Assembly (NCBI GenBank): GCA_945906795.1
Contig: CAMDRO010000011.1
Location: 1 to 49,652 of the forward strand
Source of the DNA: Spirosoma fluviale
GTDB taxonomy: Bacteria > Bacteroidota > Bacteroidia > Cytophagales > Spirosomataceae
DNA length: 49,652 bases
Reading direction: 5' to 3'
Shown here: positions 1 through 49,652 of the stretch, in pieces
Layout of the letters: the number at the start of each line of letters is the position of its first letter
How positions within the stretch are numbered: position 1 is the stretch's first letter
Translations under genes and position numbers: made by a program
Notes under the pieces: model-generated
Databases searched by the model: none
What the model saw: the letters and a program-made list of their open reading frames with translations, nothing else
Told to the model about the DNA's origin: nothing

Positions 1-112
1 GATCCACAGAAACCGACAAGGTGAACTCATTTCCTAAAATACGCTCTTCTGGAAGCAATCCATGAAACGAAAAGAATTTCAAATGGTCCAGTTTAATCTG
101 CCAAACGCGCAT
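1..112 (-). CDS. folB: Dihydroneopterin aldolase, N-terminal part (cut by window edge)
   Basis: Reading the minus strand from the ATG at 112 gives an open frame of 37 codons to the window edge. It begins MRVWQIKLDHLKFFSFHG and continues LLPEERILGNEF, the N-terminal signature of FolB (aromatic/hydrophobic strand, then F-x-x-HG-x-L-x-E-E-R). FolB converts 7,8-dihydroneopterin to 6-hydroxymethyl-dihydropterin in cytosolic folate synthesis. The catalytic lysine lies beyond the edge, so activity cannot be judged. The start lies 5 bp after the stop of the DivIVA-domain gene on the same strand, so the two are probably co-transcribed. The family call rests on about 37 residues but the match is characteristic. 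Confidence 0.75.
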   Translation of the reverse strand, partial: MRVWQIKLDHLKFFSFHGLLPEERILGNEFTLSVSVD

Positions 113-117
113 CTAGA

Positions 118-921
118 TTAATTTATGTCCCCTATTTTACCCTTGGGGCCGGTAGATTTAGCGTAGGCCGCTAATACTTTATTTAAAGTGGGTAAACCAT
201 CATCTCCCCCATTTTCTGTGGACAAATCAGACTTCGCCAATTTCTTTTTTAGATTGACATTCTTTTTAGGCACGGGTTTTGCTTGATTTATTTTACGTAA
301 ATCCCCCTTCTCCTTAGCGACATTCGACTTCTTTACTATACTCGCTTTTTTTACGATTACCTTTTCATTCTCTAATTTTTCAATGGGTAAAATTTCAGGA
401 ACTTCATTTTTCAAACTTTCCCATGAACTTAATTGGCCTAAGGTCAAATTGGCCACCGCAGATAATTGCCTAGCTATTTCACGCTGAGCCTCTTTCAAAG
501 CTTTTAATCCCCGCTCCTGCTCTTTCAACTCCTGAATGGCTCCCATCAACAATTGCTTCTTTTCGGACTCCGCTAAAAATTTAATTTTCTCGGCCTCCTT
601 AGTGGAATCCTCTATGATTTTTTTTGCAAGTTTTTGAGCGCTTATTTTTTGTTCCTCAGCCTCTTGCGCCATTTTAATTTTCCAATGCTCCTGCGCTTCT
701 TCAGCCATTTTCATGGCCCGAAATAAGGATGATTCCATCTCTCGTAGGCGTGTTATTTCCGTTTCTAAATCGCCTAATTTGGACTCCAATTTTTCAATCG
801 TATGCTGAACAGAAACCTCATAGGCATTCACTTGTTGAATATATTCATTTACCTCAGATATATCATATCCGCGAAATGATCTTGAAAACGCTACCTCCGG
901 AATTTGCTTTTTATCACTCAT
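118..921 (-). CDS. DivIVA-domain coiled-coil protein
   Basis: A 267-aa protein without signal peptide or membrane segment. Residues 10-35 carry the DivIVA N-terminal motif (SFRGYDISEVNEYI), the part that in DivIVA/GpsB/Wag31 proteins contacts membranes and starts the coiled coil. Residues 35-160 are rich in E, K, Q and L with heptad character, a long parallel coiled coil. The last 80 residues are lysine-rich and low in complexity (KKSNVAKEK, KKNVNLKKKLAKS), probably disordered. DivIVA proteins organise poles and division sites in Gram-positives; the role in Bacteroidota is not well defined, so a scaffold at membrane or envelope is inference. It lies 25 bp after the WD40 gene and 5 bp before folB on the same strand. 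Confidence 0.8.
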   Translation of the reverse strand: MSDKKQIPEVAFSRSFRGYDISEVNEYIQQVNAYEVSVQHTIEKLESKLGDLETEITRLREMESSLFRAMKMAEEAQEHWKIKMAQEAEEQKISAQKLAKKIIEDSTKEAEKIKFLAESEKKQLLMGAIQELKEQERGLKALKEAQREIARQLSAVANLTLGQLSSWESLKNEVPEILPIEKLENEKVIVKKASIVKKSNVAKEKGDLRKINQAKPVPKKNVNLKKKLAKSDLSTENGGDDGLPTLNKVLAAYAKSTGPKGKIGDIN

Positions 922-946
922 ATAACTGCTAAAATAAATAAAATCT

Positions 947-1843
947 TTAATGTATTTTCCAAATAGAAATATTTTTATCGTCTGAAGCTGAAACCAAATA
1001 ATCTTGATATGAGGACCATAGCAATTTATTTACCGAGTTTTTATGAGAGCCATACCGAGGTGCGTCAATAACTTTCAATAATGCCAAATCGCTTGCATTC
1101 CATATTTTAATGGTTTTATCCATGCTTGCACTCGCAAAAAATTGTTGATCAGGACTCGTGACCACATCATGGATGGCATAAATATGAGCGGCCACTTCTT
1201 GGTCTAAATGAGTCTTTTCACCATCTAGGAACCAACGTTTCAACTTAGCATCTCGGCCGACAGAAAGTAAATAATTAAAGGACTCCTCATAAATCATTGA
1301 AAACACAGATAACTCGTGTGCGAGCCACGCGAATTCCAATTCAAAGTTCTTGTTGAAAACACGAATAAAACCATCACTAAACCCTATGGCTATTTTATCT
1401 TGACCCAAAATACAAAATTTTCGCACACTTTTATCCCCCGCTTTGATGTGCTTAATAAGTTGTTGGCTTTCTTTATCAATCACTGAAATCAAGCCATGGT
1501 CGTGTGCGACCCAAACTTGATTGCCCCAAAAACAAATATCAAAAATAGCCTTCTTAGGCATGGCAATAGAAAATACGCGGCGCTGATCGCTGATTTGAAC
1601 CCCATGGATTCCCTCAAAATTTTGCCCCACCCATAAAACATCCATGGACCTATCTAATTTTAAGCAATAAACTGACCCCTCTATATGTGCCAAAACCTTA
1701 CCCACATCTGGTTTCTGTAAATTCCATTCAACCACCCAACCATCCGAACCTGCCGAATAAATAAAATGGGGTTCCCTCCCCTCTTCTAGTGAAAAAATGG
1801 GGGCCTTATGCCCTGAAAAAGTGTCAATTCTATTAATTTCCAA
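947..1843 (-). CDS. WD40-repeat beta-propeller protein
   Basis: A 298-aa cytosolic protein made almost entirely of WD40-like blades. Clear repeat endings include SAGSDGWVVEWNL, SVGRDAKLKRWFLDG, SASMDKTIKIWNAS and SASDDKNISIWKIH, so a seven-bladed propeller is likely, with blades weaker in the middle. There is no enzymatic motif; such proteins act as binding platforms and the partner is unknown. The frame has no ATG near its N-terminus: the only usual start codon is TTG at 1843-1841, with an in-frame stop four codons upstream and the next Met near residue 68. TTG is therefore chosen because it keeps the first blade (SGHKAPIFSL). It is divergent from the phosphopantetheinyl transferase gene and precedes the DivIVA-domain gene by 25 bp. 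Confidence 0.8.
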   Translation of the reverse strand: MEINRIDTFSGHKAPIFSLEEGREPHFIYSAGSDGWVVEWNLQKPDVGKVLAHIEGSVYCLKLDRSMDVLWVGQNFEGIHGVQISDQRRVFSIAMPKKAIFDICFWGNQVWVAHDHGLISVIDKESQQLIKHIKAGDKSVRKFCILGQDKIAIGFSDGFIRVFNKNFELEFAWLAHELSVFSMIYEESFNYLLSVGRDAKLKRWFLDGEKTHLDQEVAAHIYAIHDVVTSPDQQFFASASMDKTIKIWNASDLALLKVIDAPRYGSHKNSVNKLLWSSYQDYLVSASDDKNISIWKIH

Positions 1844-1921
1844 GATTTTGACTCAACAAGTAAAATTTAAAAAAATACTTAATTACAAAAATGATAATTT
1901 TACAAGTAAATACATTCATTC

Positions 1922-2545
1922 ATGCCTCAAATTTCATCTCATTCATTACAATTATCCTCCCAATCATTGCAATGGATGATTTGGGAAATTACTGAGGATC
2001 TACCCTTTTTTCAAACCTATCCAGAAAATTGGCTCACACACAAGTCTCCGGAAAATAGTGCCTCACAAAAAAAAATAGAATCATCAGCTGCTAGATTTTG
2101 TCTTTGGAATTTATGCCAACAACTTTCGAAGGGTCCTTGGGATTTAAGAAAAGATGAAAGGAATAGACCTTATTTTGACTCATCCAATTTTCACATTTCC
2201 CTAAGTCATTCATTTCCATTTGTGGCCGCAGTGATTAGCCATGAAAAACCAGTTGGCATCGACCTAGAACGATATGGTAGAAATGTAGAGAAAATTGGCC
2301 CTCGATTTTTATCTGCAGAAGAATGGAATCGTTGGCATGACTCACATGCCCATTTAACCATGGCTTGGGCTTGTAAAGAAGCTATTTACAAGGCGATGGG
2401 GGTTCCGGGTTTAGCATTCCAGCCAGATATCCAGCTACCTCAATTAGCTACTAATTCATTTGAAATACATGTGAGGGACAAAAAAATATCGATTAGCATG
2501 GAGGAATTTGAACATTTTGCCTGTTCCATCGCCATCGTCAACTAG
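1922..2545 (+). CDS. 4'-phosphopantetheinyl transferase (Sfp-type)
   Basis: A 207-aa protein of the Sfp/AcpT superfamily, which moves phosphopantetheine from CoA to a serine on carrier proteins. Both hallmark motifs are present: PVGIDLERYGR near residues 110-120 (the metal-binding G-[IV]-D-x-E) and WACKEAIYKAMG near 155-166 ([FW]-x-x-KE-x-x-x-K). The segment HISLSHSFPFVAAVIS just before is also typical. The length suits the small Sfp type. The first ATG is used; a later Met (residue 19, MIWEITED) is also possible. The 3' end overlaps the convergent SirB1-like gene by 4 bp. It is unlikely to serve the type III polyketide synthase at 42 kb, because that enzyme class needs no carrier protein. 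Confidence 0.85.
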   Translation: MPQISSHSLQLSSQSLQWMIWEITEDLPFFQTYPENWLTHKSPENSASQKKIESSAARFCLWNLCQQLSKGPWDLRKDERNRPYFDSSNFHISLSHSFPFVAAVISHEKPVGIDLERYGRNVEKIGPRFLSAEEWNRWHDSHAHLTMAWACKEAIYKAMGVPGLAFQPDIQLPQLATNSFEIHVRDKKISISMEEFEHFACSIAIVN

Positions 2546-3375
2546 TCAAGAGAAGCAATTAAATCCGTCAATTCAGCCTTATAATCTTCATCTCCCGACT
2601 TCTCATAAGCCATAATTAAATTTCTCAATACCCGACGGATAATTTCTAAATTAGAACATGGATTATAATAAATATCATTAGGTGTCAGGTTTAATTGAGC
2701 CAAATAATTGTCTATGTCCACTCGATTGAAAATCAAACCCTTATTAAACACATTAATATAAAACTGCGTTTCTTTTTGTTTATAAGTTAATACAAACAAA
2801 TTTGGCAAGTTTACCCCATAAATCGGGTAGCCCAATTTCTGAGCAATCCACATATAAATAACACAAAGGCTAATTGGATTTCCTTTCTTGGATTCTAAAA
2901 CAACGTTTAAAAAGGAGTTGTTAGCGGCATGAAAGTTTTTCGTGTTAGCCCCGAATTTCAATTGCTCAAAAATCACTCCATTCAATACCTTAACTTGGTC
3001 CATCGGATGCAAATTCTCCCTAATTTGTGGCCAAACATCAAAATACAATTGTTCCATTTCCTGTTTTAAAGTCGCAAATGAATAATCAGGAAAACGATAC
3101 GTAGCTATGATCCACATCCCTTCCAATAAATCCATCGCCCCACCCTGCTTCCAATGCATCAACTTGCTTTTCATGGATTCTAATTGGAAATCATGAATCA
3201 AATTTTCAATTTTTACTTGTAAAATTGGATTTAAACTCAGATTTTCCCACTCTGATTCTAGTATAGGAATGATCGCTGGGCCCAAGGTTCTAATCTTGTT
3301 CTCCACCATTTGAACCACCTCTTGATCAGAGTCGTCCATCAATTGAATCATTGCTTTAATCGCGGGCTCAGTCAT
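2542..3375 (-). CDS. SirB1-family transglutaminase-like protein
   Basis: A protein of about 277 aa from the ATG at 3375 (a TTG 7 codons earlier is less likely). The core FHAANNSFLNVVLESKKG followed by NPISLCVIYMWIAQKLGYPIYGVNLP is the signature of the SirB1/UPF0162 family (Transglut_core2 fold). The Cys in ISLCVIY sits where the transglutaminase nucleophile would be. The N-terminal 90 residues look HEAT-like (IKAMIQLMDDSDQEVVQ). No activity is established for most members of the family, so function is open. The gene is isolated on the minus strand, converging with the phosphopantetheinyl transferase gene. Confidence 0.75.
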   Translation of the reverse strand: MTEPAIKAMIQLMDDSDQEVVQMVENKIRTLGPAIIPILESEWENLSLNPILQVKIENLIHDFQLESMKSKLMHWKQGGAMDLLEGMWIIATYRFPDYSFATLKQEMEQLYFDVWPQIRENLHPMDQVKVLNGVIFEQLKFGANTKNFHAANNSFLNVVLESKKGNPISLCVIYMWIAQKLGYPIYGVNLPNLFVLTYKQKETQFYINVFNKGLIFNRVDIDNYLAQLNLTPNDIYYNPCSNLEIIRRVLRNLIMAYEKSGDEDYKAELTDLIASLD

Positions 3376-3493
3376 TTTTAGAATAATTACATTCAAAAAT
3401 ATAGACTATTCGCGTTAAATCAAAAAAGTTCACCTAAAAAGACCTCACAATAAATGTTTTAACGCATAATTTTTTTAAAGGGGAAAATCGACC

Positions 3494-3501
3494 TAAATTT
3501 G
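3494..3501 (+). promoter_or_regulatory. Probable -7 promoter element upstream of galE
   Basis: TAAATTTG matches the Bacteroidota sigma-A -7 consensus TAnnTTTG exactly and lies 27 bp before the galE ATG. A T-rich stretch about 20 bp upstream could act as the weak -33 box. It would drive the galE-rfbB-rfbA operon. Consensus is established knowledge; use here is inferred. Confidence 0.5.
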
Positions 3502-3528
3502 TCATTGATTTAATCTGAAAAGAAAAAA

Positions 3529-4539
3529 ATGAATATTTTAATTACTGGCGGCGCAGGATTTATAGGTTCTCATACCTATGTTGTTTTAAAGGAAAACGGT
3601 TTTAACCCCATAATCGCAGACAATTTCTCCAATTCATCCGTTCAAGTTATTCAGCAGTTAGAAACCATTTGCCAGGCCCCGGTTACTTATTATAACCTTG
3701 ATATTAACGATCCCAAAACATACGATCTAGTATTTAATGAACATAAAATTAAAGGTATTATTCATTTTTCCGCGTTAAAAGCAGTAGGTGAATCTGTGGA
3801 CAATCCCTTAAAATATTATAAAAATAATGTGGCTTCCACCATTTTACTCTTGGAGAAAATGCAGGAACACCACATTAAAAATCTTGTTTTTTCAAGTTCC
3901 TGTACCGTTTATGGCCAACCGGCCGAACTTCCAGTCACTGAAAAATCACCCGTACAAGTTGCCATTTCACCTTATGGGAACACGAAGCAAATGTGTGAGG
4001 AAATTATTGCGGATACTACATATGCCTCCAACGATTTAAAAGCCATTTCGCTTCGTTACTTTAACCCCATTGGTGCCCATCCAAGTGCATTAATAGGTGA
4101 GTTACCCTTGGGCCCTCCGGCTAATTTAATTCCTTTTTTAACCCAATCTGTCGCGGGATTAAGGGGGCCACTTCAGGTTTTTGGCACCGACTATCCTACG
4201 CCTGATGGTTCAGCCATTAGAGACTATATTCATGTTTGTGACTTAGCTGAGGCTCATGTAAAAGCTTTGCAACACCTTTTAACACAAAAAGATGCTTCTT
4301 CCTACTACGATTTTTTCAATGTAGGTACCGGAGAAGGAACTTCCGTTTTACAAATTATTCACGCCTTTGAAAAGACGACAGGAGAAAAAGTGAATTACGA
4401 ATTAAAACCTCGAAGATCAGGCGATATCACCTCCGTTTATGCGGCCATTGGAAAATCAAAAGATGTATTAGGCTGGACGTCAAAAAGAAGTTTAGAAGAA
4501 TCCTTACAAGACGCTTGGGCTTGGCAAAAAGCCCTATGA
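3529..4539 (+). CDS. galE: UDP-glucose 4-epimerase
   Basis: A 336-aa extended short-chain dehydrogenase that interconverts UDP-glucose and UDP-galactose with bound NAD. The Rossmann loop GGAGFIGSH lies at residues 7-15, the catalytic Ser in [10 protein letters not shown] near 122-131, and the YxxxK pair in SPYGNTKQ near 148-155. [12 protein letters not shown] and [10 protein letters not shown] are characteristic GalE segments. Length is normal. It heads a three-gene operon, 7 bp before rfbB, behind a good -7 box. In this setting it most likely supplies UDP-galactose for surface polysaccharide. Confidence 0.93.
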
Positions 4540-4546
4540 TAAGTAT

Positions 4547-5602
4547 ATGAAAAAAATTGTAATCACCGGAGGAGCGGGTTTTATTGGGTCACATGTGGTG
4601 CGTTTGTTTGTCAACAAATACCCCGAATATCAAATCTATAACCTAGATGCGCTTACGTATGCAGGAAATTTGGCCAATAATGAAGACGTATCCAAAGCTT
4701 CAAACTACCATTTTATCAAAGCTGACATCACCGATGCAGAAGAAATAGATAGACTCTTTGCCGAACATAAATTTGAAGGTGTTTTACATTTGGCGGCGGA
4801 ATCTCATGTCGACAGATCCATTACTGATCCATTAGCCTTTGTGAAAACGAACGTTTTAGGTACTGTCAATCTTTTACAAGCGGCTAAAAGGTATTGGAAT
4901 GGCCAATTTGAAGGAAAAAGGTTTTATCACATTTCTACGGATGAAGTTTACGGAGAATTACATAATCCAGAAGAATTTTTTCTTGAAACCACCCCGTACG
5001 ATCCTAGGTCACCCTATTCAGCTTCTAAAGCAAGTTCAGATCATTTTGTTAGGGCATTTCATGAGACTTATGGCTTGCCCACGGTCATTACTAATTGCTC
5101 CAATAATTACGGACCTAATCATTTTCCGGAAAAGTTAATCCCATTAATGATTCATAATATCATGCACAATAAGCCATTACCCGTGTATGGAAAAGGGGAA
5201 AATGTGCGCGATTGGCTTTTCGTTATAGATCATGCAAGGGCGATTGACACCGTTTTTCATGATGGAAAAATAGGTGATACTTACAACATTGGTGGATTTA
5301 ATGAATGGAAAAACATCGATTTGGTACATCTTTTATGTAAAATAATGGACGAAAAACTGGGTCGGCCTACCGGTACTTCGACCCAATTAATCACCTATGT
5401 CACTGACCGAGCGGGGCATGATTTAAGGTATGCGATTGACGCAAATAAAATCATGAAAGAATTAGGTTGGCAGCCATCCCTCCAATTTGAAGAGGGTTTA
5501 GAAAAAACGGTCGATTGGTATTTAACCAACGAAAAATGGCTAAATGAAGTCACTTCGGGTGATTATCAAAAATATTATACAAACATGTATCAAGGCAGAT
5601 AA
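4547..5602 (+). CDS. rfbB: dTDP-glucose 4,6-dehydratase
   Basis: A 351-aa NAD-dependent dehydratase that makes dTDP-4-keto-6-deoxyglucose, the branch point for rhamnose and other deoxysugars. The sequence shows [11 protein letters not shown] at the N-terminus, the STDEVYGEL motif carrying the catalytic Asp/Glu, and [10 protein letters not shown] with the YxxxK pair. [14 protein letters not shown] and [14 protein letters not shown] are family signatures. It sits between galE (7 bp) and rfbA (2 bp gap), clearly co-transcribed. The epimerase rfbC and reductase rfbD are not in the window, so the final sugar cannot be named. Confidence 0.95.
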
Positions 5603-5604
5603 CT

Positions 5605-6465
5605 ATGAAAGGTATCATTTTAGCTGGAGGATCCGGCACTCGACTTCATCCATTAACATTAGCGGTCAGTAAGCAATTAATGCCTATTTACGATAAACCC
5701 ATGATTTATTACCCGCTTTCCATTTTAATGCTCGCTGGGATCAAAGAGATTTTGATCATTTCGACGCCTCATGATTTACCCAATTTCGAGAAATTATTAG
5801 GCGATGGAAGTAATTTGGGATGTCGGTTTGAATATGCGGCCCAACCAGAACCCAATGGGCTTGCTCAGGCCTTTGTCATCGGCGAAAAATTCATTGGCAA
5901 GGATAAAGTTGCCTTAGTTTTAGGAGATAATATTTTTTATGGATCAGGATTGAGTAAATTATTGCAGGCTAATAATGACCCGATTGGTGGTGTTGTGTAT
6001 GCTTATTCAGTGAATGACCCAGAAAGATACGGGGTTGTTGAGTTTAATTCAGAGAACAAAGTTATCTCCATTGAAGAGAAGCCTACTAACCCTAAGTCGA
6101 ATTATGCGGTTCCTGGACTTTACTTTTATGATAATGATGTCGTAGAAATTGCCAAAAACATAGCTCCATCCCCACGTGGTGAGTATGAAATAACGGACGT
6201 CAACAAAGAATATTTGAAGCGTGGGAAATTGTCTGTGGGCATATTAAATAGAGGTACGGCTTGGTTAGATACTGGCACATTCGCCTCATTAATGCAAGCG
6301 GGTCAGTTTGTACAGGTGATCGAAGAAAGGCAAGGAATGAAAATTGGCTGTATTGAGGAAGTCGCCTATCGAATGGGCTACATTGACGCAGTACAATTAA
6401 AATCCATTGCAAAGCCCCTCGTTAAAAGTGGGTATGGGCAATATTTACTTAATATTTTAGCCTAA
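5605..6465 (+). CDS. rfbA: Glucose-1-phosphate thymidylyltransferase
   Basis: A 286-aa nucleotidyltransferase that forms dTDP-glucose from dTTP and glucose-1-phosphate, the step before RfbB. The N-terminal [11 protein letters not shown] motif binds the nucleotide and [10 protein letters not shown] carries a metal-binding Asp. [19 protein letters not shown] and the GTAWLDTGT segment are typical of RfbA. It begins 2 bp after rfbB and overlaps the convergent chrA gene by 9 bp at its 3' end, with no hairpin terminator between them. Confidence 0.95.
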
Positions 6466-7626
6466 TAAAAAACCTGCGAATAGCGCCATCATAAATAATA
6501 TAATCGATGGCAAACGGGTATATTGGGACAATAAAAATGTACTCAGAATAACAAATAAGGCAATCCAATCGCCAATCATCACGATTGGATTCAAAAAAGC
6601 ATATACTGCCACCCCAGTTAGGCCTACTGAAGCAGCCTGAATACCTGCCAAAGAAGCCCTTATAAATCGATATTGTTTGAGTTGGCCCCAAATTCGAAAA
6701 ACAAAAAATATCATAAAAGTACCCGGCAAAAACACCCCTAAAGCCCCGATCGCACTGCCCGTCAATTGGCCTATGAACCCATAATCTTTCATTAATAAAA
6801 CACCCAAATAGGACGTGAGTGCAAACACAGGACCCGGCAAAGATTGGGACAAAGCCATTCCAGTTAAAAAATCATCTGAAGAAATCAAGTGCTTAAATTC
6901 CACAAATTCGGTAAAAAGCACGGGGGCTAATACTTGACCACCACCAAAAACCAGACTGCCATTTCGGTAAAAATTCTCAAAAATACGGATGGGGAAATAA
7001 TCTGTAAAATGACCCATCAAAGCCAAAAATACGAGTAAACCCCAGTACAGGTGAAAATTAGCCCAAGGAATGACCATCTTATGCTTGTTCTGTCTAGGAA
7101 ATAACTTATAATTAAAGGAAGAAATAAGTCCCCCTAGTACAATAACCAAAGGGAAAATAAATGGGTTGGGAAATAATATGCCAATGAAAATGGTTAGCAA
7201 TAAAATCAATACGTACAAAGGTCCATGGATGACTTTTTTGACCATGACATAGCCCGATTGAAGAATTAGCCCTACTCCTACCGGAAGTACAAAATGCAAA
7301 ATAGCTTTGTTTTGAAGATAGGTCATCCCAAATGCCGCCAAGGTCATAATAAAAATGGCGGGACTAATCCACATCAAGGTAGTTAAATAGGCTAAACTAG
7401 TCCCTCCCCGCTTTAAACCAATCGCCGTTAAAACCTGAGTCGAAGTAGGTCCGGGAAGAACAGAACATAAAGCATGTATTTCAAAAAGCTCATCCTCTGA
7501 TAAATACTGTTTCTTTTTTACTAATCGCTCTAAATACAAAGCCATATGAACTTGCTGGCCTCCAAAAGAAGTTGAAGCCATAATCAATACATCCCATAAA
7601 AATTCCAGATGTTTGGGCCTTTTCAT
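6457..7626 (-). CDS. chrA: Chromate transporter (ChrA/CHR family)
   Basis: A 389-aa polytopic membrane protein with about 10-12 hydrophobic segments in two homologous halves, the long-chain CHR layout. Family motifs occur in both halves: [15 protein letters not shown] with [12 protein letters not shown] in the N-terminal half, and [13 protein letters not shown] with [13 protein letters not shown] in the C-terminal half. Members export chromate, probably by anion or proton exchange; a broader anion role is possible. It is followed closely by other minus-strand genes upstream (8 bp from the 2OG oxygenase), so it may be the last gene of a clpS-recR-sod-oxygenase-chrA run. Confidence 0.88.
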
Positions 7627-7633
7627 GTTTTTC

Positions 7634-8599
7634 TTACACCTTCAGACCTAATTCAATTAAGCGTTCATTCAGGAATTCTCCAGCAGACATATCCACATAC
7701 AATTTTGGAAATTCCCCCGAAACACAAGAATCTAGACACTTTAAATCCATTTCGGATCTTGGGTGCATAAAAAATGGAATGGAAAAGCGAGAAGTCCCCA
7801 TCTTTTCTCGAGGAGGATTAACCACCCGGTGAATCGTAGATTTAAGCTTGTGGTTGGTTAATCGGTCCAACATATCCCCCACATTGACCACGACTTGGTC
7901 TGGTAGGGCCGTAATGGGAATCCATTTCCCATCCATTCTCAACACTTCCAAACCTTCAGCAGAAGCCCCCATTAATAAGGTAATCAGGTTGATATCTCCA
8001 TGAGCTGCCGCTCGAACGGCCCCTTCAGGCATTGAGTCAGGATTTTCTATGGGAAAATAATGAATGGCTCGTAAGATGGAATTTCCATTGACCACTCTGG
8101 GTTCAAAATAATCCTCAGGTAAATTTAAATAAAGCGCAATCGCTTGAAGCAACGATTTCCCAGCTGATTCTAGTGTTTGGAATGCGTCCACTGTATATTT
8201 TTGAAAATCAGGAAATTCGCTTGGAAACACATTAGCCGGATATTCATCCCATACCGAGTCGCCATCCTCTTTAAATGGCTGACCTACATGGTAAAATTCC
8301 TTTAAATCAGGCACATTAAAACCCTTGGCTGTTTCCTTCCCCTTACCTATATAGCCGCGCTGTCCAAATATACCTGGGATTTCATACGCTTTCTTTTTCT
8401 CATCAGGAGATTTAAAGAACGTTTCAACGTGCTCATAAAGTGATTGAGTGAATGGTTCAGACAAGCCATGACCTTTAATGGCCACAAAACCAATCGTGTT
8501 AAAAGCTTGTCCTAATTCTTCAACAAATTTGGCTTTACGGATGGGATCAGAAGATCTGAAATCAGCTAAATCTAAGGAAGGTATTTCTTCTAAAAGCAT
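7634..8599 (-). CDS. 2-oxoglutarate/Fe(II) oxygenase, isopenicillin N synthase-like
   Basis: A 321-aa cytosolic enzyme of the IPNS/plant 2OG-Fe(II) dioxygenase superfamily. The iron ligands are seen as the HxD in AAAHGDINLITLL (about residues 199-201) and the distal His in LKSTIHRVVNPP. The Arg-Ser pair that binds the oxoacid is in SRFSIPFFMHP. The N-terminal DIOX_N part reads FVAIKGHGLSE. Substrates in this family range from amino acids to hormones and cannot be predicted. It starts 1 bp before the stop of the superoxide dismutase gene and belongs to the same minus-strand run. Confidence 0.82.
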   Translation of the reverse strand: MLLEEIPSLDLADFRSSDPIRKAKFVEELGQAFNTIGFVAIKGHGLSEPFTQSLYEHVETFFKSPDEKKKAYEIPGIFGQRGYIGKGKETAKGFNVPDLKEFYHVGQPFKEDGDSVWDEYPANVFPSEFPDFQKYTVDAFQTLESAGKSLLQAIALYLNLPEDYFEPRVVNGNSILRAIHYFPIENPDSMPEGAVRAAAHGDINLITLLMGASAEGLEVLRMDGKWIPITALPDQVVVNVGDMLDRLTNHKLKSTIHRVVNPPREKMGTSRFSIPFFMHPRSEMDLKCLDSCVSGEFPKLYVDMSAGEFLNERLIELGLKV

Positions 8600-8600
8600 A

Positions 8601-9314
8601 TTATTTTTTTATTTTATCAAATTGTTGAGACACAAAATCCCAATTAACTACGTTCCAAAATGCATTAATATAGTCGGCACGCTTATTTTGATATTTCAAA
8701 TAATAGGCATGTTCCCAAACGTCTAAAGCTAAAATAGGTGTTCCTTTCACCTCGGCGATATCCATCAATGGGTTGTCTTGGTTGGCCGTCGACGAGATAA
8801 CTAATTTTCCATTGCTCCACAATAACCAAGCCCAACCCGAACCAAAACGAGTGGTAGCTGCTTTATTGAATTCAACTTTCATATTATCAAGACTTCCAAA
8901 ATCTTGATTGATTTGCGCTAATGAAGCCGCACTTGCTTGCAATCCTTTCGCAGGACTTAAAATTTGCCAGAAAAAACTATGGTTCCAATGTCCTCCCCCA
9001 TTATTTCTAATCACTGGTGCTTGTTTGCTGATCTGACCCAACAATTCCTCTAAAGACAACGATGCAACAGGTGAGCCTATTACAGCCTTATTTAAATTGT
9101 CGACATACGCTTTATGATGGCGATCATGGTGAATTTCCATCGTCATTCGGTCTATATGAGGTTCTAATGCCTCAAAAGAATAAGGAAGCGATGGAAGTAC
9201 AAAGGGTGTATTTTCCATGATATCCATTTGAACACCTTTCGTTTTGAAACTTGAAAGCAAAAAACTACCTCCTAAAAAAGCGAGCGAACTTTGCAAAAAA
9301 TTGATACGTTTCAT
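8601..9314 (-). CDS. Exported Mn/Fe superoxide dismutase
   Basis: A 237-aa protein from the ATG at 9314; a longer frame to 9344 would run into recR. An N-terminal signal-like segment (NFLQSSLAFLGGSFLLSS) precedes the SOD domain, so the enzyme probably acts in the periplasm or as a membrane-attached protein, unlike the usual cytosolic form. Metal ligands are recognisable: His in TMEIHHDRHHKAYV, His in GGGHWNHSFFW, and Asp/His in LDVWEHAYYLKYQN. STANQDNPLM has the Gln position usual for Mn-type enzymes, though cambialistic use is possible. It removes superoxide to oxygen and peroxide. It lies 16 bp after recR. Confidence 0.9.
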   Translation of the reverse strand: MKRINFLQSSLAFLGGSFLLSSFKTKGVQMDIMENTPFVLPSLPYSFEALEPHIDRMTMEIHHDRHHKAYVDNLNKAVIGSPVASLSLEELLGQISKQAPVIRNNGGGHWNHSFFWQILSPAKGLQASAASLAQINQDFGSLDNMKVEFNKAATTRFGSGWAWLLWSNGKLVISSTANQDNPLMDIAEVKGTPILALDVWEHAYYLKYQNKRADYINAFWNVVNWDFVSQQFDKIKK

Positions 9315-9330
9315 TTTAAATTTGTTTTTA

Positions 9331-9939
9331 CTATTCGTAAACAATTCGGCCTACTATGCTTCGGCCGAGGGTAATTTCATCTGTATACTCTAAATCTCCA
9401 CCAATCGGAATTCCTCTTGCGATTGTCGAAATTTTAATGGTGTAATCTGATAATTTTTTCGTTAAATAAAAAGCGGTCGTATCCCCTTCCATCGTCGGGC
9501 TTAAACCTAAAATCACCTCCTTTACATTTCCTGAAGCGACTCTTTCCACTAAAGATTCAATCGTCAAATCAGAAGGTGATATACCGGATAAGGGAGAAAT
9601 AATACCCCCAAGCACATGGTAAAGTCCCGTATATTGGCCCGTATTTTCAATGGCTAAAACATCTCTTAAATCTTCCACCACCATCAAAATAGACTCATCA
9701 CGCTTATTGCTGGCACAAATTCCACACAAATCTCCATCAGAAATCATGTGACACGTAGGGCAGTACCGAGTTTCAGTTCTTAGTTGGACCACCGCATGCG
9801 CTAATTGTAAAGATTGAGATTCAGGTCGTTTTAAGAGGTGCAAAGCTAATCGCAAGGCCGACTTTTTCCCAATCCCAGGAAGTTTAGATATCTCCTCTAC
9901 GGCTTGTTCAATGATTCGAGAAGGATAGGTATGCATCAT
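9331..9939 (-). CDS. recR: Recombination protein RecR
   Basis: About 202 aa from the ATG at 9939 (a second ATG follows at 9936); the longer open frame to 9993 overlaps clpS and is rejected. RecR works with RecO and RecF in loading RecA at single-strand gaps. Features in order: helix-hairpin-helix (ISKLPGIGKKSALRLALHLL), a four-cysteine zinc finger (CPTCHMISDGDLCGIC), and a Toprim domain (ILMVVEDLRDVLAIENTG, then YHVLGGIISPLSGISP). Normal length. It begins 1 bp after the clpS stop, so the two are coupled. Confidence 0.95.
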   Translation of the reverse strand: MMHTYPSRIIEQAVEEISKLPGIGKKSALRLALHLLKRPESQSLQLAHAVVQLRTETRYCPTCHMISDGDLCGICASNKRDESILMVVEDLRDVLAIENTGQYTGLYHVLGGIISPLSGISPSDLTIESLVERVASGNVKEVILGLSPTMEGDTTAFYLTKKLSDYTIKISTIARGIPIGGDLEYTDEITLGRSIVGRIVYE

Positions 9940-9940
9940 A

Positions 9941-10276
9941 TTAGTTTTGAAAAGATTCAATTTCTGCGGATATGCCTCTACGGCAAATCTCATTTCTCAT
10001 AGATACTAATTCGTCAAATTCACCTGATTTTACGCCACATTTGCCTTTGAAATGAATCATTAAGGTACATTGTTCCGCCTGTTCGGCCGTATGATTACAC
10101 ACCTCAATCAACGTTAGAATAACATATTCGAACGAATTGACCTCATCATTATATACGACCAATTGATGTGCGGGCACTACTTCCTCCTCCACTTGGACTG
10201 AAATTTCTTCCTGCCATTTCTCTTGGTCGCCAAAAGAAAAATGATATTGAGAAACGTTATCTACGGAGAATTCCAT
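9941..10276 (-). CDS. clpS: ClpS adaptor protein
   Basis: A 111-aa protein. Residues 35-111 carry the ClpS fold: VVYNDEVNSFEYVILTLIEV, the downstream AEQCTLMIHFKGKCGVK and FDELVSMRNEI. ClpS hands substrates with N-terminal destabilising residues to ClpA-type unfoldases. The first 30 residues are an acidic extension with alternating charge typical of Bacteroidota forms. It is the first gene of the minus-strand run, with a candidate -7 box 31 bp upstream. Confidence 0.88.
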   Translation of the reverse strand: MEFSVDNVSQYHFSFGDQEKWQEEISVQVEEEVVPAHQLVVYNDEVNSFEYVILTLIEVCNHTAEQAEQCTLMIHFKGKCGVKSGEFDELVSMRNEICRRGISAEIESFQN

Positions 10277-10306
10277 ATTTTTGATTCAATTAAAAATGAC
10301 CTATTA

Positions 10307-10314
10307 CAAATTTA
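10307..10314 (-). promoter_or_regulatory. Probable -7 promoter element for the clpS-recR run
   Basis: Read on the minus strand this is TAAATTTG, an exact TAnnTTTG match, 31 bp before the clpS ATG. No clear -33 box is visible; the upstream sequence is a T-run. Confidence 0.45.
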
Positions 10315-10337
10315 AAAAAAAATCCTTTTAATCACCT

Positions 10338-11780
10338 ATGTCTGTCCAATTAGCCGGTGGAATTCTAGCCATCTATTTTGCTTTGCTTTTGTACATCTCG
10401 TATTACACGTCAAAAGGAGCTGATACAAATGCATTTTTCACGGCCAATAGGCAATCACCCTGGTGGTTGGTTGCTTTTGGGATGATCGGCACTTCCATCT
10501 CTGGATTAACTTTTATTTCCGTTCCAGGGGCCGTTGGCAAAACTTCATTCACCTATTTCCAATTAATACTAGGCCATTCTTTAGGCTATTTAACCATAGC
10601 CCTCGTGTTAATGCCCCTTTATTACCGCATGAATCTGATCTCGATCTATGGCTACCTAGAAAAACGGTTTGGCTTTTGGTCCTACAAAACAGGTTCTGCC
10701 TTCTTTCTTTTGTCTAGGACCATTGGATCAGCAGCTAGGTTATATTTAGCGGTCAACGTCCTACAAATTGCCATATTTGCGCCCATTGGTGTTCCATTTG
10801 TCGTCACCGTTTTTATTTCCATCGCACTTATTTGGTTATATACGCATCGGGGAGGTGTTCAAACCATCATTTGGACAGATACCTTACAAACACTTTTTTT
10901 ACTAGTCGCCTTGTTTATTACCATTTATTTGGTGGGCCAACAAATGAACATGGGCTTAGGGGATATGATTCAAACCATTTCTGATAGCAAATATTCCCAT
11001 ATGTTTGAATGGGACTGGAAAAGCCCGCATTTTTTCGGAAAAGACTTCTTAGCCGGTGTATTTATTGCCATCGTTATGACGGGCTTAGACCAAGATTTAA
11101 TGCAAAAAAATCTGACTTGTAAGTCGATTGGCGAAGCTCAAAAAAACATGTTTTGGTTTTATTGGATATTGCTTTTTATCAATATACTTTTCTTGTCATT
11201 AGGAGCATTATTGTACATCTATGCGCAGGTAAACCACATAGCCATACCTGCAAAAACAGATGAATTATATCCAATGCTTGCGCTGGGAGGCCAATTTGGC
11301 ACACTGGCCGCTGTTACTTTTTTGCTCGGAATTATAGCCGCATCTTATGCGAGTTCGGATTCAGCACTGACGGCTTTAACCACTTCATTTTGTATTGATT
11401 TTCTAAGTATTGAGAAATTCAAAGAGGAAAAAAGAAAAAAAATCAAACACCGAGTACACCTAGGATTTTCATTTGTGTTTTTTGTGGTGATTGGATTGTT
11501 TCATATGTTCAACAATCAAGAATTAATTGCAGCCGTATTTAACTTGGCCGGATATACCTATGGGCCCTTATTAGGGTTATTTTCGTTTGGTTTATTTACC
11601 AAACTACAAGTCCGCGATAAACTAGTACCGATCGTATGCTTAGGCTCCCCCATTTTGACTTTTATTTTAGAAACACAATCTCAATCCTTATTTGGGGGAT
11701 TTGGCTTTGCTAAGCTGATATTAAATGGTAGTATATGTTTCTTGCTATTATACTTCATTCGTGTGAAAAAAACAGCATAA
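10338..11780 (+). CDS. Sodium:solute symporter family protein
   Basis: A 480-aa integral membrane protein with about 13 hydrophobic segments, as expected for the SSS family (LeuT fold). The N-terminal region holds the conserved WWLVAFGMIGTSISGLTFIS and the mid-protein AGVFIAIVMTGLDQDLMQKN. The sequence does not reveal the substrate; relatives carry sugars, vitamins, proline or sialic acid. It is monocistronic, divergent from clpS, and ends at a strong hairpin terminator at 11784-11806. Confidence 0.87.
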   Translation: MSVQLAGGILAIYFALLLYISYYTSKGADTNAFFTANRQSPWWLVAFGMIGTSISGLTFISVPGAVGKTSFTYFQLILGHSLGYLTIALVLMPLYYRMNLISIYGYLEKRFGFWSYKTGSAFFLLSRTIGSAARLYLAVNVLQIAIFAPIGVPFVVTVFISIALIWLYTHRGGVQTIIWTDTLQTLFLLVALFITIYLVGQQMNMGLGDMIQTISDSKYSHMFEWDWKSPHFFGKDFLAGVFIAIVMTGLDQDLMQKNLTCKSIGEAQKNMFWFYWILLFINILFLSLGALLYIYAQVNHIAIPAKTDELYPMLALGGQFGTLAAVTFLLGIIAASYASSDSALTALTTSFCIDFLSIEKFKEEKRKKIKHRVHLGFSFVFFVVIGLFHMFNNQELIAAVFNLAGYTYGPLLGLFSFGLFTKLQVRDKLVPIVCLGSPILTFILETQSQSLFGGFGFAKLILNGSICFLLLYFIRVKKTA

Positions 11781-11783
11781 AAA

Positions 11784-11806
11784 AAGGGCGACCTATGATC
11801 GCCCTT
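11784..11806. terminator. Bidirectional intrinsic terminator
   Basis: A perfect 8-bp stem (AAGGGCGA / TCGCCCTT) with a 7-base loop, flanked by A-runs on the left and a T-rich stretch on the right. It lies between the convergent symporter and YceI genes and can end transcription in both directions. Confidence 0.85.
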
Positions 11807-11827
11807 CTTTCAACATGTAAAAAAAGA

Positions 11828-12394
11828 TTAATTCTGAACAAATTCTCCGTTCGCTTTTAATTCAATTTCTTCGCCTACCACAACTACTGGTATTGTTGTA
11901 CCAACACCAAATGCTGTACGATTCAGGGTTCCAGTAAATCTAAATCCGGCAATTTTTTTACCCGCTTTGTTGGTCGACACACCATTCAAAGTACCATCCA
12001 AAGTCACCATTTTAGTTACTCCGTGCATCGTTAATTCGCCTGTCAATTTATACTTGCGATCAGCCACTTTCTTGAATGAATTACTCTTGAAAGAAATAGT
12101 AGCAAATTTTGCTGCATCAAAGAAATCAGCGCTCTTCAAGTGAGTATCGCGACGATCAACATCCGTAAATACTGAATTTACATCAGCTGTTAATTCAAAT
12201 TGAGCGTCTGAAAAATCATCTTTAGTCGTTGTTAAAGTAGCATCAGAAATTTTAAAAGAGCCTTCAACATCAGAAAGCATCATGTGAACAACACTAAAAC
12301 CAACTTTAGAGTGAGCTTTATCTACACTCCATTTTTGAGCAGTGGCCGTAAAACCTAAAGCCATCAGGCCAACAATCATTAAAACATTTTTCAT
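11828..12394 (-). CDS. YceI-family exported lipid-binding protein
   Basis: A 188-aa protein with a cleavable signal peptide (MKNVLMIVGLMALGFTATAQ). The mature part starts KWSVDKAHSKVGFSVVHMM, the standard YceI opening, and continues through DRRDTHLKSADFFDAAKF and KYKLTGELTMHGVTK, both diagnostic. YceI proteins form lipocalin-like barrels that bind polyprenyl lipids in the periplasm; the ligand here is unknown. A single gene with a TAnnTTTG box 30 bp upstream. Confidence 0.92.
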   Translation of the reverse strand: MKNVLMIVGLMALGFTATAQKWSVDKAHSKVGFSVVHMMLSDVEGSFKISDATLTTTKDDFSDAQFELTADVNSVFTDVDRRDTHLKSADFFDAAKFATISFKSNSFKKVADRKYKLTGELTMHGVTKMVTLDGTLNGVSTNKAGKKIAGFRFTGTLNRTAFGVGTTIPVVVVGEEIELKANGEFVQN

Positions 12395-12424
12395 TTGGGT
12401 AAGGGATTAAAATTTAAAATTTGT

Positions 12425-12432
12425 CAAAACTA
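12425..12432 (-). promoter_or_regulatory. Probable -7 promoter element for the YceI gene
   Basis: On the minus strand this reads TAGTTTTG, matching TAnnTTTG, 30 bp before the ATG. The region upstream is nearly all A and T, with no definite -33 box. Confidence 0.4.
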
Positions 12433-12490
12433 AGTTAAAAATTAATAAAAATTTGAAATAAACTATAAAGCAAAAAATTAAAGTTCAAAT

Positions 12491-15166
12491 TTAAAAGTTT
12501 TTTCTTGCATCATCCACGTCATCCATCTCCACTGTTTTCTTAATCTTACGCCAGTCGATCGTCCGATTGTACTTAATCATCGTTTTATCCGCATCAAAAA
12601 TCCGTGTATCAGGAAACACAAATTGATAGGGCTTAAAATTAGGCTTCTCCACAAAAAAATCATCTAATACACTGGCGGTCTGATCGTAATGATTCACGGG
12701 TGGAACGCCCAACAACGTATAAATCACGCGTAAAATAGATCCAAAATTGGCATGAGTATGCGACACATAATCACGCTTAACATAGGGACCTGCCAACATC
12801 AAAACACTTCTGTGCGCATCGATGTGGTCCACCCCTCCTTGAGGATCGTCCTCAGTTACGATGACCAACATGTTTTTCCAATAGGGCGTATGCGATAAAA
12901 ACTGAAGCATACGACCTAAGGCTAAATCATTGTCGGCCATATAAGATTCCTTGAACGGAAATCCATCCACGGCACTAGGATCCGTCCCATGATCATTAGG
13001 CAATTGGATCGTCACTAGCGAAGGCATCTTTTCTTTTCCTTTCAACCACATTTTGGTGAATTCTTCTTCAAATTGCGCTACTCTGAATTGATCCGGAATA
13101 CTCGTATTAAATCCTGCATAATTATGACTTGTACGATTATATAAGGCTTTTTGCATCGGTACCATGACCACATGACCCGCTCCAGTGAGGGTATCAAACC
13201 AATCTTCACGGACATGCCCCGTTTCATTCGCCTCTCCAAAATTATAAAACGAAATATTTTTTCTTTCTAAGGCTTCCCAAAGTCCGCCAACCTCAGCAAA
13301 ATCTTCAGGATCCATACTCCCCGTTGAACCTGGAAAACGTCTACCCGGTGCTTTCGAAAATATTTTTGCTGATTTCGAGACACTTGAATTGGTTTCTACC
13401 CATTCATTTGGAATGACTCCCATCATCCAATGATGTCCATGAATGGAGGCGTCACTGTCGCAATAAAAATTGTCGCTCATAGAAAATGCTTTTGAAATCA
13501 AGTGATGATTGGGCATCACATTCACATTTTCTATGACATGAGCTGAATCTCTAACAGTCCTTCCTAATCCATAACGGGCGATGGAAGAATCACCATTAGC
13601 CCCTTTAAATTGACCAAAAACCTCGTCATAGGTACGATTTTCCTTCGTGATATAAACAATGTGTTTGATAGGAGAATTAAGGTTACCCTGAATGTTGAAG
13701 GTTTTGTTTCCTCGATTAGCCATCGATTTTTGAACAAAGGTATAGGACAAAACCTCCTGTGTAAATTTGGCTAATTCAGCCGTGTTAGGCGTTTTAATTT
13801 GTTGGAATGTCCCTAACTGAATATCTCCCACATAGGTACCTTGGACGGGTGCTTCAAACCCATTACCTCCATTGGGACCGGCGCCATATCCCCTACTGGA
13901 GCTAACGTACATCGTTTTTTCATCTGGTGAAAGTAAAACGCGCGTCGGGCCCCAACCCGTAGGAATAAAACCTTTGGTTTTCATAGAAACCAAGTCGATT
14001 ACCGCCACCGCATTTAAGCCTAAACAGGTAACATAAAGGGTTTTTTCATCTTTAGAAAGACATAGACCAAAAGGTAAATATCCCCTTCTTTTATCCAATA
14101 AAGGTGAAAATTGAATCGGAATGTGACTTTTAATTTTTTGAGTTTTGAAATCCAATACGGCAATATTGTCATTGGTTGCATTGCTGACATAAGCAAATTT
14201 TAATCCTACGGCCAGCGAATTAGGGCTAGAACCACCGACCACTTCCATTTCTTCCACCATTTCACCCAATTGGAATCCAGGCTTATATTTTTTAACAATT
14301 TTATTGGTTTGCAGGTCAATTTGGAATACACTCATGGCCTCATCCGATCTGGGGTCACCTAAACCAGGAATCTTTTTTCCATTAATCACGGTACCCTCAC
14401 GCGATTCTTTGGTGTCATTTCCATAGGGATGATAAGGAATATGCTGAGATTGTAAATTCAGCAGGTTGGTCCCCTCCACTAACGGATAGGAATACATGCC
14501 AACGTTAGCCACAAAAGCATATTTGTGATCTAAACTTAAACTCACACCAAAAGGCAGCCTGCCCGTTGGGATGCTATGTACCAATTTCCCATCTGTTAAA
14601 CTGATGCGAACCATGCGGAAATTAGCCCGATCAAGGACCAATAATTCATTATTTGAGGGTAAAAAAGTTAAATCAGAGGTAAAGCTATCCTCATATGTGA
14701 CTCCTGAAACCACACCATCTAAAAAAAAGGTTCGCAAAACTTTAGCCGTAAGCACGTCGACTTCAAGCACAGTACCCGCATCTCCTCCACTTAAATACAC
14801 TTTTTTACTATCCATTGAAAATGCCACACCTAAAAAAGAACTTTTTCCGTAAGGAGAAAGCTTATTTGGTGTGCCAAATTTTGGGAAGCGAATCGCTTGA
14901 TTTGTACGTAAATCAATTCGGGTGAAAACCCCATTATGTAAGGTTATGGCCCAATTTCCATCTTGGCTTATTGCCATGCCATATGGATCGTTGGTTATAC
15001 CGATTGTTTGACCTGCCGGGTTAACATAGCGGCCGCTAGGCAAAACAGAAATTCCGGCCGTATCAATTTTAGCAAATTGCTTAAGCCCTGGAACTTCGAG
15101 GAATTTTTGAGCATGGCTCAAATATGAGGTTGAGAAGAATAAAAAGATGGCTAATATTCGCTTCAT
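12491..15166 (-). CDS. Exported YncE-like propeller / phosphoesterase fusion
   Basis: A protein of about 891 aa from the ATG at 15166, which opens a signal peptide (MKRILAIFLFFSTSYLSHAQ); the open frame extends 25 codons upstream without one. Residues about 40-480 form a YncE/NHL-type beta-propeller (blades such as TLYVTCLGLNAVAVIDL and TMYVSSSRGYGAG). Residues about 500-870 are a phosphoesterase of the PF04185/alkaline-phosphatase-like superfamily: ITKENRTYDEVFGQF, ASIHGHHWMMG, NDHGTDPSAVDG, VTEDDPQGGVDHIDAHR and SHTHANFGSILR carry the likely metal ligands. It probably hydrolyses phosphate esters or phospholipids in the periplasm or outside; the substrate is unknown. Confidence 0.85.
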   Translation of the reverse strand: MKRILAIFLFFSTSYLSHAQKFLEVPGLKQFAKIDTAGISVLPSGRYVNPAGQTIGITNDPYGMAISQDGNWAITLHNGVFTRIDLRTNQAIRFPKFGTPNKLSPYGKSSFLGVAFSMDSKKVYLSGGDAGTVLEVDVLTAKVLRTFFLDGVVSGVTYEDSFTSDLTFLPSNNELLVLDRANFRMVRISLTDGKLVHSIPTGRLPFGVSLSLDHKYAFVANVGMYSYPLVEGTNLLNLQSQHIPYHPYGNDTKESREGTVINGKKIPGLGDPRSDEAMSVFQIDLQTNKIVKKYKPGFQLGEMVEEMEVVGGSSPNSLAVGLKFAYVSNATNDNIAVLDFKTQKIKSHIPIQFSPLLDKRRGYLPFGLCLSKDEKTLYVTCLGLNAVAVIDLVSMKTKGFIPTGWGPTRVLLSPDEKTMYVSSSRGYGAGPNGGNGFEAPVQGTYVGDIQLGTFQQIKTPNTAELAKFTQEVLSYTFVQKSMANRGNKTFNIQGNLNSPIKHIVYITKENRTYDEVFGQFKGANGDSSIARYGLGRTVRDSAHVIENVNVMPNHHLISKAFSMSDNFYCDSDASIHGHHWMMGVIPNEWVETNSSVSKSAKIFSKAPGRRFPGSTGSMDPEDFAEVGGLWEALERKNISFYNFGEANETGHVREDWFDTLTGAGHVVMVPMQKALYNRTSHNYAGFNTSIPDQFRVAQFEEEFTKMWLKGKEKMPSLVTIQLPNDHGTDPSAVDGFPFKESYMADNDLALGRMLQFLSHTPYWKNMLVIVTEDDPQGGVDHIDAHRSVLMLAGPYVKRDYVSHTHANFGSILRVIYTLLGVPPVNHYDQTASVLDDFFVEKPNFKPYQFVFPDTRIFDADKTMIKYNRTIDWRKIKKTVEMDDVDDARKNF

Positions 15167-15288
15167 AAATAATTTAAATTTTACGAATTTATTGTTAATT
15201 ATTCGAATTTCGAAGGCGAATTTAGGATTTAAAGGTTTCATAATATGGAAATATCCTCCCCTTGAATTTCATCTTTTAAATAGAAAAA

Positions 15289-16305
15289 TTAATCTAAAAT
15301 TACCATCGCCTTAATAACCTTATTGGCCGGATTGATTAATTCAGGAAATTGAGAGGCCACCTCCTCAAATGCCAATCTGTGTGAAATGAAAACATGTGGG
15401 TTTATTAATTTTTGCTGAATGGAGTCGGCTACCCAATGGAAATCTTCACGTGTGGCGTTCCGACTGCTCATTAGGGTAGCTTCACGTTTGTGAAAATCAG
15501 GGTGTGAAAATGAAATTTCGGCCAATTGCAAACCAATTAAAACATAGGTTCCGCCCTGTGAAATGTATTGAAATGATTGTTCTATGGCCTTTTTATATCC
15601 CGTCGCATCGATTACCACTCGAGGCATATTGCCTTTAGTGATTTCTTTTAATGCCTGTAATGCATCTTCTTGATTTGGATTTATGCTAAAAGGAATTTGA
15701 AGGTTTTCCTTGGCAAAATCTAGTCGATTTTGACTTATATCTTGCATGATCACCTGAGCACCAGCGACCTGGGCCATGGCAGCAGCTCCTAAACCAATGG
15801 GACCTGCACCTACAATTAACACAAATTCATTAGGTCTAATTTCCGCTCTTTTTATACCGTGAGCACCGATGGCCAAGGGTTCTAAAAGCGCCAAAGAATC
15901 TAAATCTAATCGTATATCTTTAAATAGTGATTGAATGGGTACTAAGATATATTCAGCCATTCCCCCATCACAATGTACCCCCATAACATGTAAATTTGAG
16001 CAACAATTCGTCTTTCCCTGAGAGCAAGCAAAGCACGTTCCACAAGAAAAATACGGGATAATACTGATATGATCCCCTACTCTATAATCTGCATGGGTTT
16101 CAATCTCAAGGATCTCGCCGGCTAATTCATGTCCAAGCACGCGGGGATAGTTGAAAAATGGCTGAGTCCCATCAAAAGCATGTAAATCAGTCCCACAAAT
16201 CCCAATTCGTTTGACTTTTATGAGTGCGTATCCTTTTTTTAATTCCGGCACGGAGCCATTTGAATAAGCAAATTCGCCAGGTTTTACACAGGTTAAAAGT
16301 CTCAT
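15289..16305 (-). CDS. Zinc-dependent alcohol/polyol dehydrogenase (MDR family)
   Basis: A 338-aa medium-chain dehydrogenase. The catalytic-zinc region shows GICGTDLHAFDG and GHELAGEI; the structural-zinc cysteines lie in CGTCFACSQGKTNCC; the NAD site is VGAGPIGLGAAAMAQ. The pattern is closest to sorbitol, threonine or galactonate dehydrogenases, which oxidise a secondary hydroxyl. It ends 3 bp before the alginate-export-like gene begins upstream on the same strand, so sugar or sugar-acid oxidation tied to that porin is a reasonable inference. Confidence 0.83.
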   Translation of the reverse strand: MRLLTCVKPGEFAYSNGSVPELKKGYALIKVKRIGICGTDLHAFDGTQPFFNYPRVLGHELAGEILEIETHADYRVGDHISIIPYFSCGTCFACSQGKTNCCSNLHVMGVHCDGGMAEYILVPIQSLFKDIRLDLDSLALLEPLAIGAHGIKRAEIRPNEFVLIVGAGPIGLGAAAMAQVAGAQVIMQDISQNRLDFAKENLQIPFSINPNQEDALQALKEITKGNMPRVVIDATGYKKAIEQSFQYISQGGTYVLIGLQLAEISFSHPDFHKREATLMSSRNATREDFHWVADSIQQKLINPHVFISHRLAFEEVASQFPELINPANKVIKAMVILD

Positions 16306-16308
16306 GGA

Positions 16309-17691
16309 TTAAAATTTAAATGCATTTTTAAGGGCAAAATACAGGACATTTTGGCCATTTCCCGTATCGCTCACGTAGTCGCCAGCGACGCAATATCCTA
16401 ATTCAAATTGTAAACTGATGTTTTTGGTCGGAAAATAATTGGCATCTAACGCATAAATATTCCCGACTTGTCTAGCATCACTACCCATTTTTTTACCCAA
16501 AATAGGCCTTAATGGGTTCATATTAGGGGTAAATATTCCATCAGCTAAACTCTCTCGGGTTACAAATGAGCTGCGTAATGTCACCAACCATTTATTGCTA
16601 TGTTGAAAACGTACATATGGACTAAGATTAATCGTATTAGTAATATTCAAGGCAACGGTTTGACCAAAAGGAGGTTTGGCAAACAAAGTATTAAACGTAT
16701 TTAGTTCTGAATCTGAAGCAGAATTGTCTCCAGGAACGTAATTGCCGCTAAACCCAAGATAAAAATGTTGAATAGGGCTCACATTAAAATCCCAAACGGC
16801 CATAAAAGATGAAATAGTTAATGCTTCAAAAGATCCTGTTTGTTTTGCTAATTCTACATCATAATTCCAAGGACCCAATGCGCTATAAATTCGGGCCCCA
16901 AAAGTATGTCGATTTTCAAAGCCCTTATTAAACATATATTGTCTTATGTTACTTTCTAAGTTTAAATAATACAGATCTATATTATTTCTGGATTTCTTGG
17001 AAGTATGCATGTAATAAATACCAGAAAGAGTTTCTGAAGAGGGTTCATCATCAAAAACGCCGGTATTCATTTTCATTGGTTTGGAGGTAAAAATATCTAA
17101 TTTATTTCGTGGACTCACATATTTAAGGGTTGCACCTTGAAAAGTAAGCCGAGTGTTTGGACCTTCCCTTGAAGCCACAAAACGTTCTGAGCCATAGGCA
17201 AGTTCTTGTTGGCCCACACGAAAAATCCAATGATTTTTAAATTTAAAATCAATAAATAGTTGGTGAATCGACAACAAATTTTCATCAATTTGTGAAGTGA
17301 TTGGATTAGGATTTAAAAATCGGGCTGTATTATTTAGCTGAGCAAAAAGGCGAAAGGTATTTTTATAGGTCACATTGGCATGAAACATAATCCGATGCAT
17401 GAGTTGGTGTGGACTATCTGTAACAAAATCGCTAGGTACCTCACCAAAATTTACATGTTCATAAGACTGATATTGCTCTCTCGATTCACCGCCTAGGCTC
17501 CATTGGAAATTAGAACCTAGTGAAAGATTTTTGATTTTTTCTTTCCAAGTCGTTTTGAGTGAATCGGCTTTTAAATACGAAAAATCATCATCAAATCGTA
17601 ATCTAGCAATGTTTTGAGCATAGCCTTTGAATTGAAGAAAAATTCCAAGCAAGAAAAACAAGCAGATCTTTAAAAAGCGAAGGCTAAACAT
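16309..17691 (-). CDS. Alginate-export-family outer-membrane porin
   Basis: A protein of about 460 aa with a signal peptide (FLKICLFFLLGIFLQFKGYAQ). The start is taken at the ATG at 17691. The mature protein has the alternating, aromatic-rich strands of an outer-membrane beta-barrel and ends in Phe (NAFKF). WSLGGESREQYQSYEH and RVGQQELAYGSERFV with TRLTFQGATLKY are signatures of the alginate_exp family (AlgE-like). In Bacteroidota these barrels may pass small sugars or other solutes rather than alginate. It precedes the zinc dehydrogenase by 3 bp. Confidence 0.78.
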   Translation of the reverse strand: MFSLRFLKICLFFLLGIFLQFKGYAQNIARLRFDDDFSYLKADSLKTTWKEKIKNLSLGSNFQWSLGGESREQYQSYEHVNFGEVPSDFVTDSPHQLMHRIMFHANVTYKNTFRLFAQLNNTARFLNPNPITSQIDENLLSIHQLFIDFKFKNHWIFRVGQQELAYGSERFVASREGPNTRLTFQGATLKYVSPRNKLDIFTSKPMKMNTGVFDDEPSSETLSGIYYMHTSKKSRNNIDLYYLNLESNIRQYMFNKGFENRHTFGARIYSALGPWNYDVELAKQTGSFEALTISSFMAVWDFNVSPIQHFYLGFSGNYVPGDNSASDSELNTFNTLFAKPPFGQTVALNITNTINLSPYVRFQHSNKWLVTLRSSFVTRESLADGIFTPNMNPLRPILGKKMGSDARQVGNIYALDANYFPTKNISLQFELGYCVAGDYVSDTGNGQNVLYFALKNAFKF

Positions 17692-17905
17692 CAAAATTGA
17701 TTAAATTAAACACAAAAAAAAGGCTTTTTAAAATGATATGTACTATTTAGCGACGAAAAAGAGTCAATCTAATTGTTATTAATTACTTAAGAGAATGTAT
17801 AGAATTCGATTTGCAAAAATATTCAAAAAATAACAATCAAAATAAATGATCAATTCATTTTTTTTTAAAATGATAAATAGAATTTATAACACGACATCTA
17901 CAAAT

Positions 17906-18610
17906 TTAGTGATATTTAAAAATGCAATAAATAGCTCTAAAACCATCTCTCCATCCAATTTTTTTTCCCTCATTAAAAGTTCTACCATAATAACTTATAC
18001 CTACTTCAAAAATACGAATACCTTTAATTTTTGCAATTTTAGAGGTTACCTCTGGTTCAAATCCAAATCTGTTTTCATGAAGAATAATTGACTTAATAAC
18101 CTCTGAACGAAACATCTTATAGCAGGTTTCCATATCAGATAAATTCAAATTAGTAAAACAATTACTCAAAAAAGTTAATATTTTATTTCCAATACTATGC
18201 CAAAAAAATAAAATTCTTCTTGGTTTACCGCCTATGAAGCGACTACCATATACAACGTCTGCTAAATTTGATAAAATGGGGTTTAAAAGTAAATTATACT
18301 CTAATGGATCATATTCAAGATCAGCATCTTGAATGACAATAATATCACCATTAGCTTCTTTAATTCCTGTATGTATAGCCGCTCCTTTCCCTTTATTTTC
18401 AGAATGCTTAAATAATTTAATAAATTGCTTAGGGTTATTTTTTTGATAGCTTTCCAATTTTTCAATCGTATTATCCTTACTAAAATCGTCAATAACAATA
18501 ATTTCTTTTTCCAAATCACCAATTAACGTAACTGAAGCAATTTTTTCTAAAATAAAATGTATTGTAGGACCTTCATTGTAAACAGGAATTATAATAGTTA
18601 ACTTTTTCAT
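17906..18610 (-). CDS. GT2 glycosyltransferase, polyprenyl-phosphate type
   Basis: A 234-aa GT-A enzyme resembling dolichyl/undecaprenyl-phosphate glucosyl- or mannosyltransferases. The N-terminus reads KLTIIIPVYNEGPTIHFIL; the DxD motif is VIQDADLEYDP; ETCYKMFR and EVTSKIAK follow as in DPM1-like proteins, and the end (FNEGKKIGWRDGFRA) matches this group. There are no C-terminal membrane helices, so it is the soluble short form. It probably loads a sugar onto a lipid carrier. Base composition is far more AT-rich than in the flanking genes, with almost no G or C at third positions, suggesting transfer. It lies beside the shortened LamG-like gene. Confidence 0.85.
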   Translation of the reverse strand: MKKLTIIIPVYNEGPTIHFILEKIASVTLIGDLEKEIIVIDDFSKDNTIEKLESYQKNNPKQFIKLFKHSENKGKGAAIHTGIKEANGDIIVIQDADLEYDPLEYNLLLNPILSNLADVVYGSRFIGGKPRRILFFWHSIGNKILTFLSNCFTNLNLSDMETCYKMFRSEVIKSIILHENRFGFEPEVTSKIAKIKGIRIFEVGISYYGRTFNEGKKIGWRDGFRAIYCIFKYH

Positions 18611-18683
18611 TGTGCGAAAATTTATAAAAATAAATTATTAAATTAATATCAATTAAAAATTTTAAAATCGATATAGTTTAAAA

Positions 18684-19376
18684 TCAAATTGTTTTTACTG
18701 AGTAACCATCTGGATACCCTTCAAATCCCTTCGTATTAAGGATGAGTTCTTTTTCTCTTAACTGAAATTGTCCATTGACATACGAACAAATATACTCGCC
18801 ATCATAAGTAAAAGCAATAAAAGTCCATTCATTCGCCTTTACTTCTTGTTGACTGGCCGAATAATCACTCGAATAAGGAAAGGGCGGCGTAGGTTTTTCC
18901 GTCAAGGAAATATGGCCACAGACTTGATTTTTACCATTATAATACGGCAAAGAAACAAAAAGTCCGTATTGACGCTTTCCGCCATCTAAGTATTCATTCC
19001 ACATGCCACCAACAAATCCCGTGGTTTCACCCGTCCATTTAACCCAAGCCATCACCGTTATGCCTTGTTGGCATCCGTGAATATTCAAAAGCCCTATCTG
19101 ATCATTTTTTAAAGACAAATATGCTCCATGGCCAAATTTAGCAGAATATCCAGAAAGAGGCCCCTCATCCAGTCGATCAATTTGCCCATCCATTTCGGAT
19201 AATGCATAAGGGCCTAATAATGATTTCCTTTTCTCTCCTTTGGGTTCTTTAAAGTCCCATAAAGCAATTAAATATTTATTTCTAACCAGTTGATGCACCA
19301 AATTCTTATTTTGGGCCAACAACCTATCACTAAAAAGAAAGGTTAAAAACAAAAATAAATACTTCATTTTAATCAT
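18684..19376 (-). CDS. Exported LamG-like (concanavalin-fold) protein, probably C-terminally truncated
   Basis: A 230-aa protein with a signal peptide (MKYLFLFLTFLFSDRLLAQ, possibly starting at the second ATG, 19367). The rest is a laminin-G/concanavalin-type jelly roll: GITVMAWVKWTGETTGFVGG, EWTFIAFTYDGEYICSYVNG. These domains bind carbohydrate or sit beside sugar-active enzymes. The frame stops at GYPDGYSVKTI, where one or two further strands of the sandwich would be expected, and the following 70 bp are almost pure A and T before the foreign-looking GT2 gene. I read this as a gene cut at its 3' end by the neighbouring island; a natural short form is possible. Confidence 0.6.
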   Translation of the reverse strand: MIKMKYLFLFLTFLFSDRLLAQNKNLVHQLVRNKYLIALWDFKEPKGEKRKSLLGPYALSEMDGQIDRLDEGPLSGYSAKFGHGAYLSLKNDQIGLLNIHGCQQGITVMAWVKWTGETTGFVGGMWNEYLDGGKRQYGLFVSLPYYNGKNQVCGHISLTEKPTPPFPYSSDYSASQQEVKANEWTFIAFTYDGEYICSYVNGQFQLREKELILNTKGFEGYPDGYSVKTI

Positions 19377-19588
19377 TTAAAAACAATGACATTCACTTGT
19401 AGTAAAATATAATTTCCACCCACAAATATAAACAGGTATTATGCGCCCAACTAATACGCTATATTAACCTTTATTTCCAAAATATAATTTATGGCCAACA
19501 AATTTAAAACCCCATTCAAAAATGCAAACTAATGCTTAAATTGATTTGGTAATTTTATGCCAAATTACATACAGCTGTTTTAAACAAA

Positions 19589-20632
19589 ATGAAAATGAAT
19601 AAACTAATCCTACTTCTCCTGATTCCTTTTTTGGCATTCAGCCAAAAAAAACTATTTACTCAAAAAGGCATGCAGCCTGATTTCTATGTTCATAAAAATG
19701 GAAATATTGATTTGGTTTTTGGCTTAAAGAATACCATTTACTATTCGAAATCGACAGACAAAGGCCAGCATTTTTCTGAACCACAAATCGTAGACTCATT
19801 GACCGGCTTGCATTTAGGCATGTCCAGAGGTCCCAGAATTGCCAGTTCAAACCATTCGATCATCATTACGGCCATCGACAAAAAAGGAAATGTACACGCC
19901 TATCGAAAGGAACTAAAAGACCCTCGTTGGAAACATCAACTCATCAATGACATACCAGAAGTGGCCAAGGAAGGTTTTAACGCAATAGCGACTAATTCCA
20001 AAGGAAAGTTTATGGTCATCTGGTTGGATTTGAGAGGAAATAAAAAAAACAAACTGATGTCAACCCTATCAAATAATGATGGGAGAATTTGGCAACCCAA
20101 TAAACTCATTTACGCTTCACCTGATTCAACTATTTGTGAATGTTGTCAACCCAACATCATTTTTAATCAAAATCGAATAACCATCATGTTCAGAAATTGG
20201 ATTAAAGGCTCAAGAGATATGTACACCATTCACTCTTTTGATGAAGGTCAAACGTTTAAGGCCTTAGAGAAACAAGGCGAAGGTACCTGGAAATTGAATG
20301 CCTGCCCTATGGACGGGGGATCTTTGGCATTTACCCAGGATAACAAAATTGTCTCAGTGTGGAGAAGAGAAGGGAATTTATACCTTTCCAAGGAAGGTGA
20401 TTCAAAAGAAATTAAAATATCTGAAGGCAGGAATGGCTCTATTTCCGTGGGCCAACAAACCATTTTCATGGCTTGGCATGTACAAGGAAAAATATATACA
20501 AAAAGTTCCCAAAATTCAGAAGCCCAATTAGCAGGCGAAGGTCGATATCCCATTTTAAAATCATTAAATGAACAAGAATCATTTGTAGTTTGGGAAAACC
20601 AAGGCGAAATTTATGGGAAGTTTGTTCAATGA
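19589..20632 (+). CDS. Exported BNR/sialidase-like beta-propeller protein
   Basis: A 347-aa protein with a signal peptide (MNKLILLLLIPFLAFSQ, from Met3 or Met1). Repeated Asp-box-like segments (STDKGQHFSEPQ, SNNDGRIWQPN, SFDEGQTFKALE) mark a sialidase/exo-alpha-sialidase-type propeller. The cysteine cluster CECCQP near residue 183 and RNWIKGSRDMY are notable. The usual sialidase arginine triad cannot be assigned with certainty, so it may be a binding propeller rather than an enzyme. It is the first of several plus-strand exported proteins and is followed by a 415-bp spacer with a long hairpin. Confidence 0.6.
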   Translation: MKMNKLILLLLIPFLAFSQKKLFTQKGMQPDFYVHKNGNIDLVFGLKNTIYYSKSTDKGQHFSEPQIVDSLTGLHLGMSRGPRIASSNHSIIITAIDKKGNVHAYRKELKDPRWKHQLINDIPEVAKEGFNAIATNSKGKFMVIWLDLRGNKKNKLMSTLSNNDGRIWQPNKLIYASPDSTICECCQPNIIFNQNRITIMFRNWIKGSRDMYTIHSFDEGQTFKALEKQGEGTWKLNACPMDGGSLAFTQDNKIVSVWRREGNLYLSKEGDSKEIKISEGRNGSISVGQQTIFMAWHVQGKIYTKSSQNSEAQLAGEGRYPILKSLNEQESFVVWENQGEIYGKFVQ

Positions 20633-21047
20633 TAGAGTAAAAAATAGTCTTAAATACAAAAAACTAAAAAACGTGCCCATTCAGAAGCGGATTCGTTTAT
20701 CAAGGCAAATTGCCATTGAAATTGACCGGTCAAATAAGATTCCCAATTTAAGTAAATAATCAAATAGAACTGATGCCATAAAATCGATATTGAAAAAACC
20801 TCTATGTCCTAAGCTTTACTAACTTTTAGAAAGTTAGTAAAGCTAAAGGACATAAAAAAAACCTTAATTTGCTTTTATCAACTACCTGATCAACAGAAAA
20901 TATCCGTTTACCATTCAAATAATTTCAAATTGTAAAACTCTCATTTATTACAAGCAAAGTTTTATTTAAACTCAAATAATTACTACATTCGAATGAAAGC
21001 TCTAGAAGCTCAAAAGAACTCTAATTATTCGTGTGCATCTTAAACTT
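20633..21047. other. Non-coding spacer, 415 bp
   Basis: No convincing gene on either strand. The only structure seen is the long hairpin at 20803-20854, listed separately. The last 100 bp are AT-rich and should contain the promoter of the large fusion gene, but no exact TAnnTTTG box was found. Confidence 0.6.
20803..20854. repeat. Near-perfect 24-bp inverted repeat (long hairpin)
   Basis: The left arm TATGTCCTAAGCTTTACTAA continues CTTT; the right arm is its reverse complement apart from a one-base difference near the middle, with a loop of about 3-4 bases. The hairpin is followed by an A-run on the plus strand and, a few bases out, by a T-run on the minus strand. It could be an intrinsic terminator after the BNR gene, a small palindromic element, or an RNA-level regulator of the downstream gene. 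The stem is longer than the other terminators of this window (8-11 bp). Confidence 0.75.
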
Positions 21048-24000
21048 ATGAAAAAAATATTCCTGTATTGCCTATTTTTTTTCGCAATATTTGCCCAGTT
21101 ATCGTTGGCACAAAGCAATAAAACAAAATCCGGCCCATTAAAAATTACCAGCTTACACATCATCGAAGATGCTAAAACAAGTAGTATATCCATTTTCCGT
21201 AAAAAGGGAAAATCACCCATTCTAACCCAAGTAACCAAAGATAATTTCAGGCCCTTTCTTCATCCACTCGTAGCCCCAGACGGCAATGGCGTCTTAACTG
21301 AATATAGCCCAGGACATCACAAGCACCAAACTGGGATCTATTGGGGGTATACCCGGGTCAATGGACGTGATTACTTCCACCATCCAGAAGGTGATTATTG
21401 GCGAAAATCAAAAGCCAGCGTCATTAAAAACAGTGGCAATGAAGTGAAATGGGAAACCGTATACGATTTATTGGACGAGAAGGGAAATGCAGTATTGACC
21501 GAAACCCAAACTTGGTCCATGCGGGAGGAAAATGGAAAATATTTGCTCAAATTAATTTGGACTGGCGAGGCAAAAACAGATGTCACCATCGGTATGTATG
21601 ATTATGGCGGGTTATTTGTTCGCATGCCGTGGAAAGAAGGCATCGACGGCGAAGTGAACAATGGAGCTAGGCAAAAAAATGAAAAAGCAGAAGGCCAAAG
21701 ATCCAATTGGGTCGATGTCGGCATTAAAATCGAAGGACGCAAAGACCGAGCCCACATAGCCGTTTTTGATCATCCTGAAAATAATGGATTTCCACAGCAT
21801 TGGCGGGTCGATAACCAATTGGGCATCGGAGTAGCCCGAGCAAGAAAAGCAAATTGGGAAATCAAAAAAGGGAAAATCGAAACCATCAAACATGAAATCC
21901 TTGTCTATACCGGAGACCTTACCGACTTGGAAATCAACAAATTATGGACCTTTTACAGCGGGCAAGACATGTCGTTTAACATGGGTGGAGGTTCCACGGC
22001 ACTTTGGGGAGTGGCCCAGCAAGAAGGTCGGGATGCCAAATTTCTAAACCCGGCAGAAGCCACGGCCGCCATGACTTTAAAGCCAGGTTTTAAGGTAAAT
22101 GCTTGGGCCGCTGAGCCCACCATCACGCAGCCCATGGCTTTTTGTTGGGATGATAAAGGCCGTTTGTGGGTTGCTGAAAATCGAGATTATGAGTCCCGTG
22201 GATTTGGTTTTTCTAAAGCGGGTAACAGCCGAATTTTGATTATAGAAGATACCAATCATGACGGTATCGCAGATTCAAAAAAGGTTTTTCTAGAAGGGAT
22301 CGCATTTCCCTCCGCCATTGCCGTTGGCTTTGATGGCTTATATCTAGGTGCACCGCCTAATTTACTATTTGTGCCCGACAAAAACCATGATGACATAGCG
22401 GATATGGCTAATATCGAAGTGAAACTAACGGGTTGGGGTATTCGCGATCGTCATGAGACATTAAACAGCTTGCACTGGGGACCAGACGGTTGGCTTTATG
22501 GCTTACAAGGATTTGCCACGCCTTCTAAAGTCAGAAAGCCTAACGGCAGAGGGAAAATTTACAAGCAAAATGACCCCTTTCCTGAGGATATTTTACAAGG
22601 AGAAGGAGTCGATATTAATGGAGGTGTGTGGAGATACCATCCGACCAAAGATATTTTTGAGGTCGTAGCACATGGATTTAGCAATCCTTGGGGAATCGAT
22701 TTTGACGCAAAAGGGCAGATTTTTATTTCGGCCTGTGTCATTCCGCACATGTGGCATGTCGTTCCTGGAGGCGTTTACCACCGCCAGGGAGGCCAGCATT
22801 TCAATCCCTACTTATACAGCGACATTCGAACAATCGCAGATCACACGCATCGTTCTGCCCACGGAGGCGCTAGAGTCTATCAATCGGATGCTTTCCCCGC
22901 AGATCAAAAAGGTCGGATTTTTATGGCCAATATCCATGAACATGCTATTTTATCAGATATTTTATCAAAATCAGGTTCAAGCTTTGTGGCCAAACATGGG
23001 GATGAATTGTTACTGGCCAACAACGCCCAATGGGTTGGTTTTAGCATGGAAGTCGGTCCTGACGGTGGTCTCTATGTGTTAGATTGGCATGATGCAGACA
23101 TCTGCGGAAAAGAAGTTTTAAACGGAGAAACTGGCCGAATATACCGAGTGATGCCCACAGAAAATTTGGCTGAAAATTGGGCCGGCAGGTTTGAAGATTT
23201 AAACATAATGAGTGATTTGAAATTAGCGTCCTTCCAAACAAACAGCAGCGATTGGCATGCCCGCAGAGCGAGAGTGATTCTTCAAAATAGAGCGGAAAAA
23301 GGGAAGATAGACCCACAAGCCACTAACGAATTACAAAACATCTTAAAAAATAACCCAAATTCCGACTATCGTTTAAGGGCTTTATGGTCGCTGCATGTGA
23401 CACATAGTTTTGCTGCGGGCCAATTAGAAAGTTTGCTTTCAGATAAAGATGAGTATATCAGATCATGGGCTATTCAGCTTTTGTGTGAAGACAAATCCCC
23501 ATCGACGGATGCGCTAAGTAAATTTATTGACATGGCCAAAGAAGATCAATCTCCTGTGGTGCGCTTGTATCTGGCCTCTGCCTTGCAAAGAATAAATGAA
23601 GCATTAGCCTGGAAAATCACCAGTGAATTAACCCAACATGGAGAAGATGCTGAGGACCATAACTTACCTAAAATGATTTGGTTTGGTCTTGAACCCTTAG
23701 TTAAAAACAACCCAAAATTAGGCTTGGAATTATTGAAAAACTGCAAGATCAACCTCATTTCTAATTATATCGCCAGGAGAATTGTGGATGCCAATGAACA
23801 TGAGCTATTAGTGAGTTATATCGGTAGCAATACGAAGAATTTGACCCCTATCTTAGAAGGTATGCGGGATGGTTTGGAAGGGCGATTTGACCTGAGGGCA
23901 CCTAAAAACTGGAAGGCTGTTTTTCAAAAACTTACTTTAAAAAAAGGAGGAGTGGCCAAATTGGCGATGCAGATTTCCCAACGATTTGGCGAGACCGATG

Positions 24001-24878
24001 CCACGCAAAAATACATTGCGTTGATTAAGAACAATAAATCATCGATAGACCAACGAAAAGAGGCCATCAACTACCTTGCTGCTGGAAAGAAATTGGAATT
24101 GAAAAATGAAATACCGACCTTATTCAACCAGCTTCCTTTGAGAATGGAAGTCATTTCGGCGATTGCTAATTTTAATGAGGATAATTTAGGCACCTTACTC
24201 ATTAGCAATTATCGTGCACTAACGGTTCCTGAAAAACGCAGAACTATTGAAACACTTTCTTCCAGACCCAAATACGGTTGGCAGTTGACGCAAGCCCTAA
24301 AAAATCAAACGATCCCAAAATCCGATATACCGGCTTATACGGCGCGCCAACTACTTCGTGTGGTGGGCAGTGGCTTTATCGAATATTGGGGCCCGATTGA
24401 ACAAGAGCAATCATTAGAAAAAGCATACATTAAGTACCGCAATATCCTAACTCCAGCCGCTATTTTAGAAGCTACTGCCACAAAAGGCGAAGTCGTGTTT
24501 CAAAAAAGTTGTGGTTCATGTCATAAAATGTATGGAAATGGTGGCAACATTGGCCCCGAATTGACGGGGTCAAACCGGGCTAATTTGGACTACTTTTTAT
24601 TCAATGTCCTAAATCCATCGGGAGAAATACAAGAAGATTATAAATTAGTCGTCATCACAACGCGCGATGGCCGTACCTATTCGGGCAATGTAATCGCTGA
24701 AAATGACCGACAGGTTACGATGCGAATCGTGGGAAAAGAATCATCCAAAATCAATAAGTCCGACATTCAGTCCCGTGAGGTGATGCCGAGCTCCTTAATG
24801 CCAGTAGGTATTTTAGAGACTATCCAAGAAAATGAAGTATTGGATTTAGTGAAATACATGCAAACGATGAAAAAGTAA
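21048..24878 (+). CDS. DUF6807/PmoA-like + PVC-type propeller + HEAT + cytochrome c fusion protein
   Basis: About 1276 aa from the ATG at 21048 (five codons inside the open frame), giving a signal peptide KIFLYCLFFFAIFAQLSLAQ. Residues about 30-320: a DUF6807 (PmoA-like) domain with SPGHHKHQTGIYWGY and YFHHPEGDYW. Residues about 340-710: a PVC-type dehydrogenase/propeller domain (FKVNAWAAEPTITQPMAFCW, DDKGRLWVAENRDY, DTNHDGIAD, LNSLHWGPDGWLYG). Residues about 750-1100: alpha-helical HEAT-like repeats. C-terminus: cytochrome c with heme motif CGSCHK and later Met ligand candidates. It is probably a periplasmic or surface oxidoreductase acting on a sugar-like substrate, the cytochrome passing electrons on. 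Substrate unknown. Confidence 0.82.
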   Translation: MKKIFLYCLFFFAIFAQLSLAQSNKTKSGPLKITSLHIIEDAKTSSISIFRKKGKSPILTQVTKDNFRPFLHPLVAPDGNGVLTEYSPGHHKHQTGIYWGYTRVNGRDYFHHPEGDYWRKSKASVIKNSGNEVKWETVYDLLDEKGNAVLTETQTWSMREENGKYLLKLIWTGEAKTDVTIGMYDYGGLFVRMPWKEGIDGEVNNGARQKNEKAEGQRSNWVDVGIKIEGRKDRAHIAVFDHPENNGFPQHWRVDNQLGIGVARARKANWEIKKGKIETIKHEILVYTGDLTDLEINKLWTFYSGQDMSFNMGGGSTALWGVAQQEGRDAKFLNPAEATAAMTLKPGFKVNAWAAEPTITQPMAFCWDDKGRLWVAENRDYESRGFGFSKAGNSRILIIEDTNHDGIADSKKVFLEGIAFPSAIAVGFDGLYLGAPPNLLFVPDKNHDDIADMANIEVKLTGWGIRDRHETLNSLHWGPDGWLYGLQGFATPSKVRKPNGRGKIYKQNDPFPEDILQGEGVDINGGVWRYHPTKDIFEVVAHGFSNPWGIDFDAKGQIFISACVIPHMWHVVPGGVYHRQGGQHFNPYLYSDIRTIADHTHRSAHGGARVYQSDAFPADQKGRIFMANIHEHAILSDILSKSGSSFVAKHGDELLLANNAQWVGFSMEVGPDGGLYVLDWHDADICGKEVLNGETGRIYRVMPTENLAENWAGRFEDLNIMSDLKLASFQTNSSDWHARRARVILQNRAEKGKIDPQATNELQNILKNNPNSDYRLRALWSLHVTHSFAAGQLESLLSDKDEYIRSWAIQLLCEDKSPSTDALSKFIDMAKEDQSPVVRLYLASALQRINEALAWKITSELTQHGEDAEDHNLPKMIWFGLEPLVKNNPKLGLELLKNCKINLISNYIARRIVDANEHELLVSYIGSNTKNLTPILEGMRDGLEGRFDLRAPKNWKAVFQKLTLKKGGVAKLAMQISQRFGETDATQKYIALIKNNKSSIDQRKEAINYLAAGKKLELKNEIPTLFNQLPLRMEVISAIANFNEDNLGTLLISNYRALTVPEKRRTIETLSSRPKYGWQLTQALKNQTIPKSDIPAYTARQLLRVVGSGFIEYWGPIEQEQSLEKAYIKYRNILTPAAILEATATKGEVVFQKSCGSCHKMYGNGGNIGPELTGSNRANLDYFLFNVLNPSGEIQEDYKLVVITTRDGRTYSGNVIAENDRQVTMRIVGKESSKINKSDIQSREVMPSSLMPVGILETIQENEVLDLVKYMQTMKK

Positions 24879-25053
24879 AAAGCATGGATTTCCCTTTTTG
24901 AAAATTGAAATACAAGTCACCATACTGGAATTGAGCAGGATTCTTCCACCTTGAATTCAATCATTTTGATGAATATCTGAACATGATTTTAACTAAGGGA
25001 TGCGTTTAATTTACCTACATTTATTTAATTTTAGGATAAACTAATTCTCAACA

Positions 25054-27471
25054 ATGAAAAAATTATTATCCTTCATCTATTTATTACTAACATTTACCTC
25101 TTTTAGCCAAGTAAAATCACCTGAAGAATTTTTAGGATACCCGATGGGATCTCGGTTTACATACCACCATCAAATCATTTCTTACAGCCGCTATTTAGCT
25201 GAAAATAGCAATGGATTAGCCCAATGGATAACATATGGACAAACTAGTGAGCATAGGGAATTGGGGCAATTATTGATTTCAAATCTACCAAAAGGCCTTT
25301 CAATAAATGAAATTCAGGCAAATCATTTAAAAGCCATTCAGGGAAAGAACTCGGATCAGTCCTTGCCTATCATCATTAATTTATCCTTTAATGTACATGG
25401 GAATGAAGCGGCAGGAAGCGAGGCAGCTTTAAAAACTATGTTTCAATTGGTTTCATCGAAAAATAAATCGGCCTATTATGTGATTTTAATCGATCCATGT
25501 TTGAATCCAGATGGTCGGGAAGCGTATGTAACCCAATTTAATCGTAGAAACTTTTTAGCGGGAGGAAATGCGGATCCAAATGACCAAGAACATTTTGAAG
25601 GGAATACTTCAGGTCGTTACAACCATTTTTCATTTGATTTAAATCGAGATTGGGTATGGCAAATGCAAAAAGAAACGCAACAAAGATTGAAATTTTATCG
25701 GTCATGGATGCCCATGTTGCACGCAGATTTTCATGAACAAAGTTTTCAACATACGTATTATTTTCCACCGGCAGCCAAGCCCTATTTGAATTTTTTATCT
25801 CCCAGCACCCTAGAACTTCAGGCCAGTGTGAGCAAATCTTTTTCCAAACTTTTTGACGCTAAAAAGTGGCCATATTTTACGTCTGAAGTATATGATTTGT
25901 TGTATCCAGGATACGGCGATACGTATCCAATATTAAATGGCGCATTGGGAATGACTTTGGAACAAGGAGGAATTCGGGGAGGGCTAAATGCAGCTAAAAA
26001 CAATGGGGATTCCATTTCTCTTAGTACCCGAGTGGAACATCACACAAGTTTAGCCTTAAATTTAGTTGAGTGGTCATTAGCAAATTCAGAAGCAATAAAA
26101 TCGTCTTTTTACGGAAATCACAGTAAATCAAGAACAAATCCAACAAACAGGTTTAAAAGCTATTTCATACCAGATTCAGAGCTTTACAAAGCCAATGAAT
26201 TCATTGAATTACTCGAGAAAAATGAAATTAAGTACGGATATACTCAATTAGCAAAGCCCTTAAGTGCTTATGCATACAAGGAGAACAAGCTCATTAATTT
26301 ACCTGTCCAAGCAGGCTTATTTATCAATGCTCGGCAGACATCCTCGGCTTTAATCCAAGCCTTGTTAGATCCAAGCATTGTTCTAGAAGACTCCCTTACC
26401 TATGACATAACAGCTTGGAATTTATTTCAATTGAATGGATTAAAAGCCTATGGTTTAGCGGAAGAAATCACATTTAAAAAAGATAAAAATGAAATTGGCC
26501 CATTGGAAACCGTCAATCCAACAGAAATAGCATACTCTTTTTATCCAAGCAATTTCAAATCAAGTCAAGAATTCATGCGTTTTGCCCTAAAATTAGGAGG
26601 ATTATTGAGCTATTCGGATGTTCAATCGGGTCAAATCACATTATTGGCCACAAAATTATTAGAGTCACAAAAAAACGAATTGCTTCAAATGGCTGCTTCA
26701 CTAAAAATTTCACTCAAACCATTAACCAGTTTTAAAACAGAAAATGGAAAAGATTTAGGCTCAACACATTTTAAAACGATTTTTTTACCTAAAATAGCCG
26801 TGGTGGTAGATCCCTTGAATGATGTAAATCAACAAGGAGAATTAGCTTATTTTTTGACTGAAAAATATGGCTTAAAACCTAGTTTTATTCCATTAAATCA
26901 ATTATTTAAGGTAAATTTATTTCAATACACACATGTGATTTTCCCAGATGGAAAACACAATAAGTTATCCAATACCCAAGCCATTTTATTGCAAGATTGG
27001 ATAGAGAAAGGTGGAAAATTAATACTTCTGGAAAGGGCACATAAGATTTTAGGAGGGAAAGATTTAGAGGTAAAAGAAGATAGTATTGTGCATGCTTCAA
27101 CTTATGAGATGCAGGAAAGGGCTGAAATTGCCCATACGTCGACAGGAAATTTAGTGGAATTAGAGGTAGAAAAAACCCATCCATTAACCTTTAGGATTGA
27201 TGATCATCAGATGTTTATTTTAAACCAAAGTTCTGAATTTATAAAATTGAAAAAAGGATTTACTCCCATACTGACTACTTCTTCAAAACCAAGCATTATG
27301 GGATTTATAGGGGCCCATAAAAAACCAATAATTGCTAATTCATTGATGTTAGGTATCCAAAAAGTAGAAAAAGGAAAAATTATTTGGTTTGGTTTTAATC
27401 CTTTTTTCCGAGCAATTCCGAACCAAGGTCAAGTTATCTTTGAAAACTGTTTTCTTTTCTCTGAATTTTAG
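25054..27471 (+). CDS. Exported M14-family zinc carboxypeptidase
   Basis: An 805-aa protein with signal peptide (KKLLSFIYLLLTFTSFSQ). The M14 domain covers residues about 40-350: zinc ligands in NVHGNEAAGSEAAL (HxxE) and the later His in MLHADFHEQSFQHTYYF; PCLNPDGREAYV and FDLNRDWVW bind the substrate carboxylate; the catalytic Glu is likely in GMTLEQGGIRGG. The remaining 450 residues include a class I glutamine amidotransferase-like region (VIFPDGKHNKLSNTQAILLQ, DWIEKGGKLILL), as in other large Bacteroidota M14 proteins. It probably trims peptides outside the cell or in the periplasm. Single gene, plus strand. Confidence 0.87.
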   Translation: MKKLLSFIYLLLTFTSFSQVKSPEEFLGYPMGSRFTYHHQIISYSRYLAENSNGLAQWITYGQTSEHRELGQLLISNLPKGLSINEIQANHLKAIQGKNSDQSLPIIINLSFNVHGNEAAGSEAALKTMFQLVSSKNKSAYYVILIDPCLNPDGREAYVTQFNRRNFLAGGNADPNDQEHFEGNTSGRYNHFSFDLNRDWVWQMQKETQQRLKFYRSWMPMLHADFHEQSFQHTYYFPPAAKPYLNFLSPSTLELQASVSKSFSKLFDAKKWPYFTSEVYDLLYPGYGDTYPILNGALGMTLEQGGIRGGLNAAKNNGDSISLSTRVEHHTSLALNLVEWSLANSEAIKSSFYGNHSKSRTNPTNRFKSYFIPDSELYKANEFIELLEKNEIKYGYTQLAKPLSAYAYKENKLINLPVQAGLFINARQTSSALIQALLDPSIVLEDSLTYDITAWNLFQLNGLKAYGLAEEITFKKDKNEIGPLETVNPTEIAYSFYPSNFKSSQEFMRFALKLGGLLSYSDVQSGQITLLATKLLESQKNELLQMAASLKISLKPLTSFKTENGKDLGSTHFKTIFLPKIAVVVDPLNDVNQQGELAYFLTEKYGLKPSFIPLNQLFKVNLFQYTHVIFPDGKHNKLSNTQAILLQDWIEKGGKLILLERAHKILGGKDLEVKEDSIVHASTYEMQERAEIAHTSTGNLVELEVEKTHPLTFRIDDHQMFILNQSSEFIKLKKGFTPILTTSSKPSIMGFIGAHKKPIIANSLMLGIQKVEKGKIIWFGFNPFFRAIPNQGQVIFENCFLFSEF

Positions 27472-27805
27472 CAATCTTAATTTTCCAAAAGATATGAGAA
27501 CTTAAGAATCTAAACCCAAGAAACATTTGAATAGCTCTGATTTGATTTTAATAGGAAACTAGGGAGGCTAATAAAAAAAATCTTTGCAATTTCTTGAAAA
27601 TAAAAAAATGCCTCGGTTAATTCATTGTTTAAAAGAGTGTACATCAAAATACCTTGGGTTTGTAAATTATAAAATTCAAACCCACTAATGAAACGGCGTT
27701 TTTACAACATCCTATTTTGGGCTAGACAAGGATTTGTCAAAGATTAAGTATTTGATCCTGATTATACTTTAGACAAAGATTAAGCATGAGAGACAAGAAT
27801 AGGCC
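27472..27805. other. Non-coding spacer, 334 bp
   Basis: No recognised gene. A short ATG frame at about 27688 (18 codons, MKRRFYNILFWARQGFVKD) has no support. Near-identical short direct repeats of the type AGACAAAGATTAAG occur at about 27735 and 27770. The spacer lies between the 3' ends of the M14 gene and kdsD. Confidence 0.5.
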
Positions 27806-28774
27806 TTAGACAATGCCTTCTTTCAATAGATCGTGGAGATGGACAAAACCCACGGCCTTATTATTTTTCATCACTACCAATTGGGTGATATTATTTGACT
27901 GCATGATCGCTAAGGCTTCAGTGGCATAAGACTCGGCGTCGATCGTCTTAGGAGAATGATTGATCATCTGGCCTATTTGGATCTGATACCAATCCGAACT
28001 ACTTTCTAACGTTCTGCGCACATCGCCATCTGTAATAATTCCGGACAAATCTCCATTTTCGTCCAAGACAGCAGTAGCTCCTAGGCGCTTAGAAGAAATT
28101 TCGTGAATAGCTTCTTGGATCGATGCCAAAGCCGAAATAACAGGGAATTCGTGCGCGGGATAGAGGTCTGCCACTTTGAGATAAAGGCGTTTGCCAAGCG
28201 CTCCCCCAGGATGGTATTTGGCAAAATCCATGGCCGTAAACCCCCTACATTCCAACAAACAAACCGCTAGCGCATCGCCCAAAGCTAAAGCAACCGTCGT
28301 CGATGTGGTGGGAGCCAAATTCATAAAATCAGCTTCCTCCTCTGCCAGCGCGTGTAATATATAGTCCGATTGTTGGCCCAAATATGAATTCTTATTTGAA
28401 ACCATACCGATCAACTTCACCTGATATCGCTTGATTAAAGGAATTAAGACCTTAATTTCTGGGGTATCCCCTGATTTTGAGATACAAATAACGGCATCCC
28501 CCTGTTGAATCATCCCTAAATCCCCATGAATCGCATCCGCAGCATGCATGAAAATGGCGGGAGTTCCAGTGGAATTCATGGTAGCAACGATTTTTTGGGC
28601 GATAATCGCCGACTTACCCATTCCTGTGAAAACAATTCGGCCAGGAATACGTAACAAATATTCTACGCAAGATTCAAAATCAGAATCAATTCCTTGGCTT
28701 ACCTTTAAAATAGCATTAGCTTCCTGTATTAATACTTTTTTTGCTGTAGATTGGATATTTTTGCTTAATTTCAA
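27806..28774 (-). CDS. kdsD: Arabinose-5-phosphate isomerase (SIS + CBS)
   Basis: A 322-aa KpsF/GutQ-type enzyme converting ribulose-5-phosphate to arabinose-5-phosphate, the first step to Kdo. The SIS domain (residues 30-190) has RIVFTGMGKSAIIAQKIVAT, AIHGDLGMIQ, VICISKSGDTPEI and LAPTTSTTVALALGDALAV. Two CBS domains follow (ISSKRLGATAVLDENGDLSG, IITDGDVRR; later MQSNNITQLVVM). No ATG is available: the frame is open only nine codons further up and the fitting start is TTG at 28774-28772. It is divergent from kdsA, the next-but-one enzyme of the same pathway, 128 bp away. Confidence 0.92.
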   Translation of the reverse strand: MKLSKNIQSTAKKVLIQEANAILKVSQGIDSDFESCVEYLLRIPGRIVFTGMGKSAIIAQKIVATMNSTGTPAIFMHAADAIHGDLGMIQQGDAVICISKSGDTPEIKVLIPLIKRYQVKLIGMVSNKNSYLGQQSDYILHALAEEEADFMNLAPTTSTTVALALGDALAVCLLECRGFTAMDFAKYHPGGALGKRLYLKVADLYPAHEFPVISALASIQEAIHEISSKRLGATAVLDENGDLSGIITDGDVRRTLESSSDWYQIQIGQMINHSPKTIDAESYATEALAIMQSNNITQLVVMKNNKAVGFVHLHDLLKEGIV

Positions 28775-28902
28775 AGGTAGATTTTTTTTGTATGTACGAA
28801 GTTAAGAAGAAGCGCTCAGAATTTTACCAGGACTTGAAAACAAGCATGGAATAAATTCAAAACAATCAGAGCTGCAGTGTAAACCCTAAAAATTTAAATC
28901 AA

Positions 28903-29712
28903 ATGCATTTACCGACTTTAGCCAATATGGGAAAAGGCCCATTTTTTTTAATGGCAGGTTCATGCGCCATCGAGAGTCACGATTTAGCTTTTGAAATTGC
29001 GGAAAGAATTAATGGAATCACTAAATCGATGGGGATACCTTATATTTTTAAAGGTTCTTACCGCAAAGCAAACCGAACAAAAATCGATTCATTTACTGGA
29101 ATAGGTGACATTAAAGCCTTAGAAATTTTAAAGGCCGTGGGCGATCATTATGCTTTGCCTACGGTTACAGATATTCATGAGAGTTCGGAAGCGGCCATGG
29201 CTGCTCCCTATGTAGATGTTTTACAAATTCCGGCCTTTCTTTGCCGCCAAACTGACTTGTTAGCCGCCGCGGCCCAAACAGGAAAAGCGGTCAATATCAA
29301 AAAAGGGCAATTCATGTCGGGAGCCTCCATGAAATTTGCTGTGGAAAAAGTTATACATGAAAATCCTGAGGCCATCGTTTACTTAACAGATCGAGGCAAT
29401 TCTTTTGGCTACGGAGACTTAGTGGTAGATTATCGTAATCTTCTCGAGATGTCGGCCTTAAACGTACCTGTCATCATGGATTGTACCCATTCCTTGCAAC
29501 GGCCCAACCAGACTACTGGCATAACCGGGGGCCAACCTGCCTTAATCGAAACCATTGCGAAAGCAGCCATCGCTGTAGGTGCAGATGGGATATTTATCGA
29601 GACTCACCCTAATCCATCGATGGCCAAGTCTGATGGCGCAAATATGTTGGCACTCGATCAATTAGAGGGTTTATTAGAGCGGCTTCTGAAAATTCGAGAA
29701 GCTATTTTATAG
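28903..29712 (+). CDS. kdsA: 3-deoxy-8-phosphooctulonate synthase
   Basis: A 269-aa enzyme condensing phosphoenolpyruvate with arabinose-5-phosphate to Kdo-8-phosphate for lipopolysaccharide. Motifs: GSCAIESHDLAFEIAERI, FKGSYRKANRTKIDSFTG, DCTHSLQRPNQTTG and IFIETHPNPSMAKSDG. The Cys in GSCAIES (Asn in the metal-independent enzymes) points to the metal-dependent class. Divergent from kdsD, so both genes may share regulation from the 128-bp region between them. Confidence 0.94.
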   Translation: MHLPTLANMGKGPFFLMAGSCAIESHDLAFEIAERINGITKSMGIPYIFKGSYRKANRTKIDSFTGIGDIKALEILKAVGDHYALPTVTDIHESSEAAMAAPYVDVLQIPAFLCRQTDLLAAAAQTGKAVNIKKGQFMSGASMKFAVEKVIHENPEAIVYLTDRGNSFGYGDLVVDYRNLLEMSALNVPVIMDCTHSLQRPNQTTGITGGQPALIETIAKAAIAVGADGIFIETHPNPSMAKSDGANMLALDQLEGLLERLLKIREAIL

Positions 29713-29833
29713 AGGAAATGAACGAATGATTACCCAAACAGATGATTTATTCAATGCTTTACAAAACATTAAATTTTAAAAACTAAGCATTAATGCTCAT
29801 TTTGAGCATCCTTATCAATTTTTAAGAAAAAAA

Positions 29834-30283
29834 TTACTTAACAGTCAGCGTCGTTCCCGTAATTTCAACCAAAAGTTTAGTAAGCCCTTTGGTGGCCGGA
29901 CCTAAAACCAATGAACCATCTGAACTGAAAGTTGACCCGTGCGCCGGACATAAAAACGATGATTTGGTATTATTATATTCAACTGTCGCCGCTGCATGGG
30001 GACAAACGGAGGACACTGCCAAAAAGCTTCCTACTACATTCCCAGAGGCTAATCGAATCAAAATGATACCATCTTTAGCTATAAAATCATTGATAGCCTT
30101 CACCTCCGTATCCAATTTAACCGTAAATACATTTGAACCTGGGCTCAGCACGGGGCTCGGGCTGGGAGTTGACACAGCTTTGGGCGCTGGTGCAGCATCT
30201 TTGGAACAGGCAGCTGTTAAATATGAAACACAAACGGCAGCTAAACCGCCCGTGACCGTAGTTAAAAATTTAGTTCTTTTCAT
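29834..30283 (-). CDS. Rieske 2Fe-2S lipoprotein
   Basis: A 149-aa protein. The N-terminus is a lipoprotein signal (VSYLTAAC, lipobox Cys near 26), followed by a Pro/Ser-rich linker (PKAVSTPSPSPVLSPGS). The Rieske cluster ligands are seen in SSVCPHAAATVEY (C-x-H) and FLCPAHGSTFSSDG (C-x-x-H). It resembles the small stand-alone Rieske proteins of Bacteroidota; there is no partner cytochrome b or oxidoreductase next to it. It probably carries electrons at the outer face of a membrane; the partner is unknown. Confidence 0.88.
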   Translation of the reverse strand: MKRTKFLTTVTGGLAAVCVSYLTAACSKDAAPAPKAVSTPSPSPVLSPGSNVFTVKLDTEVKAINDFIAKDGIILIRLASGNVVGSFLAVSSVCPHAAATVEYNNTKSSFLCPAHGSTFSSDGSLVLGPATKGLTKLLVEITGTTLTVK

Positions 30284-30547
30284 AGCATAATATTTTTTTA
30301 TTAAACATATTTCTGTTAGATATGTTTTAATTGTTTTATTATTTAAAAATAAATTTTTTGAATGGAAAAATTTATTCTACAAAAACATTTTAAAATGACA
30401 AAAAATAGCTCTAAAAAATTATAATTACATTTTCAAAAGCCTAAACATTAAAATTTTAATAAATTTATTTCCAATTCTTTCTTTTAAGAATTATATTTTT
30501 GAAATTACCGAAAATAATTGGGTTGACATTTTTCATTGAAAATATTT

Positions 30548-31456
30548 ATGCAAATAAATGCAATTTTATCAAAAGTATTTTTAGCCTTGCTCTCAATCGA
30601 AGCAAAAAAATCAGTGGAAAAAGTTATACTCATTATATCCATCATCAGTTTTATCATCCATTTGATTTTAATTTATTTGGTAAAATATCAACTAATTGAT
30701 TTTATCACGGATACCTCCCTGTTTAAAAGTCCCATTGCCGCCATTTACACGCCATTTTCTTTTATTTTAATTTATGAAGTATACCTTTTGGTTTACTACA
30801 TTCCAAAATCAGTGACTACCTACGTGAGTAAACAATATGAGATAATCACCTTAATTGTCATTCGTAGAATTTTCAAAGATTTGTCGAATTTGGAGTTATC
30901 TCAAGATTGGCTCAACATCAAAAGCGATAGGCAGTTTACCTATGACATCATTCTTTCAGTAGTGATTTTTTACTTAATTTATTTATTTAAAAATAATATC
31001 CTCATTTTAGTCAACGGAAAGACTATGAATAGAAAAGTAAGATTCGATTCCTTTATAGAACTTAAAAAATCTGTTGCTGTTTTTTTAGTACCTGCTTTGA
31101 TCATTATGGCTGCTTACAACTTGTTTAAATGGTCGAATTCACTTTTCAACCAATTTCCTACTTCTTACATGAATTTTAAAAATATCAATAATGTATTTTT
31201 TGAAGACTTCTTTACTTTACTGATTGTGGTCGATGTCTTATTGCTATTAATTTCTTTTTTCTACAGCGATAGTTTTCAAAAAGTGATGCGAAATTCGGGT
31301 TTTATCATTTCCACCATTTTGATTAGATTATCATTTTCCACCGAAGGTATAGTCAATAATTTACTGATCCTATCCTCTATTATTTTTGGATTACTCATTT
31401 TACTTATCCACAACCAATTTGAAAAACAGGAAGCCATGGATTTAGAAATTAAATAG
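30548..31456 (+). CDS. Polytopic membrane protein, unknown function
   Basis: About 302 aa from the ATG at 30548 (a TTG four codons earlier is less likely). Hydropathy suggests about six membrane segments: around residues 25-50, 65-90, 140-160, 175-195, 225-245 and 255-290. A conserved-looking basic/aromatic loop, YEVYLLVYYIPKSVTTYVSK followed by QYEIITLIVIRRIFKDL, lies after the second segment and could form a cytoplasmic helix. I do not recognise the family. It is AT-rich and lies ahead of two other small membrane-protein genes. Confidence 0.7.
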   Translation: MQINAILSKVFLALLSIEAKKSVEKVILIISIISFIIHLILIYLVKYQLIDFITDTSLFKSPIAAIYTPFSFILIYEVYLLVYYIPKSVTTYVSKQYEIITLIVIRRIFKDLSNLELSQDWLNIKSDRQFTYDIILSVVIFYLIYLFKNNILILVNGKTMNRKVRFDSFIELKKSVAVFLVPALIIMAAYNLFKWSNSLFNQFPTSYMNFKNINNVFFEDFFTLLIVVDVLLLLISFFYSDSFQKVMRNSGFIISTILIRLSFSTEGIVNNLLILSSIIFGLLILLIHNQFEKQEAMDLEIK

Positions 31457-31675
31457 ATTCAATGAAACAAAGGTGAATTAGAAACAATTATGGATCAAAT
31501 TAGTTTTTACTCTATTGATTTCAATAATTTCTAGACACAGTTTTCCGGAATTTAAAAAATCGTCAATTTAACAGATACACAATGAGTAAAGACCTTTAAA
31601 ATAAATAGATTTTTAAATTTATTATTCGCTTTTTACTCACATTCAATAAAAATTCAACCTTTAACAAACAAATAT

Positions 31676-31855
31676 ATGTTCAAAAATTTCAAAACATCGG
31701 AGATATTAATCGTCATACTTGTCCTTGTAATAATCGCTTTCAGTGAGTACAATTACCTAGTGCTTGGAGATAAGGACAAAGCTATCTTCGTCGGACTTTG
31801 GCCTCCAACCATACTAGGATTGGTGAATTTTTTCAATTCAAAACTTAAGAAATAA
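31676..31855 (+). CDS. Small membrane protein, 59 aa
   Basis: An ATG at 31676 opens 59 codons ending in TAA at 31853-31855. The product starts MFKNFKTSEILIVILVLVII and has one strong hydrophobic helix (residues 9-22) and a weaker second one (IFVGLWPPTILGLVNFF, about 37-53), with a lysine-rich end. Its stop codon shares one base with the ATG of the next gene (TAATG), which strongly supports translation of both. Family not recognised. The length is too small for many annotation cut-offs. Confidence 0.7.
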   Translation: MFKNFKTSEILIVILVLVIIAFSEYNYLVLGDKDKAIFVGLWPPTILGLVNFFNSKLKK

Positions 31856-32202
31856 TGGAATTAGATATTGTTTTACTAACGGCTGTTGTTGTTACGTTAT
31901 TTATAGTATTCATCATAGCAGTGTTCAGAGAATTCAAGGTGATGGAAAATGAGACATACCGTTATCAAAAAGAATCGGGTCCTCGAGCAGGTTTGGTTAA
32001 TTTTGTTGGAAATTTGGTGGCTAACAAATCTTTGACCAAAGTCGAAAAGCAATCAATTTATAATGCCATGCATCGAAATATTGCAGATATGGAATCTGAT
32101 GGTGTCTATTTTGATAAAACCGTGAAAGAAATCATTCGCGAAAAGATAGATGAACTTAAAAATGAAGAAACTAAAGTTGGTGCAAAAAAAGCTGATGAAT
32201 AA
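31855..32202 (+). CDS. Single-pass membrane protein with cytosolic helical tail, 115 aa
   Basis: The N-terminus is one membrane helix (IVLLTAVVVTLFIVFIIAVF), followed by a charged, mostly helical cytosolic part (KEFKV absent, but EKQSIYNAMHRNIADMESDG and IREKIDELKNEETK are clear). The segment YRYQKESGPRAGLVNF is a possible conserved core. No known domain recognised. Translation is coupled to the 59-aa gene upstream by a TAATG overlap, and 72 bp separate it from the fasciclin gene, so the three may form one transcript. Confidence 0.7.
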   Translation: MELDIVLLTAVVVTLFIVFIIAVFREFKVMENETYRYQKESGPRAGLVNFVGNLVANKSLTKVEKQSIYNAMHRNIADMESDGVYFDKTVKEIIREKIDELKNEETKVGAKKADE

Positions 32203-32274
32203 TTTTTTTTTAAACCTTTTAAAACAATCCATTAGTTAGGCTAGTTATACTATTTGAACTTAAAAAATAATAAC

Positions 32275-32787
32275 ATGAAATTTAAATTATTTGCAGCAAC
32301 CATTTCCGCTTTTGTTATCACCACTTTATCTGCCTCAGCCCAGAATACAGTCGTTGACATAGCAATCGGATCGAAAGATCACACCACATTAGTCGCAGCA
32401 GTGAAAGCAGCTGATTTAGTTTCAACTTTACAATCTGCAGGACCATTCACGGTCTTTGCTCCAACAAACGCCGCTTTTGAGAAACTTCCAAAAGGAACTG
32501 TAGAGACACTATTGAAGCCTGAAAACAAAGCTACCTTAGCTAAGATTCTTACTTATCACGTAGTGTCAGGCAATCTGAATGCTGCTGCGGTTGTGAAAGC
32601 AATCACAGACGCTAAGGGATCGTTGAGTATCAAAACAGTAAGTGGAGCTACGTTAAAAGCTTCGATCGTCGGCGGAAAAGTAATTTTAACCGATGAGAAA
32701 GGTGCAACTGCCACAGTAATAGCAACTGACTTAAACGCTGGTAATGGTGTTGTACACGTGATTGATTCGGTCGTTTTACCTAATTAA
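32275..32787 (+). CDS. Exported fasciclin-domain protein
   Basis: A 170-aa protein from the ATG at 32275 (the frame is open 7 codons earlier), with a signal peptide (KFKLFAATISAFVITTLSASA). One FAS1 domain fills the rest: HTTLVAAVKAADLVSTLQSA, GPFTVFAPTNAAFEKLP, ILTYHVVSGNLNA and the terminal GNGVVHVIDSVVLPN. FAS1 domains mediate adhesion or protein binding. It ends in a strong terminator 26 bp downstream. Confidence 0.92.
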   Translation: MKFKLFAATISAFVITTLSASAQNTVVDIAIGSKDHTTLVAAVKAADLVSTLQSAGPFTVFAPTNAAFEKLPKGTVETLLKPENKATLAKILTYHVVSGNLNAAAVVKAITDAKGSLSIKTVSGATLKASIVGGKVILTDEKGATATVIATDLNAGNGVVHVIDSVVLPN

Positions 32788-32812
32788 TAGTTTGTTTAAA
32801 ATTGGATTTTTT

Positions 32813-32844
32813 AAAAGACCACCCTATTTTATTGGTGGTCTTTT
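32813..32844 (+). terminator. Intrinsic terminator after the fasciclin gene
   Basis: A perfect 11-bp stem (AAAAGACCACC / GGTGGTCTTTT) with a 10-base loop, ending in T-rich sequence, 26 bp after the fasciclin stop. Confidence 0.88.
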
Positions 32845-32951
32845 ATTTTAATGTACCTCAACTCATAATTTAAGGGAAAGATTCATTTCGCTCCCAAATT
32901 GAATTTTGACGTTCAATCGCATGCATTTAGCGATAAAATAGACCTACAAAA

Positions 32952-33854
32952 ATGTTGAAAATAGCACATAGTGCAATATACGCACATCCTTTACCGGAGG
33001 GACATCGCTTTCCTATGTTGAAATATGAATTAATCCCTGAACAATTATTGTACGAAGGAAGTATCAAGCCAACTAATCTTTTTGTCCCAAAAGAATGTGC
33101 ATCTGATGATGTGCTTTTAACGCATAATAATGCCTATTTTGATCGCTTAATTCAGCAACAATTAACTGCCTCTGAACAAAGGAAAATTGGCTTTCCGCAA
33201 TCAGCCGAACTTGTTACAAGAGAACTAGTCATTACGCAGGGGACTATTGATTGTTCACTTTACGCCTTAGAGTTTGGATGTGCTATGAACGTGGCTGGTG
33301 GCACGCATCATGCCTTTGCAGATCATGGCGAAGGATTTTGTCTATTAAATGATATGGCCATTGCAGCCAATTATCTTTTACACAAAGATTTAGCCAAAAA
33401 AATACTCATTATCGACTTAGATGTTCACCAGGGAAACGGTACAGCCAAGCTGATGGAAAACGAAGACCGAGTATTTACGTTTAGTATCCATGGAAAAAAC
33501 AATTACCCCTTTCACAAAGAGCAATCAGACTTAGATATGGGATTGGAGAATGGGACTTCAGGATCCGTTTATTTAACTAAATTGGAATCGGTATTACCCT
33601 CATTATTAGATACCGTTCAACCCGATTTCGTGTATTATTTGTCGGGCGTCGACGTATTAGCCAGCGATAAATTGGGCCATTTTGAACTGAGTATCCAAGA
33701 GTGTAAACAACGCGATCAATTTGTTCTTGATCTCCTATACAAAAATAAAATTCCAGTATCAATCGCCTTAGGGGGAGGTTATTCACCTGACATTAAACAT
33801 ATTGTAGAAGCCCATTGCCATACGTTTAGAATTGCGATGGAATTGTATGGCTAA
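32952..33854 (+). CDS. Histone-deacetylase-family amidohydrolase
   Basis: A 300-aa cytosolic zinc enzyme of the HDAC/AcuC/acetylpolyamine amidohydrolase superfamily. GGTHHAFADHGEGFCLLND holds the catalytic His pair; ILIIDLDVHQGNGTAKLM gives the Asp and His zinc ligands; YYLSGVDVLASDKLG supplies the second Asp and SIALGGGYS closes the site. Bacterial relatives deacetylate acetyl-CoA synthetase (AcuC), polyamines or other acylated compounds; none can be chosen here. A single gene. Confidence 0.87.
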   Translation: MLKIAHSAIYAHPLPEGHRFPMLKYELIPEQLLYEGSIKPTNLFVPKECASDDVLLTHNNAYFDRLIQQQLTASEQRKIGFPQSAELVTRELVITQGTIDCSLYALEFGCAMNVAGGTHHAFADHGEGFCLLNDMAIAANYLLHKDLAKKILIIDLDVHQGNGTAKLMENEDRVFTFSIHGKNNYPFHKEQSDLDMGLENGTSGSVYLTKLESVLPSLLDTVQPDFVYYLSGVDVLASDKLGHFELSIQECKQRDQFVLDLLYKNKIPVSIALGGGYSPDIKHIVEAHCHTFRIAMELYG

Positions 33855-34098
33855 CCCAAAAGAAATTTGAACGATGATGATTCGGTTAAGATTCGTTAAA
33901 ATCCGAATTGAATTAGACTTTTGAATTACCAAAATCCACCTCAAACGAGATCCTACCTTTTAATAATATTTTAAAAATTTTAACGATTCCCTTCAAAAAT
34001 AAATATTCCTGAATCTCTGAAAAGCTTTTGAAAAATTCTTAAAATTGGAAAGAAATTATATTTTGAGAATAATCACAAATCCAATAATCCTTTATTGC

Positions 34099-35328
34099 AT
34101 GAATACATTTAAAAAATACCTTGTCATTTTTATTTTAGTTGGGCCCCTCCCCTCTTTAGCTCAAAAAGCAATTTATTTCCCGTCGGCTAATCAATGGGAA
34201 CATCATTCCCCTAGTTTTTTCAACATTGACAGCAATAAAATTAAAGAGGCCATTGCATATGCAATAAAAAATGAAAGTAAGCTACCTAAAAATCTTTGGC
34301 TTTCGCAGGCCATGCAATTTGGCAAAGAACCATTCTCAGACCCTATAGGACCCATGGCAGATCGGGGCCCTGCGGCCGGAATCATCATTTACAAGGGTTA
34401 TATTATTGCCGAATGGGGTAATCCTACCTCAGTGGAGATGGCCCATAGCGTGACTAAAAGCATGGTCTCATCAGTGGTTGGAATCGCCTATGACAAAGGG
34501 CTCATTCGTTCGTTGGAAGACAAGGTGTATACTTATTTGCCACCTATCGAAGTGGCTAATCAGGAAGCGGAACACGCTACTACTCAAAATCCGATAGCGA
34601 AAACTTCCTTCCTTTATCCCTTTGAAACAGCCCATAATCGTAAAATTAATTGGGATCACATGTTGAGACAAACCAGCGACTGGGAAGGTATTTTATGGGG
34701 TAAGCCTGATTGGGCCGATCGGCCTTCAGATAAACCTGCCGAATGGACCACTCGTCAACGATTTGAACCAGGAACCGTATATAAATACAATGATACAAGG
34801 GTTAATGCGCTTGTTTTGGCTGCCACCTTGGTTTGGCGGAAACCTCTACCTGAAGTACTTAGAGAAAACATCATGAATCCGATTGGCGCCTCCAACACCT
34901 GGGCTTGGACGGGGTACAAAAATGCCTGGATTATCGTCGATGGAAAAATGATCCAATCCGTCACCGGGGGTGGTCATTTTGGTGGAGGAATGTTTATAAA
35001 TGCCTATGACATGGGTAGGTTAGGCCTGTTAACTTTAAGAAAAGGAAATTGGAATGGCAAGCAAATATTATCAGAAGCCTGGATTCGAAAAGCGACTACA
35101 CCCACCTCCGTTAATACAGGCTACGGTTTTATGAATTACTTTTTAAATACGGACCAAAAATTATATCCATCGGCGCCGGCCACTGCTTACGCACATATTG
35201 GCAATGGAACAAATGCCATTTATGTAGATGCGGAGCGTGAGCTTGTCGCTGTAATGAGATGGATCGAGGATAAATCGATGGATGGATTTATCAAAATTAT
35301 GTTGAGTGCATGGCCCAATAAGAAATAA
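34099..35328 (+). CDS. Exported serine hydrolase, beta-lactamase class C type
   Basis: About 409 aa from the ATG at 34099, which opens a signal peptide (FKKYLVIFILVGPLPSLAQ); the frame is open 18 codons upstream. The nucleophile motif SxxK is in AHSVTKSMVSSVVG, the second motif (YxN) is in YKYNDTRVN, and the KTG-like box is HIGNGTN near residue 375. The family includes class C beta-lactamases, DD-peptidases and esterases. Most environmental members are esterases or D-peptide hydrolases, so a resistance role should not be assumed. Single gene. Confidence 0.83.
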   Translation: MNTFKKYLVIFILVGPLPSLAQKAIYFPSANQWEHHSPSFFNIDSNKIKEAIAYAIKNESKLPKNLWLSQAMQFGKEPFSDPIGPMADRGPAAGIIIYKGYIIAEWGNPTSVEMAHSVTKSMVSSVVGIAYDKGLIRSLEDKVYTYLPPIEVANQEAEHATTQNPIAKTSFLYPFETAHNRKINWDHMLRQTSDWEGILWGKPDWADRPSDKPAEWTTRQRFEPGTVYKYNDTRVNALVLAATLVWRKPLPEVLRENIMNPIGASNTWAWTGYKNAWIIVDGKMIQSVTGGGHFGGGMFINAYDMGRLGLLTLRKGNWNGKQILSEAWIRKATTPTSVNTGYGFMNYFLNTDQKLYPSAPATAYAHIGNGTNAIYVDAERELVAVMRWIEDKSMDGFIKIMLSAWPNKK

Positions 35329-35702
35329 TTTAACGTAACAGAGTCTATTGACAAATTAGCCCGATCACTCCCTTTTTTTACGCATTTGACCAAATCTCGT
35401 GGAAAACAAACTTGTCAACATGCGGGATTCCTTCGCCATAGCGCTGATGGAAATCGTTCCCGGTAATTTATATTCGACTCAAAGTTGAACCCAATTAAAT
35501 CATTCAAAATTTTTTGATTAAAAATCCTACTCATTGGAAGAAAAACATGAGCCTTTGTGTTAATTTATGAGGCAGTTTCAATTGGAATTATTTAAAATCT
35601 GATTATCCGATACAATTGACTGTTGAAGAAAATGCATTTTTAACAGCTAATTACAGTCGATTTTATTAGCAAATCATCTTGGTATTTAATTTGGAAAAAT
35701 GC
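35329..35702. other. Spacer, 374 bp, with a short coding-like fragment
   Basis: No full gene. Near 35570-35670 on the plus strand there is a stop-free run of about 32 codons ending in TAG (including PIQLTVEENAFLTANYSRFY) with no good start, perhaps a gene remnant. Nothing else was recognised. Confidence 0.4.
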
Positions 35703-36449
35703 TTACTTATGTCTAAACCAACAATCCATTCGGTCGTTTTCATACGCTTTAAATACGGTATTAACCGGAAAGCCATGGCGCAAATTTTCATTAAAGCGTG
35801 TTCTAGCTAAATAATTAAAAGCCCCCATGTCTCCCGTATAAGTGGTTTTATTTGTGCGATTATACGTTTCATGCAAAACACATAATTGCTGCAGAAAATC
35901 AAAAAAGATTGGGAATGCTCCGCCTATGACTCCACAATTCAGAAGTGTTTCTTTCGCAAAGCGATTTTCATACGCGCGGTAATCTGTGATTTGCTCCCGC
36001 AGGTGAGCCGCATGCGCGAGCATCCATTCATTGTCTAGTAATTTAGGTTCATCCCCACAAAAAAGAGCCGTTGGGTTATCTTTAAAAAAAGAATCATTAA
36101 ACGGATTTTGTGCTAAAGTAACGTCCGAAACATCGGTCACAAAAACACCTTGAATATGATCAGCCCTTTGCGCTAAAAAATCACGGTAGACAAAATACCG
36201 ATAAACATTTGGATTAAAATCGGGATTATACTCGATCCGTTCGAATGAAATATGTGCATTTTCAAAGCGCGCACACGTCTCGTCAGAAAAATTATTATGA
36301 AAAATGATGCCTTTGAGATTAGCCTTAGCTACTGATTCCGCCCATTCTTGCACTAATTCATAGGCGTCATCCACTAAAGTCGTGTTTCGATTTACATCAT
36401 AAACACCTGTGATATGGCAGGCGAGAACGAGATGAATATCAGGTGCCAT
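35703..36449 (-). CDS. Putative GT-A-type glycosyltransferase
   Basis: A 248-aa soluble protein. The pattern GVFVTDVSDVTLAQNPF near residue 105 resembles the DxD metal site region of GT-A enzymes such as plant and bacterial families that use D-x-x-D (here DVSD). NVYRYFVYRDFLAQ before it and LLNCGVIGGAFPIFFDFL after it (acceptor/donor loop) also fit, as does TYTGDMGAFNYL. It has no signal or membrane segment. The exact family is not recognised. The ATG shares one base with the stop of the GT2 gene upstream (TAATG), so the two are translated together and probably act on one glycan. Confidence 0.6.
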   Translation of the reverse strand: MAPDIHLVLACHITGVYDVNRNTTLVDDAYELVQEWAESVAKANLKGIIFHNNFSDETCARFENAHISFERIEYNPDFNPNVYRYFVYRDFLAQRADHIQGVFVTDVSDVTLAQNPFNDSFFKDNPTALFCGDEPKLLDNEWMLAHAAHLREQITDYRAYENRFAKETLLNCGVIGGAFPIFFDFLQQLCVLHETYNRTNKTTYTGDMGAFNYLARTRFNENLRHGFPVNTVFKAYENDRMDCWFRHK

Positions 36450-37102
36450 TAATTGGGATTTGAGGATAGCTCCTTCTTCAAAACAGCGCAGGTGCTATTC
36501 GGATTATTTCGGTAATATATATAGGATTTTTGGAACACCTTTTTTGCTCTAAACTGAATTTGAGCTCGTTCATAAAAGGCTGAATCAGCGGCAAAGCCCC
36601 CCTCAAAATCAATAGTTTTAAATACTTTCTGATGCCCAAACAAAGTCCCAAAAAGAACTGCATCATCCAAATGAATGGGCTTGCTTAAGTCGTTTTTATC
36701 TGGAACATAATAATCGTCCAATGAATTCACCACGGTCTCTGTGGTGGAACAGATCAGATCTACGTTTTCCATTTCCTGAAGACACGTACTCAAGTGAAAC
36801 GATTTGTATTCATCATCACTATCCAAAATGGTGATAAATTCACCGACACTATTTAAAACTCCGCGATTAATGGATTCGGCTTGGCCCCGATTACTGTGAC
36901 GAATGTAAACGATTTTGGCTTCGTGCTTCTCCACGTATTCCAACAGTGATTTTCGAGCGTTTCCTTTACTTCCATCGTCAATGATAATCAATTCAAAATC
37001 CTGGAAATCTTGCTCTAAAACAGAATCAATGGCCCTTTTAATCAAATGAAATTCCGTATTATATAGCGCCATTAACACCGATATTTTTATATTCTTAGGC
37101 AT
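36449..37102 (-). CDS. GT2-family glycosyltransferase
   Basis: A 217-aa GT-A enzyme. ISVLMALYNTEFHLIKRAID and SVLEQDFQDFELIIIDDGSK form the nucleotide-sugar binding half, RHSNRGQAESINRGVLNSVG follows, and ITILDSDDEY holds the DxD-type site. The C-terminal part is shorter than in many GT2 enzymes, lacking membrane helices. Likely role is sugar addition to a surface polysaccharide or to a protein. It is the first gene of a two-gene unit with the neighbouring putative glycosyltransferase. Confidence 0.88.
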   Translation of the reverse strand: MPKNIKISVLMALYNTEFHLIKRAIDSVLEQDFQDFELIIIDDGSKGNARKSLLEYVEKHEAKIVYIRHSNRGQAESINRGVLNSVGEFITILDSDDEYKSFHLSTCLQEMENVDLICSTTETVVNSLDDYYVPDKNDLSKPIHLDDAVLFGTLFGHQKVFKTIDFEGGFAADSAFYERAQIQFRAKKVFQKSYIYYRNNPNSTCAVLKKELSSNPN

Positions 37103-37879
37103 GATTTTTATTAAAATGTACTACAATGAAAGGTTAAGCAACAAATTTAGTGATTAAAAAACAAATAGGAAGAACAAGTGTAACTCATTATCAAAACTTA
37201 ATGTTAGCCGTGTTCATCAATCAAAAACAATGGTCGACCTTTAGTCTTGGAGCCATTAAAATGAGTATTGTATGTACCATGAATTTTGTTTCAAATGTCA
37301 TTTCGTTAATTATTTTAAGTAACATATAAGAAAAGTGAATAAACCGCTTGCCTGATTGGATTTATATGGAACTCCTATCATGATGCTATATTTCAAAATC
37401 AAACCCAACCCTATCGAATCTTAATCAGATCAAAACTAAACCAGATTAATCTATTTGTATTTTTTAATTTTTGAAAGACATGAATACCGAATGAAATAGG
37501 ATGGCCTTGCTTATTTGCTGCTATTCTTAAAATGGGATTTGTTTTATTTAAAATGAAATTAATGCTAAATTCGAATCAGCACGAAACACTCCTTAAGAAA
37601 ATACCAATTAGTTTGACGACCTACACTTGGATGATCTTCAGCTTTTGTGCTTTTCACCATTTGCGTCTGATTGTGCTCATATTTCTTAAATTTAGTGACT
37701 TTTTAATAAGTCAAACTATTTCTAAAATTTGTACAGCTATTTAGGGGGCTAGGACAATATATCAATTACTGGATTTATGTTAAGCTGGACAAAACGATCG
37801 TCATCTATCATAAACTAGTTGTCGGAGTGTATAATTAATTCAATTTGCAAATTATTTGCGTAATTTAATAGTCACTACT
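37103..37879. other. Gene-poor spacer, about 780 bp
   Basis: No gene supported. A 70-codon plus-strand frame at 37532-37744 is rich in hydrophobic residues but has no recognisable similarity, and a minus-strand stop-free run overlaps it (with AEDHPSVGRQTNWYFLK); both are more likely remnants or chance. A copy of the dispersed repeat lies at 37401-37451. The promoter of the acylase gene should be near the right end. Confidence 0.5.
37401..37451 (-). repeat. Dispersed repeat, copy A
   Basis: About 50 bp matching copy B at 40562-40610 along most of its length (shared cores AACCCTATCG-ATCTTAA and ATCAAAAC-AAACCA). On the minus strand both can be read in the same frame as G-L-V-L-I-x-L-R-[F/Y]-D-R-V-G-F, with most differences synonymous; copy A has TGA in place of the Arg codon. 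Confidence 0.6.
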
Positions 37880-40333
37880 ATGAACCTTATGAAAAATCAG
37901 CTAAAGTACTTTTTTAAAATAACCCTGCGCTCATTTATATTATTGGCTTTTACTATAAGTGCTTCCCTATTATCTGCGCAAAATGCTACATCAGTAAGTA
38001 CAAAAAAATCACATTTAAATGTTCGAGGACTAGTCGATAAAGTTGAAGTACTTAGAGATCAGTGGGGCGTGAATCATATCTATGCCCAAAATGAACATGA
38101 TTTGTTTTTTACACAAGGATATTGTGCAGCAAAAGATAGATTATTTCAATTTGAAGTATGGAGAAGACAAGCTACTGGGACCACTGCAGAAATTTTAGGA
38201 GAAAGAGAATTAAAAAGAGATATAGGTACTCGATTATTTCAATATCGAGGTAATCTCCAAAAAGATCTAGAAAGGTATCATCCACGAGGGGTCTCTATTA
38301 TTAATGCTTATGTTCAAGGAGTGAATGCTTATATTAAAGAAATAAACCTAAGCCCTAGTCGCTTACCTATTGAATTTAAATTATTACATATTCAGCCCAA
38401 AGAATGGACTGCATCAATAGTGATATCAAGACATCAGGGTTTATTAGGTAATATCACACAAGAACTAAATATAGCAAGAGCTGTGGCCAAAGTAGGGGAA
38501 GAAAAAGTAAAAGATATTGTTTGGTTTCATCCTAAACAACCAAATCTTAAATTGGATACTGCAATAAACGCTTCCTTATTGGAAAAGGATATACTTGAAC
38601 TTTATCATGCATATCGCAATGAATTAGTATTCCAAAAATCTGATTTTAGAGAAATAGACAAAGATGCGGTAATGCATAAGTCAGTAGTTCCTGAAAAAGA
38701 TTTGTTTTTACAAAGTCAAGAAATGGAGGGAAGTAATAATTGGATTATTGCAGGAAGTAGATCAGCAAGTGGGTATCCATTATTAGCTAATGATCCTCAC
38801 AGAAAAGTGGCATTACCTTCTTTAAGATATATTGTGCATTTAGTGGCACCAGGATGGAATGTAATTGGAGGGGGAGAACCTGAAATACCTGGTGTATCCA
38901 TTGGGCATAACGAAAAAGGGGCTTGGGGTTTAACTATTTTTGAAACCGATGGAGAGGATCTATATGTGTATGATTTAAATAAAAATAATTTAAATCAATA
39001 TTGGTATAAAGGCAGTTGGATGAACATGCGTACCATTCAGGACAGTATCCAAGTTAAAAATAGTACTACAGTTAAAGTTGAATACAAGTATGGAGTTCAT
39101 GGTCCAATTTGTTATATTGATTCAGTCAATCACAAGGGCTATGCTGTAAAAGCAGCATGGCTGGAGCCAGGGGGTGCTCCTTATCTTGCTTCATTAAGAA
39201 TAGACCAAGCTACGGACTGGGAAAGCTTTAGAGAAGCCTGCACATTCAGTCATATCCCCGGAGAGAATATGATATGGGCCGACAAAAAAGGAAATATCGG
39301 TTGGCAAGTAGTAGGCATTGTGCCAATAAGAAAAAACTTTAGTGGATATGTACCTGTGCCTGGTGATGGTCGATATGAATGGGCTGGTTTTTTACCTATC
39401 AAAGAAAGACCACATCAATTGAATCCCAAGGAAGGTTTTTTTGCCACAGCTAATCAAAATGTAACACCAAAGGATTATAAAAGATGGGACGCAGTTGGAT
39501 ATACTTGGACAGACCCATTTAGAGGAGATCGGATTAATCAAGTACTTACATTAAATGAAAAAATGGATCTTTCCGCTATGGGTGCTTTACAAACAGATTA
39601 TTTTTCCATTCCAGCTAGTAAAATAGTACCCTTGTTAAATAATATTATAGTTACAGATAGCAATTTGTTAGCAGCAAAAAATTATTTAATTAATTGGGAT
39701 TTTGTGTTAGATAAAAATAGTATTCCTGCAGGTATTTATGCGGCATGGGAAAAAGAAATTGCTGTTATGTGTAGCAATTTATTTATTCCAGCAAGTGTTA
39801 AAAATAATATTAGCCTTCAAATGAGTAGCATTATAAAAAGATTAGAAAACCCAACTGTTTATTTTGGTGATCAAGCTTTTGAAAAAAGAGATGCCTTATT
39901 AACAAAAGCATTAGAAAAAGCAGTGCTCGCATTAAATAAAAAATTAGGAATGAAGATGGAAGATTGGCAGTATGGACAAGCAAAATATAAACATATTACC
40001 TTAGAACATCCATTAGCTTCTTTGGTGAGTTTAGAAATGCAAAAACAACTTAATCTTGGGCCTTTGCCCAGAGGAGGAAGTGGACATACACCCGGGGCTA
40101 CCGGTGCTACAGACAATCAAATGAGTGGAGCAAGTTTTAGATTATTAATAGATACTAAAGATTGGAATAAAACGCTAATGATTAATAGTCCAGGTCAATC
40201 AGGGGACCCGAGTAGTCCCTATTATCGTAACTTATTTGAAATATGGGCCAATGATCAATATTTCCCGGCATATTATTCAAAAACGCTTATTCAAAAAGTG
40301 AGTACTGAACAATTAATTCTAAAACCACATTAA
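37880..40333 (+). CDS. Exported penicillin-acylase-family (Ntn) hydrolase
   Basis: About 817 aa from the ATG at 37880 (another ATG at 37889; the frame is open to a TTG at 37856). A signal peptide (SFILLAFTISASLLSA) is followed by the alpha-chain region (VEVLRDQWGVNHIYAQNEHD, FTQGYCAAKDRLFQFE). The beta-chain nucleophile Ser is expected at SNNWIIAGSRSASG (EGSNNW, about residue 290), after which LLANDPHRKVALPS and GVSIGHNEKGAWGLT follow. The enzyme would mature by self-cleavage and hydrolyse amides such as acyl-homoserine lactones or beta-lactams; the natural substrate is unknown. Codon use differs from neighbouring genes (nearly all AGA for Arg, TTA for Leu), a sign of transfer. Confidence 0.88.
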   Translation: MNLMKNQLKYFFKITLRSFILLAFTISASLLSAQNATSVSTKKSHLNVRGLVDKVEVLRDQWGVNHIYAQNEHDLFFTQGYCAAKDRLFQFEVWRRQATGTTAEILGERELKRDIGTRLFQYRGNLQKDLERYHPRGVSIINAYVQGVNAYIKEINLSPSRLPIEFKLLHIQPKEWTASIVISRHQGLLGNITQELNIARAVAKVGEEKVKDIVWFHPKQPNLKLDTAINASLLEKDILELYHAYRNELVFQKSDFREIDKDAVMHKSVVPEKDLFLQSQEMEGSNNWIIAGSRSASGYPLLANDPHRKVALPSLRYIVHLVAPGWNVIGGGEPEIPGVSIGHNEKGAWGLTIFETDGEDLYVYDLNKNNLNQYWYKGSWMNMRTIQDSIQVKNSTTVKVEYKYGVHGPICYIDSVNHKGYAVKAAWLEPGGAPYLASLRIDQATDWESFREACTFSHIPGENMIWADKKGNIGWQVVGIVPIRKNFSGYVPVPGDGRYEWAGFLPIKERPHQLNPKEGFFATANQNVTPKDYKRWDAVGYTWTDPFRGDRINQVLTLNEKMDLSAMGALQTDYFSIPASKIVPLLNNIIVTDSNLLAAKNYLINWDFVLDKNSIPAGIYAAWEKEIAVMCSNLFIPASVKNNISLQMSSIIKRLENPTVYFGDQAFEKRDALLTKALEKAVLALNKKLGMKMEDWQYGQAKYKHITLEHPLASLVSLEMQKQLNLGPLPRGGSGHTPGATGATDNQMSGASFRLLIDTKDWNKTLMINSPGQSGDPSSPYYRNLFEIWANDQYFPAYYSKTLIQKVSTEQLILKPH

Positions 40334-40590
40334 ATTTAATTAAAGAAAATGGGCTAAATTTAAATATAAAAAGAAAAGCCTTTATAAAAAATTCAGCAAT
40401 AACAGCATTTGGCGAAATGTAAGAAAGCAATGATTGAGAATTAAATCAGAGATCGTTAGAATTCAATAAATAACAAAGTTTGCTACCACTCCTGCTACCG
40501 AACTCGTAAAATAAAAGAAACCACTCGGCCTGAGTGGTTTTTTTTACCGTACGGTTTAAGGAAACCCTACCCTATCGTATCTTAAACGTA
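40334..40590. other. Spacer of 257 bp between the acylase gene and the orfA fragment
   Basis: Contains the terminator at 40518-40545, the palindrome ACCGTACGGT at 40546-40555 and the start of repeat copy B. No tRNA or protein gene was found. Confidence 0.5.
40518..40545. terminator. Intrinsic terminator
   Basis: A perfect 9-bp stem (AAACCACTC / GAGTGGTTT) with a 5-base loop and a run of eight T on the plus strand; the other side (TTTCTTTTATTTT on the minus strand) makes it usable both ways. It is 185 bp after the acylase stop and just left of the palindrome ACCGTACGGT. Confidence 0.85.
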
Positions 40591-40610
40591 TCAAAACCAA
40601 ACCACTAAAT
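40562..40610 (-). repeat. Dispersed repeat, copy B
   Basis: The copy joined to the 3' end of the IS3 orfA fragment. On the minus strand it reads G-L-V-L-I-R-L-R-Y-D-R-V-G-F-P-stop in the frame supported by comparison with copy A. It is followed on that strand by the palindrome ACCGTACGGT (40546-40555). Confidence 0.6.
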
Positions 40611-40989
40611 CAGCTAAGGTCTCTTTGAGTTTAAGGTTCTCTTTGCGAAGATCAGCGACCTCATCACTGGTGGCTTCTCGGGTTAGATCTCCAGATAATC
40701 GCTTCTTGCCAGCCTCTAAGAATTCTTTGTTCCACTTGTAAAAGGTAGACTCTTGGATCGAATGTTTTCTACATAATTCTGCAATGGAACTCTCGGCTCG
40801 TAAAGCCTCCATGATGATTTGAATCTTCTGCTCGGAACTAAAAATACGACGTGTCTTTCGACGAATGTCTTTGATGTAATTTTCTGCTGTTTGTTTTTTT
40901 CTTGTTTCCATTTTGTTAAGTTAATAATTGTTTGGAAACACTCCCTAAGAAATAGACTCTATCGGTCCACTTTTTGCTGACGATTTACA
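40591..40989 (-). mobile_element. IS3-family insertion sequence fragment with truncated orfA
   Basis: The frame 40591-40911 (106 codons) encodes the N-terminal part of an IS3-type OrfA: RIFSSEQKIQIIMEALRAES, SIAELCRKHSIQESTFYKWN (helix-turn-helix), then EVADLRKENLKLKETLADLV (leucine zipper). The reading then ends abruptly in VWF-stop, where intact OrfA continues and overlaps orfB; orfB is missing. Upstream of the ATG, the sequence reading TGTAAATCGTCAGC on the minus strand at about 40989 could be the terminal inverted repeat. The element has lost its transposase catalytic part and cannot move on its own. Confidence 0.85.
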
Positions 40990-41035
40990 GTGTTTGATGT
41001 AATACGACTGTTTTGATTACTGCCCAACTTTAGAG

Positions 41036-41346
41036 ATGAACCATAATCATATGAAAATGCACGCACGCGCACTCATTTTTTTGTTAGCCTCATTTTTATT
41101 CATCTCTTGTTCGGGTGTACGATATATTAGTAGCGAACCCAGGCATGTAGAAATAATAAGGCCTAGACAGCCCAGCTTTCACATATCTGGATCGATGGAG
41201 ATTGAATGTGGCAAAGAGACACGAGAACGTATAAAAATAGTAAAGGACGCTGGGTGATACCCAATCGCAATCGAAATTACAGCTCAGGCTATTGGGAAAA
41301 GAGAAAAAAAGGAAAACGTTGGGTAACTGAAAAGTGGCATAAGTAA
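41036..41346 (+). pseudogene. Decayed YXWXXGXW-type lipoprotein gene
   Basis: The ATG frame encodes a lipoprotein signal (ALIFLLASFLFISCSG, lipobox Cys) and continues to about 41180. The conserved body then shifts to another frame: HIWIDGD, then TGA in place of a Trp codon, then MWQRDTRTYKNSKGRWVIPN, with SSGYWEKRKKGKRWVTEKWH ending in TAA at 41346. The repeated W/Y/G spacing (SGYW, GRWV, KRWV) is that of YXWXXGXW-repeat lipoproteins of Bacteroidota. At least one frameshift and one stop are needed to explain it, so the gene is broken. Start in the original frame: ATG at 41036 or 41051. Confidence 0.65.
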
Positions 41347-41479
41347 GTTGATTTTTGTCAATAGAAATAGTACACTTTTGAGAAGAAATTAATATTTATA
41401 GGGATTTAATAGCCATTTGGAAGTAGATTGAATAAATGTTTCGATCTATAGATTAAATTCAGTATTCAATCGACGTAAA

Positions 41480-42343
41480 ATGATTCAAAAATCCACCATA
41501 CAATTATTGCGAATTCCGTTTAGCTTTTTTCTAATGCCCGTTTATTGGTTTGCCCTGAGTATAACCAGCCAAATCGATTATACGCGGGCTGTTGGGGTTT
41601 TTATCCTTTTGCATGTATTCCTTTACCCCGCGAGCAATGGTTACAATAGTTATAACGATAGAGATACGGAAAGCATTGGGGGACTTGTCAAACCCATGCT
41701 GCCAACCAAGCAATTGTATTACCTGACGCTCGCTTTGGATTTGATTGGATTTGCATTTTCTTTTGTTATTAGTTCTGTATTTGCTGCTTGCTTTCTCTTT
41801 TTTATCATCTGTTCCAGGTTATATAGTTGGCGCGGCTTGCGACTCAAGCAATATCCCATTTTAGGGTATTTTTTGGTTATCCTCAATCAAGGTACGTTGG
41901 TGTTTTTTGCGATCGCACATGGTGTGAGTAGTCACCTGACGATGGAAGTCTCTTTTTTATTGTTATTGGCTGCCGGATTATTAATTGGCGGATTTTACCC
42001 CATCACCCAAATTTACCAGCACGTCCAAGACCGAAATGATGGTGTTCATACGATTTCGATGCTACTAGGAAAACGAGGTACGTTTATTTTTTGTAGCATC
42101 CTCTATTTACTCGCTTTCATTTGTCTGTTCCTGTATTTTCAATCCAAGCTGATGTTGGCCCATTTTTGGGTGATTCAGCTATTTTTTGTTCCAGTGGTTT
42201 TATACTTTTTGAATTGGATGGTAGCCGTATGGAAAAATCCATCAAAAGCTGATTTCAAGAACACCATGCGCATGGTTTGGCTCGCGAGTACTTCTACTAA
42301 TTTGGCATTTATCACTTTATTTATTTTGAACCATTTTGGCTGA
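41480..42343 (+). CDS. UbiA-family membrane prenyltransferase-like protein
   Basis: A 287-aa protein with about eight to nine membrane helices. The first polar motif reads NGYNSYNDRDTESIGGLVKP and the second QIYQHVQDRNDGVHT. Aligned with the UbiA pattern N-D-x-x-D-x-x-x-D and D-x-x-x-D, the first motif has Ser and Glu at two Asp positions and the second has Gln at the first Asp, while D-R-x-x-G is kept. The fold is clear; prenyl transfer is likely but the acceptor and donor are not known. It is the first gene of a four-gene operon: its last 8 bp overlap the type III PKS frame. Confidence 0.8.
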   Translation: MIQKSTIQLLRIPFSFFLMPVYWFALSITSQIDYTRAVGVFILLHVFLYPASNGYNSYNDRDTESIGGLVKPMLPTKQLYYLTLALDLIGFAFSFVISSVFAACFLFFIICSRLYSWRGLRLKQYPILGYFLVILNQGTLVFFAIAHGVSSHLTMEVSFLLLLAAGLLIGGFYPITQIYQHVQDRNDGVHTISMLLGKRGTFIFCSILYLLAFICLFLYFQSKLMLAHFWVIQLFFVPVVLYFLNWMVAVWKNPSKADFKNTMRMVWLASTSTNLAFITLFILNHFG

Positions 42344-43421
42344 TATCATATCTATAGCAACATCAAGTCCGGCTTTTGCACATAAGCAAGAAGCTATTTT
42401 GCAATACATGCAAAAAGCCTATCAGTTAGGTGCAGAAGAAAAAAGGAAGCTAGCTTTTCTGTATCATCATAGTGGTATAGAAAAAAGGCACTCTGTAATT
42501 CCCGATTTTGGCAACAAGGTAACTGACTTGAATTTTTTACCTCAAGACGCTACTGATCCATTTCCTTCTATAGATGAAAGAATGGAATTGTATAAAAGTA
42601 AAGCTTCCACGATCTCCATTGAAGCAATAAAGAAATGCATTGATAAACATATTAATGCTGCTCAAATTACGCATCTAATTACCATTAGTTGCACCGGTAT
42701 GAGTGCCCCAGGATTAGATTTAGAAATTATGGAGGAGATGAATTTATCGCCTGCTTTATTTCGAACGTCTATTAATTTTATGGGATGTTATGCAGCCATA
42801 CATGGGTTGAAATTGGCAAAATTTATTTGTGATAGTGAGCCAGATGCACAGGTTGTAATAGTTGCCATCGAATTATGTACGTTACACTTTCAGAAAGAGT
42901 ATACCATCGAAAATGTATCAAGTAGTCTTTTATTTGCCGATGGAGCAGCAGCCGTTTTGATAAGTAATACACTTACTAGTCCAAAAGCATTGAAGATCGA
43001 AAGTTTTTATTCGCAAGTTGCATTTGAAGGTAAAAAAGACATGGCTTGGGAGATGAGTAGCAAAGGCTTTTTAATGACCCTAAGTAGTTATATTCCACAA
43101 CTTATTAAAAAAGATATTGAATTGTTGGTAGTTGCTGCACTAAAGCAAAAAGGAATAACCCACGCTGAAATTGCTTATTGGTGTATTCATCCAGGTGGCA
43201 AAAAAATCGTGGATGTGATTGAACAAAAATTGTCTTTAACTGGGGAACAAACAAAGTTCGCTAGAAAAGTTTTAGCCGAAAATGGAAATATGTCGTCTCC
43301 AACCATCCTATTTGTTCTAAAGGAAATTATGGATTCATCTATTCAATCAGCAGAGAAAATTTTTGGGATTGCATTTGGTCCAGGGCTAACGATGGAAACC
43401 TTTTTATGCAAAAAAATATAA
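42336..43421 (+). CDS. Type III polyketide synthase (chalcone synthase-like)
   Basis: A 361-aa homodimeric-type ketosynthase. Catalytic residues: Cys in INFMGCYAAIHGLKLA, His in YWCIHPGGKKIVD, Asn in AENGNMSSPTILFVL. THLITISCTGMSAPGLDLEI and LLFADGAAAVLISN are further signatures. Bacterial relatives extend fatty acyl-CoA with malonyl-CoA to alkylresorcinols or alkylpyrones. The only starts available are TTG at 42336 (or ATT one codon earlier), since a stop lies at 42327-42329 and the first ATG is 25 codons inside, past a conserved segment (ISIATSSPAFAH). The TTG overlaps the UbiA stop by 8 bp, so translation is coupled. It uses no carrier protein. Confidence 0.93.
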   Translation: MADIISIATSSPAFAHKQEAILQYMQKAYQLGAEEKRKLAFLYHHSGIEKRHSVIPDFGNKVTDLNFLPQDATDPFPSIDERMELYKSKASTISIEAIKKCIDKHINAAQITHLITISCTGMSAPGLDLEIMEEMNLSPALFRTSINFMGCYAAIHGLKLAKFICDSEPDAQVVIVAIELCTLHFQKEYTIENVSSSLLFADGAAAVLISNTLTSPKALKIESFYSQVAFEGKKDMAWEMSSKGFLMTLSSYIPQLIKKDIELLVVAALKQKGITHAEIAYWCIHPGGKKIVDVIEQKLSLTGEQTKFARKVLAENGNMSSPTILFVLKEIMDSSIQSAEKIFGIAFGPGLTMETFLCKKI

Positions 43422-43431
43422 TCCTACATCA

Positions 43432-44130
43432 ATGAATTTAGAAAAAAGATCTTATCAAAAGGAATTACTCGACGGGGATAACATTCCCTTTGCAGATATT
43501 GCACAAACGATGCGTGAACTCAATACCATTAATACATTATTGGGGGGACATGCCATTACGTTAGATGGGTTTAAGCAATTAGTAAAAGATAAAAAAGAAA
43601 TTACTGTTTGCGAAATAGGTTGCGGAGGGGGAGACAATTTGGTGGCCATCGTCAAATACTGTCAAGAAAATAACATCAAAATACATTGTATTGGCATTGA
43701 TTACAATGCCGAATGCATTGATTTTGCCAAACAAAATGTATGCCTGAAAGACTTTACTACATTCATTTGTAGCGACTATGCAAAAGTAAATTTTGAAAGT
43801 AAACCTGATATTATTTTTTCCAGTTTATTTTGCCATCATTTCACCGACGAGGAGTTAGTATTACAACTTAAGTGGATGAAGGCGAATACTAGACTGGGAT
43901 TTTTTATCAATGATTTACAACGTCATTGGTTGGCTTATAATTTGATACATTTCCTAACTCAGGTGTTTTCAAAATCCTATCTTGTAAAAAACGATGCCTC
44001 TTTAAGTGTGGCTAGGGGTTTCAAAAAATGGGAATGGCAATTGCTTTTTTCAAAAGCTGGAATCGCCAACTACCATATTTCATGGAAATGGGCATTCAGG
44101 TATTTAATCGTTAAAGAACAGACTGCTTAA
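43432..44130 (+). CDS. SAM-dependent methyltransferase (class I)
   Basis: A 232-aa enzyme. The SAM site is VCEIGCGGGDNLVAIVKYC (motif I), with HCIGIDYNAECIDFA (motif II, acidic residue) and DIIFSSLFCHHFTDEELV (post-motif). The overall build resembles methyltransferases that sit behind type III PKS genes (SrsB-like, O- or C-methylation of phenolic lipids), although no specific acceptor can be read. It begins 11 bp after the PKS gene and its stop shares a base with the next ATG (TAATG). Confidence 0.87.
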   Translation: MNLEKRSYQKELLDGDNIPFADIAQTMRELNTINTLLGGHAITLDGFKQLVKDKKEITVCEIGCGGGDNLVAIVKYCQENNIKIHCIGIDYNAECIDFAKQNVCLKDFTTFICSDYAKVNFESKPDIIFSSLFCHHFTDEELVLQLKWMKANTRLGFFINDLQRHWLAYNLIHFLTQVFSKSYLVKNDASLSVARGFKKWEWQLLFSKAGIANYHISWKWAFRYLIVKEQTA

Positions 44131-45263
44131 TGAACAAGGAATTTGATATAGTCATTATCGGAGGCGGTCTTGCTGGATTAAGTCTTTCCATTCAGTGCGC
44201 AGAAGCAGGTTATAGCACCTTATTATTTGAAAAGGAAAATTATCCCTTTCATAAAGTTTGTGGCGAATACATTAGCAATGAATCTCTACCCTTTTTAGAA
44301 CAACTAGGGGTACCTCTTTCCACCTGGGGGCTACCGAGCATCACTGATTTACATATATCTGCACCTAATGGAACTGGCTATCAATTCACCTTACCTTTAG
44401 GGGGCTTTGGCGTGAGTCGCTATAAACTAGATCAATATTTGTATAAAATTGCCTTAAGTAAAGGTGTTACCGTGCTGACAAATACGAAAGTACAGGATAT
44501 TCATTTTACACAAAACCATTTTGAAATTACCTCGGACAAAGGCAGCTATCAGAGTAATATAGCTGCGGGTAGTTTTGGTAAAAAGAGCAATTTGGATGTT
44601 CATTTATCACGTCCTTTTGCAAAGGCAAGGCCCAATGCTTTGAATAATTTTATTGGCGTCAAATACCATATTCGATATCCTCATCCATCCAATCAAGTTG
44701 CCTTACACAATTTTGACAACGGCTATTGTGGTATCGAAGAGATTGAAAATGGGGAGTGTTGCTTATGCTATTTAACCACGGCAGACAACTTAAAAAAATC
44801 GGGAAATAGTATTCCTGCGATGGAGGAAAATATTTTACAAAAGAATCCATTATTGAAACACATCTTCACTAATGCGGAGTTTATTCATACAAAGCCCCTT
44901 ACCATCACCCAAATAAGTTTTCAAAAAAAATCTCAGATAGAAAATCATATCTTATGCGTAGGCGATGCGGCGGGGATGATTACGCCACTCTGCGGAAATG
45001 GAATGAGCATTGCGTTGCATGGCAGCAAAATTGCCTTTCAAAATATTGATTATTATTTTAAGCATGGACAAAATAGAGCAGCCTTAGAAACTGCCTATGA
45101 AAAGCAGTGGCAAAAGCAATTTGCCAATAGAATTTTTGTGGGTAGAACCATTCAACGCCTTTTTGGCAATGCCCGTATCACCAATTTGTTTTTACAAATC
45201 ATGCACTTTCTTCCAAGGCTTTCCAAAAAATTAATCAGAGCAACTCACGGCCATGCTTTTTAA
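44130..45263 (+). CDS. FAD-dependent oxidoreductase, geranylgeranyl-reductase/hydroxylase type
   Basis: A 377-aa flavoprotein. The N-terminal dinucleotide fold is DIVIIGGGLAGLSLSIQCAE followed by FEKENYPFHKVCGEYISNE; the second FAD motif is LCVGDAAGMITPLCGNGMSI. This is the GGR/aromatic hydroxylase group, which includes alkylresorcinol hydroxylases (SrsC in Streptomyces) and prenyl reductases. It may hydroxylate the phenolic product to a quinol, or reduce a prenyl chain if the UbiA neighbour attaches one. Last gene of the operon, coupled by TAATG to the methyltransferase. Confidence 0.88.
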   Translation: MNKEFDIVIIGGGLAGLSLSIQCAEAGYSTLLFEKENYPFHKVCGEYISNESLPFLEQLGVPLSTWGLPSITDLHISAPNGTGYQFTLPLGGFGVSRYKLDQYLYKIALSKGVTVLTNTKVQDIHFTQNHFEITSDKGSYQSNIAAGSFGKKSNLDVHLSRPFAKARPNALNNFIGVKYHIRYPHPSNQVALHNFDNGYCGIEEIENGECCLCYLTTADNLKKSGNSIPAMEENILQKNPLLKHIFTNAEFIHTKPLTITQISFQKKSQIENHILCVGDAAGMITPLCGNGMSIALHGSKIAFQNIDYYFKHGQNRAALETAYEKQWQKQFANRIFVGRTIQRLFGNARITNLFLQIMHFLPRLSKKLIRATHGHAF

Positions 45264-45637
45264 AGAATGCAATCATTTTACGCTATTTAAAACTATATGA
45301 AATCAATAACACAAGGGCAACTTTCAAAAGAAAATAGAGTAAATCAAGCAATCCCCTTCTGATCAAAGTACCGTTCGGATATGCTCCACTCATTTCCGGC
45401 TCCCTTTATAGAATAGAAAGATTCTTTAGCCGACGAAATCATTCAAGCTTTTCAATCTTCAATGAAAAACAACTTCCTTCTGCCAGTATACTAACCTTCC
45501 CCTAATTTAGTAGCAGAGGACCTGTTCGTTTACAGGCAAAAATTCAAATATGTTCAGATATCGAAAGAGTTATCCAAAAAATACGGGAATTATTACATCT
45601 AAGGCCTTAAATATTTCGATGATTATTGAGGTGATGG
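45264..45637. other. Degraded stretch after the polyketide operon
   Basis: Contains short broken frames with no intact gene: a 22-codon frame at about 45297 (starting MKSITQGQLSKENRVNQAIP) and a stop-free run near 45515-45600 on the plus strand (with EDLFVYRQKFKYVQISKELS). Neither is recognised. Probably the remains of earlier genes. Confidence 0.45.
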
Positions 45638-45819
45638 TGTAAGTACCACCTTTTTCAGACAGTCGAAACTGTAGATATTGGGTTATCAAATACTTTTTCT
45701 TTCCATTCGATAGGAGTTAAATTTCTTAAAGATTCATGTAGTGTAATGTAATTATATTCTTCTATCCATTTTTTAGTTAGATTTCTAACATGTTTTAAAT
45801 CAAAAAATAAGCAAATTAA
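45638..45819 (-). mobile_element. IS3-family element remnant: orfB C-terminus and end
   Basis: The minus-strand frame 45819-45655 reads DLKHVRNLTKKWIEEYNYIT, then LHESLRNLTPIEWKEKV, ending in TGA. This is the C-terminal part of an IS3-type transposase (W-I-x-x-Y-N-x-x-x-x-H-x-S-L, with Arg-Pro changed). Just past the stop, TGTAAGTACCACCTTTTT (plus strand, from 45638) looks like the terminal repeat of the element. The catalytic DDE part is absent. It lies on the same strand as the orfA fragment at 40.6 kb, but in the order opposite to a single intact element. Confidence 0.7.
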
Positions 45820-45875
45820 CTAAATGTAGAACCATAGAACATGATAATTGCCACAATTAGGATTTTGAATGTTTA

Positions 45876-46131
45876 GCCTTGGAAGATAAAGAACCTGCAT
45901 ACTATTTATCCGAGAATAGGAAAAATTAGCTTATGAAGTGTATAAAACAATGTTTGATGAAAACGGTGTCAATATCTTTCAAAACATCTCTAATAGTGAA
46001 TTAAGCGATATGGAGCCGATGTTAACAATCATAAAAAATACAATTCTCCTATTTACATATCCCAAATAGAATTTGATAAAATTGCTAATTCTGCGTTGGA
46101 TAAGTTATATCGGAAAACTGAAATATTATAG
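45876..46131 (+). pseudogene. DUF2202-like (ferritin-like) gene remnant, frameshifted
   Basis: Three plus-strand pieces in different frames read together as one degraded protein: ALEDKEPAYYLSENR, then KLAYEVYKTMFDENGVNIFQ continuing NISNSELSDMEPMLTIIKN, then NSPIYISQIEFDKIANSALD ending in TAG at 46131. The middle piece has the DUF2202 pattern (E-K-L-A-x-x-V-Y, then N-I-x-x-S-E-x-x-x-M), the helices that hold metal ligands in these ferritin-like proteins. At least two frameshifts separate the pieces, so the gene is dead. Confidence 0.45.
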
Positions 46132-46173
46132 GTCCAAAGTGATAAAAGTCACGTTGAGATGCTGATTTAAGAC

Positions 46174-46181
46174 TAAATTTG
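46174..46181 (+). promoter_or_regulatory. Probable -7 promoter element for the cytochrome/SoxB-like pair
   Basis: TAAATTTG, an exact TAnnTTTG match, 17 bp before the ATG at 46199. A TTGA lies about 20 bp upstream as a possible -33 box, with slightly short spacing. Confidence 0.5.
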
Positions 46182-46198
46182 CAGAGATAATTTAAACT

Positions 46199-47248
46199 AT
46201 GGCTACATCAAATTCCTCCACCCCGGGAACTAATTTGCTTTCCGTCTTTCTCCATACTTTATTAGTTGCTCTTTGGGGACTATTTTCCTTCTTAGTCTAC
46301 AACTCGCTTGACTACGAAAAAAGTGCTTCTGCTGATTCAACTACTATTTATATGCAGCCAGACTCTAATTTTACTCACGTTTGGACTGCACCATCTGACT
46401 GGCGGATGATGTATTTATCGCCAGAGGAAAAGGAGTTAGTGCTTTATGGAAAAGAATTAATAGTCCATACCTCTGCTTATTTGGGCCCAAAGGGTTCTGT
46501 AAAGGCGATTTCGAATGGGATGAATTGCCAAAATTGCCACTTAAATGCAGGAACCCAACCTTGGGGAAATAATTATTTTGCTGTTCAGTCTATTTATCCA
46601 AAGTTTAGAGCCCGTTCTGGAGCCATTGAAGATCAGGTGAAGCGGGTTAATGACTGTTTTGAACGTAGCTTAAATGGACAAGCTTTAGTAGCCGATAGCA
46701 AGGAGATGCGGGGTATTTTAGCCTATATTAAGTGGATAGGAACCGATGTGGCGAAAGGAAAGGCTCCCAAGGGGTCAGGAATTTTTAAATTAAAAGGCTT
46801 AAAAAGAGCCATCGAACCCACGAAAGGAGCAGAAGTATATGCGGCAAAATGCCAGTCATGTCACCAAGCAGATGGAGGGGGCGTATTAGCTGAAGGGGGT
46901 AAATCGTATACGTATCCACCGCTTTGGGAATCCCATAGTTATAATCACGGGGCAGGTCTCTACCGTATGTCTAACTTTGCGGGCTATGTGAAATACAATA
47001 TGCCATTAGGGGCTACTTACGAGAAGCCGCAATTAAGTGATGAAGAGGCTTGGGATGTGGCGGCATATGTTAACTCTATGCCTAGACCTGAGAAAGATTT
47101 ATCTAAAGATTGGCCAGATATTTCGGGTAAGCCGTTTGACCATCCTTTTGGTCCTTATGCGGATCCTTTCCCAGCATCTCAACATAAATATGGTCCATAT
47201 AAACCTATCAAGGAGTGGATCAAGAAACACAAAAAATCAAAAAGCTAA
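46199..47248 (+). CDS. Membrane-anchored diheme cytochrome c, TsdA-like
   Basis: A 349-aa protein with an uncleaved N-terminal membrane helix (LLSVFLHTLLVALWGLFSFL). Two heme c sites are present: NCQNCHLNAG near residue 112 and KCQSCHQADGG near residue 220. RVNDCFERSLNGQAL between them and KYNMPLGATYEKPQLSDEEA after the second site match thiosulfate dehydrogenase TsdA/SoxA-like cytochromes. It probably faces the periplasm and oxidises thiosulfate (to tetrathionate in TsdA) or passes electrons from a Sox-type reaction. It is 4 bp before the SoxB-like gene, so the two should work together. Confidence 0.8.
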   Translation: MATSNSSTPGTNLLSVFLHTLLVALWGLFSFLVYNSLDYEKSASADSTTIYMQPDSNFTHVWTAPSDWRMMYLSPEEKELVLYGKELIVHTSAYLGPKGSVKAISNGMNCQNCHLNAGTQPWGNNYFAVQSIYPKFRARSGAIEDQVKRVNDCFERSLNGQALVADSKEMRGILAYIKWIGTDVAKGKAPKGSGIFKLKGLKRAIEPTKGAEVYAAKCQSCHQADGGGVLAEGGKSYTYPPLWESHSYNHGAGLYRMSNFAGYVKYNMPLGATYEKPQLSDEEAWDVAAYVNSMPRPEKDLSKDWPDISGKPFDHPFGPYADPFPASQHKYGPYKPIKEWIKKHKKSKS

Positions 47249-47252
47249 ACCG

Positions 47253-48923
47253 ATGAACTCTAGAAGAAAATTTTTACAAGGCGGACTCCTGACTGGTGTA
47301 GCTGCGTTATCACCCATAGCTTCTTCGGAAGCTAAAGTGGCTTATATGCATTCAAATCCAGCAAAGCCTAGTTCTGGTCAAATTACTATTTTACAAACAA
47401 CGGATGTGCATTGCCAATTGCATGCACATGATGAGTTGTTTTGGGAAAAGGATAAACTCGTATTTCGCAAAGCGGGTGGCTATGCACACATGGCTACGGC
47501 TTTAGATCGCATGAAGCAGGCCAATCCGGAGAATACCATTACACTCGATACGGGGGATATGTTCCAAGGTTCCATGCTTTCGGTGAAAACAACTGGCCAG
47601 GCTTTTGTCCCTTTGTTGAATGCCATGAATTATGATTTATACTTACCGGGCAACTGGGAAGTTGTGTATTATAAAAAGAACATGCAGAAATTATTGGGAG
47701 GCTTGTTGGCCCCTAAGATTTGTGCGAATATGTACCACGATTTAGGGGATGGCAAGAAAGGGGAGTTGATCTTTCAGCCGTATCAAATTATCCATCGTTT
47801 AGGAGTTAAAATTGGTTTCTTAGGTTACACGGACCCCTTAGTACCGCTTCGTCAATCACCGCTGTATAGTAAGGGTATTTTATATACCAAACCGGAAGAA
47901 AATCTACAAGAATATGTCACGCTTTTACGAGAGCAGGAGCAATGTGATTTTGTCATTATCCTATCTCACTTAGGTCTCTCCCAACAAATTGCGTTAGGTA
48001 ATAACCCTCATTGCCAAGGTGTTGATTATATTTTTGGAGCGGATACGCATGAACGGGTACGTAAACCTATTCAAGCAGAATATACGAAAATTGTTGAGCC
48101 TGGAGCTTTTGGCTCTTTTATAGGCAAGTTAGATATTCAGGTCAAAAACGGGAAAGTTTCTGGATCTACATACGAATTAGTCGAGGTAGATCCCATAAAA
48201 TATCCAGCTAAAAAGGAGATATTAAACTTAGTAAATGAGTTAGAAGGTCCATTGAAGTCTGAAATTGATAAAGTGTTAGGCTATAGTACCTTGCCTTTAT
48301 ATCGAAATTTTGTGGTTGAAAATACCATAGATACGCTGATTGTAGATGCCTTAAAATGGAAGGTCAATGCGGATGTTGTATTGTCCAATGGTTTCCGATT
48401 CTGTCCGCCACGCGTTCCTGGGAAGAACGGAAAAGTGGCGATTACAGAAGGCTATTTGTATGACATGTTGCCAGTGGATTCGACGATTCGGACGGCGAAG
48501 GCGACGGGCCTACAAATCATGAATTGGTTAGAGAAGGAATTACAGAATGTATTTGCACAGGATGCTTCCTTGCGTTTTGGCGGTTGGTTTATCCGTTTCA
48601 AAGGAATGCAAGTTGAGTTTAAAGCATTTGAACGAGTAGGACATCGGGTTCAAAAAGTCATTATTGGCGGTGCACCCTTAGAGCTTGAAAAGTCGTATGT
48701 ATTGTGTGCTTGTGAGCGTGATGGAGATCCGGAGGATATGCTTTGCCGCATGAAAGGGGTGAAGGAAGCTAAGAATACAGCTTATACATTACATAGCATG
48801 ATGAAAGAGTATCTGGCTAAATTCTCACCCGTGACACCAACCTTACGTCATGATGCCAAAATACTTGATGGTCCACAGTCATTGTTGAGCCAGGTAACGG
48901 GTGTGGATTACTCCTTTCGTTAG
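47253..48923 (+). CDS. soxB: SoxB-like thiosulfohydrolase / 5'-nucleotidase-family metalloenzyme
   Basis: A 556-aa protein from the ATG at 47253; the open frame to 47037 only overlaps the cytochrome gene. A Tat-like signal opens it (SRRKFLQGGLLTGVAALSP). The metallophosphatase core has LQTTDVHCQLH, LDTGDMFQGS, PGNWEVVYYK, ILSHLGLS and GADTHERVRKP as dimetal ligand regions; GNWE (rather than GNHE) is a SoxB trait. The C-terminal domain runs through RFGGWFIRFKGM and CACERDGDPEDMLC. SoxB removes sulfate from a sulfane carried on SoxYZ in periplasmic thiosulfate oxidation. An Asp stands where the HxH pair of many relatives has its first His, and no soxYZ is in view, so a nucleotidase role remains possible. 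Confidence 0.75.
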   Translation: MNSRRKFLQGGLLTGVAALSPIASSEAKVAYMHSNPAKPSSGQITILQTTDVHCQLHAHDELFWEKDKLVFRKAGGYAHMATALDRMKQANPENTITLDTGDMFQGSMLSVKTTGQAFVPLLNAMNYDLYLPGNWEVVYYKKNMQKLLGGLLAPKICANMYHDLGDGKKGELIFQPYQIIHRLGVKIGFLGYTDPLVPLRQSPLYSKGILYTKPEENLQEYVTLLREQEQCDFVIILSHLGLSQQIALGNNPHCQGVDYIFGADTHERVRKPIQAEYTKIVEPGAFGSFIGKLDIQVKNGKVSGSTYELVEVDPIKYPAKKEILNLVNELEGPLKSEIDKVLGYSTLPLYRNFVVENTIDTLIVDALKWKVNADVVLSNGFRFCPPRVPGKNGKVAITEGYLYDMLPVDSTIRTAKATGLQIMNWLEKELQNVFAQDASLRFGGWFIRFKGMQVEFKAFERVGHRVQKVIIGGAPLELEKSYVLCACERDGDPEDMLCRMKGVKEAKNTAYTLHSMMKEYLAKFSPVTPTLRHDAKILDGPQSLLSQVTGVDYSFR

Positions 48924-49357
48924 GCATTTATATATTCCGACCAAAGTATACCACTAATTCCTGAAACCAGGAAATAAGAGTGGATAAATAGGCCAGCAAG
49001 TAATAGCGGTTTTGCAAAAAAGTGGGTTCAGACGTTAATTGTATATTCTACCTCGCATCAACTTTTATGGTTAGTTGACAGTTTTTAGCTTCGAAATCGC
49101 CAAATCCTGTAGCTGTAAATCGCTAATTTAACAAATCTATCAATCACATGATCTTTATCTCTTTATAGATTTTAATGCTATATAATATAAATGAGATCCG
49201 AAATCGTATTAAAGGAATAAATAGGGGAAATATTGGCGATGGGTTACACACTTAGTCACAAATACACGCTATTTCTATAAATTTTTGGAAAGTAAATAAA
49301 CGTAAAGAGAAGAATCAGAAAGCCTTAAAATCTTTACCTATTTCTTTACCTATTAAA

Positions 49358-49389
49358 CAAAAAAGCCTGTAACTCATTAAGCTACAGGC
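49358..49389 (-). terminator. Intrinsic terminator (minus strand)
   Basis: A 7-bp stem (GCCTGTA / TACAGGC, positions 49365-49371 and 49383-49389) with an 11-base loop; on the minus strand it is followed by six T. It would end a transcript coming from the right, which contains only the short frame at 49496-49398 within this window. Confidence 0.75.
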
Positions 49390-49437
49390 CATTAGTACTA
49401 CCTAATGTAGTCCGTACGGTAGAATGGAATCATTTCA

Positions 49438-49475
49438 TAACCTATCCTATTCGAATCAAAACCATTCCAAATTAA
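49438..49475 (-). repeat. Dispersed repeat, copy C (diverged)
   Basis: A shorter, more diverged copy of the repeat seen at 37401 and 40562. Minus-strand reading in the comparable frame is G-M-V-L-I-R-I-G. As in copy B, the sequence CCGTACGGT follows on that strand (49412-49420). In another frame it is part of a 32-codon ORF beginning MSKSNYSLIWNGFDSNRIGY, which I do not call as a gene. Confidence 0.4.
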
Positions 49476-49652
49476 ACTATAATTACTTTTTGACATCTTA
49501 ATCAATTCCTAATATGTTAAAATCACACGTACTTGCTCACCTTTTTGCACACAAATATTTTACGTCAAATTGACCTCATTTTAAATCTACCTCCCTTACT
49601 AGGTGTAATGTTGCAACCATTACTTTTCGTACAACTCTTCCTCTAAAACAGG

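Follow-up and report, generated by a model that had tools for sequence, protein, structure and literature searches.

The four adjoining genes at positions 41480-45263 of a 49,652-nucleotide Spirosoma fluviale contig (the whole stretch analysed, hereafter the window) form an operon that, on balance, probably builds a prenylated phenolic lipid as the agq pathway of Actinoplanes does. This reading draws on the identities of the genes, the predicted folds of the UbiA homologue and the flavoprotein, the catalytic triad of the type III polyketide synthase (PKS), co-inheritance, and a DNA-level fusion in relatives. An earlier note on this DNA had described an operon of UbiA, type III PKS, methyltransferase and flavoprotein genes, and the open reading frames (ORFs) and Pfam families confirm that composition. 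The features discussed below are:

40591-40911, minus strand: lone HTH_Tnp_1 transposase ORF, upstream of the operon (ORF and family match)
41480-42343, plus strand: UbiA-fold prenyltransferase homologue, 287 aa, ATG start (ORF, Pfam, motifs, predicted fold)
42336-43421, plus strand: type III PKS, 361 aa, TTG start (ORF, Pfam, triad, tree)
43432-44130, plus strand: class I SAM-dependent methyltransferase, 232 aa, ATG start (ORF, Pfam, NCBIfam)
44130-45263, plus strand: FAD-dependent oxidoreductase of the halogenase/GG-reductase/PHBH fold group, 377 aa, ATG start (ORF, Pfam, predicted fold)

The previously noted 8-bp and 1-bp overlaps are correct, but the gap given as 11 bp measures 10 bp in the ORF coordinates (43422-43431), where it separates the PKS from the methyltransferase. 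Because of the overlaps, we infer that the four genes are one translational unit. A promoter scan was uninformative, with 11 hits versus 22.0 in shuffles. In a scan of named genomes, the UbiA gene adjoins the PKS gene in 10/10 loci, and all four genes occur in identical order in the six loci with DNA long enough (in the remaining four, the DNA stops inside or ahead of the missing genes); the arrangement is therefore not due to chance. The 8-bp UbiA/PKS overlap is retained in the called ORF coordinates of L035-L045, L094, and L095. Among 150 genomes of the family (the window's own included), 104 have a UbiA relative, and every one of these 104 also has the PKS. The main-type PKS is present in 109 genomes, the 109/12 split of PKSs excluding G021, a weak PKS match. 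It is accompanied by the flavoprotein in 106 of the 109 and by the methyltransferase in 59; the methyltransferase was not found in the other 50, which counts against our preferred reading and means that it is not a constant member of the set. The UbiA and PKS genes of these family genomes are often unlinked, a class that takes in genes lying on separate contigs where an assembly is fragmented. The co-occurrence in related genomes that had been proposed as a check is seen, even where the genes are unlinked.

In the pathway that we favor, the PKS would add malonyl units to a fatty acyl starter and close the ring to an alkylresorcinol, the methyltransferase would methylate either the ring or its phenol group, the flavoprotein would hydroxylate the ring to give a (methoxy)hydroquinone that could be oxidised to a quinone, and the UbiA enzyme would join an isoprenoid to the aromatic product in the membrane. 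Here, we infer every substrate, the order of the steps, and the product. The earlier note's idea of a PKS/methyltransferase/flavoprotein set resembling srs, joined by a UbiA-fold partner, agrees with the families and folds.

It is possible, though rather unlikely, that the product is instead a polyketide quinone electron carrier like that of pkq, with the UbiA enzyme adding a membrane anchor; the chemistry would be much as proposed above, and the role would lie in respiration rather than in a structural or defensive lipid. Three-gene operons of the srsABC/pkqABC type, encoding a PKS, a methyltransferase, and an oxidoreductase, are described in the cited part of one report as yielding alkyl benzoquinones, which act as alternate electron carriers when oxygen is low (PMC9927152). 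The presence of the PKS in 109/150 family genomes would suit a standing trait more than a sporadic metabolite, and a cytochrome c gene begins 935 bp past the operon. However, the ORFs of 50 other clustered loci include no relative of this cytochrome, and the genus of the window can dispense with the PKS, which 37 of its 38 genomes lack.

The methyltransferase ORF matches Methyltransf_31 at 45.9 bits (cut-off 27), with PRK06202 as its best NCBIfam (121.3 of 243 bits). The flavoprotein ORF matches FAD_binding_3 at 39.9 bits (cut-off 22); its CGEY and GD..G...PL.GNGM segments are invariant in 26 aligned sequences, and its predicted fold matches the PHBH-type hydroxylases over the whole chain. Its best fold matches in the prediction are halogenases, which counts against the preferred reading, and we consider it unlikely that the protein is no ring hydroxylase and either halogenates the ring or reduces the prenyl chain (compare the dihydrogeranyl tail of the agq products). 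Flavin-dependent halogenases are marked by a catalytic Lys after a GES-type segment and by a WxWxIP-type motif. The flavoprotein has no Lys in residues 60-97 and has Trp only at 66 and 327, and it scores just 97.9 of the 158.8 bits set for the geranylgeranyl reductase family GG-red-SF in NCBIfam.

The PKS has both Chal_sti_synt domains (N, 85.9 bits; C, 96.7 bits; cut-offs 27) and the Cys-His-Asn triad C151/H285/N318, kept in 59/59 aligned rows, and is thereby a type III PKS. We placed it in a quick tree, with SH-aLRT support only, of 56 of the 84 collected locus sequences plus three PDB segments (L105, L113, and L118 are absent from the rows because their PKS ORF was missed in picking). The window PKS falls in a 45-row set together with PKSs of PKS/methyltransferase/flavoprotein cassettes; the RppA-, PhlD-, and DpgA-context rows lie outside this set, the DpgA-context row on a long branch of unsure position. 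The RppA-context row L156, which has a cupin and a P450 gene adjoining and which we take from that context to be RppA, groups with the PhlD rows. The window PKS does not group with L156, so that the tree does not support tetrahydroxynaphthalene synthase, a grouping that the earlier note had said would tell against a phenolic lipid.

An alkylpyrone or a small phenol of the phloroglucinol or dihydroxyphenylacetyl type, in place of a resorcinolic lipid, strikes us as a quite improbable product. It is favored by the best NCBIfam for the PKS, which is DpgA (147.9 of 425 bits) and no lipid synthase, and by the best PDB chains: 4b0n (155.4 bits) overall and Pks18 among bacterial ones. Pks18 is a pyrone synthase and EsPKS1 (4b0n) a phloroglucinol synthase, and both belong to the same 45-row set as the window PKS; these matches count against the resorcinol reading. 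On the other hand, the PhlD- and DpgA-context rows (the latter of unsure position) are outside that set, no enoyl-CoA hydratase occurs among the scanned window neighbors, and the window PKS has W238 where Pks18 and 4b0n have L. W238 sits at the CHS-256 column and is compatible with alkylresorcinol synthase identity, the match to the ArsB W281 column being weak, as PKS11 and the CHS position were the sole guides to that column. The same column is also W in PKS11, an alpha-pyrone synthase by its PDB name, in the DpgA-context row, and in rows that have isoprenylcysteine-type methyltransferases as neighbors, so W238 is no proof of a resorcinol. Since the Pks18 tunnel residue A209 is replaced by F, a long-chain tunnel in the window PKS is only putative. 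The ArsC structure 3VS8, through which the W281 column was also sought, did not appear in the best 60 rows of three PDB searches.

The UbiA ORF matches PF01040 at 64 bits (cut-off 34.2) and, with its predicted fold, belongs to the UbiA superfamily. UbiA proteins carry two Asp-rich motifs, of which the second has the form DxxxD. The cited part of one report gives NxxxDxxxD for the first, with DYFDD as an example of the second (PMC4044012). The window protein has N56-x3-D60 plus D62 in the first and YPxTQxYQHxxD (Q180, D184) in the second. In an alignment of 29 of 43 sequences (42 listed plus the window's), N56, D60, D62, and D184 are invariant, and likewise Y173, P174, T176, Q177, Y179, and H181; YQH is also present in the 32 rows of a separate UbiA row set. 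The second motif reads QxxxD in 29/29, Gln replacing its first Asp, which counts against the preferred reading. This Gln also distinguishes the window UbiA from the archaeal structures 4tq4 (A. fulgidus) and 4od4 (A. pernix), to which it is 17-19% identical. Of the three other UbiA genes in the genome, L002 has DxxxD; a motif-pattern search found no second motif in L004 and neither motif in L001. A plasmid search with the UbiA sequence gave nothing at E 0.01.

In one genus, 10 of 14 genomes have UbiA and PKS, at the DNA level, within a single open frame of 652-653 residues, so the two very probably work together. We doubt strongly that the UbiA homologue is no aromatic prenyltransferase, with the Gln marking another reaction or the protein being a membrane scaffold that holds the PKS. 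The constancy of Q180 amid invariant residues and the DxxxD of L002 are in keeping with another reaction, and the fusion might suggest that the PKS is held. However, all four of N56, D60, D62, and D184 are invariant, Gln could ligate metal through its carbonyl, the predicted fold matches prenyl-diphosphate-binding UbiA proteins, and AgqD offers a precedent (PMC7692728, PMC3227686).

Horizontal transfer from another Bacteroidota order probably brought the operon into this genome, as the PKS is absent from all but one of the 38 genomes of the genus and nests in the tree among PKSs of another order. The HTH_Tnp_1 transposase ORF is a possible trace of the transfer; inspection by eye of ORFs of at least 60 aa in 40334-41479 showed no second transposase-like ORF, and a search for repeats flanking the operon found only short imperfect pairs. 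GC content (operon genes 0.348-0.395, kdsA 0.436, whole window 0.374) is not decisive for transfer. The foreign DNA may extend beyond the operon, because the acylase-like neighbor (37892-40330) has, apart from its own gene, a best match of 31% identity across 30 further genomes of the genus. A chimeric contig is a conceivable alternative to transfer; against it, kdsA, which shares the contig, was found in 7 of 9 same-genus genomes and is 83-92% identical in those 7. For the genomes of L035, L036, L042, and L044, whose place is accordingly tentative, KdsA matches were all weak (E about 1e-4), and in the outgroup (G075 plus two f2 genomes) they reached just 38-50%.

If the preferred reading is true, a large bacterial family makes a fatty phenol-isoprenoid hybrid, whose product and role are predicted from genes; such a hybrid might serve as a redox lipid of the membrane or as part of the envelope. 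The fusion offers a direct handle on whether a type III PKS passes its product to a prenyltransferase, and the QxxxD subfamily bears on the extent to which UbiA enzymes depend on the second Asp motif. A bolder proposal, which we hold to be improbable, is that Bacteroidota have a widespread undescribed lipoquinone with a PKS-derived head and an isoprenoid tail added by the QxxxD UbiA, serving as a second redox carrier beside menaquinone, and that the fusion hands the nascent phenol to the prenyltransferase at the membrane.

Several known systems share parts of this gene set. The srsABC operon of Streptomyces griseus and the pkqABC operons of Mycobacterium smegmatis and Streptomyces sp. MNU77 likewise comprise PKS, methyltransferase, and hydroxylase/oxidoreductase genes; the cited part of the report on this three-gene machinery does not mention a prenyltransferase, which the window has (PMC9927152). 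The same three enzyme types are found in hidABC of cyanobacteria (hierridins) and in a Planctomycetota operon, whose PKS products are reported as alkylresorcinols (PMC10896814). Unlike in the window, their usual order is methyltransferase, oxidoreductase, PKS, and in the cited part of the literature a prenyltransferase, its type not given, is mentioned for one Raphidiopsis cluster only (PMC8086630). In the losA region of Micromonospora endolithica (loseolamycins), genes for UbiA, a methyltransferase, and a type III PKS lie near one another, as in the window, but an acyl-CoA dehydrogenase gene lies between the methyltransferase and the PKS, and its gene-table passage holds no FAD hydroxylase-type gene (PMC7587189). 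Flavobacteriaceae gene clusters include type III PKS clusters, according to the cited part of another report (PMC7440613). We found no description of a UbiA-PKS set in Bacteroidota in the literature searched, consulted in part and mostly outside subscription journals.

As in the agq cluster, where agqB to agqD adjoin the type III PKS gene agqA, the window has type III PKS, methyltransferase, FAD enzyme, and UbiA genes in one cluster, agqB being the methyltransferase and agqC the flavoprotein gene. In the cited parts of two reports, agqABCD of Actinoplanes missouriensis, with orthologues in Phytohabitans, makes alkyl-O-dihydrogeranyl-methoxyhydroquinones, and AgqD is a UbiA-like O-prenyltransferase of the alkyl-methoxyhydroquinone (PMC7692728, PMC3227686). 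Given this pairing of a type III PKS with a UbiA-like enzyme, the word "undescribed" in the earlier interpretation was too strong; its gene set, co-occurrence, and non-tetrahydroxynaphthalene PKS are supported. Unlike agq, which is from Actinomycetota, the window operon is in Bacteroidota and has its UbiA gene first, and the likeness is one of gene types alone. Relative to agq, what appears to be new is the Bacteroidota lineage, the QxxxD UbiA subfamily, and the UbiA-PKS fusion, the literature search having covered the gene set rather than the fusion.

The operon genes, assigned by Pfam, and the transposase ORF near them are as follows:

40591-40911, lone transposase ORF, upstream of the operon
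41480-42343, +, UbiA
42336-43421, +, type III PKS (Chal_sti_synt)
43432-44130, +, class I methyltransferase
44130-45263, +, FAD-dependent oxidoreductase (flavoprotein)

ORF coordinates give the 8 bp and 1 bp overlaps described in an earlier note, with one gap of 10 bp in place of its 11 bp; UbiA and the PKS, which share the 8 bp overlap, are separate genes here. As the genome has three further UbiA-family genes at other loci, the operon's UbiA is not its sole candidate lipoquinone prenyltransferase. A cytochrome c gene with a SoxA/TsdA-type domain (46199-47248) starts 935 bp past the operon; behind it comes a 5'-nucleotidase-family gene, whose domains fall within 47253-48920.

We scanned named genomes and obtained ten loci from Bacteroidota records, with PKSs 56-87% identical to the window's. 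UbiA adjoins the PKS in all ten, and the four-gene order is the same in all six whose DNA reaches far enough. A PKS match occurs in 122 of 150 genomes sampled from the window's family (its own among them): 109 matches belong to the main type, 12 to a divergent one, and that of G021 is weak. The earlier expectation of co-occurrence in related genomes is borne out by this order and by the family counts, which are raw and uncorrected for kinship: all 104 genomes with a UbiA relative carry a main-type PKS. The flavoprotein occurs in 119 genomes and the methyltransferase in 72, which cover 106 and 59, respectively, of the 109 with the main type. Only 28 of the 109 have all three partners at most 4.5 kb from the PKS, and in 38 UbiA is distant or on another contig, so this co-inheritance is not solely a linkage effect. 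A PKS was matched at E <= 1e-20 in 157 of 345 genomes sampled across the phylum (the window's and two others of its family included), and UbiA at >=144 bits in 23, every one of which has the PKS; nine more UbiA matches (59.7-76.7 bits) all belong to a single family, f23. The window's gene order is present in all five genomes fetched from f5, a family that by computed kinship shares the window's class and belongs to a different order.

In g32, a genus of the window's family, search tables show a single open frame of 653-682 codons spanning UbiA and PKS in ten genomes. Fetched DNA bears this out: 14 g32 genomes with a main-type PKS were sampled, and in 10 of them no stop codon separates UbiA from the PKS. 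The relatives G145, G142, G112 and G064 are unfused. The fusion proteins (L160-L169; 652-653 residues) are 72-99% identical to one another. In the eight junctions printed, the last UbiA helix is joined directly to the PKS N-terminus with no linker, and a TTG codon able to start the PKS is retained, so a separate PKS may also be made. Judged from sequence, this natural fusion of a membrane enzyme with a PKS is a direct tie between the two activities.

Within the window's genus, the PKS was found in one of 38 genomes, the window's only. In a 30-genome tree of KdsA, encoded on the same contig, the window groups with its own genus (91% identical to G099; support 99/95), and the genomes that carry loci L037-L041 and L043 fall together with the f5 genome G325 (7 rows, 100/99); KdsA gave no placement for those of L035, L036, L042 and L044. 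Yet the PKSs of L037-L041 and L043 are 79-82% identical to the window's, those of most other family members only 37-49%, and in the PKS tree the window sits inside a 12-row group (support 99) with rows from f5, G109 and SZAS-21. The simplest reading is that the operon was gained horizontally in the window's genome; the lone transposase ORF before it may be a trace of this. A gene at 37856-40333, by eye resembling a penicillin-acylase-family hydrolase, may also be foreign, since the closest match to it among 30 other genomes of the genus reaches 31% identity. Plasmid 5 of Psychrobacter urativorans (NZ_CP012711.1, L114) encodes a 41% identical PKS with convergent FAD and methyltransferase genes; the place of this gammaproteobacterial PKS inside a Bacteroidota tree set suggests inter-phylum transfer.

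The PKS triad (C151, H285, N318) is kept in all 59 aligned rows. In a 59-row tree built by a quick method, the window PKS falls within a set of 35 rows (SH-aLRT 99), all from Bacteroidota except for one Psychrobacter plasmid, nested in a 45-row set (SH-aLRT 96) that also holds PKSs of PKS/methyltransferase/FAD gene sets from Deinococcus, Mesorhizobium and Paludisphaera, as well as Pks18, a Nocardia row and EsPKS1. Neither the PhlD- and DpgA-context rows nor those adjoining isoprenylcysteine-type methyltransferases belong to this larger set. The RppA-context row is excluded as well: the grouping with tetrahydroxynaphthalene (THN) synthases that the earlier note held to be fatal to its phenolic-lipid proposal does not appear, and the tree argues against a THN synthase. 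Membership of the 45-row set cannot alone pick between resorcinol, pyrone and phloroglucinol. At T144, C205 and A209, which we take to be three tunnel residues of Pks18, the aligned window PKS retains the first two and has F at the third. W238 is W in all aligned main-type Bacteroidota rows, and also in PKS11, the DpgA-context row and the isoprenylcysteine-methyltransferase rows; the column holds L in Pks18, EsPKS1 and a plant pyrone synthase, and Y in THN synthase. We infer that it corresponds to ArsB W281, linked to resorcinol closure in a review (PMC6274091).

UbiA is present in none of the 12 family genomes with the divergent PKS. At L081-L084 and L112 such a PKS, about 28% identical, adjoins a methyltransferase, with a flavoprotein beside it in all except L083. 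A ketosynthase-type gene lies nearby in L081-L084 (Pfam on L083), an SDR in L082-L084 (Pfam on L082), and small ORFs close by resemble ACP, dehydratase and phosphopantetheinyl transferase by eye. Recurrent neighbours, typed by ORF clustering with Pfam on one member each, are YceI (L048, L059, L080), YHS (L049, L050, L059, L064, L080), DoxX (L048, L049, L050, L064) and Crp (L048, L059); YceI proteins bind isoprenoid lipids. At the g32 loci L068, L071 and L074 the cassette adjoins carotenoid genes: SQS_PSY, lycopene cyclase and an amino-oxidase-type flavoprotein, typed by Pfam at L071 and by clustering at the other two.

No description of a UbiA-PKS-methyltransferase-FAD set in Bacteroidota was found in the literature searched. 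In the agqABCD cluster, agqB and agqC are presumably the methyltransferase and flavoprotein. According to PMC7692728 and PMC3227686, agqABCD already combines a type III PKS with a UbiA-like O-prenyltransferase, as the window operon pairs a PKS with a UbiA-like enzyme, and 'undescribed', which the earlier note proposed for the pathway, is too strong a word. The srs/pkq sets (PMC9927152) and hid-type sets (PMC10896814, PMC8086630) share the PKS, methyltransferase and oxidoreductase but, in the excerpts available of these sources, lack UbiA, except for one Raphidiopsis hid-type cluster with a prenyltransferase (PMC8086630). The operon appears to be a variant of an already known PKS/UbiA kind of cluster, a likeness to agq drawn from its description rather than from agq sequences.
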